The translations under genes and the position numbers were made by a program. The notes under the pieces were generated by a model. It was not told the DNA's origin. It did not search any database and saw only the letters and a list, made by a program, of their open reading frames with translations. This document shows, piece after piece, positions 1-64,000 of a stretch of DNA of 64,000 nucleotides (positions are counted from its first letter, which is position 1; each line of letters begins with the position of its first letter). Source of the DNA: Synechococcus sp. LTW-R (lineage in GTDB: Bacteria > Cyanobacteriota > Cyanobacteriia > PCC-6307 > Cyanobiaceae); the NCBI RefSeq assembly GCF_014217875.1, contig NZ_CP059060.1:434001-498000 (forward strand), given 5' to 3'.

Positions 1-1346
1 AGTTCCTTTTCCAACCGCTCGAGCCGGTCCTTGCTGGCGGCATCCGATTCACGGCCAAGGGACAGCTTCTCCATCTCCAACTGGAGGATCCGGCGATCGA
101 GCTCGTCGATCTGCTCGGGCTTGGAGGTGATCTCCATCTTCAGCCGCGCCGCGGATTCATCCACGAGGTCGATGGCCTTATCGGGCAGGAAGCGATCGGC
201 GATGTAGCGGCTGCTGAGCACCGCGGACGCCACCAGGGCGTTGTCGGCGATGCGCACGCCATGGTGCACTTCGTAGCGCTCCTTCAAGCCGCGCAGGATC
301 GAGATCGTGTCCTCGACGGTGGGTTGATCGACAAAGACCTGCTGGAAGCGGCGCTCCAGGGCTGGATCCTTCTCAATGTGCTGGCGGTGTTCGTCCAGGG
401 TGGTAGCGCCAATGCAGCGCAGTTCTCCGCGGGCCAGCATCGGTTTGAGCAGGTTGCTGGCATCCATGGCACCGCCGCTCGCACCCGCACCCACCACGGT
501 GTGGATCTCATCGATGAACAGCACGATCTGGCCCTCGGAGGCGGTCACCTCCTTGAGCACGGCCTTCAGCCGTTCTTCGAATTCACCGCGGTACTTGGCG
601 CCGGCGATCAGAGCCCCCATATCCAGGGCAATGAGCTGACGGTTCTGCAGGGCCTGCGGGACGTCGCCGTTGACGATCCGTTGGGCCAGGCCTTCGACGA
701 TGGCGGTTTTACCCACGCCGGGTTCGCCGATCAGCACCGGGTTGTTTTTGGTGCGGCGGCTCAGGATCTGAATCGTGCGGCGGATTTCCTCGTCGCGGCC
801 GATGACCGGATCGAGCTTGCCGTCCTTGGCCGCCTGGGTGAGATCGCGGCCGTACTTCTCCAGGGATTCGTAGGTGCCTTCGGGGTTCTGATCGGTCACT
901 GTTTGGGATCCGCGAATCTCCTGAACGGCGTCTTTGAGCTTGGCGGCATCGGTGCCGTCTTGCGAGAGCAGCTGTTGGCCGCAGCGATCATCCGTCGCCA
1001 GGGCCAGCAGGAGATGCTCGATGGCGATGTAGCTGTCGCCGTAGGACCCTTTGAGCGTGTTGGCTTGATCGAGGACGGCGTTGAGCCCCTTGCCGAGGTA
1101 GACGTTCTCGGGGGGAGAACTCAAGGACGGTTGCCCTTCGATGGTGGCGTCGATCCTTTGGCTGAGGGTGCCGACATCCACTCCGGCCTTCTCCAGCACC
1201 CGCGAGGCCAGGCCCTGTTGCGACAGCAAGGCCGCGAAGAGATGCTCGCTTTCCATCTGCTGCTGCCGGCGCTGCTGCGCCAACTGCTGCGCAGCCACGA
1301 TGGCGGCCCAGGCTTTTTCAGTGAAGAGTTCGGCGGTCGGATGCAT
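1..1346 (-). CDS. clpB: ATP-dependent disaggregase ClpB, N-terminal part (runs off window)
   Basis: The minus strand is open from an ATG at 1346 to the window edge, giving about 448 codons that begin [20 protein letters not shown], the typical ClpB start. This covers the N domain and most of the first AAA+ domain. A Walker A sequence GEPGVGKTA lies near 705-735 and a Walker B sequence [14 protein letters not shown] near 490-530. ClpB is a hexameric cytosolic chaperone that threads aggregated proteins together with DnaK/DnaJ/GrpE. The middle coiled coil begins at the very left edge; the second AAA+ domain is outside the window. Whether this is the stress-induced or the constitutive cyanobacterial paralogue cannot be told. 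No CIRCE-type repeat is visible upstream. Confidence 0.97.
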
Positions 1347-1410
1347 GGTGGTCCTCCCTCAGTTGGGTGGTGACCAAACCGTATGGCGATTGTTGGGGGA
1401 AGGAGGAGCG

Positions 1411-1438
1411 GAGAACCGAAGGTCTTGCTTCGGTCCTC
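1411..1438. other. Imperfect 11-bp stem hairpin between clpB and the upstream secreted-protein gene
   Basis: An inverted repeat with arms GAGAACCGAAG and CTTCGGTCCTC (one mismatch, 6-nt loop) sits 65 bases upstream of the clpB start and 45 bases downstream of the preceding minus-strand gene. There is no T-tract, so it is not a classical terminator. It could be a leader structure of clpB or a weak transcript end. Seen directly; the function is inference. Confidence 0.4.
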
Positions 1439-1482
1439 CACCCCCCTGTCGTGTGAGCCGTCTGTTCGGGACGGTTTCCCGC

Positions 1483-1845
1483 TCAGCGCGGTGAGCCGTT
1501 GTAGATCACTTGGGTGACGTGGCGGCCATCGACGGACACCTGCAGCTCCGTTTCGGTGGTCGGGGCTGTGCCCTGCTCAATCCAGCCGGGTCGGCCGCCA
1601 AGGAACTTGAAGCGGAATCCCTGGCTGTTGTTTTGCGTGAGGCAGCTGCCCCCACCGTCACCGGTGTTGAACATGCAGGCGGCGGGGCGATAGACGCTGA
1701 GGCCGCCGTTGTTATTGACGGCCCAGTTGCGCGCGACGTTGAGCGCCCGCACGTTGGCGGCACTGACCTGGGCGAGGGCAGGCATGCTGCTCAAGAGCGC
1801 GCTGGCAGCCATCAAGGCAGAGGTCTTCACCAGGGACTTGACCAT
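1483..1845 (-). CDS. Small secreted protein, function unknown
   Basis: A 120-residue protein with a clear Sec signal peptide: a basic start MVKSLVKTS, a hydrophobic stretch, and a probable cleavage after PALA (about residue 25). The mature part has a two-cysteine segment (ACMFNTGDGGGSC) that could form one disulfide in the periplasm, followed by FRFKFLGGRPGW and a beta-rich tail. I do not recognise a named family. It is followed on the same strand by clpB and preceded by another small secreted cysteine-bearing protein, so the two may be related in role or co-transcribed. Confidence 0.75.
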   Translation of the reverse strand: MVKSLVKTSALMAASALLSSMPALAQVSAANVRALNVARNWAVNNNGGLSVYRPAACMFNTGDGGGSCLTQNNSQGFRFKFLGGRPGWIEQGTAPTTETELQVSVDGRHVTQVIYNGSPR

Positions 1846-1895
1846 GACCGAGGCGGTGGAGTGAGGAAGTCCTCTTCAGTGTGGCCAGGGTTTCC

Positions 1896-2249
1896 CTATT
1901 GGGCTGCGGGGAGGGGAAGGACGCCGCTGGTCTGGCCGCACAACCGCGCCGGGCAGCCATCAGCGCTGTAGATCGCATCCGCTGGGGACAGGCAGCCCAT
2001 GCGATTTTTCTGCGTCACCTCGCTTGGCGCAATGCGCAGGGGTTGCAGCGCCGGGAGGGTTGGGTTGACCACAAGCCGGCAGCGTTTGGCGCCAATCACC
2101 CGCAGGGCGTTTGGACCAATCGCCGCGGGTGTCCCCCCGCCTTGGATCAGATCGAGAGGCGCCAGGGCTTCATTGGTTTGGGCCTGACCCGTCGATCCCC
2201 AGAGCAGCAGGCTGAGCAACAGCAGCGACCAGGTACTCCGAGTGGCCAT
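1896..2249 (-). CDS. Small secreted cysteine-containing protein, function unknown
   Basis: About 117 residues from the ATG at 2249 (MATRSTWSLLLLSLLLWG). ATGs at 2252 and 2264 are alternatives. The reading frame stays open to 2444, but that stretch lies over the oppositely oriented gene and looks non-coding. A signal peptide ends near GQA (about residue 21). The mature part has four cysteines (KRC, MGC, DGC, RLC), consistent with two disulfides. It is the first of two tandem small secreted proteins upstream of clpB and is divergent from the next gene with only 44 bases between starts. No family recognised. Confidence 0.65.
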   Translation of the reverse strand: MATRSTWSLLLLSLLLWGSTGQAQTNEALAPLDLIQGGGTPAAIGPNALRVIGAKRCRLVVNPTLPALQPLRIAPSEVTQKNRMGCLSPADAIYSADGCPARLCGQTSGVLPLPAAQ

Positions 2250-2293
2250 CATGGCTGGATCCATTGGCCCCAGTCTGCTCAAGACCACCGGAG

Positions 2294-2515
2294 ATGACCG
2301 TCGATTCAGCTGCTCAAGACCCATCCCGGTCTGCATTGGTCCAGCGGTTGGCCCAAGAGTCCTTTGCCTTTGATGGCACCGCCCGCGACCCCGAGCGCAA
2401 TTGCTGGCTGGTGGTTCACCGCCACCAACACGGTTGTCTGCCAAGTGAGTACGACATCCGCGAAGTGGACGAGGCGCTTTATTTGGAGGTGCTTGAAGCG
2501 CGACGGTCGGGTTGA
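2294..2515 (+). CDS. Small hypothetical protein (73 aa)
   Basis: An acidic soluble protein starting MTVDSAAQDPSRSALVQRL. The composition (RDPERNCWLVVHRHQHGCLPSEYDIREVDEAL split over residues 28-65) reads as genuine coding sequence, with two cysteines and a His-rich HRHQH. The ATG at 2294 is preferred because the upstream in-frame ATG at 2264 would overlap the divergent neighbour's start region. A GGAG lies immediately before the ATG, too close for a normal ribosome-binding site. Function unknown. Confidence 0.55.
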   Translation: MTVDSAAQDPSRSALVQRLAQESFAFDGTARDPERNCWLVVHRHQHGCLPSEYDIREVDEALYLEVLEARRSG

Positions 2516-2707
2516 TCGCCGTCTGGCTGGGAACCGTTGAGCGGCGGGATCGCGGCCAGCTTGGAGTGTTTCAGAAAGTCGGCGACGGACCGCGCTGGAT
2601 CGTTTGCTGTCTGAGCTGAAACGGGGCGCTCATCCATGGTTTTGATTGCTGCGCATCGCTCAGGGTCGCGCTCAGGCCGGACTGACGCAACGGAAGAAAA
2701 ACAGGCA

Positions 2708-2733
2708 CAAAAAAACCGCCCCCGAAGGGACGG
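2708..2733 (-). terminator. Rho-independent terminator of petJ
   Basis: Read on the minus strand, this is a GC-rich stem (CCGTCCC / GGGGCGG with a TTCG loop) followed by seven T residues, about 30 bases past the petJ stop codon. It is one of the two clear intrinsic terminators in the window and marks the end of the minus-strand gene run that enters from the right. Confidence 0.85.
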
Positions 2734-2761
2734 TTGCGGAGGTCAGCCTATGAGGACTGAA

Positions 2762-3103
2762 TCAGGCCCAGCCGTTCTGGCTCTGGGACTCGACGTAGGC
2801 AGCGACGTCGGCGATGTCACCGGCGCTCAGCTTGCCGCCGAAGGCGGGCATGGCGTTCTTGCCGTTGGTGACTTGGTACTGGATGGCCTCTTCATGGCCA
2901 GCGCTGTAGTTGGCCAGGTAGGACTCGAGGGCTTCTTTCTTGAGGGTGCGCTCGGCGTTCACCACGTTGCCGCCGCCCATGTGGCAAGCAGCGCAGTTCG
3001 CGGAGAAGATCTGGGCGCCGTGGTCGGCATCAGCGGCGAAGCTGGGGGAAGCACCCAGCACCAGCGCCAGGCAAAGGGCAATCAGGGAGAGGAGACGGCG
3101 CAT
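2762..3103 (-). CDS. petJ: Cytochrome c6 (PetJ)
   Basis: 113 residues: a lumen-targeting signal peptide ending near SFAADA (about residue 24), then a class I c-type cytochrome. The heme attachment motif CAACH is near residues 38-42 and the distal Met ligand sits in NAMPAFGGKLS. Cytochrome c6 carries electrons from cytochrome b6f to photosystem I or to terminal oxidase in the thylakoid lumen, replacing plastocyanin under low copper. It lies 94 bases after the SDR/hemE/glgB run and has its own terminator. No plastocyanin gene is present in this window. Confidence 0.96.
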   Translation of the reverse strand: MRRLLSLIALCLALVLGASPSFAADADHGAQIFSANCAACHMGGGNVVNAERTLKKEALESYLANYSAGHEEAIQYQVTNGKNAMPAFGGKLSAGDIADVAAYVESQSQNGWA

Positions 3104-3197
3104 CTGAGCTCGTGCAACCTGGCCAAATTAAGAGGCCAAGGCCGTCCTCGTCGTGATTGCTGCAGAGGTTCGCAACATTTGAAACCTCCTGTTGTGA

Positions 3198-4196
3198 TCA
3201 GCCCCGGTGTTTCAGTCCGGCGTCCTCAAAGACCGCCTCCAGGGTTGGAGCATGGCTCACCAGGCCAAACCGTTCCGGTGGGCTGATTGGGTCATGGACG
3301 AAGTGGCGCTGGCGGATCGAGAACCGATCCCAGGCGTTCACTTCAATGCGCAGCAGCTTGATCAGGCCTTCGATCAGCCAGCCCCGCAGGTCCAGGCCAA
3401 TCGGCGGATACCAACCCCGGCGCCAGCGGCAGAGACGCTTCACGGTCTCGTTCACCGTGACAGACGGTTGTCCGAGGACCAAGCGCCGCACGGCCCCTTG
3501 GCCGGCCTCAGGGTTCGCTTGATGGGGATTGGTCGCTAGATGCGCGCAGACCCGCGCTATGTCAGCGGCATGGATGAAGTGGAAACTGGCCTCCGCACGC
3601 AGCCATTTGGCCAGCCAGAGCCAGCGCGCCCCCTCCTTGAGGCCAGCCGTGAGGTAGCTGGTGGGGAAGACGCCCGAGCCATCGACGCGGCCACCGAAGA
3701 CCAGGGTGGGGAAGACCGCCACGATCCGCTGGGCCAGCGGGTGCTGTTCCAGCTGCTCCAGGCATTGGGCCTTGGTCTGGATGTACTCGGTGCCGTAGGG
3801 CATCGCCTCCGGCAGCAACTGCAGGTCCTTGTTGAGGATGCTGGCGGTGGAGAAGTACACCACCTGCTCGAGCACCTCGGGATTGGTGGCCGCCAGCATC
3901 TGCTTGACCGCCACCACATTCACCTGTTGGGCCCGCTCGGGATCCCCCCAGGCCGTGGCGGTGTGGATGATCCGCGTCGCCGACGCGATCTGAGCGCGGT
4001 GGGGCTCCGCATCCCGCAGATCCCCCACCAGCAGAGTGATACGCGGATCCGCCGCGGGAACGGCCGTCAGCTTGCTGGGATCCCGCAGCCAGAGCAGCAG
4101 CTCGGCATCAGTTTCCCGGTAGAGCAGATCAGCGATGTGTTGGCCAACGCAACCGCTGGCCCCCGTGATCAGGATCCGTGCGGGGGTGGAACTCAA
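3198..4196 (-). CDS. NAD(P)-dependent epimerase/dehydratase (extended SDR family)
   Basis: 332 residues. The N-terminal Rossmann motif is [13 protein letters not shown] (residues 9-21), and VGDLRDAE and [10 protein letters not shown] follow in the usual SDR order. The active-site region keeps [11 protein letters not shown] (YxxxK variant). The start ATG overlaps the hemE stop by 4 bases (ATGA), implying translational coupling. The substrate cannot be inferred from sequence. SDR genes next to hemE in picocyanobacteria are usually annotated only as NAD-dependent epimerases. Role is open, with nucleotide-sugar or pigment-related chemistry both possible. Confidence 0.85.
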
Positions 4197-5251
4197 ACCG
4201 CGGCTCCGAGGCGATCCATGACGGATTTGCCGGCCTCGAAGAAGAACTGACCGTTCTCTTCAGGGGTGCCCGGGAGGATGCCGTGGCCGAGGTTGAGGAT
4301 GTGCTTGCGGCCGCGGGCCTTGCGTACGCAGTCGTCGATGCGATCGCGGATCGCGTCTTGGCTGCCGAAGAGCAGGCCGGGGTCCACGTTGCCCTGAACG
4401 CCGATGTGCTCAGGCATGCGGGCCAGGCCTTCGGCCATGTCCACGGTCCAGTCGAGCGAAACGATGTCCACGCCGGTCTTGGCCATCCGCTCGATCACGC
4501 CAGCGCTGCCGGAGATGTAGAGGATGAAGGGGGTGTCGGGGTGGGTCTGCTTGACCAGATCCACGACCTTCTTTTGATAGGGCGCCGCGAAGGTGTCGTA
4601 GTCCGCGGGGCTCAGTTGACCGGCCCAGGAGTCGAACATCTGCACCACTTGGGCACCGGAGTCGATCTGGTAGCGCAGGTAGTTGGCGATGGACTCGGCG
4701 AAATGATCCAGCAGCTTGTGCAGGATCTGGGGTTCGCGGAAGGCCATGGCCTTGATCACCGCATAGTTCTTGCTGCTCTTGCCTTCAACGACATAGGCGG
4801 CCAGGGTCCAGGGAGCGCCGACGAAACCCAGGACGGCGGCCTCATTGCCCACGCTCTGGCGCAGGCGACCCAGCACCTCACCGACGAAGGGCATGGTCTC
4901 GGCGGGGTTCAGGGGAGTCAGTGCCTCCACTTGGGCCATCGAGCGGATCGGGTCCTGGATTTGGGGGCCCTTGCTCTCGATGATGTCGAAGTCAATGCCC
5001 ATGCCGGGCAGGGGCGTAAGGATGTCTGAGAACAGGATCACGCCGTCGGGCTTGAAGGCGTTGAACGGTTGCATCGAGATCTCGTAGGAGAGATCGGGGT
5101 TCTCAGAGCGCTCGCGGAAGCTGGGGTATTTGTCGCGCAGGTCGCGGTAGATCTTCATGTACCGGCCGGCCTGGCGCATCATCCAGACCGGTGGACGCTC
5201 CACCTGCTCACCACGGGCGGCTCGCAGTAGCAGGGGGGCGTTGGAAGACAT
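4193..5251 (-). CDS. hemE: Uroporphyrinogen decarboxylase
   Basis: 352 residues, the normal length for HemE. Signature [20 protein letters not shown] is at residues 20-39, and the second signature [16 protein letters not shown] lies near residue 142. The catalytic Asp of the [21 protein letters not shown] region (near residue 78) is present. It converts uroporphyrinogen III to coproporphyrinogen III in the cytosol, the shared branch towards heme, chlorophyll and bilins. It sits 53 bases after glgB and overlaps the SDR gene by 4 bases. Confidence 0.98.
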
Positions 5252-5304
5252 GAGGAGTTGCGATGGGGCCTTGGAAGCTACCCGAGCAGCCTCCCCAATG
5301 CGGC

Positions 5305-7632
5305 CTACCAGGGACCGTGTCCCTCCGCTTCTTCACGAACTTCAGTGTCCGCATCTGCTTGGCGTTCCTGGCTGCGCTTCTCATCCCGCTTGAAGACGAG
5401 CACAGAGAGGGGAGGAAGACAAAGATCCAGGGAGTTCTCGTAACTGTGGATCCCCCACTCGTCGGTGAATTTGCCCCCCAGGTTGCCCAGGTTGCTGCCG
5501 CCGTAGCGGGCGGCATCGGTGTTGAGGACCTCGGTGTAGAAGCCGCTCAGGGGAACGCCAACGCGGTAGTGGGAATGGCTCTGCGGGGTGAAGTTCGCGA
5601 CCACAACGAGCCACTGGCCGGTGGTGCTCTCGCGGCGCATGAAGCTGATCACTGAATGGCGGTTGTCATTGCAGTCGATCCACTGGAAGCCGTACTCCTC
5701 AAAGTCGTCGCGCCAGAGAGCGGGATGTGACTTGTAGAAGACGTTGAGGTCATCCACCAGGAGCTGCAGTCCTTGATGGGGCTCGTACTGGAGCAGATCC
5801 CACTGCAGGTCGCCCCAGACATTCCATTCAGCCCGCTGGCCGAATTCCATCCCCATAAAGATGGTCTTCTTGCCTGGGTGGGTCCACATGTAGGCCAGCA
5901 GGGCCCGGGTGTTGGCGAATTTCTGCCAGTCATCCCCGGGCATCTTGTGGAGCAGGTTGCTCTTGCCGTGCACCACCTCGTCATGGCTCAGGGCGAGCAT
6001 GAACTTCTCGGTGTAGGCGTACCAGATCGAGAAGGTGACGTTGTTCTGGTGGAACTGGCGGAACCAGGGATCCAGCTCGAAGTAATCGAGCATGTCGTGC
6101 ATCCAGCCCATGTTCCATTTGAGGTTGAATCCCAACCCGCCCATGTCCGTGGGCTTGGTCACCATCGGCCAGGTGGTGGATTCCTCGGCGATGGAGAGGG
6201 CGCCAGGAAAGTGCTGGAAGAGCACATGGTTCGCCTGCTGCAGGAACTGCACGGCTTCCGTGTTCTCGCGTCCACCATGCTCGTTCGGGATCCACTCGCC
6301 GTCGGGGCGCAGGTAGTCCCGGTAGAGCATTGAGGCCACGGCGTCCACCCGAATGCCGTCGATGTGGAACTGTTCGAACCAATAGATCAGGTTCGCTACG
6401 AGGAAGTTCCGGACTTCGTTGCGGCTGTAGTTGAAGATCAGCGTCCCCCATTCCTTGTGCTCGCCGATCCGCGGATCCGCGTGTTCATAGAGGTGGGCGC
6501 CATCGAAGAAGGCCAGGCCGTGGGCATCCTTCGGGAAGTGTCCGGGGACCCAGTCGAGGATCACGCCAATGCCCTCGGCGTGGCAGCGATCGACGAAGGC
6601 GCGGAACTCATCGGGCCGGCCGAAGCGGCTGGTGGGGGCATACCAGCCCGTCACTTGATAGCCCCAGGACCCATCAAAGGGATGCTCTGAGATGGGCATC
6701 AGCTCGATGTGGGTGAAGCCCCTCGCTTTGACGTAGGGGATCACCCGATCGGCCAGCTCGGGATAGGTCAGCAGACGGGCCCCGGGTTTGAGGTCGGCTG
6801 CGGGGACGGGCTCCCGTGCGCTTCCGTCGGCTTCGATGTAGGGCTGATCGGCGCCGGCATGCATCCAGCTGCCGAGGTGCATCTCGTAGACCGAGATCGG
6901 CTGATCGAGGGGATTGCGGCTGTCGCGCTCCTGCATCCAGCGGCCATCGCCCCAGCCGTAGCCCTCCAGGGCTTCGACGACGGAGCCGTTGTCGGGCCTG
7001 ACCTCATGGCGGAAGCCGTAGGGGTCAGCCTTTTGGTAACAGTGCCCCTGCTGGGAGCGGATCTCGTACTTGTAGATCTCGCCCGGTTTCAGGCCAGGGA
7101 TGAACACCTCCCAACAGCCGCCCAAGCGGGATTGCATGGGGTGGTGGCGTCCATCCCAGCTGTTGAAATTGCCCAGCACGGAGACGCTGCGGGCGTTGGG
7201 CGCCCAGAGGCAGAACATGACGCCGGTGACACCGTCGCGCGTCACCACGTGGGCACCCATCTTTTGCCAGATGTGGTGGTGGTTGCCTTCGGCGAAGAGA
7301 TGGCGATCGAGCTCGCCCATCCACTCGTCGCGGAAGGCCCAGGGGTCGTGGCTGACGTGTTCAATGCCCCCGCGTTGCACCCGGACCTGGTAGCCACTGC
7401 CGGGGTTGCTCGAGAGTTCGGTTTCGAAGACCCAGGGGTGGTGGGGCGTCTCCATGGCCTGGGGCGCACCGGCGCCGATCAGCTCAACCCGATCGGCTTC
7501 CGGCATCCAGACGCGAACGACCCACTTGCCGTTGTCGAGTGGGTGGGCACCCAGGACAGCCTGGGGATGGTCATGGCGACATTCCGCGAGGCGCTGACCG
7601 TCTTTAACCATCCACTCGAGCTGAGCCAGCAC
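5305..7632 (-). CDS. glgB: 1,4-alpha-glucan branching enzyme
   Basis: 775 residues with the GlgB order: CBM48 domains (about 20-220), then a GH13 TIM barrel. Barrel landmarks visible are [12 protein letters not shown], the nucleophile region [15 protein letters not shown], the acid/base region [13 protein letters not shown], and [10 protein letters not shown]. The enzyme introduces alpha-1,6 branches into glycogen. The partner synthase glgA is in the same window at 47.2-48.7 kb on the other strand. The gene is part of a minus-strand run ending hemE - SDR. The last residues ([20 protein letters not shown]) form a charged tail. Confidence 0.97.
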
Positions 7633-7661
7633 AGGACCTCAAGGCAAAGCGTGGCTGGGAG

Positions 7662-7683
7662 CTTAAGCGGGTTTTTGCTTAAG
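7662..7683. other. Perfect 7-bp inverted repeat ahead of glgB
   Basis: Arms CTTAAGC (7662-7668) and GCTTAAG (7677-7683) flank an 8-base spacer. The repeat lies in the 46-base gap between the upstream exported-protein gene, whose TAA stop falls in one arm, and the glgB start. It could be an intercistronic RNA hairpin adjusting glgB expression, or chance. There is no run of T in the transcript direction that would make it a terminator. Confidence 0.35.
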
Positions 7684-8455
7684 AAGCTGCAGCCGGTGCA
7701 GCAGGTTCTTCAGGGAAGTCGACCCCGGTGATTTGGTTCTCGTTGTTGAGGATCACGTAGAGGTTGTCGCTCAGCCTGTTGAAGTGCACGTTGACGAGCA
7801 CTAGGCGCATGTCCGGCGTGGATTCGGCCTCCACGACCCGGTTGATGTTCACGAAGTTGCCCGTGATCCGCTGGAGTCCCAGCCACTTGCGCTGCAGGGC
7901 GTCGGGGGTGATCTCCTCTTGGAAGTCCGGGCTCAGGAAGCTTTGGGCGCTGATGAAGTTCCCGGTGCTCACCGCTTCGATGAACTGCTTGGCCACCAGG
8001 CTGGTGGTGTCATCGGCCCGATCGACGTAATAGCGCGAGAGCTTGCCCTCGCCATTGAGCACCATGAAGACCACACGCTTGCCCGCGCTGGTGTTCAGCT
8101 CGGCTTCCACGGTGCTCTTGCCCATGCCGCTGCGAACACTCAGCAGGGTGTAGCCGAGAACCTTCGGCTGGGTGCGCATCGTCGCCGCGATCATCGAGGG
8201 GCTGGTGATCGCTTGGCGCTCGGTTGAAAACTGCGCGTAGCGCGCATTGGCATCGCCATCTTTGACGGCCTTCAGGATGCGCAGGGCGGCGCTGCGGGCC
8301 TGCGCCACGCTCAGGGCGCTGCCTTGGGCGATGGGGCTGAGGCTGGCCTTGGGGAACGCCTTTGCTGGAACTGTGCTCGCCAACAGGCCAGACGTCGCCA
8401 TGGCCAGGGTGAAGGACCCAAGACCGGCGGAGAGCAGGCGCAGGTGGCGCGGCAT
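7679..8455 (-). CDS. Exported protein with NTF2/DUF3887-like repeats, function unknown
   Basis: 258 residues. A signal-peptide-like N-terminus (hydrophobic 10-28, then VPAKAFPKA) is followed by two similar segments. One is ALRILKAVKDGDANARYAQF and the other AKQFIEAVSTGNFISAQSFL; each leads into a beta-rich block (VMIL / VLVNVHFNRL). This pattern of a small helix plus a curved sheet repeated twice matches proteins annotated as DUF3887, which act as ligand or protein-binding modules. The family assignment is from pattern only. It lies 21 bases after the hydrolase gene and 46 before glgB, so it is probably co-transcribed with them. Confidence 0.7.
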   Translation of the reverse strand: MPRHLRLLSAGLGSFTLAMATSGLLASTVPAKAFPKASLSPIAQGSALSVAQARSAALRILKAVKDGDANARYAQFSTERQAITSPSMIAATMRTQPKVLGYTLLSVRSGMGKSTVEAELNTSAGKRVVFMVLNGEGKLSRYYVDRADDTTSLVAKQFIEAVSTGNFISAQSFLSPDFQEEITPDALQRKWLGLQRITGNFVNINRVVEAESTPDMRLVLVNVHFNRLSDNLYVILNNENQITGVDFPEEPAAPAAAS

Positions 8456-8476
8456 TGCAGAGGCTCGAGGTGGGCC

Positions 8477-10051
8477 TCAGTTTGCCCCAACCATCGGAAG
8501 AATGCTGAGGGCTGCATCGCCCAGCTTCAGCGTGACCGTGATGATGCGGTGATCGGCCCCCACACTCGAGCGGGGCTGCGATCCATCGCCCGGGTTGACG
8601 GCGATTTGCGGCCAAGCGGCCAGGGCGATCGAGAGCCTCAGGGTGCAGCCCGCCTCGAGCGTCACCAGCAGCGGTTGGAGTGCCACCGAACGGCGTTGGC
8701 TGAGCTGGGCCTCCGGGCCAAGGAAGCGGGCGAAGCCGGTGGAGAGCTGCTCGACCCGTTTATCCCGGTGGCAGACCGAGAGGGCCACACAGAGATCAAA
8801 TCCGGGTTGATCGGCGGCGGCCTCCAGCTCCAACTGCGGTCGGCCATAGACCTCGATGGGCTGATCCGTGGTCAGCGTGTTGAAGCAGGCCACATCGGTT
8901 CGGGCATCGAGATCGCGGCGATCCACCGGGCCGGCCTCCAGCCCAAGGTGGCCGCCGCGGCCGGCCATGGCACGCCAGGGGTCATGCACGATCACCACCT
9001 CAGACCCGCCGCCGCCGCTCTGGTCGAGCAGTTGCCCTTCGACGGGAACCCTGGCGGCCAGTCCGCCGCTGGCCAGCTGCCAGCGCTGCCCCGAACAGGC
9101 CTGGGGTGCGCGGGCTTGCCACTGCCCGCTGCTCCCTTCCATCAAGACCGCCTCCTCCGGAGCGGTGGGTTCTTGACCACAGAGGTGACGCCGGAAGAAG
9201 TCCAACTGCACTTGATCAAGGCCCCCTCCCCAGTTCAGGTGGGTCCAGGCACCGATGCGCAGCAGTGGGGCCCCGCCCGCCGCAGCGGAACGTCGCCAGA
9301 GATCGAGAACACCGTTGAGGTGTGGGTCATGCCAGCCGCCAATGATCAGCATCGGCCGCGTCCAGAGCTCTGAGGGTGGCTGATGAATCCGCCAATGGTT
9401 GCTGTTGTTGGGATCAGCCTGGAGCCACTGCAGTCCCATGCCGGTGGGGTCGAAGCGCTCCAGCAAGACCAGGCCATCGCGCAGGAAGTTGCCGTTCTCG
9501 AGGCTCAGGCGAATCGCTTGCCAGCCCTGCCGATCCCCCTGACGCTTGCAGCGTTGGGCGGCGAGCTGCAGGGCCCAACCCAACCCCAGCGCCCACCAGT
9601 GGCATCCACCATCGCTGGCCCAATGCAACCGTTCGTCCAGTCCACACATCGCTGGGGCGAGGGCGTCGGGCAAGTGCTCCGCATTGGAATAGAGGAGTTG
9701 GCTCAGGCCCTGATACGAGAAGCCGTAGGTGCCCACCTTTCCAGTGCACCAGGGTTGCTCGCGGATCCAGCGCAGGGTGTCCGTGGCGTCGCTGGCCTCC
9801 TGGGCAAAGCCGCCGAAATCACCACCCGAATCACCCCGTCCGCGGACGTCTTGAACCAGGACTGCAAATCCAGCCTCGACGTACCAACGCGGATGGGCAT
9901 AGGTGACCGTCGAGGCAATGGCGCGGCCGTAGGGCTGGCGCATCAGCAGGCAAGGCCAGGGGCCTTCTCCTGCGGGTGTCCAAAGCGTGGCGGTCAGGAC
10001 CGTGCCGTCAGAGCAGCGCAGCTGCTCCTGACTCAACGGACTTTCGGGCAA
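8477..10051 (-). CDS. CocE/NonD family serine hydrolase (X-Pro peptidase S15-like)
   Basis: 524 residues. The alpha/beta-hydrolase core holds GTYGFSYQGLSQ with nucleophile Ser112, an acidic residue in IIGGWHDPHLNG (Asp242) and a histidine in IGAWTHLNWG (His271). That is the expected Ser-Asp-His triad of the CocE/X-prolyl dipeptidyl-peptidase family. A C-terminal jelly-roll domain (about 340-520) contains the usual ending LRLSIALAAWPQIAVNPG. Substrates in this family are esters, beta-lactam side chains or Pro peptides, so the true substrate is unknown. Its start overlaps the preceding small secreted-protein gene by 19 bases. Confidence 0.9.
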   Translation of the reverse strand: MPESPLSQEQLRCSDGTVLTATLWTPAGEGPWPCLLMRQPYGRAIASTVTYAHPRWYVEAGFAVLVQDVRGRGDSGGDFGGFAQEASDATDTLRWIREQPWCTGKVGTYGFSYQGLSQLLYSNAEHLPDALAPAMCGLDERLHWASDGGCHWWALGLGWALQLAAQRCKRQGDRQGWQAIRLSLENGNFLRDGLVLLERFDPTGMGLQWLQADPNNSNHWRIHQPPSELWTRPMLIIGGWHDPHLNGVLDLWRRSAAAGGAPLLRIGAWTHLNWGGGLDQVQLDFFRRHLCGQEPTAPEEAVLMEGSSGQWQARAPQACSGQRWQLASGGLAARVPVEGQLLDQSGGGGSEVVIVHDPWRAMAGRGGHLGLEAGPVDRRDLDARTDVACFNTLTTDQPIEVYGRPQLELEAAADQPGFDLCVALSVCHRDKRVEQLSTGFARFLGPEAQLSQRRSVALQPLLVTLEAGCTLRLSIALAAWPQIAVNPGDGSQPRSSVGADHRIITVTLKLGDAALSILPMVGAN

Positions 10052-10317
10052 TAGAGGCCCACCACATAGGTGGAGAGAATTTCAGCGTCGGTGCTGTTCA
10101 GGCCCTGTTGCTTGGCGATCTGGGCCGTGGCTTCCGGGGAGTTGTAGGAGAGGCCGCGGGCGTTGAGCGCTTGGAGTTCAGCGCAGAGGGCTTTGGCCTT
10201 CTGGGGATTCTGTTTGACCGATTCCAGCAGGGCAGAGTCCGCCAGAGCCGGAGCGACCGGAATCAGGCTGAGGATGGTGGCGGCCAGGGACAGGCCGCAA
10301 TGGCGGAGGCGTGTCAC
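10033..10317 (-). CDS. Small secreted protein, function unknown
   Basis: 94 residues from a GTG start with a GGAG about 9 bases upstream. A signal peptide ends near APALA (about residue 26). The mature part ESVKQNPQKAKALCAELQAL... has two cysteines (one near the middle, one in GLYCPKVR at the end) and looks helical, similar in outline to small secreted DUF732-type proteins, although I would not assign that family. It overlaps the hydrolase gene by 19 bases, which points to a shared transcript. Confidence 0.65.
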   Translation of the reverse strand: MTRLRHCGLSLAATILSLIPVAPALADSALLESVKQNPQKAKALCAELQALNARGLSYNSPEATAQIAKQQGLNSTDAEILSTYVVGLYCPKVR

Positions 10318-10378
10318 TGATGGAACTCCTGATTCCTTTATTTCAGGTCGCCTGCGCTACAGCGAACAAGCCCAGGGG

Positions 10379-10792
10379 TCAGTTCCTGGAGCGACCGGCG
10401 TCCTGGGCCCGTTGGATCCACGCGCGAACCAGTGCCGGGGTGATCCGGGCGGGAGCCATTCCGGTGAGGGAGCGCTCAAGGCGCCCGAGCTGCGTCAGCA
10501 GTTGTTGCGGGGAGGCTGCGGCTAAACCCTGCCGAGAGGCGATGCCCGCGTAGAGCAGCAGTGCCGCTTGGTAGGGCTCCAGGCCCAACTCCACAACGAG
10601 TTGGGCCTGGCCCCGCAGTTTCCGCAGCTGGCGCTCCAGCGCCCCGCCTCGCCTTGAGAGCTGATCGAGCTCCCGGTCGCTCAGGCCGGCAATCGCTCCC
10701 CAGCTGTCGATGCCGGCGGCGATCAGCACGGCCTGCTCCCGGGAGAAATGGGAGGGAAGGGGATAGGGAGAGGGACCCGGATCGCCGCTCAC
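10379..10792 (-). CDS. DUF4332-like helix-hairpin-helix protein
   Basis: 137 residues starting from GTG at 10792, which overlaps the stop of the upstream ycf51-type gene (GTGA). This coupling decides the start over an upstream ATG at 10834 that would read 14 codons inside the neighbour. The sequence contains two HhH-like stretches: VLIAAGIDSWGAIAGLSDRE and LLLYAGIASRQGLAAASPQQ. Both resemble the repeats of DUF4332, a family predicted to bind nucleic acid or protein. An Arg-rich C-terminus ends RSRN. Family assignment is by pattern only. Confidence 0.65.
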   Translation of the reverse strand: MSGDPGPSPYPLPSHFSREQAVLIAAGIDSWGAIAGLSDRELDQLSRRGGALERQLRKLRGQAQLVVELGLEPYQAALLLYAGIASRQGLAAASPQQLLTQLGRLERSLTGMAPARITPALVRAWIQRAQDAGRSRN

Positions 10793-11262
10793 CGTTTGGC
10801 GTTCACGCTGACGCTCACCTCGCCACTGGCCCAATTGCGGACGGCGGTGGCCAGCACGACGGGACGATCGCTGCCATCGCCCTGGGGATCCACGCGGCGC
10901 AGGCGCACTTCCACGGTGGGGTCCTTCCGGCCGCTGCCCCGCAGGTTGCGGGCCACCTGCTCAACGCTGGGGCCAAAGGTCTCGGCCGCCAGGTCAGCCG
11001 GGGCGGCGGCGACGACGAGGTCGGAGCCGTTGTCGAACACCACCGGAACGCTGACGGCACCATCGACGAGCAGCCTGGGGGCATAGCTCACCGCGAAGGC
11101 CAGGCAGGAGAGCGAGAGCAGCACGGTGAAGCTGGTAACGCCCACGAGGCGAAAGCGAAAGCCCCAGCGCGCCACAAAGGCCACCACGGTGATCAGCAGC
11201 AGTCCACCAGCGGCAATCCCCAGCCATTCGCCAGCCGTGAGCAAGAGGGGATCGGCGCGCAT
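10789..11262 (-). CDS. Ycf51-like membrane protein (DUF2518)
   Basis: 157 residues from the ATG at 11262 (MRADPLLLTAGEWLGIAAGG). Two adjacent N-terminal membrane segments (about 9-32 and 37-60) are followed by a soluble domain with VPVVFDNGSDLVVAAAPADL and VEQVARNLRGSGRKDP. This layout matches Ycf51/DUF2518, a cyanobacterial and algal plastid family of unknown function. The reading frame is open far upstream to 11817, but that part is antisense to the TamB-like gene. It is coupled to the following gene by a GTGA overlap and divergent from the TamB-like gene with about 33 bases between starts. Confidence 0.8.
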   Translation of the reverse strand: MRADPLLLTAGEWLGIAAGGLLLITVVAFVARWGFRFRLVGVTSFTVLLSLSCLAFAVSYAPRLLVDGAVSVPVVFDNGSDLVVAAAPADLAAETFGPSVEQVARNLRGSGRKDPTVEVRLRRVDPQGDGSDRPVVLATAVRNWASGEVSVSVNAKR

Positions 11263-11295
11263 AGGGAATGTTCTGGATCGGGAAACACTCTTATA

Positions 11296-14200
11296 TTGCG
11301 GCCTTCTCAGCCCCCGAGACCCACGGGCCCAGCGCGCCGCCGACGGAACTCCAGAACGCGCGGCCCCGCGGCCTCTTCCCTGCCTGCCCTGCTGGCGGCT
11401 GCGGGTGTTGCGCTGACTTGGGTTGGCCTCGATCGGGTCGCCGCTTGGCAGTACGGCCTGCGCAAACCCTGGCTCGAATTGCTGGCGAGTCGCTCCATGG
11501 GGCACCCCCTGGAACTGGGTCCCTATCGCGGCTTGCGTCCCTTCGGCCTGGCCGCTGGGGCCAGTCGGTTTAGGCCGGGGATCGACAACCCATCGACCAT
11601 CGAGGCGGAGTCGGTCGCGGTGGCCTTCGATCCCCTTCGGAGCCTGCTGAGTCGCCGTTGGGTCCTCCAGTTTCAGATCCACCGCGCCCGCGTTGACCTG
11701 CGGCGTAACAGCCAGGGCTCCCTCTGGCAGATGGGCCGTGTGCCCCCCGGTGGTGAGCCGCCACCGATCACCCTGCGCTACGGGCTGAGCGGTGGCCCGG
11801 CCGAGGTCCGGCTGCATGGGGTTAATGGATCCAAGGCCTCACTGGCCCTGGCTGGATCCCTCGCGGTCGATTTGCGCGGCCGTCGACTGGAGTCTTCGCT
11901 GCAACTGCGGCCGGCTGGTGGTGGTCGCCTTGGTGTGGACATCGCCAATGCCTGGCAACGCCAACGCCTTCGCGTTCAGCTGCAGCCCCAGGCGTTCAAG
12001 TTCGCCTCGCTCTTGCCCTGGCTCCCCGGCGGCCTTAAGGCCGATGTCAGCGGAGCGCTGAATGGACGCCTGAGCCTGGAACGCTCCCCAACCCGTGACC
12101 GCTGTCAGGGTCAGATCCAGCTGGCTCAACTGCGGTGGCGACCTTCTCCAAAGACGGATCCGTTGCAGTCCGATCGCTTGGATCTGCGCTGTAGTCCCCA
12201 GGGACTGCGTTTGGCCGCCTCACCCCTGGAGTGGGGGGGCTGGCGCGGGAGTGTGCAGGGGGCGTTGCCGTTGGTTGGTCCCCGCGCCAATCAGCTCGCG
12301 CTGCAACTCCAGGCCCGTGAGCCCAAGGCCGGCCATCGCCTGCGGGCGGACCTCGCTGGACCCCTGGATCAGCTCCAGCTGGACCTGGGTGGCCAATGGC
12401 AGGGGGCCGAGCCCACGCAAATCCAGGCCAAGGCGCTGTTGCGCAACCAACGGGGCTTCACCGCTGCTTTGGAACGGTTGGTGCTGAGTCAGGGCGGCGG
12501 GGAGCTGGTGGCTCGCGGTGCCCTCTGGCCAAGGCTGCAGCTCCGCAGCGAACGCATCGTCTTGGGTGCCCGTCAGCGTCAGGTCTGGGGGCCGCCCCTG
12601 GGCTCCACGGACACGCTGCAACTGCAGCTGCAGCAGCTTGGCGAGTGGAGTCAGCCCCAGCTTGCTCTGGAGCTCCAGCAGCCTGAGAACCCGCTGCTCG
12701 GCTCGATTCGCTCCCGCTTGACGTGGCGTCCCTCGGCCTTGCGTCTGGAGTCCTTTGACTCCCCCTATCTGACGGCTCAGGGGTCGTTGCCTCTGCAGGG
12801 CAAGCCCATGCGCCTGGCCATTGACCTGAGGCGTTATCCCCTGGCGCGGCTGTCTCCGCTGGTTGGATCCACGCTGCGCGGAGTGCTGAGTGCCGCTGGA
12901 ACCGTTGAGGGGTCCTGGCAACAGCTCCGGCCGGATCTGCGCCTGCAGGCTGATGCCCCCGGGGTGGGACTGATTGGCCTGGAGGAGCGGTGGGTTGGCC
13001 AACTCCAAGCTTTGGCCCAAGGCGGGGCCCGTCTACGCCTTGAGACCACCACGGTGCCTGGCGTGCTCGAGGCTCAGTTGGATTCCCGTTGGCAACCGTC
13101 GCGGGCCAGCCTGAGGCGGGCTGGGGGTGAGTTGGTCCTGAGTGGAGCCAATCAGCGCTACCGCTGGCGCGCCAAGCGGTTCCCCCTCTCGGGCTTTGAT
13201 CTGGCCCTGTGGCGGTCGGCGGCTCCCCAACCGCTCTCGGGCTATTTGAGCGGCGATGGCGCCTTGGCCCTGAATCCCTTTGCTCTCAATGGGCAACTAC
13301 GGGTTGAGCAGCCCCAGCTCTTCGGGCTCTTTGGCCGCTCGCTGCAGGCCAAAGCGGACTTCAGCCAGCGTCGCTTCCGTCTGGATGGCCAGTGGCAGGC
13401 ACTGGGCTTTGGATCGGTGGGGATCCAGCTCAAGGGTCAGCAGGCCGGTCCGCTTTGGCTGCGCTTAGAAGCGCGCCAACTCCAATCGCAAACCCTGCAG
13501 GAACTGCTGGCGGCTGTGCCTCAATGGGGTGGCTTGGCCCTGGCCCCATCCGGCAGGGCCTTCGATTTGGGCACGCTGGTGTTCAACACCCAGGGCTTCT
13601 CCCTCGGCGACCAGCTGCGGGCCTTGGCCCAAGCCCAGCGTCAACGCCAACGGGCGAGCTCCCGTGGCCGGCAGGTGCAACTTGAGGATCTACGCGGTGT
13701 CCTTGACGCGGATTTCACCCTGCGGGGGCCATCCGCCGATCAACTGTTTCTCGACTTGTCGGCCAAAGGCCATCTCTGGCTGCAGGGCACCGACCGCGAT
13801 CTGGCGCTGACGGATCAGCCCACGGTGGTTCGGCTCCACGGCCCCCTGAATCAGGGGGGAGAGTTTGAGCTGTCCCACTTGCCCCTGGCGCTGTTGGCCC
13901 TGGTGGCCCCCATCCCTGAGGGCCTGCGCGGTTCCCTCTCCAGCCGCGGCTCCTATCGCCTCGGCGGCCGGGATCAAGCCCCGTCGTTCGCCCTGAATTT
14001 GGCCCTGCAGGACGGATCCCTCAATGGGGAGCGGCTGTCCCTGGAACGGGGTGAGCTGACGCTGCAGGACAACCGGTTAGCGATCGACTGGGTCCTCCGC
14101 GGAGGGGGGGCATCGGAGGTCGTCGATCTGCGCGGTCAGGTGCCGCTGCAGGTGGCAGCGGAGGATCTCGAACTGCGCATCGGTAGCCGTGGTGATGGCC

Positions 14201-15684
14201 TGCGCTTCCTGACGGCGCTGTCGGGTTCCGCGATTCAGTGGAAGAAGGGAAGCGCCGATTTGGAGCTGTTGGTGCGTGGCTCCTTGCTCAAGCCGGTCGC
14301 GAACGGCTTCTTGCGCTTCAGCAATGGGGTGATGCAGCTCGCTGATCAGACGGTTCGCGACCTCGATGCGGTGGTGCTCTTCGACTTCAGCTCCCTGGAG
14401 ATGCAAACCCTGAGCGCCCGGGTGGGGGACAAGGGTGCCCTCAGTGGCAGCGGTGATCTGAACCTGTTCGCCCCCGGCGAGAAACGACTGAACTTCACCC
14501 TCAAACGCGCTCCGTTCAAGCTGGCGCGGATGGCCGCTGTTGCGGATGGAACCGTGGAGGTGGGTGGCTCCCTGTTCCGCCCGGTCCTAGGGGGTGAGCT
14601 GGCTCTGAGCCATGGGGCGATCAACGTCCAGCCGGGTGAACTCGCGACTGAAGAGGCGCCGAGCAAGCCCACATCGGTACCGGCCCTGCTGGAGTCCAAG
14701 TGGGACTTCCGCAAGCCCCTGTTGGTGATGGGGCGTCAGCTGGAGAGCTCCAGCAGCCAAGACCTTCGCGCCGCCCTGCCCAACTTGGGCGCGGTTCGTT
14801 TTGAGCGTTTCCGGGTGCGCTTCGGTCGGGACTTCCGGGTGGAAGTCCCCAACGTTTTGAACTTCGGAGCCGGTGGTCAATTGACCTTGAACGGTCCCCT
14901 GGATCCCGACATTCAGATCAGTGGTGTGGTGCGGCTCCTGCGCGGTCGGCTTGGCCTCTTCACCACCACCTTCAGCCTGGACCCCGATGCTCCCAACGTG
15001 GCGGTGTTCACCCCGAGCCTGGGGCTGATTCCTTATCTCGACATCGTGCTGCGCACGCGGGTGTCCGACACCTTCTCGGCCTTCGGTGATGGCAACCGCT
15101 CCAGCATCTACGACTGGAACACCTCCGGCTCCTTCAACAACTCCTCGTTGACCCCGAACAGCTTTGATCAGTTGCAATTGGTCCGGGTGCGGCTTGAGGT
15201 CACGGGCCCGGCGGACCAGCTGATGGACAACATTCGCCTGAGCAGCACCCCGCCGTTGCCGGAGGACCGTTTGTTGGCCTTGATCGGCGGCAACTCACTG
15301 GTCGGTCTGGCGGGGGGGAACGCTGGAGCCGCCGTCGCCACGGTGGTGGGCCAGTCCCTGCTCTCTCCTCTGGTGGGAAGCCTGACGGAACTGCTGGGTC
15401 AGCGATTGACCTTCGCGATTTATCCGGCCTATGTCTTGCCAACGAACTACGACGCGGAGTCCAACCGTTCCGGTCAGGTTCCCTCGCAACTGGTCCCGGT
15501 GACCGACATCGGCTTGGATGTATCAGAGCGCTTCAACGCCTCGGTCCTGGCTGCTCCAAACCGCAGCGACATTCCGCCCCAATTGACCCTGGGCTACCAG
15601 GCCAAGCCCTGGTTGGGACTGCAGACCTCGATCGATGCCGAGTCCCGCTGGCAGACCCAGATGCAGGTCTTCTTCCGCTTCTAG
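11296..15684 (+). CDS. tamB: TamB-like translocation/assembly module protein (DUF490)
   Basis: About 1462 residues. An N-terminal anchor (SLPALLAAAGVALTWVGL) precedes a very long beta-rich body with many GxLxLxG-type repeats. The C-terminal DUF490 block contains FGAGGQLTLNGPLDPDIQIS, LEVTGPADQLMDNIRLSS and PEDRLLALIGG. It ends FFRF, typical of an Omp85 partner. TamB-type proteins span the periplasm and help place outer-membrane proteins or move lipids between membranes. The start is uncertain: the frame is open back to 10561, but that upstream part is antisense to two genes. TTG at 11296 is the only bacterial start codon between the divergent gene and the anchor. Confidence 0.88.
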   Translation: MRPSQPPRPTGPARRRRNSRTRGPAASSLPALLAAAGVALTWVGLDRVAAWQYGLRKPWLELLASRSMGHPLELGPYRGLRPFGLAAGASRFRPGIDNPSTIEAESVAVAFDPLRSLLSRRWVLQFQIHRARVDLRRNSQGSLWQMGRVPPGGEPPPITLRYGLSGGPAEVRLHGVNGSKASLALAGSLAVDLRGRRLESSLQLRPAGGGRLGVDIANAWQRQRLRVQLQPQAFKFASLLPWLPGGLKADVSGALNGRLSLERSPTRDRCQGQIQLAQLRWRPSPKTDPLQSDRLDLRCSPQGLRLAASPLEWGGWRGSVQGALPLVGPRANQLALQLQAREPKAGHRLRADLAGPLDQLQLDLGGQWQGAEPTQIQAKALLRNQRGFTAALERLVLSQGGGELVARGALWPRLQLRSERIVLGARQRQVWGPPLGSTDTLQLQLQQLGEWSQPQLALELQQPENPLLGSIRSRLTWRPSALRLESFDSPYLTAQGSLPLQGKPMRLAIDLRRYPLARLSPLVGSTLRGVLSAAGTVEGSWQQLRPDLRLQADAPGVGLIGLEERWVGQLQALAQGGARLRLETTTVPGVLEAQLDSRWQPSRASLRRAGGELVLSGANQRYRWRAKRFPLSGFDLALWRSAAPQPLSGYLSGDGALALNPFALNGQLRVEQPQLFGLFGRSLQAKADFSQRRFRLDGQWQALGFGSVGIQLKGQQAGPLWLRLEARQLQSQTLQELLAAVPQWGGLALAPSGRAFDLGTLVFNTQGFSLGDQLRALAQAQRQRQRASSRGRQVQLEDLRGVLDADFTLRGPSADQLFLDLSAKGHLWLQGTDRDLALTDQPTVVRLHGPLNQGGEFELSHLPLALLALVAPIPEGLRGSLSSRGSYRLGGRDQAPSFALNLALQDGSLNGERLSLERGELTLQDNRLAIDWVLRGGGASEVVDLRGQVPLQVAAEDLELRIGSRGDGLRFLTALSGSAIQWKKGSADLELLVRGSLLKPVANGFLRFSNGVMQLADQTVRDLDAVVLFDFSSLEMQTLSARVGDKGALSGSGDLNLFAPGEKRLNFTLKRAPFKLARMAAVADGTVEVGGSLFRPVLGGELALSHGAINVQPGELATEEAPSKPTSVPALLESKWDFRKPLLVMGRQLESSSSQDLRAALPNLGAVRFERFRVRFGRDFRVEVPNVLNFGAGGQLTLNGPLDPDIQISGVVRLLRGRLGLFTTTFSLDPDAPNVAVFTPSLGLIPYLDIVLRTRVSDTFSAFGDGNRSSIYDWNTSGSFNNSSLTPNSFDQLQLVRVRLEVTGPADQLMDNIRLSSTPPLPEDRLLALIGGNSLVGLAGGNAGAAVATVVGQSLLSPLVGSLTELLGQRLTFAIYPAYVLPTNYDAESNRSGQVPSQLVPVTDIGLDVSERFNASVLAAPNRSDIPPQLTLGYQAKPWLGLQTSIDAESRWQTQMQVFFRF

Positions 15685-15692
15685 TCCTCCCC

Positions 15693-16580
15693 ATGAGTCA
15701 GCTGATCGGAGTGGATGTGGGGGGCACGGCCCTCAAGCTCGGCCGCTTCTCAAGCGATGGAGAGCTGCTGGCAGAACTGACATGCCCGACGCCTCAGCCG
15801 GCCATGCCCGGTGGCGTCGTCACCGCCATCGTCGATGCGGTGGCAGACCTGGACCCGGAGGGATTGGCCCGTCGGGTGGGCATCGGTTTGCCTGGCCCGA
15901 TGGATGCCGAGGCACGCGTCGCCCGCGTCTGCATCAACCTTCCGGGGTGGCAGCAGGTGCCCCTCGCGGAGTGGCTCGAACCCCAGCTTCAGCGCCGCGT
16001 CACCCTCGCGAATGATGGCAACTGTGCCCTGATGGGGGAGGCCTGGAGAGGGGGGGCTGTCGGCTACGACGACGTCCTGCTGCTCACCTTGGGTACAGGC
16101 GTGGGCGGTGGAGTCTTGCTGAACGGCCAACTCTTCAGCGGCCATGGCGGCGCCGTGGCGGAGCCGGGGTTGATCAGCGTGGATCCCGAGGGCCCCCCCT
16201 GCAATAGCGGCAACCGCGGTTCGTTGGAGCAGCACTGCAGTATTGCGGGCTTGCGCCGCTTGATGGACCGCGATCCCCAGACCCTTGATCAGCTGGCCCG
16301 CGCTGGTCATCCGGAGGCCCTGGCGGCCTGGCGGGACTACGGCCGCTGGCTTGGGGTGGGACTGAGTTCCTTGATCTATGTCCTGACTCCCCAGCTGGTT
16401 TTGATTGGTGGGGGACTGAGTGCGGCTAGCGATCACTTTCTGCCCGGTGCCCTGGCGGAGGTGGAGCAGCGGGTTCAGGCCGAAAGTCGCCGTGGCTTGA
16501 TCATTCGCCGCGCCCAGCTCGGAAACGGAGCCGGCCGACTGGGGGCCGCGCGCTTGGCGTTGGAGCGCCTCCGCGATTGA
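15693..16580 (+). CDS. ROK family sugar kinase (probable glucokinase)
   Basis: 295 residues, 8 bases after the TamB-like gene. The N-terminal ATP-binding motif is IGVDVGGTALKLG (5-17). ANDGNCALMGEAWRGG carries the catalytic Asp and LTLGTGVGGGVLLNG is the phosphate-2 loop. In the ROK zinc motif (normally CxCGxxGCxE) the sequence reads CNSGNRGSLE. Only the first cysteine is kept, so zinc binding is doubtful. The likely reaction is ATP-dependent phosphorylation of glucose or a related hexose. An unrelated glucokinase (glk) is present 11 kb away, so the substrate here may differ. Confidence 0.88.
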   Translation: MSQLIGVDVGGTALKLGRFSSDGELLAELTCPTPQPAMPGGVVTAIVDAVADLDPEGLARRVGIGLPGPMDAEARVARVCINLPGWQQVPLAEWLEPQLQRRVTLANDGNCALMGEAWRGGAVGYDDVLLLTLGTGVGGGVLLNGQLFSGHGGAVAEPGLISVDPEGPPCNSGNRGSLEQHCSIAGLRRLMDRDPQTLDQLARAGHPEALAAWRDYGRWLGVGLSSLIYVLTPQLVLIGGGLSAASDHFLPGALAEVEQRVQAESRRGLIIRRAQLGNGAGRLGAARLALERLRD

Positions 16581-16619
16581 GTCCGGCTGGGATGATGCTG
16601 ATTCGAGCCAAGCAAGTGT

Positions 16620-17924
16620 GTGAACGTTCCTGATCCATCGCCTGAACTGCTGCAGCGCGCTGGTGCGGTTCGCACCGCTGCGATGGCCTTGGGACGGTGC
16701 AGTGATCAGGAGCGGCGGCAGGCGGTCTTGGCGATGGCGGACGCCCTTGAGGCTGAGGCCAGCCAGATCGTGGCTGCCAATGCCGCTGATCTGGAGGCCG
16801 CGGCGGCCGATGGTTTAGCCCCGGCTCTGGTTGCCCGGTTGAAGCTGGATGCCAAGAAGTTGGCTGGGGCGATCGAGGGGGTGCGCCAGGTGGCCCAGCT
16901 ACCTGACCCGGTCGGTGTTCGCCAGATGCATCGGGAGTTGGACTCCGGATTGGTCTTGGAGCGGTTGAGTGTCCCCCTGGGTGTTCTCGGGGTGATTTTT
17001 GAGGCACGTCCCGATGCGGTGATGCAAATCGCTTCCTTGGCGATCCGCTCCGGCAATGGCGCCATTCTCAAGGGAGGCCGTGAGGCCAACCGCAGCTGCA
17101 CCGCCATCCTCTCCGCCCTGCGGTCTGGCTTGGCCGCCTCGGCGGTGTCTCCCCAAGCCCTGGAGTTGCTCACGTCCCGGCAAGAAAGCCTGGCGTTGCT
17201 CAAGCTGGATGGCCTGGTGGATTTGATCATCCCCCGCGGTTCCAATGCGCTGGTGCGCTTCATCCAGGACAACACCCGCATCCCGGTCCTGGGCCATGCC
17301 GACGGGGTTTGCCACTTGTACGTCGATCAGGAGGTTGACGTTCCCCAGGCCATCCGGGTCGCCCTCGACGCGAAAACCCAATATCCCGCCGCCTGCAACG
17401 CGATTGAGACCCTGCTGCTGCATCGTTCGAGTGCCGCGCCCTTCCTGGAGCAGGCCCTGCCCGTCTTCGCCCAGGCCGGTGTCGAGCTGCGCGGTGATGC
17501 CGCGAGTCAGGCTTTGGGGGTCTCCAAGGCTGCCGCTGCGGAGGACTGGCGGACGGAGTACTCCGATCTGATCCTCTCGGTCCGGGTTGTCGACGACCTG
17601 CAGCAGGCCCTCGATCACATTGCCCAGAACGGTTCGCGCCACACCGAGTGCATTTGCACCACCAATGGCGGAACGGCGGAGACCTTCCTGCGCAGTGTTG
17701 ATAGCGCCGGGGTCTATCACAACTGCTCGACGCGTTTTGCCGATGGTTTCCGCTACGGCTTTGGCGCTGAGGTCGGCATCAGCACCCAAACCCTGCCGCC
17801 CCGTGGGCCCGTCGGCCTGGAGGGTCTGGTGACCTACCGCTACCTGCTGCGCGGTGATGGTCACATTGCGGCGGATTACGCCTCCGGAACCCGCAGCTTC
17901 AGCCACCGCGATTGCCCTTTGTGA
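16620..17924 (+). CDS. proA: Gamma-glutamyl phosphate reductase
   Basis: 434 residues from GTG at 16620, with other GTGs at 16616 and 16618 out of frame. Family features are [38 protein letters not shown], the catalytic-cysteine region [12 protein letters not shown] and the C-terminal [10 protein letters not shown]-like [20 protein letters not shown]. It reduces gamma-glutamyl phosphate to glutamate semialdehyde in proline synthesis, using NADPH. The partner ProB is not in the window. The stop overlaps folB by 4 bases (GTGA). Confidence 0.97.
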
Positions 17925-18292
17925 GTTCCTCCGATCGCATCCTGGTGCGGGACCTCCGCCTCTGGGCCCACGTCGGTGTGCTCCCCCATGAGCGTGAGCT
18001 GGGTCAGTGGTTCGAGCTCGACATCGAGCTCGGCTGGGATCTCAGTGCGGCCGCGGCTGCGGATGACGTGGGCGCCACCCTGGACTACAGCCGTGCGATC
18101 ACGGCCCTCCAGGGCCAGGCCCGCGCCTTGCGTTGTCAGACCTTGGAGCACTGGAGTGGGCTGATTTTGGATCTACTCGAGGACCTCTACGGTCCGGTGC
18201 CGATGGCGATTGAACTGCGCAAATGCCAGGCGCCTGTTCCTGGATTTAGCGGCAAGGTGGGTGTGCAGCGTCGCCGTCATCAGGCTCCTTGA
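17921..18292 (+). CDS. folB: Dihydroneopterin aldolase
   Basis: 123 residues from the GTG at 17921, coupled to proA by a GTGA overlap. The core motifs are [20 protein letters not shown] near the start, DYSRAI (substrate-binding Tyr) in the middle and a C-terminal [12 protein letters not shown], which includes the conserved Lys. FolB cleaves 7,8-dihydroneopterin to 6-hydroxymethyl-dihydropterin in folate synthesis. Length and motif order match the family. Confidence 0.95.
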
Positions 18293-18295
18293 ACC

Positions 18296-18895
18296 ATGTC
18301 AGAGCGTCCTCTGCTTCTGATCCATGGACTCTGGGATACCCCCCGCCTGTTTCGGCGCCTGGAGCAGACGTTGCTCGAGCGCAATCCGAATCTGCCGCTC
18401 TTTGCACCCCACTTGCCCCATCGGCTGGGGGCCACCCCGATCCGTCAGCTCGCCGCGCAACTGGATGGGTTGATTCAGGAGCGCTTTGGCCCCCAGACCA
18501 GCGTTGATCTCTTTGGCTTTTCTATGGGCGGGGTCATTGCCCGGACTTGGCTCCAGGAATGGGGAGGCGCGAGCCGGACCCGCCGCTTTGTCTGTTTGGG
18601 CAGCCCCCAACAGGGAACATTGACGGCCCAGCTGATTCCGCGCTGGCCCTTGGCGGGCATTGCGGACATGAAGATCGGGAGCGCTCTGTTGCGTGATCTC
18701 GATGCTGGGCGTGATCGCCTGGATCCGCTGCAGTGCGTGAGTTTGTATAGCCGTACGGACATCACGGTCTTCCCGGGTTGGCGAGCGGTGTTGCCCCAGG
18801 GGCCGCGGCAGGCCCTGCCCGTGTTGACCCACCGCCAACTGATTGCCCATCCCCGGGCAACAGCTGCCGTGGCGGATGTCTTGCTCGCGCCTTAG
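18296..18895 (+). CDS. Alpha/beta hydrolase, lipase-like
   Basis: 199 residues, 3 bases after folB. LLLIHGLWDTPRLFRRLEQ carries the oxyanion-hole HG motif. The nucleophile elbow is FGFSMGGVIAR, followed by LGSPQQGTL, a sequence typical of bacterial triacylglycerol lipases and Lip-type hydrolases. The catalytic Asp is probably in SLYSRTDITVFP and the His in LTHRQLIAHP. No signal peptide is seen, so it is probably cytosolic. The substrate is unknown; lipid esters are the family norm. Confidence 0.85.
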   Translation: MSERPLLLIHGLWDTPRLFRRLEQTLLERNPNLPLFAPHLPHRLGATPIRQLAAQLDGLIQERFGPQTSVDLFGFSMGGVIARTWLQEWGGASRTRRFVCLGSPQQGTLTAQLIPRWPLAGIADMKIGSALLRDLDAGRDRLDPLQCVSLYSRTDITVFPGWRAVLPQGPRQALPVLTHRQLIAHPRATAAVADVLLAP

Positions 18896-18896
18896 C

Positions 18897-18924
18897 GACA
18901 ACGAATCTCATCAAGGTCGTTGTC
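18897..18924. other. Perfect 8-bp inverted repeat between the lipase-like gene and the next gene
   Basis: GACAACGA at 18897-18904 and TCGTTGTC at 18917-18924 form a hairpin with a 12-base loop directly after the lipase-like stop codon. There is no T-tract. It marks the boundary between the folB-side gene run and the unusual membrane cassette that starts at 18972, so it could be a weak terminator or an operator. Confidence 0.4.
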
Positions 18925-18971
18925 CATGGCCTTCAGCGTGTCTATGGGTAGGCCACGTTTGAAGGCCTCGC

Positions 18972-19676
18972 ATGTGCTTTTCAGCCTCGGCCAGTTTTAC
19001 GGCGTCAGCGGTGTTGATGCCGTTGGGGCTCTACAGCACCCACGTCGCGCAGAAGACGGGCAAACGTGACTACGTGCCCTTGGCCTTGGTGCCCTTTTTC
19101 TTCGGGGTCCAACAGTTCGTTGAAGGCTTGGAGTGGACCGCGATTGATCAAGGTGGCGTGGAGCCCTTGAGCACATTGGCGGGATTGGGCTTCCTCTTTT
19201 TCGCCTATTGCTTCTGGATGATCTGGATCCCATGGAGCGCCTGGTCGATTAGTCGAACGACCGATTCCAAGGGGCTGCAGAGACGCCTGCGTTGGGTGGC
19301 GATTGTGGCAACGGTCCTCGGTGTTGCCTTCTATTTGCCGGTGCTCTTCAATCCCCCGGCTCTCCAGCCTGCGGTCCATAGCAACGGTCGCTTGCTCTAT
19401 GACGTGTCCAACCTGCACAGCATCATTCACAATTTTGTGAACACAGAGCCCGTCGGTGAGCTGGTCTATTGGGGCTTCATTGTTCTCCCCCTGATCGCTG
19501 TCGCAGATAAGGCGGTGAAGCTGTTTGGTGTTCTGATCTTTGTCTCGATCTTCCTGACCTGGCTGACCTACAGCGCCACCTTCAATTCGGTCTGGTGTTT
19601 CTATTGCGCTGTGCTCTCGATCTATGTGATCTGGATTGTGAATCGACCGGCCTTGCGCGCTGCATCGGGCCAGTAG
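18972..19676 (+). CDS. Multipass membrane protein, MCFSASASF family (DUF6629-like)
   Basis: 234 residues with about seven membrane segments. The first residues MCFSASASFTASAVLMPLGLYS match the distinctive start of small membrane proteins annotated as DUF6629. Other marks are GVQQFVEGLEWTAID after the second segment, WMIWIPWSAWSI in the third, and VWCFYCAVLSIYVIWIV at the end. Membrane-side residues FFFGVQQFVEGLEW are strongly conserved-looking. Function is unknown. It opens a three-gene set with a 19-base gap to the next gene. Confidence 0.75.
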   Translation: MCFSASASFTASAVLMPLGLYSTHVAQKTGKRDYVPLALVPFFFGVQQFVEGLEWTAIDQGGVEPLSTLAGLGFLFFAYCFWMIWIPWSAWSISRTTDSKGLQRRLRWVAIVATVLGVAFYLPVLFNPPALQPAVHSNGRLLYDVSNLHSIIHNFVNTEPVGELVYWGFIVLPLIAVADKAVKLFGVLIFVSIFLTWLTYSATFNSVWCFYCAVLSIYVIWIVNRPALRAASGQ

Positions 19677-19695
19677 ATCCAGGGGAGGTCTCGGC

Positions 19696-20244
19696 ATGGA
19701 GATCCAAACAGCACTGGACGCGCTCGGTGGCTGGCTGGTTCAAACCGACATCGGCTTGGGTCTGCTGCTGCTGGTGGGACTTTCCATGTCCCTCTCCCAT
19801 GTCTTCACGCTCCTGGCCAATCGTCTCAATCGCCGCCAAATCATCGTCCATTTGATCCTTGATGGCCTGATGCTTTCGGTTGCGTTTCTCTTGAGCAGCA
19901 GCATCGATATGGTCCTGCTCGCCACCAGTGCCAGCGTGACGATCCACCCCAGTGATTTCATCAATGGGGTCGCTATTTGTTTACTCCCGGCGGTCTTTTA
20001 TCTGTTGGTGGCTGCTCCCTATGTCGGTGAGACCATCGGCTTGGGCATCTGGGTGTTGATGCATCTCAACGTCATCACCCTGTTGCATGCTCGCTTCGCG
20101 TTGCCCTACGGCGAAGCTCTTCTCCTGGCGACCCCGGGCTATGTCGTGGCCGTCCTGTTGGTCTGGCTGCTGTTTCGCCAGGGCTGGCAGGCGGGCTACA
20201 GCACCTTGGCGTCCCAACTCTCCGATGCCCACGGGTCTGAGTGA
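19696..20244 (+). CDS. Five-helix membrane protein, function unknown
   Basis: 182 residues with five predicted membrane helices (about 17-40, 48-75, 88-108, 113-135, 143-162). DVIL-type charged residues are rare inside them. A short basic loop LANRLNRRQIIVH lies between helices 1 and 2. The arrangement resembles Yip1-like integral membrane domains, but I see no diagnostic motif. Its stop overlaps the start of the following hydrolase-like gene (ATGA), so the two products are probably made together. Confidence 0.7.
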   Translation: MEIQTALDALGGWLVQTDIGLGLLLLVGLSMSLSHVFTLLANRLNRRQIIVHLILDGLMLSVAFLLSSSIDMVLLATSASVTIHPSDFINGVAICLLPAVFYLLVAAPYVGETIGLGIWVLMHLNVITLLHARFALPYGEALLLATPGYVVAVLLVWLLFRQGWQAGYSTLASQLSDAHGSE

Positions 20245-21353
20245 TGCAGAAACGCTCCCAGGCCAATTGCGCGGCCATCCAGGCGCAGCAACACAGTCTT
20301 CGCTCCCGCTTGGGCTTCATCGTCCTCGTTTTGGCGGTGGGTCTGGGGGTCAGTTGGTTTGGTGTGGGCCATGTTCTGTTGGCCCTGCGTTCGATCTTTG
20401 ACTGGACGGACATCAACCTGCTGCTGCGTTGGTCCGGCCTGTTGCTGTTGGTGCTCATCCCGACGGCCGGGATCTACTCCTTAGTGACGCAGTTTGCGTT
20501 TTGGGAAGGCTGGCTGGATGGGCTCCCCGACCCCACGGCCCTCTTCCCCGATTCAGCTCCCATCAGCGAGCACAGCTGTTTTGTGGTCTATCTCGATGGC
20601 ATCCATCAATTGGAGCGGGATCACCCGCCCAGGGTCTCGGCCTTTCTTGGACTGCTGGATCAGCAGCTAAATCCCGGTACGCGACTCGTGAAGGGCTTAG
20701 AGGCGTACACCGTTCTTCCCGTCGCCCTCGCGCAGGACATCGGTAGTGCCTGGTTCTGGCGCCGTTTATTTGCACTCCAGGAGGACCACCCCAACGGTTG
20801 GATTCAGCTGATCGCCGCTGTGCTGGTTCAGGCGAACAACGTGATCAAGGTCGGGATCTCATCGGACCACCGCTATGGGCCGATCATGAACTACGAGCTC
20901 TCACTGAAGATTGCCTTGCGCTTAGGCGAGGTCGGGTTCCGGCCGGATCAAGGGCAGAGGGTTGTGCTTGTGGGCTACAGCGGGGGGGCTGAGATGGCAA
21001 TGGGGGTGGCGGATTACCTGCGCCGCATCTGCAGGGCCCCGGTGAGCATCGTGAGCTTCTGCGGTGTCTTTAGCGGCAACCAACTCCTGAACCAGCTCTC
21101 GAAGATCACCATGATCATTGGCAGCCGTGATCCGGTGGCGGCCTTTGGTCGCATTGCCTATCCGGGGCGATCGCCGTTGCTTCCCCTCTCCAACTGGAAT
21201 CGAGCCCTCAAGCACTCCTGCATCGAACGCCGTGAAATCAAAGGGATGAACCACAACGGTCTTCAGGGTCCCTTCGCCGAGCTGCATCGCGAGGCCGTTG
21301 TCGAGCAGATCGTCCAGGCGATCGAGTCAGAGGACGCGGGCACGTTGGGTTAG
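20241..21353 (+). CDS. Membrane-anchored alpha/beta-hydrolase-like protein
   Basis: 370 residues. Two N-terminal membrane segments (about 25-48 and 62-86) are followed by a hydrolase-like domain. It holds VVYLDGIHQLE, a nucleophile elbow VLVGYSGGAEMAMG (Ser near residue 246), an acidic loop IIGSRDPVAAFG and a histidine in KGMNHNGLQGPF. The order Ser-Asp-His fits a working triad. The middle part (NPGTRLVKGLEAYTVLPVALA) is unlike common lipases. It is coupled to the upstream five-helix gene and overlaps the convergent gene on the minus strand by 27 bases. Substrate unknown. Confidence 0.7.
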   Translation: MMQKRSQANCAAIQAQQHSLRSRLGFIVLVLAVGLGVSWFGVGHVLLALRSIFDWTDINLLLRWSGLLLLVLIPTAGIYSLVTQFAFWEGWLDGLPDPTALFPDSAPISEHSCFVVYLDGIHQLERDHPPRVSAFLGLLDQQLNPGTRLVKGLEAYTVLPVALAQDIGSAWFWRRLFALQEDHPNGWIQLIAAVLVQANNVIKVGISSDHRYGPIMNYELSLKIALRLGEVGFRPDQGQRVVLVGYSGGAEMAMGVADYLRRICRAPVSIVSFCGVFSGNQLLNQLSKITMIIGSRDPVAAFGRIAYPGRSPLLPLSNWNRALKHSCIERREIKGMNHNGLQGPFAELHREAVVEQIVQAIESEDAGTLG

Positions 21354-22718
21354 CCGGAACGGACTGCTCTCGGGTTGGCAGGCCTGAAGCCGTCGCTTGG
21401 CCTCCTTGCTGGCTTCGCCAAAACAGAAGCCATCGTGCGGCAAGTCCATGACCGCTTGGCGGTACCGCCCGAGAGCCCTCGGTTCCGCCTGCACCGCATC
21501 GGCCCTGCGCAGCAGCCGCTCGCGCCAGATGCCGCCAAGCAGGCAGGGGAAGAGATCGCAGCGGCCCTCCAGGGCCTGTTGCAAGAGCGCTGAGCTGTCG
21601 ATGCAGAACCCCAACGCGCCATAGCCCCCCAGCCAGAGGCCATCGGCGTCGCTTTCCTGGTTGTGGATCAGCGCCACCAGATCGCAGAGATCCATCACCT
21701 CAAGGAGACGTTCCCCCTCATACGCCTCCCCCAGGTAGCGGACCGTTCCATTGCGGCTGTCGTTCTGCCAAGGACGCTGCAGGTCGTTCAGCGCTTCCCA
21801 ACCGCAGAGGCCCTCCGTGCCTTGGTAGTACTGCAGCCGCAGTAGTTCTGCTCCCTTGCGCCATTCCAGCTCGAGGCAGCTGTGGGGCAGGAGGCTTTGA
21901 ACCTCCTCGCCAGTCTCCCCAAGCAGACCCGTACGGATCGGAAGGGCCAGGGGGATCTGACTCCAGTTCGGATCTGAAGGCTCCGCTCCGGGGAGGCTGG
22001 CACCGAGCCCGAAGCTGGCCACGCTGGCCCGCAACTGAGCCCGCAAGCTCCAGCCGCTGTCTTGCAACTGGGCGAACCAGGCGCGGCAGCTGCTGGCTCC
22101 ATCGATCCGCCAGGGCGCGCCTCCCAGTCCGTTCGCCGAGAGCCGATTCAGGACACGGGCGGCCAGGGCGTTGCGTTGCCGTTCCCCTGGGGATTGCTCA
22201 TGGCGGAGCCCGACGTTGTGCCAGATCAGCCCACCGCTCAGGGGGCCGGCTTCGGCGTCTAGCGCGGGCTCCGGTTCGGCTGGGGTGGGATCGAGCCGCA
22301 GGAGTTCCTCCAAGCGGGTGGGGAGCGAGCCGTCTGCTCTCCCCCGCCAATGCCCGATCGCTCCGTCCCCCTCCGGTAAGAAGTGGGGCAGGGCATCGGC
22401 CACGGCTGCGAGCAGGGCCGGAGTTAGCAGTTCACGTTCGATGAGCCCACCCAGGGATTGCAGCCGCTGGGGTAGGTCCGCCGGCGCCAGCTTCCATCCC
22501 TTGGGCAGGAGCCAGAGCAGCGGCAGTAATTGGGGTTTGTGCAGCTGTTGGGCCAAGCGTTTGAGCCAGTCCGCTCGGGTTAAGCCCGCGCGAAAAACGC
22601 TCTGCTCAAGGGCCTCCTCAAAGGCGAGCAGTGGAACGGAGCAAGACCAGTTCGGATCCAGCTGCAGCGGATCGGCATGGGACAAGCGGGGAGAGACTCC
22701 AGCCATGTCACGGCCCAT
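21327..22718 (-). CDS. Conserved-looking hypothetical protein (463 aa)
   Basis: A large soluble protein with no signal peptide, many Leu, Trp and Arg residues, and no motif I can name. Segments that look structured are PLLWLLPKGWKLAPADLPQR, GLIWHNVGLRHEQSPGERQR, and the C-terminal GYGALGFCIDSSALLQQALE followed by RRADAVQAEPRALGRYRQA. It follows the M3 oligopeptidase gene by 26 bases on the same strand and is probably co-transcribed with it. Start at 22718 gives MGRDMAGVS; the ATG four codons later is an alternative. Confidence 0.7.
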   Translation of the reverse strand: MGRDMAGVSPRLSHADPLQLDPNWSCSVPLLAFEEALEQSVFRAGLTRADWLKRLAQQLHKPQLLPLLWLLPKGWKLAPADLPQRLQSLGGLIERELLTPALLAAVADALPHFLPEGDGAIGHWRGRADGSLPTRLEELLRLDPTPAEPEPALDAEAGPLSGGLIWHNVGLRHEQSPGERQRNALAARVLNRLSANGLGGAPWRIDGASSCRAWFAQLQDSGWSLRAQLRASVASFGLGASLPGAEPSDPNWSQIPLALPIRTGLLGETGEEVQSLLPHSCLELEWRKGAELLRLQYYQGTEGLCGWEALNDLQRPWQNDSRNGTVRYLGEAYEGERLLEVMDLCDLVALIHNQESDADGLWLGGYGALGFCIDSSALLQQALEGRCDLFPCLLGGIWRERLLRRADAVQAEPRALGRYRQAVMDLPHDGFCFGEASKEAKRRLQACQPESSPFRLTQRARVL

Positions 22719-22744
22719 CTCTCCCCATCCTGGAGGTGTTGGCC

Positions 22745-24871
22745 TTAAACGGCCACCAGGCCGGAGTGGCGAATCAGGGCCTCGCTGCTGGGTTGACGAC
22801 CGCGGAAGGCTTCGAAGACCTGCTTGGGATCCAGGCTTCCCCCGAGGCTGAGCACCGTGTTGCGGAAGCGACGTCCGGTTTCACGGATCTGCTCTTCGTT
22901 CTCGAGCCCCACCTCTTCAAAGGCGCCGTAGGCATCGGCACTGAGCACCTCGGCCCACTTGTAGGAGTAGTACCCGGCGGCGTAGCCCCCCGCAAAGATG
23001 TGCCCGAAGGAGCAGAGGAAAGCGTCCTCGTCGATGGGGGCCAATACCGTTGTGTCCGCGGCGATCTCCCGGCGCAGCGCCTCCGGCGTGAGGCCGGCAT
23101 CGGCTCTCCACTGGCTGTGCAGGCGCAGATCCACCAGGGCAAAGTGCACCTGCCGCAGGGTTGCGGATCCCCCCATGAAGGTGCGGGCCGCCAGCAACTT
23201 GGCGAATTCGCTCTCCGGGAGGGGTGCGCCGGTCTCCCAGTGGCGGGCCATCCCCATCAAAGTGGCCCGGTCGTAGCACCAGTTCTCCATGAACTGGCTG
23301 GGCAGCTCAACGGCATCCCACTCCACCCCATTGATGCCGGCGGCCTGGGGGTGCTCGACGCTGGTCAGCATGTGCTGGAGGCCGTGCCCGAACTCGTGGA
23401 AGAGGGTCTCGACCTCGTCGAAGGTCATCAGGCTCGGGGTCTCACCGACCGGTGCACTCTGGTTGCAGATCAGGTAGGCCACCGGGAGGACCGCGCTGCC
23501 GTCCTCGCGCTTGGAGCGCACGAGGCACTCATCCATCCAGGCTCCACCGCGCTTGCTGCCCGGCCGGCTGTAGGGATCCAGGTAGAACCCGGCGATCGGT
23601 GTGTCCTGCTCGAGGATGCGGAAGAAGCGCACATCCGGATGCCAGATCGGTGCCTCGCCATCGGCGGCCTCGATGCGTATCCCGAACAGCCGCTCGCTCA
23701 GGGCAAACAGACCGTCGAGCACCTGGGGTAAGGGGAACCATGGGCGTAGGGCTTCGCTGTCGAGCTCGAAACTTTCCTGGCGGAGGATCTCCGCCCAATA
23801 GCTGATGTCCCAGGGCTGCAGATCGTCCGCTTCCGCTGCCCCGTGGGCCTTGGCACAGCCCGCGAGGGTCGCCAGCTCCTGTTGGGCAATTGGGTATGCG
23901 GCGCTGCGCAGGTCCTCCAGCAGGGCTTCCACGGCCTGCTCGGAGTCGGCCATCTTGGACGCGATGCTGAGCGCGGCCCAGTTGGCGAAGCCCAGGCGCT
24001 CGGCCTGCTGCCGCCGCAGGGTCAGGATCTCTTCGATCAAGGGCCAGTTGTTGAGATCGCTGCCGTTCTGGCCGGACGCGCGGCTGACATGGGCCTTGTA
24101 GAGCTGCTCCCGCAGGTCCCGCCTGCGGCTGTATTTCATGAAGGACACGTAGCGGGGCATGTCCAGGCCCAGGAGCCAGGGGCCCGCTTCGCCGGTCGCT
24201 GCTTCATCCCCGGCCTGGCGCGCGGCTTGCGCCAGCTGATCCAACAGGCTTGCTGGCAATCCCTCCACCTCGGCGGACTGCGTCAGGCGCAGGGTCCAGT
24301 TGTTGGTGGCATCGAGGACGTGGTTGCCGAAGCGTGTCGACAGCTCCGCCAAGGTCTGACTGGCGGCGTTGAAGGCCTCTTTGACAGCGCCGCTCAGGCC
24401 AACGCCCCGCAACTGCATGTCCCGCAGCTCGGCATCGAGGATCCGCTGTTGGGTCCCGTCCAGCTCGGAGAGTCGCTCCTTCAGCTGCTCGAGGGCGCGA
24501 TAGATGACCTGGCTTTGACCGGCGCGGTTGCCGAACTGCACGACAGCGGCCTGCTGGCTGGCATGGGCGTCACGGAGCTCTGGGCTATTGCAGACCCCGT
24601 TGAGATGACTGACGACGCCCCAACTCCAGCGCAGGCGTTCGCCGAGTCGCTGGAGCGGATCGATCACCGCGTTCCAATCGAGGGGCTCCCCTTGATCTAG
24701 CTTCTGGCTGAGCTCGGCCTCGAGGGATCCCAGCTGATCCTCCAGGGAGTCCATCAGGCCCGGGATGTGTTCGCGGACCGCTTCTGGCGTGATCGCTTCG
24801 AACTGCGGTAGCCCCTCTCCGCGCAGAATTTCCGGCTGAGCGGTGGCGATGGCGGCTCGGCTGTCAGTCAT
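22745..24871 (-). CDS. prlC: Oligopeptidase A, M3 zinc metallopeptidase
   Basis: About 708 residues from the ATG at 24871 (MTDSRAAIATAQ). ATGs at 24883 and 24895 are alternatives. The zinc site is FDEVETLFHEFGHGLQHML, with HEFGH and the distal Glu 25 residues downstream in the ATLMG region. Other M3 marks are GLDMPRYVSFMKYSRRRDLR, FYLDPYSRPGSKRGGAW and GHIFAGGYAAGYYSYKWAE. The enzyme degrades short peptides, including cleaved signal peptides, in the cytosol. It is 29 bases after ndhD on the same strand. Confidence 0.95.
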   Translation of the reverse strand: MTDSRAAIATAQPEILRGEGLPQFEAITPEAVREHIPGLMDSLEDQLGSLEAELSQKLDQGEPLDWNAVIDPLQRLGERLRWSWGVVSHLNGVCNSPELRDAHASQQAAVVQFGNRAGQSQVIYRALEQLKERLSELDGTQQRILDAELRDMQLRGVGLSGAVKEAFNAASQTLAELSTRFGNHVLDATNNWTLRLTQSAEVEGLPASLLDQLAQAARQAGDEAATGEAGPWLLGLDMPRYVSFMKYSRRRDLREQLYKAHVSRASGQNGSDLNNWPLIEEILTLRRQQAERLGFANWAALSIASKMADSEQAVEALLEDLRSAAYPIAQQELATLAGCAKAHGAAEADDLQPWDISYWAEILRQESFELDSEALRPWFPLPQVLDGLFALSERLFGIRIEAADGEAPIWHPDVRFFRILEQDTPIAGFYLDPYSRPGSKRGGAWMDECLVRSKREDGSAVLPVAYLICNQSAPVGETPSLMTFDEVETLFHEFGHGLQHMLTSVEHPQAAGINGVEWDAVELPSQFMENWCYDRATLMGMARHWETGAPLPESEFAKLLAARTFMGGSATLRQVHFALVDLRLHSQWRADAGLTPEALRREIAADTTVLAPIDEDAFLCSFGHIFAGGYAAGYYSYKWAEVLSADAYGAFEEVGLENEEQIRETGRRFRNTVLSLGGSLDPKQVFEAFRGRQPSSEALIRHSGLVAV

Positions 24872-24924
24872 CGGTGGGGCCATGGATGGCCCCATTTCAG
24901 CCCAGCTGCAGGGTCCGCGGGGGT

Positions 24925-26556
24925 TCAGCCGAGGGCGGGTAGCCGAAGGGCAACGACGGCGTGTTGGGCGAGGTCGTTCGAGAGGGCCGTGGTGGTCGCC
25001 TCATAGAGATCAATGGCGACCCGCGGCCAGAAGCCAATCACCAAGGTGGGCACCAGCAGGGTCAGGCCAATCAGGAGCTCCCGGGGCTTCATGTCACCAA
25101 GGACCGCCAGGGCGGGGATTCTGGGGCCAAAGAAGACCCGGCGGCACAGGCTCAGCAGGTAGATCGGTGTCAGCACCACGCCGATTGCGGCCAGGACCAC
25201 GGCAATCACGCGGAAGCCAACGGTGAAGCCTTCATTGCTGGTCACGCCCAGGAACACGGTGATTTCACTGACAAAACCGCTCATGCCCGGCAGTGCCAGG
25301 GAGGCCAGGGAGCTGGCCACAAAGAAGGCGAAGGTGATCGGCAGGACCTTGGCCAGTCCCCCCATGTTGGGGATCGACAGGGTCTTGGTGCGCTCGTAGA
25401 AGACCCCGGTAACAAAGAACATGGCCGCCGCGATCAAGCCATGGCTGATCATCTGCAACATGGCGCCACTCATGCCGAGGCTGTCGATCGCACCGATGCC
25501 CAGCAGCACAAAGCCCATGTGGCTGACCGAGCTGCAGGCGATCCGACGTTTGACGTTGTCCTGGGCGAAGGCGTTGAGGGCGCCATAGACGATGTTCACG
25601 ATGCCCAACACGATCAGTGCGGGTGCCAGCTGCAGGTGCGCCTCCGGGAGCATCTGAACGTTGAAGCGCAGCAGGGCATAGCCGCCCATCTTTAGGAGCA
25701 CCCCCGCCAACAGCATCGAGACCGGTGCGTTCGCTTCACCGTGGGCATCGGGAAGCCAGGTGTGCAGCGGGAACATCGGCAGCTTCACGCCGAAGCCCAC
25801 CAGGAAGCCCAGATAGCAGAGCAGGCCAAACACGCCGCCGGGGGAGCGGGCGATCAGTTCGCTGAGGTTGAGGGTGAAGGGGCCATTGAGGGCCAGAGCC
25901 AGGCCGCTGAGCAGGATCAGCAGAGAGGCCGTGGCGGTGTACAGGATGAACTTGGTGGCCGCGTACTGACGCTGCTGGCCGCCCCAGATCGCAATCAAGA
26001 GATAGACCGGGACAAGCTCCAGTTCCCACGCCAAGAAGAACAGCAGGAAATCCTGCGAGAGAAACACCAGGGCCTGGGCCGAGGCCTGGACCAACAACAG
26101 CGCGAAGTAGAGCCGGGTCTTCTTCTGAATATTCCAACTGGCCGCCACGGAGAGCAGCGTGACCAATCCGGAGAGCACCACCAGCGGAGCCGATAGCCCA
26201 TCGGTGGCGAGGGACCACTCCAGGCCAATGACAGGGACCCAGGCGAAGCGCTCCACCAGCTGGAGGCCCGCAATGGAACCGTCGTAGTGCTGGCTGTAGA
26301 CGTAGAGCATCAAGCCCAGGTCCGCCAGAAGGGTGACCAGGGCGACGGTCCGGGGCAGCTTGGGGTCCGTGCCGTCTCCAGGGAGGAGCATCACCAGCGG
26401 AGCGATCGCGATCGGCAGAAGCGCGATCAGGCTCAGCCAGGGAAACGTGGTCGGCGCCGCCAGGGTGCCGTTGGCCAGGGCGGAGTCGCCAAATGCGGAG
26501 CCGGGAATCGCTGCAGACGCGGCCAGCAGGGGCAGATTGGCGTCCATCGCGTGCAC
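24925..26556 (-). CDS. ndhD: NAD(P)H-quinone oxidoreductase subunit 4 (NdhD)
   Basis: 543 residues, about fourteen membrane helices. Proton-channel landmarks are [17 protein letters not shown] (Glu in TM5), [30 protein letters not shown] (broken here at residues 270-300) with its conserved Lys, and [12 protein letters not shown]. NdhD is an antiporter-like membrane subunit of the cyanobacterial NDH-1 complex, used in respiration and cyclic electron flow in the thylakoid. The length and neighbourhood fit the NDH-1L type (NdhD1) rather than CO2-uptake types, but I cannot prove this. ATG at 26547 is an alternative start. Confidence 0.96.
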
Positions 26557-26701
26557 GGCTTTTGGATGTCTTGGGGGCTATCCCGTATCTGGGTCTAGCC
26601 CTCGAGGGGCTCCACCCTGCACCTACGGAAGCGACCGTTCAGCGTTCAAATCTACCAGTGAGACTGACCTGTCCTAGGCATTTTTACCCAGGGGAGCGGG
26701 T

Positions 26702-27646
26702 TCAGGAGGGCAGGTGATCCCAGCGGCTGCCGCCTTGGTGGAGCTGCAGCACTTGCGAGCGCGAGGCCACGCCGGCCCCCTCCCAGGCACGCACCATGGT
26801 CTTGCTCACGGCGACGGCCGAGTCCTCGGGGCAGAGGGCCAGGATGCTTGGCCCGGCGCCGCTGATCACGCAGCCCCAGGCACCGGCGCCCATGGCCGCA
26901 TCGCGGACCTCTTTGCCCCCTTGGATCAGTCCCCAGCGATAGGGCTCGTGGATCCGGTCGTGCATGCCATCGGCAATCAGGTCGCCATTTCCGGTGCGTA
27001 GGCCCTGCAGGAGCAAGGTCAGGCACCCCAAGTTGGTGACCGCATCGGGAATCGAGATGGCCTTGGGCATCACCCGCCGAGCTTCGCTGGTGGAGAGGCG
27101 TATCGCTGGGATCGCCACCACCACCATCACCTTCGGGTCCCACTCGCAGCGCACGACGCGCCAGCGGTGGGAGGCCGCCCTTGCTGTCATGCACAGTCCG
27201 CCGAGCAGTGAAGGCACCACGTTGTCGGGGTGGCCTTCAATGTCGATCGCCAGCTCCAGCAACTTCTCGCGGCTCAGCTTCTCGCCAATCAGGGCGTTCG
27301 CTCCCATCAAGCCGGCGACGATCGCGGTGGCGCTGCTTCCCAATCCTCGAGCGGGGGGAACCGCGAGGCGGACCCGGGCCTCGATCGCGATGGGTTCTTC
27401 TCCTGCTTCTTTCCAAACCCGCTGCGCGGCCCGATAGACGAGGTTGTCGGGGCCTCCACGCAGGTGGGATCCCTCACTGCCTTCGATCACCAATTCGAAG
27501 CGCTCACCACCCCCTTCGATGCAGCGCATCTCGAAGCGGTTATTCAGATCAAGGGCTGCTCCAAGGCAATCAAAGCCGGGACCCAAGTTGGCTGTTGTGG
27601 CGGGGACATCCACCACAACCCCCTGTCCGATGCGGGGGCGGGCCAT
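26702..27646 (-). CDS. thrB: Homoserine kinase
   Basis: 314 residues, GHMP kinase family. The N-terminal substrate motif is VPATTANLGPGFDCLGAALD (13-32), the ATP-binding GHMP motif PARGLGSSATAIVAGLMGAN (95-114), and the C-terminal motif GCVISGAGPSILALC. ThrB phosphorylates homoserine in threonine synthesis. It is preceded by glk (31 bases) and followed after 145 bases by ndhD. That gap is the widest in the thrS-to-prlC run and probably carries the ndhD promoter. Confidence 0.97.
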   Translation of the reverse strand: MARPRIGQGVVVDVPATTANLGPGFDCLGAALDLNNRFEMRCIEGGGERFELVIEGSEGSHLRGGPDNLVYRAAQRVWKEAGEEPIAIEARVRLAVPPARGLGSSATAIVAGLMGANALIGEKLSREKLLELAIDIEGHPDNVVPSLLGGLCMTARAASHRWRVVRCEWDPKVMVVVAIPAIRLSTSEARRVMPKAISIPDAVTNLGCLTLLLQGLRTGNGDLIADGMHDRIHEPYRWGLIQGGKEVRDAAMGAGAWGCVISGAGPSILALCPEDSAVAVSKTMVRAWEGAGVASRSQVLQLHQGGSRWDHLPS

Positions 27647-27677
27647 GCGCTCTGTTCTGCTGGGCTCAGTGTCCCAC

Positions 27678-28682
27678 TCAGGCGTTCAGGAGTCGGGCTC
27701 GGCAGGCGGCACTGAACAGGCCCGTCTCCGCATCGATCAAGGCATGGACTGGGATTTGTTCCACCACAGAGCTCAGGCGTCCTTTGTTGAGGAAGGGGCC
27801 AAGGAAGCGTTCTGACTGCAGCTCCTTCAGCAGCTTGCCTGCGGTTCCGCCCCCCACCCAGAGGCCGCCGTAGCAGAGGCTTTGCAGGGCAAGATCCCCC
27901 GCGGCGCTTCCATAGGCCGCGAGCCAGAGATCCAGGGCCGCACGGGCTAGGGGGTCACCGGCGCTGGCCGCCGTAGCCGTCGCGGCTGGCAGTTCCGTCT
28001 CCGTGGTGCCCATCAGGGCGTGGTTGTGCCCATCGGGATGGCTGGCCAGGCGCCAGCGCATGACGTCTCCGAGGCCCGTGCCGCTGACCACTCGCTCGAT
28101 GGATAGACGCGGCAGCCCCAACTCCTGCATGAGCCAGGTTTTCAGTTGCCACTGCTCCTCAGTGCAGGGGGCGAACTCGGCATGGGAGGCCTCACTGGCC
28201 ATCGCCTGAAGGCCCGAGGCTGTAGGAACGCCGATGGCGACGCCCAGTCCAGTGCCAGCGCCGAGGATGGCGATTGGGGCCTTCGGATCGGGCCGGCCGC
28301 CGGGGGCGGCCCGCAGGGTCGTCTGTTGCTCGGGCTGGAGATGCGGCAGCCCGTAGATCAGGACCGCAAAGTCATTGACGAGTTCGACAGCCTTCAGCTG
28401 ACAGTCCCGCGCCAGCTGCTGCTCCTCCAGTAACCAGGGCAGGTTGGTGAGCTTCACGCGTCCCTGCCGCACCGGTCCGGCGATGGCAAAACAGGCCCGC
28501 TCGGGACGGGCAAAGCCGGAGGCTTCGCCGCCCAGAAAGTCGTTCACGAGGGCCGAAAAGTCGGGCCATTCAGCCGAGACGTAGCGCTGAGCGGCGCAGC
28601 GCACCAGCGCCGACCCCTCGACGCGGTAGAGGCCAAGCAGGGTCTTCGTGCCGCCGATATCGCCGGCGAGGAGCGTGGTCAT
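27678..28682 (-). CDS. glk: Glucokinase (hexokinase family Glk)
   Basis: 334 residues. LAGDIGGTKTLLGLYR (5-20) is the phosphate-1 motif. VELVNDFAVLIYGLP contains the catalytic Asp, and AILGAGTGLGVAIGV is the phosphate-2 loop. YGGLWVGGGTAGKLL is the adenosine motif. The enzyme phosphorylates glucose at the expense of ATP, linking free glucose to glycogen and glycolysis. It begins 6 bases after thrS and is not homologous in detail to the ROK kinase at 15.7 kb. Confidence 0.95.
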   Translation of the reverse strand: MTTLLAGDIGGTKTLLGLYRVEGSALVRCAAQRYVSAEWPDFSALVNDFLGGEASGFARPERACFAIAGPVRQGRVKLTNLPWLLEEQQLARDCQLKAVELVNDFAVLIYGLPHLQPEQQTTLRAAPGGRPDPKAPIAILGAGTGLGVAIGVPTASGLQAMASEASHAEFAPCTEEQWQLKTWLMQELGLPRLSIERVVSGTGLGDVMRWRLASHPDGHNHALMGTTETELPAATATAASAGDPLARAALDLWLAAYGSAAGDLALQSLCYGGLWVGGGTAGKLLKELQSERFLGPFLNKGRLSSVVEQIPVHALIDAETGLFSAACRARLLNA

Positions 28683-28688
28683 CGGGGA

Positions 28689-30521
28689 TCAGCAGGGGCT
28701 GATCTTGAGCCCCGCTCCCCGATCTTGATTCGCCACTTGGGCGGCGGCCACAAGTGAGTCCAAGGGGATGCTGCCGAGGTCGCCATCGCGGCGGCTGCGC
28801 AAGCTGATACTGCCACCCTCGGCTTCCTTGGCACCGATCACGCCGAGGACGGGGATCTTCATCTGCTCGCCGTTGCGAATCAGCTTGCCGAGGCGATCAC
28901 CGGAGTGATCGACGCTGGCGCGGACACCGGCTGCCTTGAGGGCCGTGGCAACGGACTCGGCGTACTCGCGCACCTCATCGGTCACCGGCAACAGACGGAT
29001 CTGTTCGGGAGCGAGCCAGAAGGGGAAATCCCCGGCGTAGTTCTCGGTCATGATCCCGAAGAACCGCTCCAGCGAACCGAAGATGGCGCGGTGAATCATG
29101 ATCGGCCGCTGCCTTGAACCGTCTTCGGCGACGTAGTCCAGGTTGAAGCGCTCCGGCAGGTTGAAGTCCAGCTGGATCGTGGAGCACTGCCACATCCGGC
29201 CGATGGCGTCCTCGATCTTGAGGTCAATCTTGGGGCCGTAGAACGCGCCGCCGCCCTCGTCGATCTTGTAGGCCCAGCCCTTGCGATCGAGTGCTTCGAT
29301 GAGGCCTTGGGTCGCGAGATCCCAGACCGCGTCCTCACCGATGGATTTCTCAGGGCGGGTCGAGAGGTTGATCTCGTAATTGCGGAAATCGAAGGTCGAG
29401 AGGATCTCTTCGGTCAGGTTCAAGATCGCCAGGATCTCGTCGCTGATCTGCTCGGGGAGACAGAAGACGTGAGCGTCGTCCTGGGTGAAGCCGCGGACGC
29501 GCATCAGGCCATGCATGACTCCAGGGCGCTCATAGCGATAGACCGTTCCTAGCTCGGCCCAGCGGATCGGGAGCTCGCGATAGCTGCGCAGGCTGTTGGC
29601 GTAGGTCAGCACATGGAAGGGGCAGTTCATCGGCTTGAGCTGGTATTCCCGCTCATCCACCTGCATCGGGCCAAACATCGACTCGCTGTAGAAGTCGAGG
29701 TGCCCCGAGGTCTTCCAGAGGCTGATGTCAGCCACATGGGGCGTGTAAAGCAGCTCGTAACCGGCGTTGAAGTGCAGCTCGCGCCAGAGGTTTTCAATGA
29801 GAAGGCGCATGCGGGCGCCACGGGGGTGCCAGAACACCAAACCCGCGCCGGCCTCGTCCTCAATGGAGAACAAATCGAGGTCGGTGCCGATTCGGCGGTG
29901 ATCACGGCGCTTGGCCTCTTCTTGCCGGCGCTTGTATTCCGTGAGCTGCTCTGGGGTCTCCCAGGCGGTGCCATAGATGCGCTGCAGCTGGGCGTTGTTC
30001 TCGTCGCCGCGCCAGTAGGCACCGGCAACGCTTTCCAGGTCAAAGGCCTTGGCGTTGAGCTCTTTGGTGTTGCTGACGTGGGGGCCGGCGCAGAGGTCCC
30101 ACCACTCCTCCCCCAGGGTGTAGAGGCTGATGGGTTCCTGAATGCCCGCCAGGATTTCGAGCTTGTAGGGCTCGTTCTGGGCCTGAATCTTTTCTTCGGC
30201 CTCGGCGCGGCTCACCTCAAGGCGTTCCAGTGGAAGCTTCTTGTTGATGAGCTTGATCATTTCCTTCTTGATGGCCTTGAGGTCGGCCTCGGTGAAGGGA
30301 TCGGGATTATCGAAGTCGTAATAGAACCCGTTTTCCGTCCAGGGCCCGATGGTCACCTGGGCCTCGGGAAACAACCGCTGGACCGCCATGGCCATCACGT
30401 GGCTCATGGAGTGGCGGATGCGCAGAAGCTGCTCGCTCTCGCTGGTCTTGGGCAGATGCACCGTCACCACGTCCTGCCCCGCATCACTGGCTGCAGGCTC
30501 GGCAGTTCGGGTCGCGGTCAC
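28689..30521 (-). CDS. thrS: Threonyl-tRNA synthetase
   Basis: 610 residues. The bacterial TGS domain is absent or reduced: the protein goes directly into the editing domain, with the zinc-like RIRHSMSHVMAMAVQRLFP and WWDLCAGPHVSNT. It then enters the class II catalytic core, where motif 2 is ERPGVMHGLMRVRGFTQDDAH and motif 3 includes PIMIHRAIFGSLERFFGIM. The anticodon-binding domain follows (about 500-590), with SVDHSGDRLGKLIRNGEQMK. It charges tRNA-Thr in the cytosol. First gene of the thrS-glk-thrB run. Confidence 0.97.
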   Translation of the reverse strand: MTATRTAEPAASDAGQDVVTVHLPKTSESEQLLRIRHSMSHVMAMAVQRLFPEAQVTIGPWTENGFYYDFDNPDPFTEADLKAIKKEMIKLINKKLPLERLEVSRAEAEEKIQAQNEPYKLEILAGIQEPISLYTLGEEWWDLCAGPHVSNTKELNAKAFDLESVAGAYWRGDENNAQLQRIYGTAWETPEQLTEYKRRQEEAKRRDHRRIGTDLDLFSIEDEAGAGLVFWHPRGARMRLLIENLWRELHFNAGYELLYTPHVADISLWKTSGHLDFYSESMFGPMQVDEREYQLKPMNCPFHVLTYANSLRSYRELPIRWAELGTVYRYERPGVMHGLMRVRGFTQDDAHVFCLPEQISDEILAILNLTEEILSTFDFRNYEINLSTRPEKSIGEDAVWDLATQGLIEALDRKGWAYKIDEGGGAFYGPKIDLKIEDAIGRMWQCSTIQLDFNLPERFNLDYVAEDGSRQRPIMIHRAIFGSLERFFGIMTENYAGDFPFWLAPEQIRLLPVTDEVREYAESVATALKAAGVRASVDHSGDRLGKLIRNGEQMKIPVLGVIGAKEAEGGSISLRSRRDGDLGSIPLDSLVAAAQVANQDRGAGLKISPC

Positions 30522-30577
30522 GGCGGCGGGATAGCAACCCTGATCCTACGCAGCGCAATTCAGACCATTACTAGGGT

Positions 30578-30946
30578 GTGGGGGTGAGTAACCCCCAGGA
30601 ACCCAAGGCTGAGTCAGCTGAACTGCTCGACCATCTGCTCGAGTCCCTGTTTGGCGACTTTCTCTATTGGTTTCAGCGCGGTCTCGTCCTCTTGGATCAC
30701 GCCCCGGATCACCTGGTGCCCGCCCAGGAGCAGCGTGAACTCCGGGCTGCGTTGCAGGAAGCGCTCCAGGCGATTGCGGCCACCCAATCCCTGCGGGCCG
30801 CCTGTTCGACCCCCATGGCGGTGGACATGGATGCCATGACCCCCTGGCACCGGTTGATGATGCGGGTTTGGAGTCTTTCCGCGATGCTGCGGGTCGCGGG
30901 GGTGCCCCTGCCGGAGCAGGAGCGTCCTGACCCTCCTCAGGCCTGA
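30578..30946 (+). CDS. DUF2605 family protein
   Basis: 122 residues from GTG at 30578, with an in-frame GTG at 30584 nearly as good. Family marks are LLDHLLESLFGDFLYWFQRG near the start and MDAMTPWHRLMMRVWSLS near the end. DUF2605 proteins are small soluble proteins found in cyanobacteria, function unknown. The gene is divergent from thrS (56 bases between starts) and overlaps the convergent endolysin-like gene by 10 bases. Confidence 0.8.
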   Translation: MGVSNPQEPKAESAELLDHLLESLFGDFLYWFQRGLVLLDHAPDHLVPAQEQRELRAALQEALQAIAATQSLRAACSTPMAVDMDAMTPWHRLMMRVWSLSAMLRVAGVPLPEQERPDPPQA

Positions 30947-31608
30947 GCCCAGCGGCTGCGCTTCAGCTGCTTGAGGTTGTTCGCGTAGAAGTTGGCGAGT
31001 TCGGTGGCTTTTTTCACCGGCTGGCCGTAGGCGCTGAGGCCGTTATGGCTGGGGAAGGAGGCCCACTCCTTGGACAACACAGCCATGACCTCGCGGGTCA
31101 GGCCTTTGCGATCCACCTGATCGAGAACGCCGCGGCGATCAATCAGATAAAGGGCGGCTTGGTCCTGGTTATGGGGCTTGAAGCTCCGCAGGCTCAGTTT
31201 GGTGGCCGCTTCCCTCCAGGTGCCCGGCAAAAACTGATAGGCACCGGCGGCAGCGCTGGCGTAGCGCTTCACCACGACAACATCAGGGTGCTTGGCCAGG
31301 CTGCTGAAACGTCCACCGCCATAGAGGGTGCGATAGCCCTCGTGGCCCTGTTTCCAGGTGCCTTCGGCATAGCGGATCGTGTTCAGCAGTGCCCGCCGGT
31401 GGGGCGTGATTGCGTACAGCTCACCCGAGTCGCTTTGGCTGGCAGCAGTCACGACGTGCTCGATGGACTGATCCACTTCGCTCCCCATGGAGGGAGCGAC
31501 CAGGGGACCGGCGGCCAGGAGCAGCAGACCCAGTGAGCAGGCCGGAGCGGCGGCACGGCTGGGCTTGAGGGAGCGCTGGAGCGAATGACGAATTGGCAAG
31601 CGGCACAA
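30937..31608 (-). CDS. Lambda-endolysin-like muramidase (GH104-type), exported
   Basis: About 223 residues. The N-terminus carries a hydrophobic export signal (SLGLLLLAAGPLVAPS). The domain from residue 70 follows phage lambda R protein closely in pattern. It has RALLNTIRYAEGT (catalytic Glu82), GYRTLYGGGRFSSLAKHP, AAGAYQFLPGTWREA, FKPHNQDQAALYLIDRRGVL and LSKEWASFP. GH104 enzymes cleave peptidoglycan between MurNAc and GlcNAc as lytic transglycosylases. The start is uncertain: TTG at 31608 is used because no ATG precedes the signal in this frame. It lies next to housekeeping genes with no phage genes nearby. Confidence 0.8.
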   Translation of the reverse strand: MCRLPIRHSLQRSLKPSRAAAPACSLGLLLLAAGPLVAPSMGSEVDQSIEHVVTAASQSDSGELYAITPHRRALLNTIRYAEGTWKQGHEGYRTLYGGGRFSSLAKHPDVVVVKRYASAAAGAYQFLPGTWREAATKLSLRSFKPHNQDQAALYLIDRRGVLDQVDRKGLTREVMAVLSKEWASFPSHNGLSAYGQPVKKATELANFYANNLKQLKRSRWAQA

Positions 31609-31730
31609 CGTCGCAGTTCATTGAGATTGCTGGTTGATCGAGTCTCAAAGTGAGATTTCCCAGCCGAACTGGACAGGGGACGGCTTGATGTGCTGCTGCT
31701 GTTTTTTGAGCTTGTGAGAGAGATTTGGGC

Positions 31731-31756
31731 TGGCGCGCTCCAGGCTTGGCGCGCCA
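31731..31756. other. Inverted repeat between trpS and the muramidase-like gene
   Basis: TGGCGCGC (31731-31738) and GCGCGCCA (31749-31756) form a perfect 8-bp stem. The right arm also belongs to a 12-base palindrome TTGGCGCGCCAA (31746-31757). It sits in the 200-base gap between the trpS stop and the start of the muramidase-like gene. There is no clear T-tract. A regulatory site for the muramidase gene or a transcript-end structure for trpS are both possible. Confidence 0.4.
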
Positions 31757-31809
31757 ACGGATTAGCCACCTTTATCTTTTCTTTGGCTTTTGATTAACGC
31801 CTTCGGGCT

Positions 31810-32838
31810 TTAGCTGGCTTTGAGGAAGCCCAGGGCCTCCCGGGTGCGCTCCAAGGTCGCCTCCGCAACGGCATTGGCCCGTTCGCTGCCCGCCTTGAGG
31901 ACGCGGTCGAGTTCGGCGGGATCAGCGCTTAGGTCGTTGTAGCGCTCTTGAATCGGCCGGAGTGCCTCCACGAGGGTCTCGGCGAGGAGGGGTTTGAATT
32001 TGCCCCAGCCCATGTCGGCACATTCAGCGGCAGCGGCCTCACGGCCTTTGCCGCTGAGCAGCGCGTAAAGGCCCAGCAGGTTGTCGGTCTCGGGACGGTC
32101 GGGGTTGCCGAATTCCAGCCCCATCACCGGGTCCGTTTTGGCGCGTTTCACCTTCTTGGTGATCAGCTCCGGCGGATCCAGCAGGTTGACCCGTGATCCT
32201 TCATTAGGGTCGCTCTTGCTCATCTTGCTGTGGCCGTCGGTGAGGCTCATGACCCGCGCTCCCTCCTTGAGGATCAAGGGTTCGGGGACCTTCAGGACGG
32301 GGATGGGCTCCCCATCGGCATCCCGCGGAGCGAAACGCGCATTGATGCGCTGTTGGGCGATGTCGCGGGCCAGCTCCAGGTGCTGCTTCTGGTCCTCACC
32401 AACCGGAACCAGGTCCGCGTCATAGAGAAGGATGTCCGCCGCCATCAAGACGGGGTAGTCGAGCAGGCCGACGGAGACCTGGTCCCCTTGCTTGACGGCC
32501 TTCTCCTTGAACTGGATCATCCGCTCCAGCCAGTTCAACGGCGTCACGCAGTTCAGCAGCCAGCAGAGCTCGCTGTGGGCGGAGACGTGGCTCTGAACGA
32601 AGACCGTGGCCTTGTCGGGGTCGATCCCGCAGGCGAGGTAGAGCGCAGCGGTGTTGCGGGTATCCCGGGCCAGGGCGGCCGCGTCGTGGGGAACAGTGAT
32701 CGCGTGCAGGTCCACGACACAGAAGAACGTCTCATGGCTGTCCTGGAGGCCCACCCAGTTCCGGATCGCCCCCAGCCAGTTGCCCAGATGCAAGGCGCCA
32801 GTGGGCTGAACTCCGGACAGGACCCTGGCGCGTTGCAT
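31810..32838 (-). CDS. trpS: Tryptophanyl-tRNA synthetase
   Basis: 342 residues, class I synthetase. The HIGH-equivalent is TGALHLGNWLGA (13-24) and the KMSKS loop is HSKMSKSDPNEGSRVNLLD (near residue 205). DYPVLMAADILLYDADLVPVGEDQKQHLELARDIA, here split over residues 127-161, is the Trp-pocket region. It charges tRNA-Trp in the cytosol. Length and motif order are standard. It follows the RGG-rich protein gene by 61 bases. Confidence 0.97.
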   Translation of the reverse strand: MQRARVLSGVQPTGALHLGNWLGAIRNWVGLQDSHETFFCVVDLHAITVPHDAAALARDTRNTAALYLACGIDPDKATVFVQSHVSAHSELCWLLNCVTPLNWLERMIQFKEKAVKQGDQVSVGLLDYPVLMAADILLYDADLVPVGEDQKQHLELARDIAQQRINARFAPRDADGEPIPVLKVPEPLILKEGARVMSLTDGHSKMSKSDPNEGSRVNLLDPPELITKKVKRAKTDPVMGLEFGNPDRPETDNLLGLYALLSGKGREAAAAECADMGWGKFKPLLAETLVEALRPIQERYNDLSADPAELDRVLKAGSERANAVAEATLERTREALGFLKAS

Positions 32839-32899
32839 GCGAGCTGGCGAGATGTTCGCCGGATTCTGCCTGGAGGCAGGACCCGGCAGCGGCTGGCGA

Positions 32900-33352
32900 T
32901 CAGGCCTCGGTGGTTTCGCTGGTGTCCACGCTCTCGGCAGCGGTTTCCGCGGCTGCTTCAGCAGGGGCGGGCTCGTCGCTCACCGGTTCCTCCTCAGCCA
33001 CGGCAGCGGCGGGTTTGGCGGGACGGGCAAAGGGGTTAGGGCGATTGCCAGGGCGCTCGCCGCGACCGCCGCCACGACGGTCGCTCCGTTCACCGCGGCC
33101 GCGGGAGCCAGCGCTGGCCTTCTGTTGCGCAACGATGTCGTCGATGCGGCCCTCTTCGATGAGCTGGGCCACGGTGCGCAGGGACAGGCCCAGGGCAGCC
33201 ACGGTGGAGCGGACGCCGAAGGCCTCCTGCACGGCGCGGGCGGCGCGCATTTCGTTATCGCTCAGGCGAATGCGGAATCCACCGCCTTCCCGAGGACCGC
33301 GGTTGTCGCGGGACTGCTCGCCCGAATTCCGCTGGAAATCACCGTCGGCCAT
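32900..33352 (-). CDS. Arg/Gly-rich protein with small helical domain and acidic tail
   Basis: 150 residues in three parts. Residues 25-78 are a compact helical segment (FRIRLSDNEMRAARAVQEAF through ALGLSLRTVAQLIEEGRIDD). Residues 80-105 are an RGG/RG box (SRGRGERSDRRGGGRGERPG). Residues 110-150 are an Ala/Glu-rich acidic tail. RGG boxes usually bind RNA or ribosomes, so an RNA-related role is plausible but not shown. It lies just upstream of trpS and just downstream of an unknown gene on the same strand. No family recognised. Confidence 0.7.
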   Translation of the reverse strand: MADGDFQRNSGEQSRDNRGPREGGGFRIRLSDNEMRAARAVQEAFGVRSTVAALGLSLRTVAQLIEEGRIDDIVAQQKASAGSRGRGERSDRRGGGRGERPGNRPNPFARPAKPAAAVAEEEPVSDEPAPAEAAAETAAESVDTSETTEA

Positions 33353-33371
33353 GGCCGCACACCTGAAGAAG

Positions 33372-33884
33372 TCAGCGGCAAGTGTGCCCTACGGACAGGG
33401 AGGCGGGCCAGTGCCAGATCAAGCGATGGTGTTCTGGGCTGCCTGTTCGGGCTAAGACCAGTACGGGCAACGGGTTTGGCCCCGCGGTCTCAATGCAGCT
33501 GCGGTAGCGCGAGAGCAGGTCGAGGTAGGCCTGAAGCGTCCACCCGTTGCACCCTTGGTCTTGGGCGGCCCAGAAGCGTTGGAGCGCCTCGGAGCAGGCG
33601 GTTTTCCCGAAGTCTTCCCAGCACTGTTCCTCGGCTTCAGCGCTGGAGAGGCCCGCTCGGATGAGGTTCCGAAAGCGAATCAATTCCGGTGCTTCTCCGC
33701 TGTTGTCCGGAGGCAGGACCGCACTGAGCTTGCTGATCGGAAGGATCCGCAGCCGCAACCAGCAGCGCTCGAGCAGGGCGATGGGCCGATCCCCATCCCA
33801 GCGGTTCAGCAGTTGTTGGCGGGCACTGAGATCCGCCAAGAGGTCCTGTTGATGGGGGGTGAGCCAGTCCCTGAGCTCAGCCAT
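33372..33884 (-). CDS. Hypothetical protein (170 aa)
   Basis: Start at the ATG 33884 (MAELRDWLTPHQQDLLADLS), which overlaps the CDF exporter stop by 8 bases. The frame is open to 34127, but that part reads as antisense-like noise within the exporter gene. The protein is soluble, helical and Leu/Arg-rich, with conserved-looking ALLERCWLRLRILPISKLS, EQCWEDFGKTACSEALQRFW and LDLLSRYRSCIETAGPN. The final 30 residues look poorly structured. Function unknown. Confidence 0.65.
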   Translation of the reverse strand: MAELRDWLTPHQQDLLADLSARQQLLNRWDGDRPIALLERCWLRLRILPISKLSAVLPPDNSGEAPELIRFRNLIRAGLSSAEAEEQCWEDFGKTACSEALQRFWAAQDQGCNGWTLQAYLDLLSRYRSCIETAGPNPLPVLVLARTGSPEHHRLIWHWPASLSVGHTCR

Positions 33885-34854
33885 GGGTCCCCTGGAAGGT
33901 GATGGTCGACTCGGCGTACTCCCTGGGTTCGAGGTGAATCGTGCAGCGGACCGGACCAAAGCGGCGCTCGAGGTGGTCTTCGACGAGCTCCGTGATCCGG
34001 TGGGCTTTGGGGAGGTCGTCGGCATCGACCACCATGTGCAGCTCGATGAAGACCCGTTGACCGAGGACGCCGCGGCTCGCGATGTCGTGGACGTTGAGAA
34101 CACCGGGGACGCCCATGGCTGTCTCATGGATCGATTCCGGCGCGATCGCGATTTGGTCCACCAGCCAGGGCAGGTTGGTCTTCAGGACCTGCCAGCAGAC
34201 CCGGATCAAGAGCAGACAGAGCGGAATGGCCATCGCCACATCCAGCCAGGTCTGCTTGAACAGCACGACGCCGCAAAGGCCCACCAAGACGACGACCGTC
34301 GTCCAGATGTCGCTCGTGGTGTGTTGGGCATCGGCCAGCAGGAGTTGATTGCCTAGGCGTTTGCCCTCGCTTCGCTCGTAGCCGGCGAGCAGCAGGTTGC
34401 AGCCCAGAACGATCAAGAGCATCACGAGCTCTTGGCCGTCCAGACGAATCGGTTGCAGCCCCGAGGCGATCCGCTCCAGGGCCGTTCGCACGATCTCGAA
34501 GGCCGTTAAACAGATGAAGCCAGCGACGGCCAGGGCGCCGATGGCTTCGTATTTGTCGTGGCCGTAGGGGTGGTCACGGTCGGGCTTGGGGTCGGAGAGG
34601 CCATTCGTAATCAGACCCAACAGGCTGGAGAGGCCATCGGTGGCGCTGTGCATGGCATCGGCCAGCAGGGCCAGCGATCCACTGAGCAAACCGATGATCA
34701 GCTTCAGCAGGGACATACCCACGTTGACCCCAAGGGCCACCAGCAACACCCGCTGGACCTCGGATCGGCGGTCTTCGCGTTTGCTGTTCTGACCGGCCAG
34801 ACCCATGGACCCGGAGGCTCGCTTAGGTCCTTCCACGCTATTGGGTCTGGGCAT
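33877..34854 (-). CDS. Cation diffusion facilitator (CDF) transporter
   Basis: 325 residues with six membrane helices in residues 35-230, then a C-terminal cytosolic metal-binding domain (IELHMVVDADDLPKAHRI). Metal site residues are DAMHSATDGLSS in helix 2 and DAQHTTSDIWTT in helix 5. The HxxxD pair points to zinc or a similar divalent metal. DHPYGHDKYEAIG is the usual loop after helix 2. CDF proteins are dimers that export metal in exchange for protons. It is divergent from the DUF697 gene, with 52 bases between starts. Confidence 0.92.
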   Translation of the reverse strand: MPRPNSVEGPKRASGSMGLAGQNSKREDRRSEVQRVLLVALGVNVGMSLLKLIIGLLSGSLALLADAMHSATDGLSSLLGLITNGLSDPKPDRDHPYGHDKYEAIGALAVAGFICLTAFEIVRTALERIASGLQPIRLDGQELVMLLIVLGCNLLLAGYERSEGKRLGNQLLLADAQHTTSDIWTTVVVLVGLCGVVLFKQTWLDVAMAIPLCLLLIRVCWQVLKTNLPWLVDQIAIAPESIHETAMGVPGVLNVHDIASRGVLGQRVFIELHMVVDADDLPKAHRITELVEDHLERRFGPVRCTIHLEPREYAESTITFQGTHG

Positions 34855-34906
34855 GGGTTAATAGCTGAGCTAAAGAGTTGGCGCGGTCGCCGAATTCAGG
34901 CCCCCT

Positions 34907-36316
34907 TTGACGGTTCCTCAGGTCTCAGCTGAATCCCCTACGCCGAGGCCCGTGCCCCTGGGGGAGCAGTTCAGGGCGACTGTGTGGCGCCAAGGCCTGC
35001 GCCACTGGCCGTGGCTGGCCGCGGCCAGTGGTAGCTGGATGCTGTTCGAATCCGTCCACGGTCCTCTGTCTTCAGTGTTGAGCCTGGGTGCGGCCGGAGC
35101 GGGTCTGTGGTTGCTGGGTGGTCGGATGCGGCCATCCGGTGACCAGCTGCCCCAGTCCTCCGAGGGCTGGTTTGAGCGCTGCGAGGCCGTCCTCGAGCAG
35201 TTCCAGACCCTTAACAGCAGCAATAGTGGCGAGAGTCCAGTCCAGGTCCAACGGTTTCAGCGGGTTCAGCAGCTTCGGCGCTCCCAGCTGAAGGTCCTGC
35301 GTCAGCGGCAAAAGGAGTCGGCGATCCACTTAGCCCTGGTGGGGACGCAGGCCTGGAGCGAAAAGGAACAGAACACCCTCCTTGCTCAGTGTCCCTGCGT
35401 TCATCCCCTCCGGGTGCACCGCAGTCATGCCTTGCCTCTGTCGCCCCAGTCCTGGGTTTGGCCCGAGACGTTTCGCCAATGCGAGCTGCTGCTGTATCGC
35501 CTGGATCTTCCCTTGAGCGCGGCGGATCTGCGCTGGCTGGAGGCACTCCCCGAACAACAACGTGTGGGGATCTTGGTGCGGACTCAGCCCGAGAGCGATG
35601 CCCCCCAACAGCTCCACCAGCTGGAGCAGCAGCTTCCCGTGCATCTGCGCGGGCGCTGTTGGCTTGTGGCGGATCAGGAGGCCTGTGCTTGGCAGGATCT
35701 ATCGGCCTGGTTGGCTGAGTCCACCCCCCTCAGCCGCGAGCGGAATCAACAGCGTTGCCTGCATGAGCTGCACGAAGCTTGGCAGCTGGAGCTTGAGGGC
35801 TTGAGGCGGCAGCACTGGTCCAGGCTCCTGCAACGCACCCAATGGACCGTGGCGGCGGGTGTCGTTGTGGCTCCGGTCCCCAGCTTGGATCTGCTGGTTC
35901 TGGCCGCAGCCAATGGCTTGATGCTCCAAGAGATGGCTCGGCTTTGGAATTGCCCGTGGTCTCTGGAGCAACTGCAGGCGGCAGCCGCTCAGCTTGGAAA
36001 AGCCGCGCTGAGCCTGGGGGTTGTTGAGTGGAGCTCACAGGCCCTGGCTTCGGTGATCAAGTGGCATGGACCGACCTGGTTACTCGGCGGTGCGCTGCAG
36101 GCCTTGAGCGCCGCCTATCTGACCCGCGTGGTTGGACGGGCCATGGCGGATTACATGGCTCTGGCCGCTGGGGTCCCCGAAGAGGAATTGGAGGCGTTGT
36201 TGCAGCGTCAGGCACCCCTCCTCGTGGCCCGGGCGGCGGAGGAAGAAAAGCTCAATTTGAACGCGTTTCTGACCTCAGCACAGCAGTGGTTGAAACAGCA
36301 GCCGCTGCCTGCCTGA
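34907..36316 (+). CDS. DUF697/YcjF-like membrane protein with degenerate GTPase domain
   Basis: 469 residues from TTG at 34907. Membrane segments lie at about 37-75. A Ras-like fold region follows: IHLALVGTQAWSEKEQNTLL stands where GTPases have GPVGAGKSSLINAL, so the P-loop Gly-Lys-Ser is gone. RVGILVRTQPE sits at the usual NKxD site. The C-terminal DUF697 module (about 300-455) includes VVAPVPSLDLLVLAAANGLM and a Gly/Ala-rich membrane region. Related cyanobacterial proteins pair an Era/Obg-like GTPase with DUF697; this copy seems a pseudo-GTPase. Role unknown. Confidence 0.75.
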   Translation: MTVPQVSAESPTPRPVPLGEQFRATVWRQGLRHWPWLAAASGSWMLFESVHGPLSSVLSLGAAGAGLWLLGGRMRPSGDQLPQSSEGWFERCEAVLEQFQTLNSSNSGESPVQVQRFQRVQQLRRSQLKVLRQRQKESAIHLALVGTQAWSEKEQNTLLAQCPCVHPLRVHRSHALPLSPQSWVWPETFRQCELLLYRLDLPLSAADLRWLEALPEQQRVGILVRTQPESDAPQQLHQLEQQLPVHLRGRCWLVADQEACAWQDLSAWLAESTPLSRERNQQRCLHELHEAWQLELEGLRRQHWSRLLQRTQWTVAAGVVVAPVPSLDLLVLAAANGLMLQEMARLWNCPWSLEQLQAAAAQLGKAALSLGVVEWSSQALASVIKWHGPTWLLGGALQALSAAYLTRVVGRAMADYMALAAGVPEEELEALLQRQAPLLVARAAEEEKLNLNAFLTSAQQWLKQQPLPA

Positions 36317-36349
36317 GCAGCAAGGGAACCACATCGACTCGCTATACAT

Positions 36350-36374
36350 AACTTCATGAAGGCTTCATGAAGTT
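36350..36374. promoter_or_regulatory. Double 10-bp palindrome upstream of psbA (candidate operator)
   Basis: Two identical copies of the perfect palindrome CTTCATGAAG, separated by one G, at 36352-36361 and 36363-36372. The flanking AA and TT extend the whole to a 25-base inverted repeat with 12-base arms. The 11-base repeat distance is one helical turn, as expected for a dimer-pair operator. TATACAT at 36343-36349 just before it and TTATTAAT just after are possible -10 boxes. It could also form an RNA hairpin. Seen directly; regulation is inference. Confidence 0.75.
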
Positions 36375-36453
36375 ATTAATGAACATTCTTGTTCTTTTCT
36401 GAATTTAATTTTTGCTCCAGGAAATGTTTTCTCGGGCCCCCTAGGTTTTGCAG

Positions 36454-36467
36454 GCCGCATCTGCGGC
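36454..36467 (+). promoter_or_regulatory. psbA leader hairpin 1
   Basis: GCCGCA and TGCGGC form a perfect 6-bp stem with a 2-base gap, 36 bases before the psbA start codon. In RNA the closing pairs would open to a 4-base loop. Together with the second hairpin it gives the psbA leader a strongly structured 3' half. Confidence 0.55.
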
Positions 36468-36481
36468 ATTCGTACTCATTC

Positions 36482-36495
36482 GGCTCAATTGAGCC
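36482..36495 (+). promoter_or_regulatory. psbA leader hairpin 2, immediately before the start codon
   Basis: A perfect 14-base palindrome GGCTCAATTGAGCC ends 7 bases before the psbA ATG at 36503. There is no purine-rich ribosome-binding sequence between it and the ATG. The hairpin therefore occupies the ribosome landing area and could control psbA translation, for example in light-dependent D1 synthesis. Confidence 0.6.
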
Positions 36496-36502
36496 TCCCT
36501 CT

Positions 36503-37579
36503 ATGACCACTGCTCTTCGCAAGAGCGGCTCCAGTTCCTGGACGCAGTTTTGCGAGTGGGTCACCAGCACCGACAACCGCATCTATGTGGGTTGGTTCGG
36601 TGTCCTGATGATCCCCTGCCTGCTGGCCGCCACCATTTGCTACATCGTTGCCTTCATCGCCGCCCCGACGGTCGATATCGATGGCATCCGTGAGCCTGTT
36701 GCTGGCTCCCTGATCTACGGAAACAACATCATCTCTGGTGCTGTTATCCCCTCCAGCAACGCCATCGGCCTGCACTTCTATCCCATCTGGGAAGCCGCCA
36801 GCCTCGACGAGTGGCTGTACAACGGCGGTCCTTATCAGCTGGTGGTTTTTCACTTCCTGATCGGCATTTCCTGCTACATGGGCCGTCAGTGGGAGCTCTC
36901 CTACCGCCTCGGCATGCGCCCCTGGATCTGCGTGGCTTACAGCGCTCCGCTGTCTGCTGCTTTTGCAGTCTTCCTGGTGTATCCCTTCGGTCAGGGTTCC
37001 TTCTCGGATGGCATGCCCCTGGGTATCTCCGGCACCTTCAACTTCATGCTGGTGTTCCAGGCTGAGCACAACATCCTGATGCACCCCTTCCACATGCTTG
37101 GTGTGGCTGGTGTGTTCGGTGGTTCCCTGTTCTCCGCCATGCACGGTTCCCTGGTGACCTCCTCCCTGGTGCGTGAAACCACCGAGAGCGAGTCCCAGAA
37201 CTACGGCTACAAGTTCGGCCAAGAAGAAGAGACCTACAACATCGTGGCTGCCCACGGTTACTTCGGTCGCTTGATCTTCCAATACGCCTCCTTCAACAAC
37301 AGCCGCAGCCTCCACTTCTTCCTGGGCGCTTGGCCTGTGGTTGGCATCTGGTTCACCTCCATGGGCGTGAGCACCATGGCGTTCAACCTGAACGGCTTCA
37401 ACTTCAACCAATCGATCCTGGATTCCCAGGGTCGTGTGTTGAACACCTGGGCTGACGTGCTGAACCGCGCCAACCTCGGTATGGAAGTGATGCACGAGCG
37501 CAACGCTCACAACTTCCCCCTCGACCTCGCTGCGTCCGAGACCACTCCTGTGGCTCTGACCGCTCCCGCGATCGGTTGA
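36503..37579 (+). CDS. psbA: Photosystem II reaction-center protein D1
   Basis: 358 residues, full length. Landmarks are [37 protein letters not shown] with tyrosine Z nearby, [30 protein letters not shown] and [23 protein letters not shown]. The position equal to Gln/Glu130 in the standard numbering is Gln, the D1:1 (low-excitation) form. D1 binds P680, pheophytin, QB and the Mn4Ca cluster. The C-terminal extension [15 protein letters not shown] is removed by CtpA after LDLA. The ATG at 36503 is the true start; the open frame back to 36389 is leader. Followed by an intrinsic terminator. Confidence 0.99.
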
Positions 37580-37611
37580 TCTCAAACACGGGCTGATTTC
37601 AGCCAAACCTG

Positions 37612-37638
37612 AGCCCCTGCTTCGGCGGGGGCTTTTTT
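37612..37638 (+). terminator. Rho-independent terminator of psbA
   Basis: A strong stem AGCCCCTGC / GCGGGGGCT with a TTCG loop, followed by six T residues, 32 bases after the psbA stop codon. It shows psbA is transcribed on its own. Confidence 0.92.
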
Positions 37639-37719
37639 GTTGGGCTTGAGGGGTTTTGATGGGACTGCAGCTGTCATGGACTGCCGTTGTCTTCCGCTTC
37701 CGCCCTGCCCCCCCTGCGC

Positions 37720-38514
37720 ATGGCCGTGGTCGGCCACGTCGAGTGGGTGGAATTTCTGGCGGTGGATCAACTGCCTCGTCCTGGAGCGATTGGTCATGCC
37801 CTGCGGACCCTGGAGGAACCCGCGGGCGGTGGCGCTGTCGTTGCGGTGCAGATGGCCCGGTTGCTCAAGCAGCCCGTCCAGTTCTTCACGGCCCTCGGCC
37901 GCGATGCGGTTGGGGATGCCTGCGTGAAGCGCCTCGAGCAACTGGGCCTTGAGGTTCACGTCGCCTGGCGGGAGGCCCCAACCCGGCGTGGCCTGAGCTT
38001 GGTGGATGACGAAGGAGACCGGGCGATCACCGTGATCGGTGAGCGGCTGACCCCGACCCTTGCGGATCCCCTGCCTTGGGCGGAGCTCGCCGATTGCGAC
38101 GGCCTCTTTGTCACGGCCGCCGATGCCCCTCTGTTTAAGGCCTGCCGTGCTGCCGCCGTCCTGGCCGCGACTCCGCGGGTTCGTCTGCCTGTGCTGCAGG
38201 AGGCCGAGGTAGCCCTCGACGCCTTGATTGGCAGTGGCCTTGACCCCGGTGAGCGGCTGGATCCCGCGCAGTTGACCCCACCACCGCAGACGCTGATCCG
38301 CACGGAGGGTGCGGCGGGGGGGCTCAGTCTTCCGGGCGGACGCTATGCGCCTGCACCGCTCCCGGGACCGATGGTGGAGAGCTATGGCTGTGGTGACAGC
38401 TTTGCGGCGGGGGTGGTCACGGGCTTGGCGGCCCGCTGGTCCCTGGCGCAGTCCATCGCCTTGGGGGCCCAGTGTGGTGCGGCCTGTGCGACGCGCTTTG
38501 GCCCCTATGGCTAG
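37720..38514 (+). CDS. PfkB family carbohydrate kinase
   Basis: 264 residues from ATG at 37720 (MAVVGHVEWVEF); a TTG 33 bases upstream is an alternative. The substrate-side EEPAGGGAVVAVQMARLLKQ matches the GGxxxNxA-type first PfkB signature in position. The second signature is ESYGCGDSFAAGVVTGLAAR, whose Asp is the catalytic base and GDSF the anion hole. It probably phosphorylates a sugar (ribokinase/fructokinase-like). The exact substrate is not evident. The stop overlaps the next small gene by 8 bases. Confidence 0.9.
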   Translation: MAVVGHVEWVEFLAVDQLPRPGAIGHALRTLEEPAGGGAVVAVQMARLLKQPVQFFTALGRDAVGDACVKRLEQLGLEVHVAWREAPTRRGLSLVDDEGDRAITVIGERLTPTLADPLPWAELADCDGLFVTAADAPLFKACRAAAVLAATPRVRLPVLQEAEVALDALIGSGLDPGERLDPAQLTPPPQTLIRTEGAAGGLSLPGGRYAPAPLPGPMVESYGCGDSFAAGVVTGLAARWSLAQSIALGAQCGAACATRFGPYG

Positions 38515-38698
38515 TCAACTTGGACGCTTTGGCCTGCGGGTGCTCAGGGTGACCGCCAGCACGGCCTCAATCATCGAGTTGCTTCGCTCCGATTGGACCG
38601 GTGGTGTTTCGGCGGGGGTGGCTTGGCTGCTGTTTGTGCAGTTTGAGCGCCGTCTTCAAGCGGGCTCCACGGATGAACCCGAGGAGCCACTGAGCTGA
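38507..38698 (+). CDS. Small protein (63 aa), possible membrane segment
   Basis: Starts MASQLGRFGLRVLRVTASTA, overlapping the PfkB kinase stop by 8 bases. One moderately hydrophobic stretch (VSAGVAWLLFVQFERRL, about residues 33-49) could be a membrane or amphipathic helix. An acidic tail DEPEEPLS ends the protein. It overlaps the convergent SepF-like gene by 43 bases. The earlier in-frame start at 38309 lies within the kinase and is rejected. Function unknown. Confidence 0.55.
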   Translation: MASQLGRFGLRVLRVTASTASIIELLRSDWTGGVSAGVAWLLFVQFERRLQAGSTDEPEEPLS

Positions 38699-38967
38699 CT
38701 GACGCCGACCCCCGCCGGCGCGCAGAGGTAGGTCCCGTCCCCCACCCGCTCCATGCGGCCATCGAGGGCATGGACCGCCCCCGCCACAAAATCCAGGATC
38801 CGCTGGGATTCGCTCGGCTCCATTCCTTCGAGCTGCAGCACAACGCACTGCCGCTCTCGGACGGCCTCCACCGCATCACTGGCCTGCTCAAACTGCTGAC
38901 AGCGCAGCACCGTGACCTGCGGCAGCCAGATCCCAAATGGTGTCTGCATCTCCACGTTGTGGCTCAT
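38656..38967 (-). CDS. Short SepF-domain protein
   Basis: About 103 residues from ATG at 38967 (MSHNVEMQTPFG); ATG at 38949 and 39030 are alternatives. The core AVRERQCVVLQLEGMEPSES followed by QRILDFVAGAVHALDGRMER and DGTYLCAPAGVGV matches the SepF (DUF552) fold, which forms filaments or rings that tether FtsZ to the membrane. Typical cyanobacterial SepF is near 190 residues with an N-terminal membrane helix; that helix is absent here. It may be a paralogue with another role. It overlaps the convergent small gene by 43 bases. Confidence 0.75.
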   Translation of the reverse strand: MSHNVEMQTPFGIWLPQVTVLRCQQFEQASDAVEAVRERQCVVLQLEGMEPSESQRILDFVAGAVHALDGRMERVGDGTYLCAPAGVGVSQLSGSSGSSVEPA

Positions 38968-39045
38968 CCCTGCAGATCTGTCCAGTCCATGGGCGAATCC
39001 CTTCGCAGAGGATTTACCTAAGATGGGCATAGGGGTGAGGACGGT

Positions 39046-39981
39046 TTGCGGCGTTTCCGGCAGCTGGTGATGTTGATCGGGATCCCGATCGCACTTTCTT
39101 CGTGTGGCGTCGCGCCTCCTCCGTCCAGGGATCAAAGGAACGAGCAGTCCCGTCCCATTGTTCTCACCACGTTCACCGTGCTGGCTGACATGGCTCGGCG
39201 GGTGGCAGGGTCTCGTCTGTCCGTGCGTTCGATCACCAAGACAGGTGCTGAGATCCATGGTTACGAGCCCACTCCCAGTGATGTGGAGGGCGCAGTTGGC
39301 GCTTCCTTGATCCTTAAGAACGGGCTCGGCCTCGAACTTTGGGCCGACCGGTTTGTTAGAGCCGCTGGCAATGTCCCAACAGTCACCCTCTCCGACGGCA
39401 TCCAGCCGGTCTTGATTACTGAAGATGCCTATGCGGGGCGTCCCAATCCTCACGCTTGGATGTCACCCAAGCGAGCTCAGCTGTATGTCGATCGCATGGT
39501 TGAGGCTTTTTCCGAGCTCGATCCGGCTGGTCAAGCGGTCTATCGCGCCAACGGAGCTCGCTACAAGGAACAACTGACCACGCTTGATCAGCAGCTCCGT
39601 AGCGCCATATCACAGGTTCCTAAACGGCGCCGAGTGTTGGTGACCTGTGAGGGTGCCTTTAGCTATCTCGCCCAGGATTACGGCCTCGAGGAGGCCTACC
39701 TCTGGCCTGTGAATGCTGAGAGCCAGATCACCCCCCGTCGCCTAGCACGTCTCATCGACCGTGTCCGCAGCAGTCGTGTGCCAGCCGTATTTTGTGAAAG
39801 TACTGTGAGCGACAAGGCTCAACAGGAAGTGGCACGGGCCACTGGAGCTCGTTTTGGCGGTACCTTCTTTGTCGATTCCCTGTCGGGTCCTACGGGCCCA
39901 GCTTCCTCATTGATCGATCTTCAACGCCATAACGTCGGTTTGATCGTCAAGGGTCTGGGTGGTGAGGTTGCGGAGCGATGA
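39046..39981 (+). CDS. mntC: Manganese-type ABC transporter substrate-binding lipoprotein
   Basis: 311 residues from TTG at 39046, with GAGG 5 bases upstream. A lipoprotein signal ends in the lipobox LSSC. The cluster A-I binding fold shows metal ligands at EIHGYEPTPSD (His), NPHAWMSPK (His), TCEGAFSYLA (Glu) and FVDSLSGPTG (Asp). The His-His-Glu-Asp set is that of Mn/Fe-type proteins such as PsaA or MntC. Zinc binders have a third His instead of Glu. It feeds the transporter encoded by the next two genes. GC content is already lower than surrounding genes. Confidence 0.88.
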   Translation: MRRFRQLVMLIGIPIALSSCGVAPPPSRDQRNEQSRPIVLTTFTVLADMARRVAGSRLSVRSITKTGAEIHGYEPTPSDVEGAVGASLILKNGLGLELWADRFVRAAGNVPTVTLSDGIQPVLITEDAYAGRPNPHAWMSPKRAQLYVDRMVEAFSELDPAGQAVYRANGARYKEQLTTLDQQLRSAISQVPKRRRVLVTCEGAFSYLAQDYGLEEAYLWPVNAESQITPRRLARLIDRVRSSRVPAVFCESTVSDKAQQEVARATGARFGGTFFVDSLSGPTGPASSLIDLQRHNVGLIVKGLGGEVAER

Positions 39982-40736
39982 ACCGCATCGAAGTTGATCA
40001 AGTGTGTGTCGACTACCACGGCACTGTGGCGTTATATGACGCTTGTTTGCATTTGCCCGCCGGCTGCATCTGTGGCCTCGTTGGTATGAATGGCGCTGGC
40101 AAATCAACCCTCTTCAAGGCGCTCACGGGTTTTGTTCGTCCTTCCTCAGGATTGATTCGCATTAATGGGGTCTCTGTTGGTCAGGCCCAACGCGAGCAAG
40201 CAGTCGCCTATGTCCCCCAAAATGAGGGTATTGATTGCGATTTCCCGGTGTCTGTTTGGGATGTTGTGATGATGGGCCGATACGGGGGCATGAACTGGCT
40301 CCGAATTCCCCGTCAGAGTGACCGAATGGCCGTCAAAGATGCTCTCGCTCGCGTAGAGATGCTTGACTTGGCGCAACGGCCCATTGGCAAGTTGTCGGGG
40401 GGACAACGCAAACGTACGTTCTTGGCACGAGCGATTGCCCAGAGAGCTTCGGTGTTACTTCTTGATGAACCCTTTAACGGTGTTGACGTTCGTACGGAAA
40501 AGCTAATCGCAAATCTTCTTGTCCAGTTTCGACAAGAAGGACGCACCATTTTGATCTCGACTCATGACCTAAGTCATGTCCGTGACTTTTGCGACCTGGT
40601 CGTGCTCATTAATAAAACTGTCTTGGCCTACGGTCAGACCGCTGATGTCTTTACTCCAGAGAATCTGGCTCTCACGTTTGGAGGGCTGCCACCCAATTTG
40701 TTGACAGGTTCTGTCTCGATCGAGGAAGGACAATGA
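39978..40736 (+). CDS. mntA: Mn-type ABC transporter ATP-binding protein
   Basis: 252 residues. The start overlaps mntC by 4 bases (ATGA). Walker A is GMNGAGKST (residues 36-44), Q-loop AYVPQNEGIDCDFPVSVWDV, signature LSGGQRKRTFLARAIAQRAS, Walker B VLLLDEPFNGVD and the switch His is in ISTHDLSHV. It powers import by the permease encoded by the next gene. The coding sequence is visibly less GC-rich than the chromosome around it (many gtt, att and ttg codons). Confidence 0.93.
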   Translation: MNRIEVDQVCVDYHGTVALYDACLHLPAGCICGLVGMNGAGKSTLFKALTGFVRPSSGLIRINGVSVGQAQREQAVAYVPQNEGIDCDFPVSVWDVVMMGRYGGMNWLRIPRQSDRMAVKDALARVEMLDLAQRPIGKLSGGQRKRTFLARAIAQRASVLLLDEPFNGVDVRTEKLIANLLVQFRQEGRTILISTHDLSHVRDFCDLVVLINKTVLAYGQTADVFTPENLALTFGGLPPNLLTGSVSIEEGQ

Positions 40737-41569
40737 TCTCCTTGTTGATGGAGCCGTTGTCTCACGCCTTTATGGTCAGAGCGCTAATGATCAGTGCGCT
40801 CGTTGGTGGTGTCTGTGGCTTGTTGTCCTGCTACATGAGCCTTAAGGGCTGGGCTTTGATGGGCGATGCGGTTTCGCATGCAGTCCTTCCTGGTGTGATT
40901 GTTTCGTACGCCCTTGGGCTGCCATTCTCTATGGGTGCCTTTGTGTTTGGTGTTGGTTCAGTTGCGATGATTGGCTTTGTCAAGCAGAAATCACGAGTTA
41001 AAGAAGATACGGTTATAGGTTTGGTCTTCACAGGCTTTTTTGCTTTGGGGCTCGTTTTGGTCTCGAAGATTCGTAGCAATATTGACTTGATGCACATTCT
41101 TTTTGGAAATGTGCTTGGAATTTCACTTTCGGATATTTTCCAAACGATCGTCATCTCTGGTCTCATTGTTTCTGTCCTTATGGTCTTTCGCCGGGATCTG
41201 TTGTTGTTTTGTTTTGATCCAACTCACGCTCGCTCGATTGGGATCAATACAGGGGCATTGCACTATCTACTTCTTTCGGCTTTGTCTTTGGCTGCCGTCG
41301 CAGGCTTGCAAACTGTTGGAGTGATCTTGGTGGTTGCCATGTTGGTCACTCCTGGCGCGACTGCTTACTTGTTAACCGACCGATTTGACCGGATGACTTG
41401 GATTGCGATTGCAAGCAGTGTTCTCTCGAGTCTCTTGGGTGTTTACATTAGTTACTGGACTGATAGCTCAACGGCTGGATGCATTGTTCTTGTACAGACA
41501 GGGCTGTTCCTTCTGGCTTTCTTGTTTGCTCCTAATTACGGTCTAGTGAGGCGTCGCGTTCGCTCTTAG
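40733..41569 (+). CDS. mntB: Mn-type ABC transporter permease
   Basis: 278 residues, eight to nine membrane helices, ABC-3 family. Family marks are SLKGWALMGDAVSHAVLPGVIVSYALGLP (residues 38-66, split), LMHILFGNVLGISLSDI and GVILVVAMLVTPGATAYLLT. The start overlaps mntA by 4 bases. It forms the membrane pore for Mn2+ or a related metal. GC content appears to fall to around 47% here, the lowest of the three genes, while surrounding genes look to be above 60%. Confidence 0.92.
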   Translation: MISLLMEPLSHAFMVRALMISALVGGVCGLLSCYMSLKGWALMGDAVSHAVLPGVIVSYALGLPFSMGAFVFGVGSVAMIGFVKQKSRVKEDTVIGLVFTGFFALGLVLVSKIRSNIDLMHILFGNVLGISLSDIFQTIVISGLIVSVLMVFRRDLLLFCFDPTHARSIGINTGALHYLLLSALSLAAVAGLQTVGVILVVAMLVTPGATAYLLTDRFDRMTWIAIASSVLSSLLGVYISYWTDSSTAGCIVLVQTGLFLLAFLFAPNYGLVRRRVRS

Positions 41570-41663
41570 TGTGATGCTCTATTTCCCGAGTCTTCCGAAG
41601 AGTGCTGTGGTGATTTTTGGGGTTCATTACTCTCTTGCGTCAGCCGACTGACCGATTGGTGTA

Positions 41664-42836
41664 ATGGTGGACGTCGCTGTAGCCCCAGCTGATCAACGCT
41701 GGCCCTGGTGGCCGCTGTTGCCGCTCTATCCCTATGGACGCAAGCGCACCTTGGTGCGCGAATTGATCCCTGAGCAGCTCTGGAGTTTCGAGCAGTTGCA
41801 GGGTGTTTTCTATGTGGCGGTCCCCATCCGGATGACCGTGGTCCGGGTCCGAGGGGGCTTGATGCTCTATGCCCCCGTGGCGCCCACCAGAGAAGTCTGC
41901 CAAGGGCTGAAGGCCCTCGAGGAGCGCTTCGGACCGGTCAAGACGATCGTGTTGCCGACGGCTTCTGGGTTGGAGCACAAGTTGCCCGTCCCGCCCATGG
42001 CCCGGGCCTTTCCCCAGGCGGACGTCTGGATCACCCCAGGTCAGTGGAGCTTTCCGATCAATTTGCCCCCGTCCTGGCTGGGCTTCCCCCGGGGACGGAC
42101 CCGGGTTCTCCAGGAGCAGGGCTATCCCCATGCCGATGAGCTCAGCTGGTCATCCTTAGGCCCTCTCGATCTGGGCTTGGGGCGTTTCCAGGAATTTGCC
42201 TGTTTGCACCAGGCCAGTGGCTCACTGCTGCTCACCGATGCGTTGGTGGTCATCAATGTGACACCGCCGCCCATCTTTGACCTCGACCCCACGCCCCTGT
42301 TGTTTCACGCCCGTGACAGCGGTGACCAGCCGCTGACGGATACCCCGGAATTTCGCCAGAAGGGTTGGGAGCGCTTGGCTCTCTTTGCTTCGTTTCTGCG
42401 GCCGGAGGCCCTTCAGGTCCCGCCCATTCCTGCGTTGTTGGCGAAGGCCTTCAAGCCGGGCTGTCGATCGGCCCGCAGTTACTTCGGCTTGTTTCCCTTT
42501 CAGTGGCGCTCGAGTTCCCGCGACGCGTTTCTGGCATTGAGCCAGGGGGGCGGCCCGCTACTGGTGGCGCCAGTACTTGAGCGACTGGTGTTTCCGCGGG
42601 CCCGCCCGGTGGTGGTTCGTTGGCTGAAGGAGTTGTCCCAACTGCCGGAGGTGCGCTGGCTGGTGCCCGCCCACTACGACGCTCCGGTTCCCTGCTCCAA
42701 TGCCCAGCTCGCCCAGCTCGCCGAGGCGTTCGACGCGCGCCAATGGGCTCCGTCGGAGGGGAACTGGGATTACCTGGCCTCCATCGACCGCCTGCTGCTG
42801 CGCACCGGCGTGGTGCCCAGTGAGGAGTCTGTTTAA
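41664..42836 (+). CDS. DUF4336 family protein
   Basis: 390 residues, soluble. The N-terminal half has a metallo-hydrolase-like order: MTVVRVRGGLMLYAPVAPTR, TIVLPTASGLEHKLPVPPMA, DVWITPGQWSFPINLP, LLLTDALVVINVTPPP. In true metallo-beta-lactamase enzymes these positions hold HxHxDH; here the second segment has only one His (LEHK), so hydrolysis is doubtful. The family is DUF4336, found in cyanobacteria, plants and proteobacteria, function unknown. A C-terminal half ends in HYDAPVPCSNAQLAQLAEAF. 94 bases separate it from mntB. Confidence 0.82.
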   Translation: MVDVAVAPADQRWPWWPLLPLYPYGRKRTLVRELIPEQLWSFEQLQGVFYVAVPIRMTVVRVRGGLMLYAPVAPTREVCQGLKALEERFGPVKTIVLPTASGLEHKLPVPPMARAFPQADVWITPGQWSFPINLPPSWLGFPRGRTRVLQEQGYPHADELSWSSLGPLDLGLGRFQEFACLHQASGSLLLTDALVVINVTPPPIFDLDPTPLLFHARDSGDQPLTDTPEFRQKGWERLALFASFLRPEALQVPPIPALLAKAFKPGCRSARSYFGLFPFQWRSSSRDAFLALSQGGGPLLVAPVLERLVFPRARPVVVRWLKELSQLPEVRWLVPAHYDAPVPCSNAQLAQLAEAFDARQWAPSEGNWDYLASIDRLLLRTGVVPSEESV

Positions 42837-42839
42837 GGC

Positions 42840-43187
42840 CTAGAGCCGCAGTTCGCCGGGGTCGGCGTCGGCGCCACCAGCGTCAAACAGGGTGGCTTCC
42901 AGCTCCATCCGCTGCTCCATTTGGCGCAGGAAGTAGCCGGTCATCATCGCGGAGGCCAGCAGCCCTGCCAGGTGGTCGCGGCTGGCGGTGATTTTGACGT
43001 CGAACTGTTCGCCGGGGATCATCCCCAGCAGGCCTTGAACGTTGTGCCGAATGATGTCCTGGATGTCGCCGCTGGCCGAGCGAGCCACGCGTTGCAACAC
43101 GTCCGGAGACTGTTCCTGCAGGTACTGAATCAGGGAGTTGCCGCTGATCGGTTCGCTGTCGCTGGTCAGGAACTCCGGGTTGAACAT
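42840..43187 (-). CDS. DUF760 family protein
   Basis: 115 residues from ATG at 43187 (MFNPEFLTSDSEPISGNSLI); a GTG five codons upstream is an alternative. Marks of the family are LIQYLQEQSPDVLQRVARSA, IIRHNVQGLLGMIPGEQFDV and AGLLASAMMTGYFLRQMEQR. DUF760 proteins are plastid and cyanobacterial, and some plant members are small proteolysis- or growth-linked regulators, but the bacterial role is unknown. It overlaps none of its neighbours and lies 29 bases after lepB on the same strand. Confidence 0.85.
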   Translation of the reverse strand: MFNPEFLTSDSEPISGNSLIQYLQEQSPDVLQRVARSASGDIQDIIRHNVQGLLGMIPGEQFDVKITASRDHLAGLLASAMMTGYFLRQMEQRMELEATLFDAGGADADPGELRL

Positions 43188-43216
43188 TCCGGCGTGCTCC
43201 ACGTCAGGTTTGCACC

Positions 43217-43819
43217 CTACCCCAGCTGATTGTCCGCCCCTGGGTCGGGGAACCGAATGGGGCCGGCACGGTTCAAGGGCCAGTAGCGGAGCACCGCGGT
43301 GCCGATCAAATCCTGCTCGGGCAGGGGGCCCCAGACATGGGAATCGAGGCTCGCATTGCGGTTGTCCCCCAGGACCAGCAGGTGGTGATCGGGAACGGTG
43401 ACCGGTCCGAAGGCGTAGTCGATCGCTTCGCGGCGCCAGGGTTCAGAGACCGCCGTGCCATTGCGTAGCAGCATCCCGTCCCGCACCTCCACCACGTCCC
43501 CGGGTTGGCCGATGACCCGTTTGATCAAGGCCGCCGTTGGGTCGTAGCCGGCCGCCACCAGTTGCTCCGGGGCGCGAAAGACAACGATGCTTCCCGTTGG
43601 CACGCCAGAGCCAAGCTTTGGTCGGACCTTTTCCACGAGGATGCGGTCCTGCAGTTGCAGGGTGGGCAGCATCGAGCCTGAGGGAATCCAGCGCGGTTCC
43701 AGGACGGCCCAGCGCAGCACCAGGGCCAAGCCCAGCCAGACCAGGACGGACCTCCAGCCCTTCGCGGCAGACCCAGGTGTTTGCGGCGGTGTCTCCATGG
43801 ATTCGGCTTGGGCCGTCAT
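43217..43819 (-). CDS. lepB: Signal peptidase I
   Basis: 200 residues from ATG at 43819 (MTAQAESMETPPQTPG). One N-terminal membrane helix (about 25-42) precedes the catalytic domain. Nucleophile Ser is in PRWIPSGSMLPTLQLQDRIL, the general-base Lys in TAALIKRVIGQPGDVVEVRD, and the box E motif is LLVLGDNRNASLDSH. It removes signal peptides from exported proteins on the outer face of the plasma or thylakoid membrane. It is divergent from menD, 32 bases between starts. Confidence 0.96.
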   Translation of the reverse strand: MTAQAESMETPPQTPGSAAKGWRSVLVWLGLALVLRWAVLEPRWIPSGSMLPTLQLQDRILVEKVRPKLGSGVPTGSIVVFRAPEQLVAAGYDPTAALIKRVIGQPGDVVEVRDGMLLRNGTAVSEPWRREAIDYAFGPVTVPDHHLLVLGDNRNASLDSHVWGPLPEQDLIGTAVLRYWPLNRAGPIRFPDPGADNQLG

Positions 43820-43851
43820 GATCGCCACATCCTGATCAACGGCCCGCTGCG

Positions 43852-45621
43852 GTGCCTCTTCCCTCTCCCCACCCCTGCAGTGCCGAGGCGAATCTTCAGG
43901 CCGCCGTGGCGCTCTTGCTGGAGCTCCAGCGCCAGGGGCTGCGCCGTTTGGTGCTGTGTCCGGGGAGTCGTTCCGCCCCCTTGGCCCTGGCGGCGGGTCT
44001 ACTGGCCGAGCGGGGATTGGACCTGTACTGCGGCGTGGATGAGCGATCGGCCGCCTTCCTCGCCCTGGGCTTGAGCCGAGGCGACGGCATCCCTGCCGCC
44101 CTGGTGACCACCTCGGGAACGGCGGTGGCCAACCTGCTGCCGGCTGTTGTTGAAGCTGATTTTGGTGCGATTCCGCTGTTGGTGCTGAGTGCGGATCGCC
44201 CGAGCCGACTGAAGGAGTGCGGCGCCAATCAGACGGTCAATCAGGAGACGTTCCTGATGGCCTCGTGCCGGCGTGTTCTGCACGGTGATTCCAGAGGCCT
44301 GGCGGCCATGGAGGCTGGGGCGTTGGAGGACCTCGCGCGGGAGGCGTGGGCCACAGCGTTGGCCTCTCCTTGGGGACCTGTGCACTGCAACCTCCCCTTT
44401 GAGGAACCCCTGCATGCCTCGGCGGAGAGCATCAGCCGGCTGCAGGCGGAGTTGGGTTCGCTGGTCCTCGAGATCGCCTGCGGCGAGACCGGCGTTGCAG
44501 AGCCAGAGGCTCCCCCTCCCCTTTTGGACTTCGATCGTCCAGGCGTGGTGGTGGCCGGCCCCTGGCGCGGTAGCGCCCAGGCCCTACCCGCCTTTGCTGA
44601 AGCCTTAAACGCTCTGCAGGAGCGCACCGGTTGGCCGGTGTTTGCGGATGTGCTCTCAGGGTTGCGGGGCTGGTCGGGGCTGGAGTGCATCCACAGCTAT
44701 GACCTGCTGTTGGCCGATGGCCATCGTTTGCCGCCCTCGCCCCAGCTGCTGCGCCTGGGCCCGGTGCCAGCCAGCCGCCGGCTTCAGGGCTGGATCCAGC
44801 AGTGCGACGGCCCCCAGCTCTTGCTGAGCGAGGGGGACCCCCGCAACCTCGATGCCCTGGGCAGCGCGACGGCGCGCTCGTCCATGGGCTTGACGTCCTG
44901 GTGCCAACAGTTGTCTGAGGGCCAGCGGCAAGGGGGCCCCTCGAGCGAGAACTTGCGCTGGCGCGGCCTCTGGCTCGCCGCCGAGCAGCATGTCCAGCGG
45001 CGCTTGGATGACGACCTCGCCGGTTCCTGCCCTTCCGAGCCTGCGTTGGCCCGTTGCCTCAGCCGTCTCCTCCCAACCGACTGGGGAGTGATGCTTGCCA
45101 GTAGCAGTCCCGTGCGGGATTGGGAGAGTTTTTCAGCAGCGGATGCCCCGTGCCACCGGACCTACGGCTTCCGCGGGGCCTCAGGCATTGACGGCACGCT
45201 CTCCATTGCGGCCGGCCTGGCCTGCAGCACCGGACCGATTCTTTTGATGAGTGGCGATCTGGCCCTTCTGCACGATGCCAATGGATGGCTCTGGCAGCAG
45301 CAGCTGCAGGCGCGTGATGCGCGCTTAACGGTCGTGATGGTGGACAACGGCGGAGGCGGGATCTTTGAGCAGTTGCCGATCCGTCCGGCCCTGGACTTCG
45401 AGCGTCTCTTCGCCATGCCCCAATCCCTGGACCACCAGCGTTGGGCTGCGGGCTACGGCATTCCTTCCCGCGCTGTCGTGGGCCTGGAGGCCTTGCCTGA
45501 GGCCTTGTCTTGGGCGCAAGAGCACACCCTGAGCCTGCTGGTGTTGCGGACCGATCGCCAGGCGGATGCCCAGTTGCGTCAGGCCTTGCGCCGCACAATG
45601 GTCCAACTCGCCACCAGCTGA
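43852..45621 (+). CDS. menD: SEPHCHC synthase MenD (phylloquinone pathway)
   Basis: 589 residues from GTG at 43852, thiamine-diphosphate enzyme. The N-terminal domain has [20 protein letters not shown] and [19 protein letters not shown]. The C-terminal ThDP motif is [19 protein letters not shown] followed by [16 protein letters not shown]. MenD adds 2-oxoglutarate to isochorismate, an early step to phylloquinone, the photosystem I A1 cofactor in cyanobacteria. The stop overlaps menB (TGATG). Confidence 0.96.
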
Positions 45622-46472
45622 TGTCAGCCGCTGCGGCCGCCGTGCAGTGGATCCCCCAGGGCTCCTATGTGGACATCCTGTTTGATCTGAGTGACGAGGG
45701 CATTGCCCGAATCCAGATCAACCGCCCCCAGAAGCGCAACGCGTTTCGTCCGAAGACCGTCAGCGAACTCTTTGATGCGTTCTCACGGGTGCGGGACAAC
45801 CCGAAGGTGGGCGTGGTTCTCTTCAGCGGCGTTGGCCCAGCCCCCGATGGGGGCTACGCCTTCTGCGCGGGCGGCGATCAGAGCGTGCGCGGGGACGGCG
45901 GCTATGTCGGTGACGACGGTCTGCCCCGTCTGAATGTTCTTGATTTGCAGCGGCTGATCCGCAGCCTCCCCAAGGTGGTGATCGCTTTGGTGGCGGGCTA
46001 CGCGATTGGCGGCGGTCAGGTGTTGCATCTGCTCTGTGACCTCAGCCTGGCGGCCGAGAACGCCCGTTTTGGCCAGACAGGCCCCCGTGTGGGCAGCTTT
46101 GACGGCGGCTTTGGTGCGGGTTATCTCGCCCGGGTCGTCGGCCAGCGCAAGGCCCGGGAGATCTGGTTCCTCTGCCGCCAGTACGGCGCCAAAGAGGCCT
46201 TGGAGATGGGCTTGGTGAATGCGGTGGTCCCCCTCGATCAGTTGGAGGCGGAGGGCATGCGTTGGGCGCGTGAGGTGATGCAGCACAGCCCAACCGCGAT
46301 CCGCTGCCTTAAGGCGGCGTTCAACGCCGAGACGGATGGCCTGGCTGGGATTCAGGAATTGGCCGGTCAAGCCACCCATCTCTTCTATCGAACGGAGGAG
46401 GGACAAGAGGGCAGAAATGCCTTCCTGGAGAAGCGATCCCCTGATTTTTCGGGCTCCGACTGGTTGCCGTAG
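45621..46472 (+). CDS. menB: 1,4-dihydroxy-2-naphthoyl-CoA synthase MenB
   Basis: 283 residues, coupled to menD by a TGATG junction. The frame is open to 45510, within menD, which I reject. Crotonase-fold motifs include [56 protein letters not shown] and [20 protein letters not shown]. MenB cyclises O-succinylbenzoyl-CoA. The C-terminus ends [11 protein letters not shown], close to the usual MenB RxPDFSxFxWLP ending. Confidence 0.97.
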
Positions 46473-46521
46473 CACAACTCAAGTCTCGTAGCTAGTCCTA
46501 GGTGAGACTGCTGCTTGGCTC

Positions 46522-47127
46522 GTGACGTTCTCCCGTTCGACCGGCGTCGCCCTTCTGACGCCCCTCGCCTTGGCTTTGCTTCCCCAGGTCGCCGAGGCGC
46601 GCCAACCGGACCCCATCCCCCCTCCGGCACCAGTCATCAGTGATGCGGTGGCCCTCGCTCGCATCCCCGTTGAGCTCAAGAGCCAGGAGGGTCTGCATCT
46701 GGTCCTGGATCGCCAGACCCGGCAGCTGATGGTCATGAAGGACGGCCGCATGCTGCACCGCTATCCAGCCGCGGTGGGCACGGACGGCTGGGAAACCCCC
46801 GCCGGCACGCATCGGGTTCTCGAGAAGGTCGCCAAGCCGGTTTGGCAGCATCCGGGCAATGGCAGCCAGGTGGGGCAAGGCCCGAAGAATCCACTCGGGT
46901 CCCGTTGGATTGGTTTCCACCGCAATTGCACCCCGAAGGAAAACGCCTGGGACGGTGAGCGCTATCTCAGCGTCAATGGCTGCACGGTCGCGGGATTCCA
47001 TGGAACCCCCCATCGCTGGACCGTCGGTCGCGCCGTCTCGCACGGTTGCGTGCGCCTCTACGAGGAAAACGTCCAGGAAGTGTTTGAGCTCGTCGAAGTC
47101 GGCACCCTGGTGACGGTTCTTCCCTGA
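46522..47127 (+). CDS. L,D-transpeptidase (YkuD family)
   Basis: 201 residues from GTG at 46522, with a signal peptide ([18 protein letters not shown]). The YkuD catalytic motif is [20 protein letters not shown], with active-site Cys176 and His160 and His174. [16 protein letters not shown] and [10 protein letters not shown] precede it. These enzymes make 3-3 cross-links or attach proteins to peptidoglycan in the periplasm. It lies 49 bases after menB and 41 before glgA. Confidence 0.94.
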
Positions 47128-47168
47128 AGACTGCCCGTAAAGTTGCGCCCACTTGCGATCCCATCGCC

Positions 47169-48695
47169 ATGCGGGTGCTCTTTGCTGCGGCTGAATGTGC
47201 ACCGATGGTCAAGGTCGGTGGGATGGGCGACGTTGTCGGCTCCCTGCCCCCGGCCTTGGCCCCGCTGGGCCACGACGTTCGCCTGATCATGCCCGGCTAT
47301 GGCCGGCTCTGGAGCTTGCTGCAGATCCCCGGTGAACCCGTCTGGCGGGGGCACACCATGGGCACGGACTTTGCGGTGTTTGAGACCCGCCACCCCAGCA
47401 ATGGCTTGCCCCTCTACCTGGTGGGCCATCCCGTCTTTGACCCTGAGCGGATCTATGGCGGTGAGGACGAGGACTGGCGTTTCACCTTCTTCGCCAGCGC
47501 CGTCTCCGAATTCGCCTGGCACCACTGGAAGCCCGACATCCTGCATTGCCATGACTGGCACACCGGCATGATTCCGGTCTGGATGCATCAGGACGCGGAG
47601 ATCAGCACGGTCTTCACCATCCACAACCTCAAATACCAGGGCCCCTGGCGCTGGAAGTTGGACCGGATGACGTGGTGCCCCTGGTACATGCAAGGGGATC
47701 ACACGATGGCGGCGGCTCTGCTCTATGCGGACCGGGTCAACGCGGTCTCCCCCACCTATGCCCAGGAAATCCGCACGCCGGAGTACGGCGAAAAGCTCGA
47801 CGGCTTGTTGAACTTTGTGAGCGGCAAGCTGCGCGGGATTCTCAACGGCATCGATCAGGACGCCTGGGATCCGGCCACAGACACAACCTTGCCCGCCAAT
47901 TTCTCGGCGGATGATCTGTCCGGCCGTGCCGCCTGTAAGCGCGCTCTGCAGGAACGGATGGGCCTCACGGTCAATCCCGACACCTACCTCATGGGTGTCG
48001 TCAGCCGTCTGGTGGACCAAAAGGGCATCGACCTGTTGCTGCAGGTCGCGGATCGGGTCCTGGCCTATTCCGACAGTCAGATCGTGGTCCTCGGGACCGG
48101 TGATCGCAACCTGGAGGCCGGCCTCTGGCAGATGGCATCCCGTTACCCCGGGCGCTTCGCGGTGTTCCTGACCTATGACGATGCGCTCTCGCGGTTGATC
48201 TATGCCGGTAGCGATTCCTTCTTGATGCCCAGTCGCTTTGAGCCGTGTGGCATCAGTCAGCTCTTGGCCATGCGCTATGGCTCCATCCCCGTGGTGCGCC
48301 GGGTTGGCGGCCTGGTGGACACCGTTCCGCCCCATGACCCCAATGGCCACTCCGGGACAGGCTTCGGTTTCGATCGCTACGAGCCCCTCGATTTCTACAC
48401 CTCGATCGTTCGTTCCTGGGAGGCCTATCGCCATCGCCAGAGTTGGACCGAGTTGCAACGGCGGGCCATGCAGGCCAACTTCAGTTGGGATCGTTCCGCC
48501 CTGGAGTACGACCGGATGTACAAGGAGGTCAAAGGGGTGAAGGAACCCACTCCCGATGCCCAGGCCGTGGAGCAGTTCTCCTTGGGGCAACAGGCTGATC
48601 CCAGTCGCCAAGGCGTCGACCAGGCTCCGGACGCTGAGGCCAGTTCGGGTCTGCGCAATCGCCTATCGCTCCTGCGCCGGCGGAGCAGCCGCTGA
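47169..48695 (+). CDS. glgA: Glycogen synthase
   Basis: 508 residues, GT5 family. The ADP-glucose-binding start is [19 protein letters not shown] (9-27) and [18 protein letters not shown] follows. The C-terminal GT-B half has [20 protein letters not shown] and [20 protein letters not shown], with the Glu in the EPCG motif. GlgA elongates alpha-1,4-glucan from ADP-glucose. The last 30 residues ([18 protein letters not shown]...) look like a disordered tail. A membrane protein gene follows. Confidence 0.97.
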
Positions 48696-48844
48696 GGACC
48701 CCCCCGCCCACTGAAGACCGGCGCAGCGATCTCCCTGCGCCCTACCGGAATCCCTGGGCTGCCCTAGCCGAGGACCTGCGTGCCGTCCGTGCCGACGTTG
48801 GGTTACGTGGCCGGGAGCTTTGGCGGCGCAATCGCCAGGGGACC

Positions 48845-49477
48845 TTGCCGTCACCCGCTTGGTGGCCGGCTGATCTGGCCCCCTTGTTTTGGCCGGTTCT
48901 GACCCTGCTGCTGGTTGCCGTGCTGGCCAGCATGTTGACCCTGCTGGTCAGGGTTTGGCCTCACGCTCCAAATCCTGGGGAGTCAGCGGCTCCTGTCGTT
49001 GCGGTTGAGGATGCGTCCCCGCTGCTGCCGGCCCCGACGCCGATCAGCGAGCCACCGGCCGTTGCTCCTCCGCTGGAGGAGATCGTTCAGGAGCGAGCCG
49101 AGGAGGCCACCCCTGAGCTGGACGCCAGCGCCTTGGAGCGAGAGAACTTTGATCCAGAACCCGTTGACCCCGAAGGTCTTGAGGGGCCGTTTGCACCGGA
49201 TCCGCTGCTGGAACTCGTGCAGCGACCGGAAGCCGATGGCCTCCTGCTGCAGGCGGAGGGCGTCGCTGATCAATCTCTCTTGATCCTGCAGGTGCGACCG
49301 GCGTTCCCCGCGTTAAGTCCCCAGGAGCAGCGGCGCCGCGCTGAGCTCTGGCAGCAATGGGCGCTGGAGTTGGGCTACGACCATCTCGAACTGCGCGATT
49401 CCCGCGCTGGCCTCATCGCCCGAGATGCCCTGGTGGGTGAGGGCATGATCGTCCTGCGTGATTCGTCGTCCACCTAA
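48845..49477 (+). CDS. Membrane-anchored protein with acidic linker, start uncertain
   Basis: 210 residues from TTG at 48845, but the frame is open upstream to 48638 and codes for natural-looking protein from about 48692 (NPWAALAEDLRAVRADVGLR then GRELWRRNRQG). I see no ATG, GTG or TTG in that stretch, so the true start may be CTG at 48692, adding 51 residues. One membrane helix (LAPLFWPVLTLLLVAVLASM) is followed by a Pro/Glu-rich linker. The C-terminal domain starts near residue 140 (LLILQVRPAFPALSPQEQRR through LELGYDHLELRDSRAGLIAR). Function unknown. Confidence 0.65.
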   Translation: MPSPAWWPADLAPLFWPVLTLLLVAVLASMLTLLVRVWPHAPNPGESAAPVVAVEDASPLLPAPTPISEPPAVAPPLEEIVQERAEEATPELDASALERENFDPEPVDPEGLEGPFAPDPLLELVQRPEADGLLLQAEGVADQSLLILQVRPAFPALSPQEQRRRAELWQQWALELGYDHLELRDSRAGLIARDALVGEGMIVLRDSSST

Positions 49478-49481
49478 TCCG

Positions 49482-50840
49482 ATGCAGTTCGGCGCTCTGA
49501 TGGCCCTATGGGGAGACCCCCAGGGCGCCTCAACCGGATGGGATCCCGACGTGGTTGTTGGCTCCATTTGCACCGATAGCCGCAGGTTGGCGTCTGGACA
49601 GCTGTTTGTCCCTTTGGTGGGTGAACACTTTGATGGCCATACCTTTTTGGCCCAGGCGGCCGCGATCGGTGCCCAAGCCGCGATTGTCCAGAAGGACAGG
49701 AAGGACTTGGTTCCGGAAGGGCTGCTTCATTGGCTCGTCGACGACACCCTGGAGGCCTATCAGCAGTTGGCGTTGCTGCACCGTCAGCAACTGTCCGCTC
49801 AGGTGGTGGCCGTCACGGGCTCGGCTGGGAAGACCACAACCCGTGAACTGATTCGCTCCGCACTGCTGCCGCTGGGGCCGGTGCAAGCCAGCCGGGGCAA
49901 CGAAAACAACGACATCGGGGTTCCGCTCACCTTGCTCAAAGCCGGGGAACAACACCAAGCGGTGGTTGTCGAAATGGGCATGCGGGGACTGGGGGAGATT
50001 GAACGCTTGAGCCACACGGCTGCTCCGGACGTGGCCGTGGTGACCAATGTCGGGACGGCGCATATCGGGCGGCTCGGCAGCCGTGAGGCGATTGCCCAGG
50101 CCAAGTTGGAAATCACGGCGGGCCTTCGAGAGGACGGCCTGCTGGTGGTGTCTGCCGGTGATCCCCTGCTCGAGGCGGCCCTTGCGCGGGTTTGGTCCGG
50201 TCGGGTGGCGCGGGTGGCCTTGGCCGATGAGGATGGCGTTGCAGACGCCGATTGGATCGGCGACTGGGATGACAGGCACGGCGTGATCAGCGTGAAGGGA
50301 TCACGCCTCCAGGTGCCGCTCGATGGTCGCCACAACGCCCGCAATCTGCTCCTGGCCCTCGCCGTGGCCGCTGAACTGGGCGTGCCCCTCGGCGAGCTCA
50401 CGCGGATGGAGGTGGATGTGCCAGGGGGGCGAAATCGTCGGTTGCAGCTCGGTGGCTTGACCCTCCTGGATGAGACCTACAACGCCTCTCCAGAAGCGGT
50501 CTTGGCGGCCTTGGACCTTCTGGCGGCCCAGCCCGGCCGCCGTTTTGCGGTCCTTGGCACCATGCTGGAACTGGGAGATCAGAGTGTGGCCCTGCACCGC
50601 CAAGTGGCAGAGCGCGCAGCGGCCTTGGGCCTCGACGGTTTGGTGATCGTGGCGAGCGGTGAGGAAGCGGAGGCCATGGCCATGGCCGCCGCGCCCTTGC
50701 CTCGAGTGGAGGTTGTGGCTCAGCCCGAGCTCGCAGCGGCGCCGCTTGCGCAATGGCTCTCGAGCGGAGATGTGCTGCTCCTGAAGGCGAGCCGCGGTGT
50801 TGCATTGGAGCGCCTCATTCCCCACCTTCCTGAGCTGTGA
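49482..50840 (+). CDS. murF: UDP-MurNAc-tripeptide:D-Ala-D-Ala ligase MurF
   Basis: 452 residues from ATG at 49482 (MQFGALMALWG), 4 bases after the upstream gene; a GTG at 49458 inside that gene is an alternative. The ATP loop is VVAVTGSAGKTTTRELIRSA (residues 108-127). VVVEMGMRGLGEIERLSHTA and RHNARNLLLALAVAAELGV follow, then DETYNASPEAVLAALDLLAA. MurF completes the peptidoglycan precursor. It is coupled by GTGA to the coq4-like gene. Confidence 0.96.
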   Translation: MQFGALMALWGDPQGASTGWDPDVVVGSICTDSRRLASGQLFVPLVGEHFDGHTFLAQAAAIGAQAAIVQKDRKDLVPEGLLHWLVDDTLEAYQQLALLHRQQLSAQVVAVTGSAGKTTTRELIRSALLPLGPVQASRGNENNDIGVPLTLLKAGEQHQAVVVEMGMRGLGEIERLSHTAAPDVAVVTNVGTAHIGRLGSREAIAQAKLEITAGLREDGLLVVSAGDPLLEAALARVWSGRVARVALADEDGVADADWIGDWDDRHGVISVKGSRLQVPLDGRHNARNLLLALAVAAELGVPLGELTRMEVDVPGGRNRRLQLGGLTLLDETYNASPEAVLAALDLLAAQPGRRFAVLGTMLELGDQSVALHRQVAERAAALGLDGLVIVASGEEAEAMAMAAAPLPRVEVVAQPELAAAPLAQWLSSGDVLLLKASRGVALERLIPHLPEL

Positions 50841-51521
50841 GCGAGGCTGAGCTCAGCGCTGGGGCCAGCATGCAATTCAATCTGAAGAGCCGCCTTCAAT
50901 CCCTGAAGCTGGTTTCAGGGCTCGCGAAGTTTCTGAAGAACCCCGAATCCCTCGAGGGGGTGTTTGCGGTCAGCCGCAGTCTCCAGAACAGCACCCTGTC
51001 GGCGCAGATGTTTCGCCATCTGCTGGCGAACCCCGAGTTGGCGGCCCTGGTGCAGGAGAACTGGCGTCCAGGAGCGAGTGATCTTGATGCCCTGCTGGCC
51101 CTTCCGGAGGGGAGCTTGGGGCACGTCTACGCCCACCAGCTTCGCTCCCCAAGGGCTGACGCCCGACAGCCTGATCGATCCCACACCGGTACATTCGCCC
51201 GAGGACTACATCACGCACCGGCTTCGGGAGACCCACGACATCGTCCATGTCCTGACGGGCTTTGGCACCGATGGTCCCGGAGGGTTGGGCCTTCAGGCCT
51301 TCAACCTTGCCCAGAACCGTTCGCCCCTGGCGGTGATGCTCATCCTTGGCGGGATGTTGAGCTGTCTGCAGAACGACGAACCCCTCGAGGACCTGCTGGA
51401 AGCCCTCTCCCGAGGTTTCGAGATGGGGCTCAAGGCCCGCTGTTTGATCGCTCAGAAACTCGAGGACGGATGGGACCGCCCCCTGGCGGAGTGGCGCCAG
51501 GCGTTGGATCTGCCCGCCTAG
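50837..51521 (+). pseudogene. Coq4-family gene with a frameshift
   Basis: The first part (from GTG at 50837, overlapping murF by GTGA) reads SLKLVSGLAKFLKNPESLEG, LLANPELAALVQENW and LPEGSLGHVYAHQLRS in one frame. The protein then continues in the +1 frame as QGLTPDSLIDPTPVHSPEDY and THRLRETHDIVHVLTGFGTD to the stop at 51521. The break coincides with a CCCC run at 51147-51150; removing one C joins the frames. The Coq4 metal motif HDxxHx11E is HDIVH...GG here, with Gly for Glu. Coq4 proteins act in quinone-ring decarboxylation. One extra C could also be a sequencing error. Confidence 0.85.
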
Positions 51522-52858
51522 GACCAGTTCTCCTTCACGAGCTGTTTGGCGCGACCCAAGGCCAAGGCCCCTGCGGGCACGTCCTTGGTCAGGGTGGAGC
51601 CAGCCCCCACCGTCACGTTGGCCCCCAGGGTGATCGGCGCCACCAGCACGGAGTTCGCGCCGGTTTTGCTGCCGGCGCCAATGAAGGTCTTGTGCTTGTT
51701 GACCCCGTCGTAGTTCGCGGTGATGGTCCCTGCGCCGACGTTGACATGTTCACCGAGCTGGGCGTCGCCGATGTAGCTGAGGTGATTCACCTTGCTGCCT
51801 GCGGCGATCTGGCTCTTCTTGATCTCGACGAAGTTGCCGATCCGGCAGTCCTTGGCCAGTTCGCTGCCGGGCCGTAGCTGGGCATAGGGGCCAATGGAGC
51901 AGCGATCGGCGACGACGGCATCGCGCAGCACTGAATAGAGCACCTCCACCTCTTCGCCCAGGCTCGCGTTCTCCAGGAAGCTCCCGGGGCCAATCCGGCA
52001 GCCCCGGCCGACCGTGGTGCTGCCGCGGAAATGGCACTGGGGTTCGACGACGACATCGCGGCCAAAACGGGTGCCGTCACTGAGGGTGCAGCTGTCTGGG
52101 TCGACAAAGGTCACGCCTTCGGCCATCCAATAGCGGCGAAGCCGCTGCTGGATCACCGCTTCACATTGGGCCAGCTGGTAGCGGTCGTTGATGCCATTGA
52201 TCTCATCGGCATCGGCGACCTCCAGGTGCATGGCCGGGTTGAGCATGGCCACGGTATCCGTGAGATACAGCTCCCCCTGGTCGTTATCGGTGCTGAGTTG
52301 GGGCAGAACCGCGGCCAGCTTTCTCCAGTTGAAGCAATAGATTCCGGCGTTGGTGAGGGTGTTGGCCCTCTGTTCCTCGCTGCAGTCGCGGTGCTCGACG
52401 ATCGCGGAGACCTGGCCGCTGGCATCCGCGAAGACCCGGCCGTAGCCGGTTGGATCCGCAAGCCGTGCCGTCAGGAGGGTCACCGCCGCTTGGGAGCTGC
52501 GGTGTTGCTCGAGGAGTGCCGTGATCGTCTCCTGCCGCAGCAGGGGGACATCGCCATTGAGGACGAGCAGATCCCCCTCAAAGTCCGCCAGGGGAGCCAG
52601 CAGTTGCTGGACGGCATGGCCGGTGCCGTTCTGAGGTTGCTGCAGCACAAATTCCAGCCCGGCGTGCTGGCTTAGGGATTGCTCGACCCGCTCGGCTTGG
52701 TGCCCGACGATCAGGATTTGGCGCTGGGGCTCAAGGGCGCGGCAGCTGCCGAGCACACGCTCCACCAGGTTGGCTCCTGCCAGGGGTTGCAGCACCTTGG
52801 GCAGGTCGCTCTTCATCCGGGTGCCCTTCCCGGCGGCCAACACGGCAACGGCGAGCAT
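51518..52858 (-). CDS. glmU: Bifunctional UDP-GlcNAc pyrophosphorylase / GlcN-1-P acetyltransferase
   Basis: 446 residues from ATG at 52858 ([20 protein letters not shown]). The nucleotidyltransferase domain (1-225) has [20 protein letters not shown], and [13 protein letters not shown]. The left-handed beta-helix acyltransferase domain follows from about 250, with repeats such as [20 protein letters not shown] and [20 protein letters not shown]. The open frame upstream to 53230 is within the neighbour and is rejected. GlmU makes UDP-GlcNAc for peptidoglycan and LPS. Overlaps the coq4-like gene end by 4 bases. Confidence 0.97.
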
Positions 52859-52886
52859 CGGCAAGGGCGGGTAGCTGAGCGGGAAT

Positions 52887-53789
52887 CTACTGGTGGTTGC
52901 CCGTAAGTCCCCAGCGCCGCCGCCAGGCGCTAGTGCCCTCGACGTTGCCCTCTTGCATCGCTTTGGCTTGGGCCTGTTGCCGCCGTTGCAGGATTGTTTT
53001 GCGGTCCAGGCTGAAGCCGGGGTCGCGGTAAGGCTCGGCCGCGTTCGTGAGGAGATGCTCCTCCTCCATCGGGGTGAGTGGACGCAGGCGAGGGCTAGGG
53101 GGCAAGGGGGATGGGCTTGCTGCCGTACCTCCACTCCAGTCCTGTTGGTGCTGTTGCAGTCCGCAGGGGGCTTCGATCGTGGCCAGCTCCAGGCCCGCAA
53201 GTCGCAAGGCTTGGCGCACGGCTGCGGCACTGCAGTAGGTCAGCAACAGCCCCTTGGGCTGCAGCAGGCTGCCCAGGGCCCCCAGAAATTCAACGCTCCA
53301 CAATTGGGGACAGCGGCTGGGTGAGAAGGCATCCATCAGCAGCAGATCGAACTGCCCCTGCCGCTGCTCCACCAGCGGTTGGACCGTCTGCCGGGCATCT
53401 CCCCAGAGCATGCCTGGACTGCTGCAGAGCTCCTGCAGCCGCGCGAGCGTGCCCGGTTGCCACTGGCCGCAGAAGGCTGGGCTCGCCAGGGCCTGCGCGA
53501 ACGGTTCCCGATCGAGTTCCAGTCCCCACCACTCCAGGGTCAGGTCATGGCTGCCGCAGCCCTCGATCAGGGCCGCAGTGTTGCAGCCGGTTCCCACACA
53601 GACATCAAGAACCCGCAGGCTGCTGCCCTTCGCAAAACGCTCGAGCCCGGCCGGCTCGACAAACTTTTCGCGCGCTTCCGTTAGGGCGCCGCGGCTGCTG
53701 TGGAAGGCTTCGCCGAACTCCGGGCTGAACAGGCTGAAGCTGCCGTCAGCGGTGCTGCGGGGCTCAAGCTTGAAGCCGTTCGAGGTCAT
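52887..53789 (-). CDS. MnmD-like tRNA methyltransferase
   Basis: 300 residues from ATG at 53789 ([20 protein letters not shown]), overlapping the aroA end by 26 bases. SAM-binding Rossmann fold: [31 protein letters not shown]. The MnmC-type catalytic motif is [20 protein letters not shown]. In E. coli this domain methylates mnm5s2U34 of tRNA and is fused to an FAD oxidase; here the oxidase part is absent, as in stand-alone MnmD. A C-terminal block (from about 235) holds [20 protein letters not shown]. Confidence 0.88.
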
Positions 53790-55071
53790 CCCAGAAGCCG
53801 GGGTAAGAGACCGCTGCCGCCTCCGGACGGTGGATGGTGGTGGCACTGCTGGCGATCTGCGCCGCGACGGCCAGGCTCATGGCGACGCGGTGATCGGTTT
53901 CGCTGTCGACCTCCGCGCCGTGCAGCTGCACGCCACCTTGAATCGTCATCCCGTCTGGGAACTCGTCGATCAGGGCCCCCATGGCTCCCAGTTGACGGGC
54001 CATGACCGCCAGGCGATCGGTTTCTTTGACGCGGAGCTCCTCGGCTCCCGTCACCCGGCTGAGTCCCTCGGCGCAGCAGGCGGCGACCGCTAGCACGGGG
54101 ATTTCATCCACCAGCCGCGGAATCAGGTCAGCGCCGATGGTGAAGGCCTTCAGCGGACCGTGCAGGACCCGTAGATCCCCAACGGGTTCGCCGGCCACAT
54201 CCCGGGCGTTGAGCACCTCAATGCGGGCCCCCATCTGCTCGAGGACGTCCAGGATTCCCGTGCGGCTGGGGTTGAGACCGACGTTCTCGATCGTCAGATC
54301 AGCGCCTGGGGTGATCGCACCGGCCACCAACCAGAAGGCGGCCGAGCTGATGTCTCCGGGGACGACTACGTCCTGTCCTTTCAGGGTGGAGCCAGGCACG
54401 ACGGTGACCTCGGTCTGTCCCGGGCCCCCCACTGTCAGCTCGGCACCGAAGGCGCGCAACATCCGCTCGCTGTGGTCCCGGCTCTGGACCGGCTCGATGA
54501 CCGTCGTTGGACCATCGGCCGTCAGCGCCGCCAGAAGGATGGCGCTCTTGACCTGGGCGGAGGCGACCGGGGTGCGGATGGTGGTCCCCTTCAGTTGACG
54601 GCCCTCGATGGCCAGGGGAGCCAGGTTTCCGCCCGAGCGTCCGTGGATGGTGGCCCCCATTTCAGACAGGGGCCCACCCACCCGTCTCATCGGCCTGCGC
54701 CGCAGGGAGTCATCGCCAGTGACGACGAAATGCCGACCGCTGCGGCCCGCCAGCAGCCCCAGCATCAGGCGCATGGTGGTGCCGGAATTGCCGCAATCCA
54801 GCACGCTCTCCGGTTCCTGAAAACCATCGAGGCCCACGCCTTGAACAACGACGGTCTGACCGGCTTCGATCGCAGACACCTCGACCCCCATCGCCCGCAG
54901 GCAGGCGGCGGTGCTGAGGGGGTCCTCAGCGGGGAGCAGTCCTTCGATGCGGGTCGTTCCCTCCGCGATGGCCCCAAAAAGCAGGGCGCGGTGGGAGATC
55001 GACTTGTCCCCGGGGACCCGCACCTGTCCCTTGAGGCTGCGACCGGTGGTGGTGCCCAGGGCGAGGGACAT
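53764..55071 (-). CDS. aroA: 5-enolpyruvylshikimate-3-phosphate synthase
   Basis: 435 residues. Signatures are [20 protein letters not shown] near the start, [19 protein letters not shown] and [20 protein letters not shown]. Near the end come [19 protein letters not shown] and the catalytic [18 protein letters not shown] region. The NSGTTMRL form fits class II EPSP synthases. It makes EPSP in the shikimate pathway. The stop region overlaps the start of the mnmD-like gene by 26 bases. Confidence 0.97.
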
Positions 55072-55157
55072 GGAGAACGGTTTGGTTTCAGCGAGCGTAG
55101 GAACTGATCAAAACCGGACACCCTCGCCAGACTGGGGCCACCCCACAGAACGGGTCC

Positions 55158-55409
55158 ATGGCTGAGCAACTCACCCCTCTCTTTGGCTTTCTCGCTCTGA
55201 TCCAGGACAACCCAGAGCTTCGGGCCCGTCTCAATGAGGTCTGCACCGCGGATGAGGTGGCCGCGATTGCTGGGGAGCACGGTCACGCGTTTGAGGCATC
55301 CACCCTCGTGGGCCTCTTTGAGCGCTGCAATGAGGCCCCTGTGGCCCGTTCAGGTTTGATGGACGAAAAGCTGATCCGCGTCTATCTGCAACGGGACGCG
55401 CTGCGTTAA
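55158..55409 (+). CDS. Nif11-like domain protein (83 aa)
   Basis: Starts MAEQLTPLFGFLALIQDNPE. The segment FLALIQDNPELRARLNEVCT followed by ADEVAAIAGEHGHAFEASTL matches the Nif11-type leader fold: hydrophobic F, L-P-x-L, D-x-V-x-x-IA-x-x-x-G-x-x-F. In many cyanobacteria this domain is the leader of peptide natural products. Here there is no GG or GA cleavage pair before a Cys/Ser/Thr-rich core; the tail is VYLQRDALR. No modification enzyme is nearby. It is divergent from aroA and overlaps the Rrf2 gene end by 4 bases. Confidence 0.7.
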   Translation: MAEQLTPLFGFLALIQDNPELRARLNEVCTADEVAAIAGEHGHAFEASTLVGLFERCNEAPVARSGLMDEKLIRVYLQRDALR

Positions 55410-55840
55410 CCCAGCATAAGGCCGCCTTCATTACTGAGGCACTCCTGCCAGCTCTGCAGGTCAAACAGCAGTTCCTGCAGTGTCAGTTGTTTGAGCTCGC
55501 GGTCGAGGGCGGTTTGCAGGCGTCGTCCCATGCTGCTGAGCACTTGCTGTTCTGCGCGGCTGCTCTCCCCCGGGCCGTTCAGCGTGAGGGGCGCTCCCAC
55601 GGCGCTGAGCACCTCACCCACCGGAATTGATTCAACGGCTCGGCTCAGCCGGTACCCCCCCTGCCGGCCGCGTTTGGCCTCCACGAGCTCGGCGCGGCGT
55701 AATTGCAGGAGCAGTTGCTCGAGCATCGGAGCTGGAAGGCCCTGGGCTTCAGCGATGTCGCTGACCGAGCACCACTGGGGACTGGCCATGGCCAGGTGCA
55801 GCAACGCCTGCAGTGCTTGGAGGCCAGAGCGCCGCAACAT
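55406..55840 (-). CDS. Rrf2-family transcriptional regulator lacking the Fe-S cysteines
   Basis: 144 residues. A winged helix-turn-helix fold with WCSVSDIAEAQGLPAPMLEQ and KRGRQGGYRLSRAVESIPVG, the Rrf2 signature. IscR- or NsrR-type members carry three cysteines near residues 90-110; none is present here, and the only cysteines are near residues 24 and 133. It therefore senses something other than the usual [Fe-S] cluster, or another regulator controls it. It follows ubiD by 3 bases, in the same transcript, and meets the Nif11-like gene tail to tail with 4 overlapping bases. Confidence 0.88.
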   Translation of the reverse strand: MLRRSGLQALQALLHLAMASPQWCSVSDIAEAQGLPAPMLEQLLLQLRRAELVEAKRGRQGGYRLSRAVESIPVGEVLSAVGAPLTLNGPGESSRAEQQVLSSMGRRLQTALDRELKQLTLQELLFDLQSWQECLSNEGGLMLG

Positions 55841-55843
55841 GGC

Positions 55844-57409
55844 TTAGGCCGGCCGTTGCAGGCGTTCAAGAACCTGCTCGATCACGTAGCCAAACAGGGC
55901 CGGGTCGGGCTCCTGTTGACCGACATCGGCGAGCCCCAGTTCCTCCCAGCGCGCATCGAGGCGCGCCTCCAGCTCTGCGGGCCGCCGCAAGGGCTCTCCC
56001 CAGGGGTGGTTGCGCTCGGGCCCCACCTTGGTGGTGGCATCAATGGCGAGGCGCCCCCCCAGACCCAGCTGCTCGCTCGCGAAATCCAGGGTGTCGAAGG
56101 GGGTGTTCTCCAGGACAAAGAGATCCCGTTGGGGATCCACGAGGGAACTGATCGCCCAGATCACCTGCCTTGGATCGCGAATGTTGATCGACTTGTCGAC
56201 GACAACGACGAACTTGGTGTAGGTGAATTGCGGCAGAGCACTCCAAAAGGCCATGGCCGCCCGCTTCGCCTGGCCTGGATAGGCCTTGTCGATCGCGATC
56301 ACGGCGAGCTTGTAACTGAGCCCCTCCATCGGGAGGAAGAAATCAACGATTTCGGGAATTTGTTGACGCAGGATTGGCGTGTAGATCCGATTCAGGGCGA
56401 TGGCGAGCATGGCGTCCTCCTTCGGGGGACGGCCGCTGAAGGTCGTGAAGTAGGTCGGATTCCGCCGCTGGGTGACGCACTGGATTCGCACCAAGGGTGA
56501 GGGTTCGACCCCTCCGTAGAAGCCCATGTGATCGCCAAAGGGGCCGTCGGCCAGCTCCTCGCCAGGGGTGATCGTTCCTTCGAGGACGATTTCGCTGTGG
56601 CTTGGCACCTCCAGGTCCAGGGTTTTGCACTTCGCCAGTCGCACCCCCTCTCCGGCGTAGAGACCAGCAAACAGCCACTCGCTCAGTTGTACGGGAATCG
56701 GCGTGGCAGCAGCCATCACCAAGAGGGGGTGAACCCCGATCGCGATGGCGATCTCCAGCGGTTTACCCAGGGCGGCGGCCTTACGCAGGTGGCGCGCGCC
56801 CCCGCGCACGCTCAACCAGTGCACCGTCATGGTGTTGATCGACTGCTGTTGCAGCCGGTAGACCCCGACGTTGGGGGTCCCGGTCTCGGGATCCTTCGTG
56901 ATCACCAGGCCGAGGGTGATGATGCGGCCCGCATCACCGGGCCAGGGCCTTAGCAGCGGCAGGCGGTCCAGGTTGACGGCCTCGCCTTGGAAAACCTCCT
57001 GCCGGCAGGGCGGCAGCAGATCCAGGTCGGGCTTGGCCTTGAGCACATCCAGCAGGACTGAGCCAAAGCGGATGGCTTCCCGCGGTCCCTTTGGAGGCTT
57101 GGGCTGCTGCAGCAGCGCTAGGCGCTCCCCGAGGGCTTCGAGCTCCTCGGGCCGCTCCATGCCCATCGACCAGAGGACCCGCTCGAGGGTCCCCAGCAGA
57201 TTGACGGCCACCGGAATGCTCGAGCCTTTGACGTTTTCAAAGAGCAGGGCCGGACCGCCACAGCCAAGAACCCGGTCGGCAATCGCCGCGAGTTCGAGAT
57301 CGGGGTCCACCGGTGCGCTGATCCGGCGCAATTGCCCACGCGCTTCGAGCAGTTCAAGGAAGCCCCGGAGATCGCGTTGGGATCCAATCGCGTTGGCCGC
57401 AGATCCCAT
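55844..57409 (-). CDS. ubiD: UbiD family prenylated-FMN decarboxylase
   Basis: 521 residues. The prFMN-binding segment is [40 protein letters not shown] and [10 protein letters not shown] contain the catalytic Glu/Asp region. [20 protein letters not shown] follows, in line with UbiD. In cyanobacteria this protein is thought to decarboxylate a hydroxybenzoate during plastoquinone synthesis. The prFMN maker UbiX is not in the window. It is followed by an Rrf2 regulator after 3 bases and is divergent from comB. Confidence 0.93.
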
Positions 57410-57472
57410 GGCGCTCTCAACTTTTCAGCAGGTTCTGCCTACTGTGGCGCACCCCCTTGTGCCACTGCGGTC

Positions 57473-58228
57473 GTGCAGATCTCCTATTTCCACACCTCGG
57501 AGAACGTTCCCAGCCTGCGCCCCGTGGCTGAGGGTGGACCGGATGCGGCCGTCGTCATCGACGTGCTGCGGGCCACCACCACCATTGCCTGCGCGCTGCA
57601 GAGTGGCGCTGAGGCCATCCAAGCGTTCGCCGACCTCGAGGCCCTCAATCAGGCCGCCAATGCCTGGGTGCCTGAGCGCTGCCTGCGGGCGGGTGAACGC
57701 GGCGGTCAGACGGTTGCTGGCTATGACCTCGGCAACTCCCCCCTGGCGGTGACCCCGGAGGTTGTGGGAGGCAAGCGCATCTTTATGAGCACCACCAACG
57801 GCACGCGCTCGCTGGAGGCGGTCAAGCCTGTCCCGCTTCTGGTGACCGCCTGCCTGCCGAACCGCAGCGCCGTTGCCAAGCGCTTGATTGACCACGGGGT
57901 TGAGCGGGTCTGGGTGGTCGGCAGTGGCTGGGAGGGGGACTATTCCCTCGAGGACAGCCTGGCGGCCGGTGCCGTCATCTCCGCTGCCATGGAGTTGGCC
58001 GTGTCGCCCCATGTGGGCGTTCGCTGTGCCAATGACGAAGCCCTGGCCGCCCTCGCCCTGTGGCAGCAATGGCGCCACGACACCGAGACCTGTCTGCGGG
58101 CCGCCAGCCATGGCCAGCGGTTGATGGGCCTCGGCAACCATGACGCCGACTTCGCCTGCTGCTCAGCCGTCGACACGATGACGATGGTCCCCACCCAAAC
58201 CAGTCCCGGAGTGCTGCAGGCCGCTTGA
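57473..58228 (+). CDS. comB: 2-phosphosulfolactate phosphatase family protein (ComB)
   Basis: 251 residues from GTG at 57473 ([14 protein letters not shown]). The ComB core is [52 protein letters not shown] and [20 protein letters not shown]. In archaea and some bacteria ComB acts in coenzyme M or sulfolactate metabolism; its role in cyanobacteria is unsettled. The frame is open upstream to 57332 over the ubiD start and that part is rejected. Confidence 0.92.
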
Positions 58229-58276
58229 TCCCATTGCGGCCACCCTTACAGTGACCGCGGCGGCAAAACACCAGCG

Positions 58277-59095
58277 TTGACAAGCTTTCTGGCTTCGGCA
58301 ATCCAGCTCAATAGCAGCGCTGATCTCTCCGCCAACTTCGCCGCTGCCGAAGAGCAGATCGAGTTGGCTGTTCGCCGCGGTGCCGAGCTGGTGGGCTTGC
58401 CCGAGAACTTTGCCTTCATGGGCGAAGACAGCCAACGGCTGGAGCAAGCCGCACAGATTGCGGAGCAGGCTCAGCGCTTCTTGATCACCATGGCCCGCCG
58501 CTATCAGGTGGCCCTGATGGGCGGTGGTTACCCCGTGCCCGCCGGTGCGGGACTGACCAGCAACCGTGCCGAGCTGGTGGGTAAAGACGGTCAAATCCTG
58601 GCGACCTACGACAAGATTCACCTCTTCGACGTCGATCTACCCGACGGCAACACCTACCAGGAGTCGGCAACCGTCCAGCCTGGCAACAGCCTCCCTCCAG
58701 TGGTGGATGTCCCAGGGCTCTGCCGCGTCGGCCTGTCCATTTGCTACGACGTCCGCTTCCCGGAGCTCTATCGGCATTTGGCCGCTGAGGGGGCGGATCT
58801 GCTCTTTATTCCCGCCGCCTTCACCGCGTTTACGGGCAAGGATCACTGGAACGTTCTGCTGCAGGCGCGGGCGATTGAGAACACGGCCTATGTGGTCGCC
58901 CCAGCCCAGACCGGTCAGCACGGCCCCCGCCGCCAGACCCACGGCCACGCCCTGGTGATTGATCCCTGGGGCACCGTCCTCTCCGACGCCGGCACGTCTG
59001 TCGGCCAAGCGGTCGCTCCGATCGATGTGGGGCACCGTCAGCGGATCCAGGCCCAGATGCCCAGCCTTCAACACCGCAAACCCGCCCTGTTCTAA
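58277..59095 (+). CDS. Nitrilase-superfamily amidohydrolase
   Basis: 272 residues from TTG at 58277. The Glu-Lys-Cys triad is visible: VGLPENFAFMGED (Glu), TYDKIHLFDVDLPDG (Lys) and VGLSICYDVRFPELYRHLA (Cys). The branch with FDVDLPDG and CYDVRFPE contains Nit1/NitFhit-type enzymes, which hydrolyse deaminated glutathione. That makes a metabolite-repair role likely but not certain. It ends 10 bases before the amidase gene. Confidence 0.92.
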   Translation: MTSFLASAIQLNSSADLSANFAAAEEQIELAVRRGAELVGLPENFAFMGEDSQRLEQAAQIAEQAQRFLITMARRYQVALMGGGYPVPAGAGLTSNRAELVGKDGQILATYDKIHLFDVDLPDGNTYQESATVQPGNSLPPVVDVPGLCRVGLSICYDVRFPELYRHLAAEGADLLFIPAAFTAFTGKDHWNVLLQARAIENTAYVVAPAQTGQHGPRRQTHGHALVIDPWGTVLSDAGTSVGQAVAPIDVGHRQRIQAQMPSLQHRKPALF

Positions 59096-59105
59096 GGCGA
59101 GATCT

Positions 59106-60221
59106 GTGTCGCCGCTGACGCTGCACCACCCCGTCAGACGCCTGTCGCGTCTGGGGCTTGCCCTGCTTCTTCCCTGTGTGACGCTCCTCTCGGCGCTGCC
59201 GGCGCGAGCGTGGAGTGCCCTCTCCGCTTGGGCCATCAGTCGCGATGGCGTCCTGGAATTACGGACGCCGCCGGCCACGCGGCTGCAGGCCTTTTTTGAG
59301 GAGGGCAGTGCCGGAATGGGGCCTCGCATCTGGGTGGATCTCCCCGGGGCACCCCAGCGCTCGAGAACCCTGGTCGGCAACGGTGCGATCCGTGAGGTCC
59401 GCATTGGTCGTCCCACCGACAACGCCACCCGCTTGGTGATCGAGTTTGAGCCCGGTACCCGGCTCGACCCGCGTCAGATCAAGTTGGTGGGCACCGACGT
59501 CGACCGCTGGTCCATGGACTTTGGGCCCAGTGTGCGCGATCTCCGTGCCATCGGTGAGGGCAGCCTTGAGCGGCCCCAAGGTCCCAGTTGGCGCGCCCTT
59601 CCGCCTCCGGCTCTCCAGCTGCCGCGCGGTCCCATTCCAAAACTGGGCGATCTTCCGTCGGTTCCCCAGGGGCGCTACACGGTGGTGCTTGATCCCGGAC
59701 ACGGTGGCCCGGATCCAGGGGCGATCGGCATCAACAACCTGCGCGAGACCGACGTGGTTCTTGACGTGAGCCTGCAGGTGGCTCAGATCCTTCAAGCGAA
59801 GGGGGTGCTGGTCCTGCTCACCCGCTCGTCCGAGGTCGATGTGGACTTGCCTCCTCGGGTGGCGTTGGCCAACAACAACCGTGCGGATCTGTTTGTGAGC
59901 ATCCACGCCAATGCCCTGAGCATGAATCGCCCGGATGTGAACGGTGTGGAGACCTTCTATTTCCAGGGTGGCCGTTCCCTAAGCCTGGCTCAATCCCTCC
60001 AGAACCAGCTCTTGGCGGCGTCCCCTGGAACTCCGGACCGGGGTGCACGCTCCGGCCGCTTCTTTGTGATTCGCCGCACGGTGATGCCGGCCGCCCTGGT
60101 GGAGATGGGCTTTGTCACCGGGCAACTCGATGCCCCCCGCTTGGCCGATCCCGGTTTCCGCCGGCGGCTGGCCGTTGCTATCGCTATGGGCATCCTCAAT
60201 TACCTGGTGGCTTACCCATGA
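59106..60221 (+). CDS. N-acetylmuramoyl-L-alanine amidase (Amidase_3)
   Basis: 371 residues from GTG at 59106. A signal peptide (LGLALLLPCVTLLSALPARA) precedes an AMIN-like beta domain (about 35-150) that may target the septum or outer membrane. The Amidase_3 domain then shows zinc ligands VLDPGHGGPDPGAIG (His), NLRETDVVLD (Glu) and FVSIHANALSM (His), plus the catalytic Glu in AALVEMGFVTG. It cleaves the peptide from MurNAc in cell separation. Its stop is coupled to murI by ATGA. Confidence 0.95.
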   Translation: MSPLTLHHPVRRLSRLGLALLLPCVTLLSALPARAWSALSAWAISRDGVLELRTPPATRLQAFFEEGSAGMGPRIWVDLPGAPQRSRTLVGNGAIREVRIGRPTDNATRLVIEFEPGTRLDPRQIKLVGTDVDRWSMDFGPSVRDLRAIGEGSLERPQGPSWRALPPPALQLPRGPIPKLGDLPSVPQGRYTVVLDPGHGGPDPGAIGINNLRETDVVLDVSLQVAQILQAKGVLVLLTRSSEVDVDLPPRVALANNNRADLFVSIHANALSMNRPDVNGVETFYFQGGRSLSLAQSLQNQLLAASPGTPDRGARSGRFFVIRRTVMPAALVEMGFVTGQLDAPRLADPGFRRRLAVAIAMGILNYLVAYP

Positions 60222-61066
60222 GTGGGGCCCCCATCGGTCTCTTTGATTCCGGCGTTGGCGGTTTGAGCATCTGGCGCCAGGTGGTGCATGCCCTGTCGTC
60301 AGAGCAGCTGCTCTACGTGGCCGATCAAGCCCATGTGCCCTACGGCCATCGTTCGGCGGCCGAGATTCAGGCCCATAGCCAGGCGATTGCGGACTATCTG
60401 GTTGCCGAAGGCTGCAAGGCGATCGTGGTGGCTTGCAACACCGCATCCGCCGTCGCGCTGGAACCGCTCCGCCAGCGCTTCCCGCAGCTGCCCATTCTCG
60501 GTTTGGAGCCGGCGGTGAAGCCGGCGGTGCAGCTCACCCGCAGCGGGGTGGTGGGGGTGATGGCCACACCGGCCACCTTTCAAGGCCAGCTGTATCGAGC
60601 CACGGTCGGTCGCTACGCCACGGCTGTTCAGGTCGTGGAGCAGGTCTGTGTTGGCCTGGCGGAACTGGTGGAGCAGGGCGAGCTGGAGGGCCCGGACTGC
60701 GACGCCAGGTTGATGGGGTATCTGGAGCCCATGCTGGCGGCTGGAGCCGACACGATTGTCTTGGGCTGCACTCACTATCCCTTCGTGATCGAGTCCATTC
60801 GCCGCTTGGTGGGGCCGTCGATGGCTGTGGTGGATCCAGCGCCGGCTGTTGCCCGTCACCTTGCCGATGTCCTGGCCAGGGAGGGGCTGTTGGCCCCTGC
60901 CGAGAGGGGGCCGCTGGAGCCGGCCTCCCGCTACCGGTTTGCCACAACGTCCAGTCCTTCGGCTTTCAACCGTGCCCTCTCGCGGCTGGTGGGCGTGAGC
61001 AGCTCCAGTCAGGCCCTGATCTGGCAGCAACGTCCCGACCAATCCCCCGTTCTCCACCCCGCTTAG
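60218..61066 (+). CDS. murI: Glutamate racemase
   Basis: 282 residues, start overlapping the amidase stop by 4 bases. GLFDSGVGGLSIWRQVVHAL near the start, AIVVACNTASAVALEPLRQR (first catalytic Cys) and TIVLGCTHYPFVIESIRRLV (second catalytic Cys), with VDPAPAVARHL after it. It supplies D-glutamate for peptidoglycan. The nearby amidase and murF/glmU show a cell-wall theme for this part of the chromosome. Confidence 0.97.
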   Translation: MSGAPIGLFDSGVGGLSIWRQVVHALSSEQLLYVADQAHVPYGHRSAAEIQAHSQAIADYLVAEGCKAIVVACNTASAVALEPLRQRFPQLPILGLEPAVKPAVQLTRSGVVGVMATPATFQGQLYRATVGRYATAVQVVEQVCVGLAELVEQGELEGPDCDARLMGYLEPMLAAGADTIVLGCTHYPFVIESIRRLVGPSMAVVDPAPAVARHLADVLAREGLLAPAERGPLEPASRYRFATTSSPSAFNRALSRLVGVSSSSQALIWQQRPDQSPVLHPA

Positions 61067-61116
61067 GCAGCGGTCGGAGGCTGGCGCCTTCTAGGATCAG
61101 CCCACCGCTGGGGGTC

Positions 61117-62088
61117 ATGGCCACCGTTGCAGAGCTGCTACAGCCCGTCGAGTCCGATCTCGAGGCTCTGCTGAGTGATCTCCGCAGTCTGATTGGTGCT
61201 GGACACCCGATTCTTCAGGCCGCTGCAGAGCATCTCTTCAGCGCCGGTGGGAAGCGGCTGCGCCCCGGCATTGTTCTTTTGATTTCACGGGCCCTCGCGC
61301 CCGATGGTGAGCTCACCAGCCGCCACCGGCGCCTGGCTGAAATCACCGAGATGATTCATACCGCCTCGCTCGTCCACGACGACGTGGTGGATGAGGCCTC
61401 GACCCGCCGCGGCGTCGATACGGTCCACAGCCGCTTCAACCACCGCGTTGCGGTCTTGGCCGGTGATTTCTTGTTTGCCCAGGCCAGTTGGCACCTCGCC
61501 AACCTGGACAACCTCGAGGTGGTCAAACTGCTCTCCCGCGTGATCATGGATCTCGCCGATGGAGAGGTGAAGCAAGGCCTCTACCGCTACGACACAGGCC
61601 AGAGCTTCGAAACCTACCTCGAGAAGAGCTACTGCAAGACCGCCTCGCTGATTGCCAACAGTGCCCGTGCGGCTGGCGTCCTGAGTGGTCTGCCTGAATC
61701 ACAGCTCGATGACCTCTACCGCTTTGGTCGTCAGTTGGGCTTGGCCTTCCAGGTGGTCGATGACATCCTCGATTTCACCGGCAGTGATCAACAGCTGGGC
61801 AAGCCCGCCGCCAGCGACCTGGCCAGCGGTTACCTCACGGCACCCGCGCTTTATGCCCTTGAGGAGCGTCCGGCTCTCGCTGGTCTGATCGAGCGTGAGT
61901 TCAACCAAGAGGGCGATCTGGAGCAAGCCCTGGAGTTGGTTCGCAGCAGCAATGCGATCCAGCGCTCCCGCACCCTGGCGGAGACCTTTGCCAATGAGGC
62001 CTACGAGGCCCTGAGCTTCCTGCCCCCATCGGATTGCCGGACGGCTCTGTTGGAGCTGCCCGAGTTTGTTCTGAGCCGCCTCTACTGA
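61117..62088 (+). CDS. sds: Solanesyl diphosphate synthase (all-trans polyprenyl synthase)
   Basis: 323 residues from ATG at 61117 (MATVAELLQPVESDLEALLS). The frame is open to 60433 in murI and that part is rejected. AGGKRLRPGIVLLISRALAP, the first Asp-rich motif LVHDDVVDEASTRRGVDTVH, and the second QVVDDILDFTGSDQQLGKPA are all present. It extends prenyl chains for plastoquinone side chains. The residues before the first Asp motif are small, as in long-chain synthases. It overlaps the HAD gene end by 7 bases. Confidence 0.95.
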   Translation: MATVAELLQPVESDLEALLSDLRSLIGAGHPILQAAAEHLFSAGGKRLRPGIVLLISRALAPDGELTSRHRRLAEITEMIHTASLVHDDVVDEASTRRGVDTVHSRFNHRVAVLAGDFLFAQASWHLANLDNLEVVKLLSRVIMDLADGEVKQGLYRYDTGQSFETYLEKSYCKTASLIANSARAAGVLSGLPESQLDDLYRFGRQLGLAFQVVDDILDFTGSDQQLGKPAASDLASGYLTAPALYALEERPALAGLIEREFNQEGDLEQALELVRSSNAIQRSRTLAETFANEAYEALSFLPPSDCRTALLELPEFVLSRLY

Positions 62089-62756
62089 GGCGTGCCCTCG
62101 AGCAACGGCAACACGTCGACGAGGGATGTCAGCATCTCCGTGCCCTTTCCCGGGTAGAGCTTGCGATCGGCCCCAGGGGCCGGCACGACAAAGACACGGC
62201 AACCTGCAGCTAAGGCGGCCTCGGCTCCCGCGGGGGAGTCTTCAAAGGCCCAGCTGTCAGCACAGTTCACTCCCAAGCGCTGAGCGGCGAGCTGAAAGAC
62301 ATCCGGATGGGGCTTGCCGCGTTTGAGTTCGGGATCGTCGCCATGGACCCTCTCTTGAATGGCCTCCAGCCAGGGATGCGGTTGGGCTTTGAGCAGCACC
62401 GCCTCCCGGGAGCTGCTGGTGGCCAGAGCCATCGGTAGAGCCAAGTCGAGGCAGCGTTGAACGAGGGCTTGGGCTCCGGCCATGGGTTGGGCCTGGATCA
62501 GCAGTGCTTCGGCGATGGGTTGGCGGATCGCCAGCAAGTCCTCCGGGCTGGGGACCTCGAGGCCGCCTGCACCAATCCAGAGACGCACCTGATCGGCGCA
62601 GTCCAGCCGCCGGCGCCCTCGCAATTGCATGAGCTCGCCATCCGTCAGCTCTCGACCGAAGTGCTGGGCCGCCCGCTGCCAGGCCTCGGCATGCAGGGGT
62701 TCGGTGTCGAGCAGTAGCCCATCGAGGTCGAACAGGCAGGCGGCGGGATGAGCCAT
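62082..62756 (-). CDS. HAD-superfamily phosphatase / phosphomutase-like
   Basis: 224 residues. Motif I is ACLFDLDGLLLDTEPLHAEA (6-25), motif II ALATSSSREAVLLKAQ, motif III GKPHPDVFQLAAQRLG and motif IV AFEDSPAGAEAALAAGCRVF. This order is that of subfamily IA enzymes such as beta-phosphoglucomutase or sugar-phosphate phosphatases. The substrate cannot be told. It overlaps the solanesyl synthase end by 7 bases and is divergent from acs. Confidence 0.9.
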   Translation of the reverse strand: MAHPAACLFDLDGLLLDTEPLHAEAWQRAAQHFGRELTDGELMQLRGRRRLDCADQVRLWIGAGGLEVPSPEDLLAIRQPIAEALLIQAQPMAGAQALVQRCLDLALPMALATSSSREAVLLKAQPHPWLEAIQERVHGDDPELKRGKPHPDVFQLAAQRLGVNCADSWAFEDSPAGAEAALAAGCRVFVVPAPGADRKLYPGKGTEMLTSLVDVLPLLEGTPQ

Positions 62757-62846
62757 GTCCCCATCCTGAACCCTGCAACAGCGTTACAGCCCTTCAGCGC
62801 GGCGTTTTTCCTCGCTTGAATGGCTCCATTGCGTTGTCGCTGGCCC

Positions 62847-64000
62847 ATGTCCGAGACCGGGATCGAATCGGTGCTGAATGAGGCGCGGGTGTTTGATCCA
62901 CCGGCAGCGCTCTCCGCAGCGGCTCGGATCAGCTCCCTGCAGGCCTATCGCGATCTGGCGGCCCGTGCGGAGGCCGATCCCGATGCCTTCTGGGGTGAGG
63001 CGGCACGCCAGGAGCTGCATTGGTTCAAGCCGTTTGAGACGGTTCTCGATTGGAGCAATCCCCCCTTTGCTCGCTGGTTTGAGGGGGGACAAACCAACCT
63101 CTCGTACAACTGTTTGGACCGCCATCTGAGCGGCCCCCGGGCGGAGAAAACAGCCCTGATCTGGGAGGGCGAACCGGGCGATGTGCGCCGCTTCAGCTAC
63201 CGCGAATTGCATGCGGAAGTCTGCAAAGCCGCCAATGCCCTCAAGGCCCTCGGCATCGGTAAGGGCGACCTCGTCGCGCTCTACATGCCGATGGTGCCCG
63301 AGGCCGCCATTGCGATGTTGGCCTGTGCCCGCATCGGCGCACCCCATTCCGTGGTCTTCGGTGGTTTCTCCGCTGATGCCCTGCGCGATCGGCTGATCGA
63401 CGGCGAAGCCAAAGCGGTCATCACCGCAGATGGTGGTTTCCGCAAGGACAAACCCGTTCCCCTGAAGCCCGCCGTTGATGAGGCCCTAGCGGCCAAAGGC
63501 GGTGCCCCCAGCGTCGAGCATGTTCTGGTCGTCCAGCGCATCGACTCCGGTTGTGCGATGGAGTCCGGCCGTGACCACTGGTGGCATGAGCTCGTGGCTG
63601 GCCAGAGCAGCGACTGCGCGGCCGAGCCGATGGAGAGCGAGGACCGCCTCTTTGTCCTCTACACCTCTGGCTCCACGGGGAAACCGAAGGGTGTCGTGCA
63701 CACCACCGCCGGTTACAACCTCTGGGCCCACCTGACCTTCCAGTGGATCTTCGACATCCGCGAAGACGACGTGCACTGGTGCACGGCGGACGTGGGCTGG
63801 ATCACGGGACACAGCTACATCGTCTATGGCCCCCTCTCCAACGGGGCGACGACGGTGATGTACGAGGGCGCACCCCGCCCGAGCAACCCGGGTGCCTTCT
63901 GGGAACTGATCCAGAAACACCGCTGCACGATCTTCTACACCGCACCGACGGCGATTCGCGCCTTCATGAAGAGCGGCCGTGAGGTGCCCGATCAGTACGA
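62847..64000 (+). CDS. acs: Acetyl-CoA synthetase, N-terminal part (runs off window)
   Basis: About 384 codons from ATG at 62847 ([20 protein letters not shown]); an ATG nine codons earlier is an alternative. Acs N-terminal features are [20 protein letters not shown] and LIWEGEPGD, then [20 protein letters not shown]. The ATP loop [20 protein letters not shown] and [20 protein letters not shown] are typical. It activates acetate with ATP to acetyl-CoA. The AMP-forming core continues outside the window. Confidence 0.96.

Follow-up and report, generated by a model that had tools for sequence, protein, structure and literature searches.

Organization of the locus

The window, by which we mean the whole stretch of 64,000 nucleotides analysed here, spans positions 434001-498000 of the 2.42-Mb single-contig genome of Synechococcus sp. 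LTW-R, a member of the picocyanobacterial family that also contains Cyanobium and Prochlorococcus. Four genes lie between the lipase gene lip and prlC, namely g1, g2 and g3 on the forward strand and g463 on the opposite strand (Table 1). The three forward open reading frames are as described in the initial annotation: a DUF6629 multipass protein, a five-helix protein (about five hydrophobic peaks in its sequence), and a protein with two N-terminal helices and the motifs GYSGGAE, GSRDPV and MNHNG. The same annotation had counted the 463-aa gene among the flanks; this gene vanishes along with g1-g3, and the block thus comprises four genes. All four are under purifying selection (dN/dS 0.03-0.17).

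The g2/g3 junction, reported initially as ATGA, reads GTGA (4-base overlap) or TGATG (1 base), depending on which of the two candidate start codons of g3 is used. Across the loci compared, the spacing is -4 in 20 of 38 cases and at most 30 bp in every intact pair, and from the gene overlap g2 and g3 are predicted to be translationally coupled.

By the Pfam family cutoff, g1 belongs to DUF6629 (44.6 bits against a gathering cutoff of 27). In this freshwater-type genome it shares 83-87% identity with its counterparts on eight marine Synechococcus contigs (L196, L197, L200-L205), and g3 of the same blocks shares only 50-58%. No Pfam family was matched by g2 or g463. The AlphaFold2 (AF2) model of g463 is confident (pLDDT 80.9, pTM 0.86), and its fold search against the PDB returned no match. 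Sequence searches of the PDB with g3 and g463 gave nothing useful.

Table 1. Features of the four-gene block and its surroundings (window coordinates)
Feature	Position	Strand	Description	Basis
g1	18972..19676	+	234-aa multipass membrane protein, DUF6629 (PF20334); putative accessory	Pfam, E 1.8e-11
g2	19696..20244	+	182-aa five-helix membrane protein, divergent Yip1-like; probable partner of g3	hhalign, adjacency
g3	20241..21353	+	370-aa membrane-anchored alpha/beta-hydrolase (predicted); start GTG 20241 or ATG 20244	AF2, Foldseek
g463	21327..22718	-	463-aa predicted soluble protein; fourth block member; 3' end overlaps the 3' end of g3	
Ser246 codon	20979..20981	+	putative nucleophile in GYSGG; residue numbers counted from ATG 20244	invariance
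Asp296 codon	21129..21131	+	putative acid in GSRDPV	invariance in 54 sequences
His337 codon	21252..21254	+	putative base in MNHNG	invariance in 54 sequences
Hairpin	18897..18924		8-bp stem, inside the lip-g1 gap; not a boundary	

Distribution of the block

Searches of same-genus genomes with tblastn revealed two states of the site. The window shares one of them with 14 other genomes: g1-g2-g3 and the opposite-strand g463 sit exactly between lip and prlC. In six others (G018, G020, G022, G024, G006 and G009) lip and prlC are direct neighbours, tail to tail. The association noticed at first in the window alone therefore holds among its relatives: the genes are not scattered, and the flanks are joined in genomes without the block. 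The lip-prlC site is filled too in the marine Synechococcus WH7803 and in Prochlorococcus MIT 0701, and in other genera the block genes cluster as well, at different sites. Cyanobium sp. FGCU6 (L149, L148) has two copies of g2-g3; next to one of them g463 stands head-to-head with g1 and is not convergent with g3, and the second pair lies alone between prlC and ndhD. Association of the block genes therefore survives rearrangement.

Of 300 genomes in the family, 54 have both a standalone g3 and g463, four have g3 without g463, and two have g463 without g3 (Fisher p = 4e-52, a value that ignores genome relatedness). Thus 54 of the 56 g463-positive genomes also have g3, the two remaining cases being fragments in incomplete genomes. 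Since g3 is present without g463 in G074, G159 and G299, g463 is not essential to the core. g1 accompanies g3 in 48 of 58 genomes. The tightest link is that of g2 and g3: g2 is located directly 5' of every standalone g3 whose contig reaches upstream, and no standalone-type g2 was found without g3 among the 300 genomes.

The predicted membrane-anchored hydrolase

The AF2 model of g3 (pLDDT 83.8) shows an alpha/beta-hydrolase fold, and every Foldseek match in the PDB up to E 1e-3 is to an alpha/beta-hydrolase. The top match is the thioesterase SulM (8w2d, E 2.8e-4), and many lipases, esterases and thioesterases follow, with low TM-scores. Ser246 is placed in a nucleophile elbow, preceded by strand 239-245 and followed by helix 247-263; Asp296 comes after strand 287-293 and His337 after strand 327-332, so that the Ser/Asp/His residues suspected from the motifs follow the expected strands of a confidently predicted fold. 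The three residues are invariant in 54 sequences from across the Cyanobacteria (32 standalone, 17 long and 5 short relatives), and the three-helix cap (about residues 166-229) holds further invariant residues. By fold and residues together, the assignment of g3 to the serine hydrolases, as an enzyme class with predicted activity, is well supported. A basic N-terminus followed by two helices suggests that the catalytic domain is on the cytoplasmic side.

In its fold, and in having Ser, Asp and His follow the expected strands in the usual order, g3 resembles other members of the alpha/beta-hydrolase superfamily, such as SulM, Bacillus subtilis LipA (1i6w) and the ESTS1 esterase (8ze9). It differs from them in its two N-terminal membrane helices, its distinct three-helix cap and its dedicated membrane partner, and its similarity to Pfam Abhydrolase_6 is sub-threshold only.

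A probable Yip1-like partner, split, adjacent or fused

Relatives of g3 occur across the phylum in short (330-350 aa) and long (658-1292 aa) forms. Six of the 17 long relatives carry a multi-helix domain N-terminal to the hydrolase in the same polypeptide; for eight others a homologous protein is encoded immediately upstream, and four short relatives have one as a divergent neighbour. In total, 18 of the 22 more distant cyanobacterial relatives possess such a Yip1-like partner, and none was found adjacent to the other four (L241, L246, L251 and L253).

The g2 profile matches the N-terminal domain of the fused relatives with an hhalign probability of 96% (E 3.6e-9), and a composite profile, built from a set with one Pfam Yip1 member, with 96.5% (E 8.7e-10); reversed, column-shuffled and unrelated (g1) controls gave at most 2.6%. 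Compared directly with the neighbours of short relatives alone, g2 gives a weak match (20-50%). The Yip1 member of the set is L254, the direct neighbour of one short g3 relative, which passes the Pfam Yip1 model (PF04893) at 5.4e-9. Because g2 itself gives no match to that model at E up to 5, and hence does not reach the curated cutoff, we term it Yip1-like via linked profiles and not a member of Yip1. MreD was considered as another family for g2 and rejected (E 0.24, under the cutoff). On these profile comparisons, g2 appears as a divergent split form of the domain that is fused to the same hydrolase elsewhere. As the Yip1-like domain is fused or adjacent in 18 of 22 relatives, g2 and g3 are very probably one functional unit.

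Outside the Cyanobacteria, three loci, from Sinorhizobium fredii, Microvirga and Nonomuraea, show a membrane ORF of 163-170 aa that immediately precedes the g3 relative. Its match to the composite profile is weaker (9e-8 to 1e-5 in a small ORF set; hhalign probability 79%). The g3 relative on Sinorhizobium meliloti pSymA (L255, 3698-4642) looks degraded, with the Ser motif CYGGGAQ and a lost C-terminal part; the copy in S. fredii NGR234 (L259) is full length.

The long cyanobacterial hydrolases of 940-1292 aa (e.g. L242, L245 and L252) share the hydrolase domain and the triad with g3, and in most of them the Yip1-like part is fused or next door. Unlike g3, most of them add a C-terminal region of about 600 aa that has no Pfam family, and g1 and g463 are not adjacent to them in the family members examined. 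In L242 (4865-8635), L245 (5838-9449) and L252 (5608-9486) this region has conserved GHFA and N.C.QDSNQA motifs; it is possibly a second enzymatic domain. Two same-genus genomes have, after the long hydrolase gene, a gene that by eye encodes an MscS-like channel (L058, 5576-7969, minus strand; L059, 12183-14072).

Evolutionary history and composition

Pairwise distances of g2, g3 and g463 correlate with those of the flanking genes proA, nagK, lip, prlC and ndhD at rho 0.67-0.87, which is close to the correlation among the flanks themselves. The distances of g1 do not track the same flanks (rho 0.38-0.65), and g1 appears to have moved between genomes independently of the other block genes. Judged from pairwise distances, the simplest account of the block would be vertical inheritance combined with repeated loss and with exchange of g1.

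The set had been noted as poorer in GC than its flanks and as bounded by an 8-bp inverted repeat. The first observation is correct (GC 0.586, against a mean of 0.640 and s.d. of 0.026 for equal windows), but GC3 (0.74-0.76) is within the flank range (0.64-0.77). Because GC3 matches the flanks, the dip reflects hydrophobic amino-acid composition, and the low GC is rejected as evidence of foreign origin. The repeat proved to be one hairpin (GACAACGA/TCGTTGTC) with no copy at the right edge; as the same 2.6 kb contains 99 inverted pairs of at least 8 nt, it bounds nothing and is discarded as an insertion boundary.

Functional interpretation

We propose that the locus is a block of g1-g2-g3 and the convergent g463, inherited mostly vertically and repeatedly lost, which would be built around a two-protein enzyme. 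In this proposal g3 would be a serine hydrolase anchored in the membrane through its two N-terminal helices, with the catalytic domain predicted to face the cytoplasm, and g2 would be a five-helix, Yip1-like membrane platform that positions or regulates it. At the cytoplasmic face, the enzyme would cleave the ester or thioester bond of a lipid or of some other acylated molecule associated with the membrane; g1 and the soluble g463 would serve as accessories. As a whole we hold this explanation with moderate confidence, and its parts deserve separate grades. That g2 and g3 form one membrane complex is very probable, and hydrolysis of an ester or thioester by that complex is likely. Membrane anchoring and the helical cap are consistent with a substrate that is a lipid of the membrane or a different acyl molecule associated with it, a proposal that could go either way, and g1 and g463 may, somewhat more probably, contribute to the same process. 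The original 'membrane-lipid or signal-processing unit' is an interpretation of this kind. Its premise that the membrane proteins and the hydrolase act together is supported for g2 only, where the natural fusions strengthen it; g1 shows looser linkage and an incongruent history.

The alpha/beta fold also spans peptidases and thioesterases, and with a thioesterase as its best fold match g3 could be a membrane-held peptidase or a protein-deacylating thioesterase, in a unit that processes proteins and not lipids. We regard this as unlikely. The neighbourhood suggests no protein substrate, and the matches, all with low TM-scores, are distributed among lipases, esterases and thioesterases, so that the fold does not discriminate between them.

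It is similarly doubtful that the four genes are mere neighbours at a permissive site, with only g2 and g3 linked and no function shared by all. Several features fit this explanation: the distances of g1 are out of step with those of the remaining block genes, distant g1 homologues occur alone in many block-less genomes, and g2-g3 is found without g1 and g463 in several genomes. However, g463 co-occurs almost completely with g3, and the cluster stays together at other sites and in another order (L149), which argues against mere neighbourhood.

In a third explanation, g463 would correspond, as a separated piece, to the C-terminal region that the long hydrolases carry, taken as a permuted papain-like Cys/His domain; the block would then be one large protein divided into three. 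Inspection by eye shows, in g463 and in that region alike, a strand that bears a His and a helix that opens with a Cys (PHS... and GFCIDS; GHFAYG... and NNCAQDS), and helix 372-384 of the g463 model starts at Cys372. This alignment of motifs is not matched by the profiles: the profile-profile score, 11.2, falls short of what shuffled controls can reach (26.2 at best), the hhalign probability is 0.1-0.6%, and the relationship was rejected as highly improbable.

Although the block is variably present at one site, as a horizontally acquired island or defence cassette might be, such an origin is very unlikely and largely refuted: GC3 is as in the flanks, the distances of g2, g3 and g463 track them, and no PADLOC, phage or viral-contig relatives were found (no PADLOC family for the four proteins at E up to 0.1). 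In PHROG, g3 had one weak match, an endolysin family (64 residues, E 0.007), which was taken as generic hydrolase similarity.

Novelty and significance of the hydrolase pairing

Yip1-type proteins are familiar from eukaryotic membrane traffic. To our knowledge, little function has been assigned to the bacterial versions, and pairing with a serine hydrolase, together with natural fusion, offers a testable biochemical partner for bacterial Yip1-like proteins. The fold and the enzyme class of g3 are already known; the new element is the recurrent pairing of this hydrolase with a Yip1-like protein. Among open-licence papers, none was found that names DUF6629, pairs 'Yip1 domain' with cyanobacteria, joins 'YIP1 family protein' with hydrolase and operon, or describes the g2-g3 pair or the four-gene block; one paper (PMC11237479) refers to the Yip1 clan only in a comparison with another domain.

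More speculatively, the Yip1-like platform and anchored serine hydrolase, in split, adjacent or fused form, might represent an undescribed and widespread class of bacterial membrane enzymes, to which marine and freshwater picocyanobacteria would have added DUF6629 and a soluble protein of new fold; the resulting four-gene unit would act on membrane lipids or acylated molecules and remodel them. The results frame four genes without known role in ecologically important picocyanobacteria, including marine Synechococcus WH7803 and RCC307 and Prochlorococcus MIT 0701, and strains that naturally possess or lack the block allow comparison. In one marine Synechococcus genome (G271; L160, 8294-8827) the block is decayed: g1 is lost, of g2 and g3 a single 178-aa ORF is left as a remnant, and g463 is intact.
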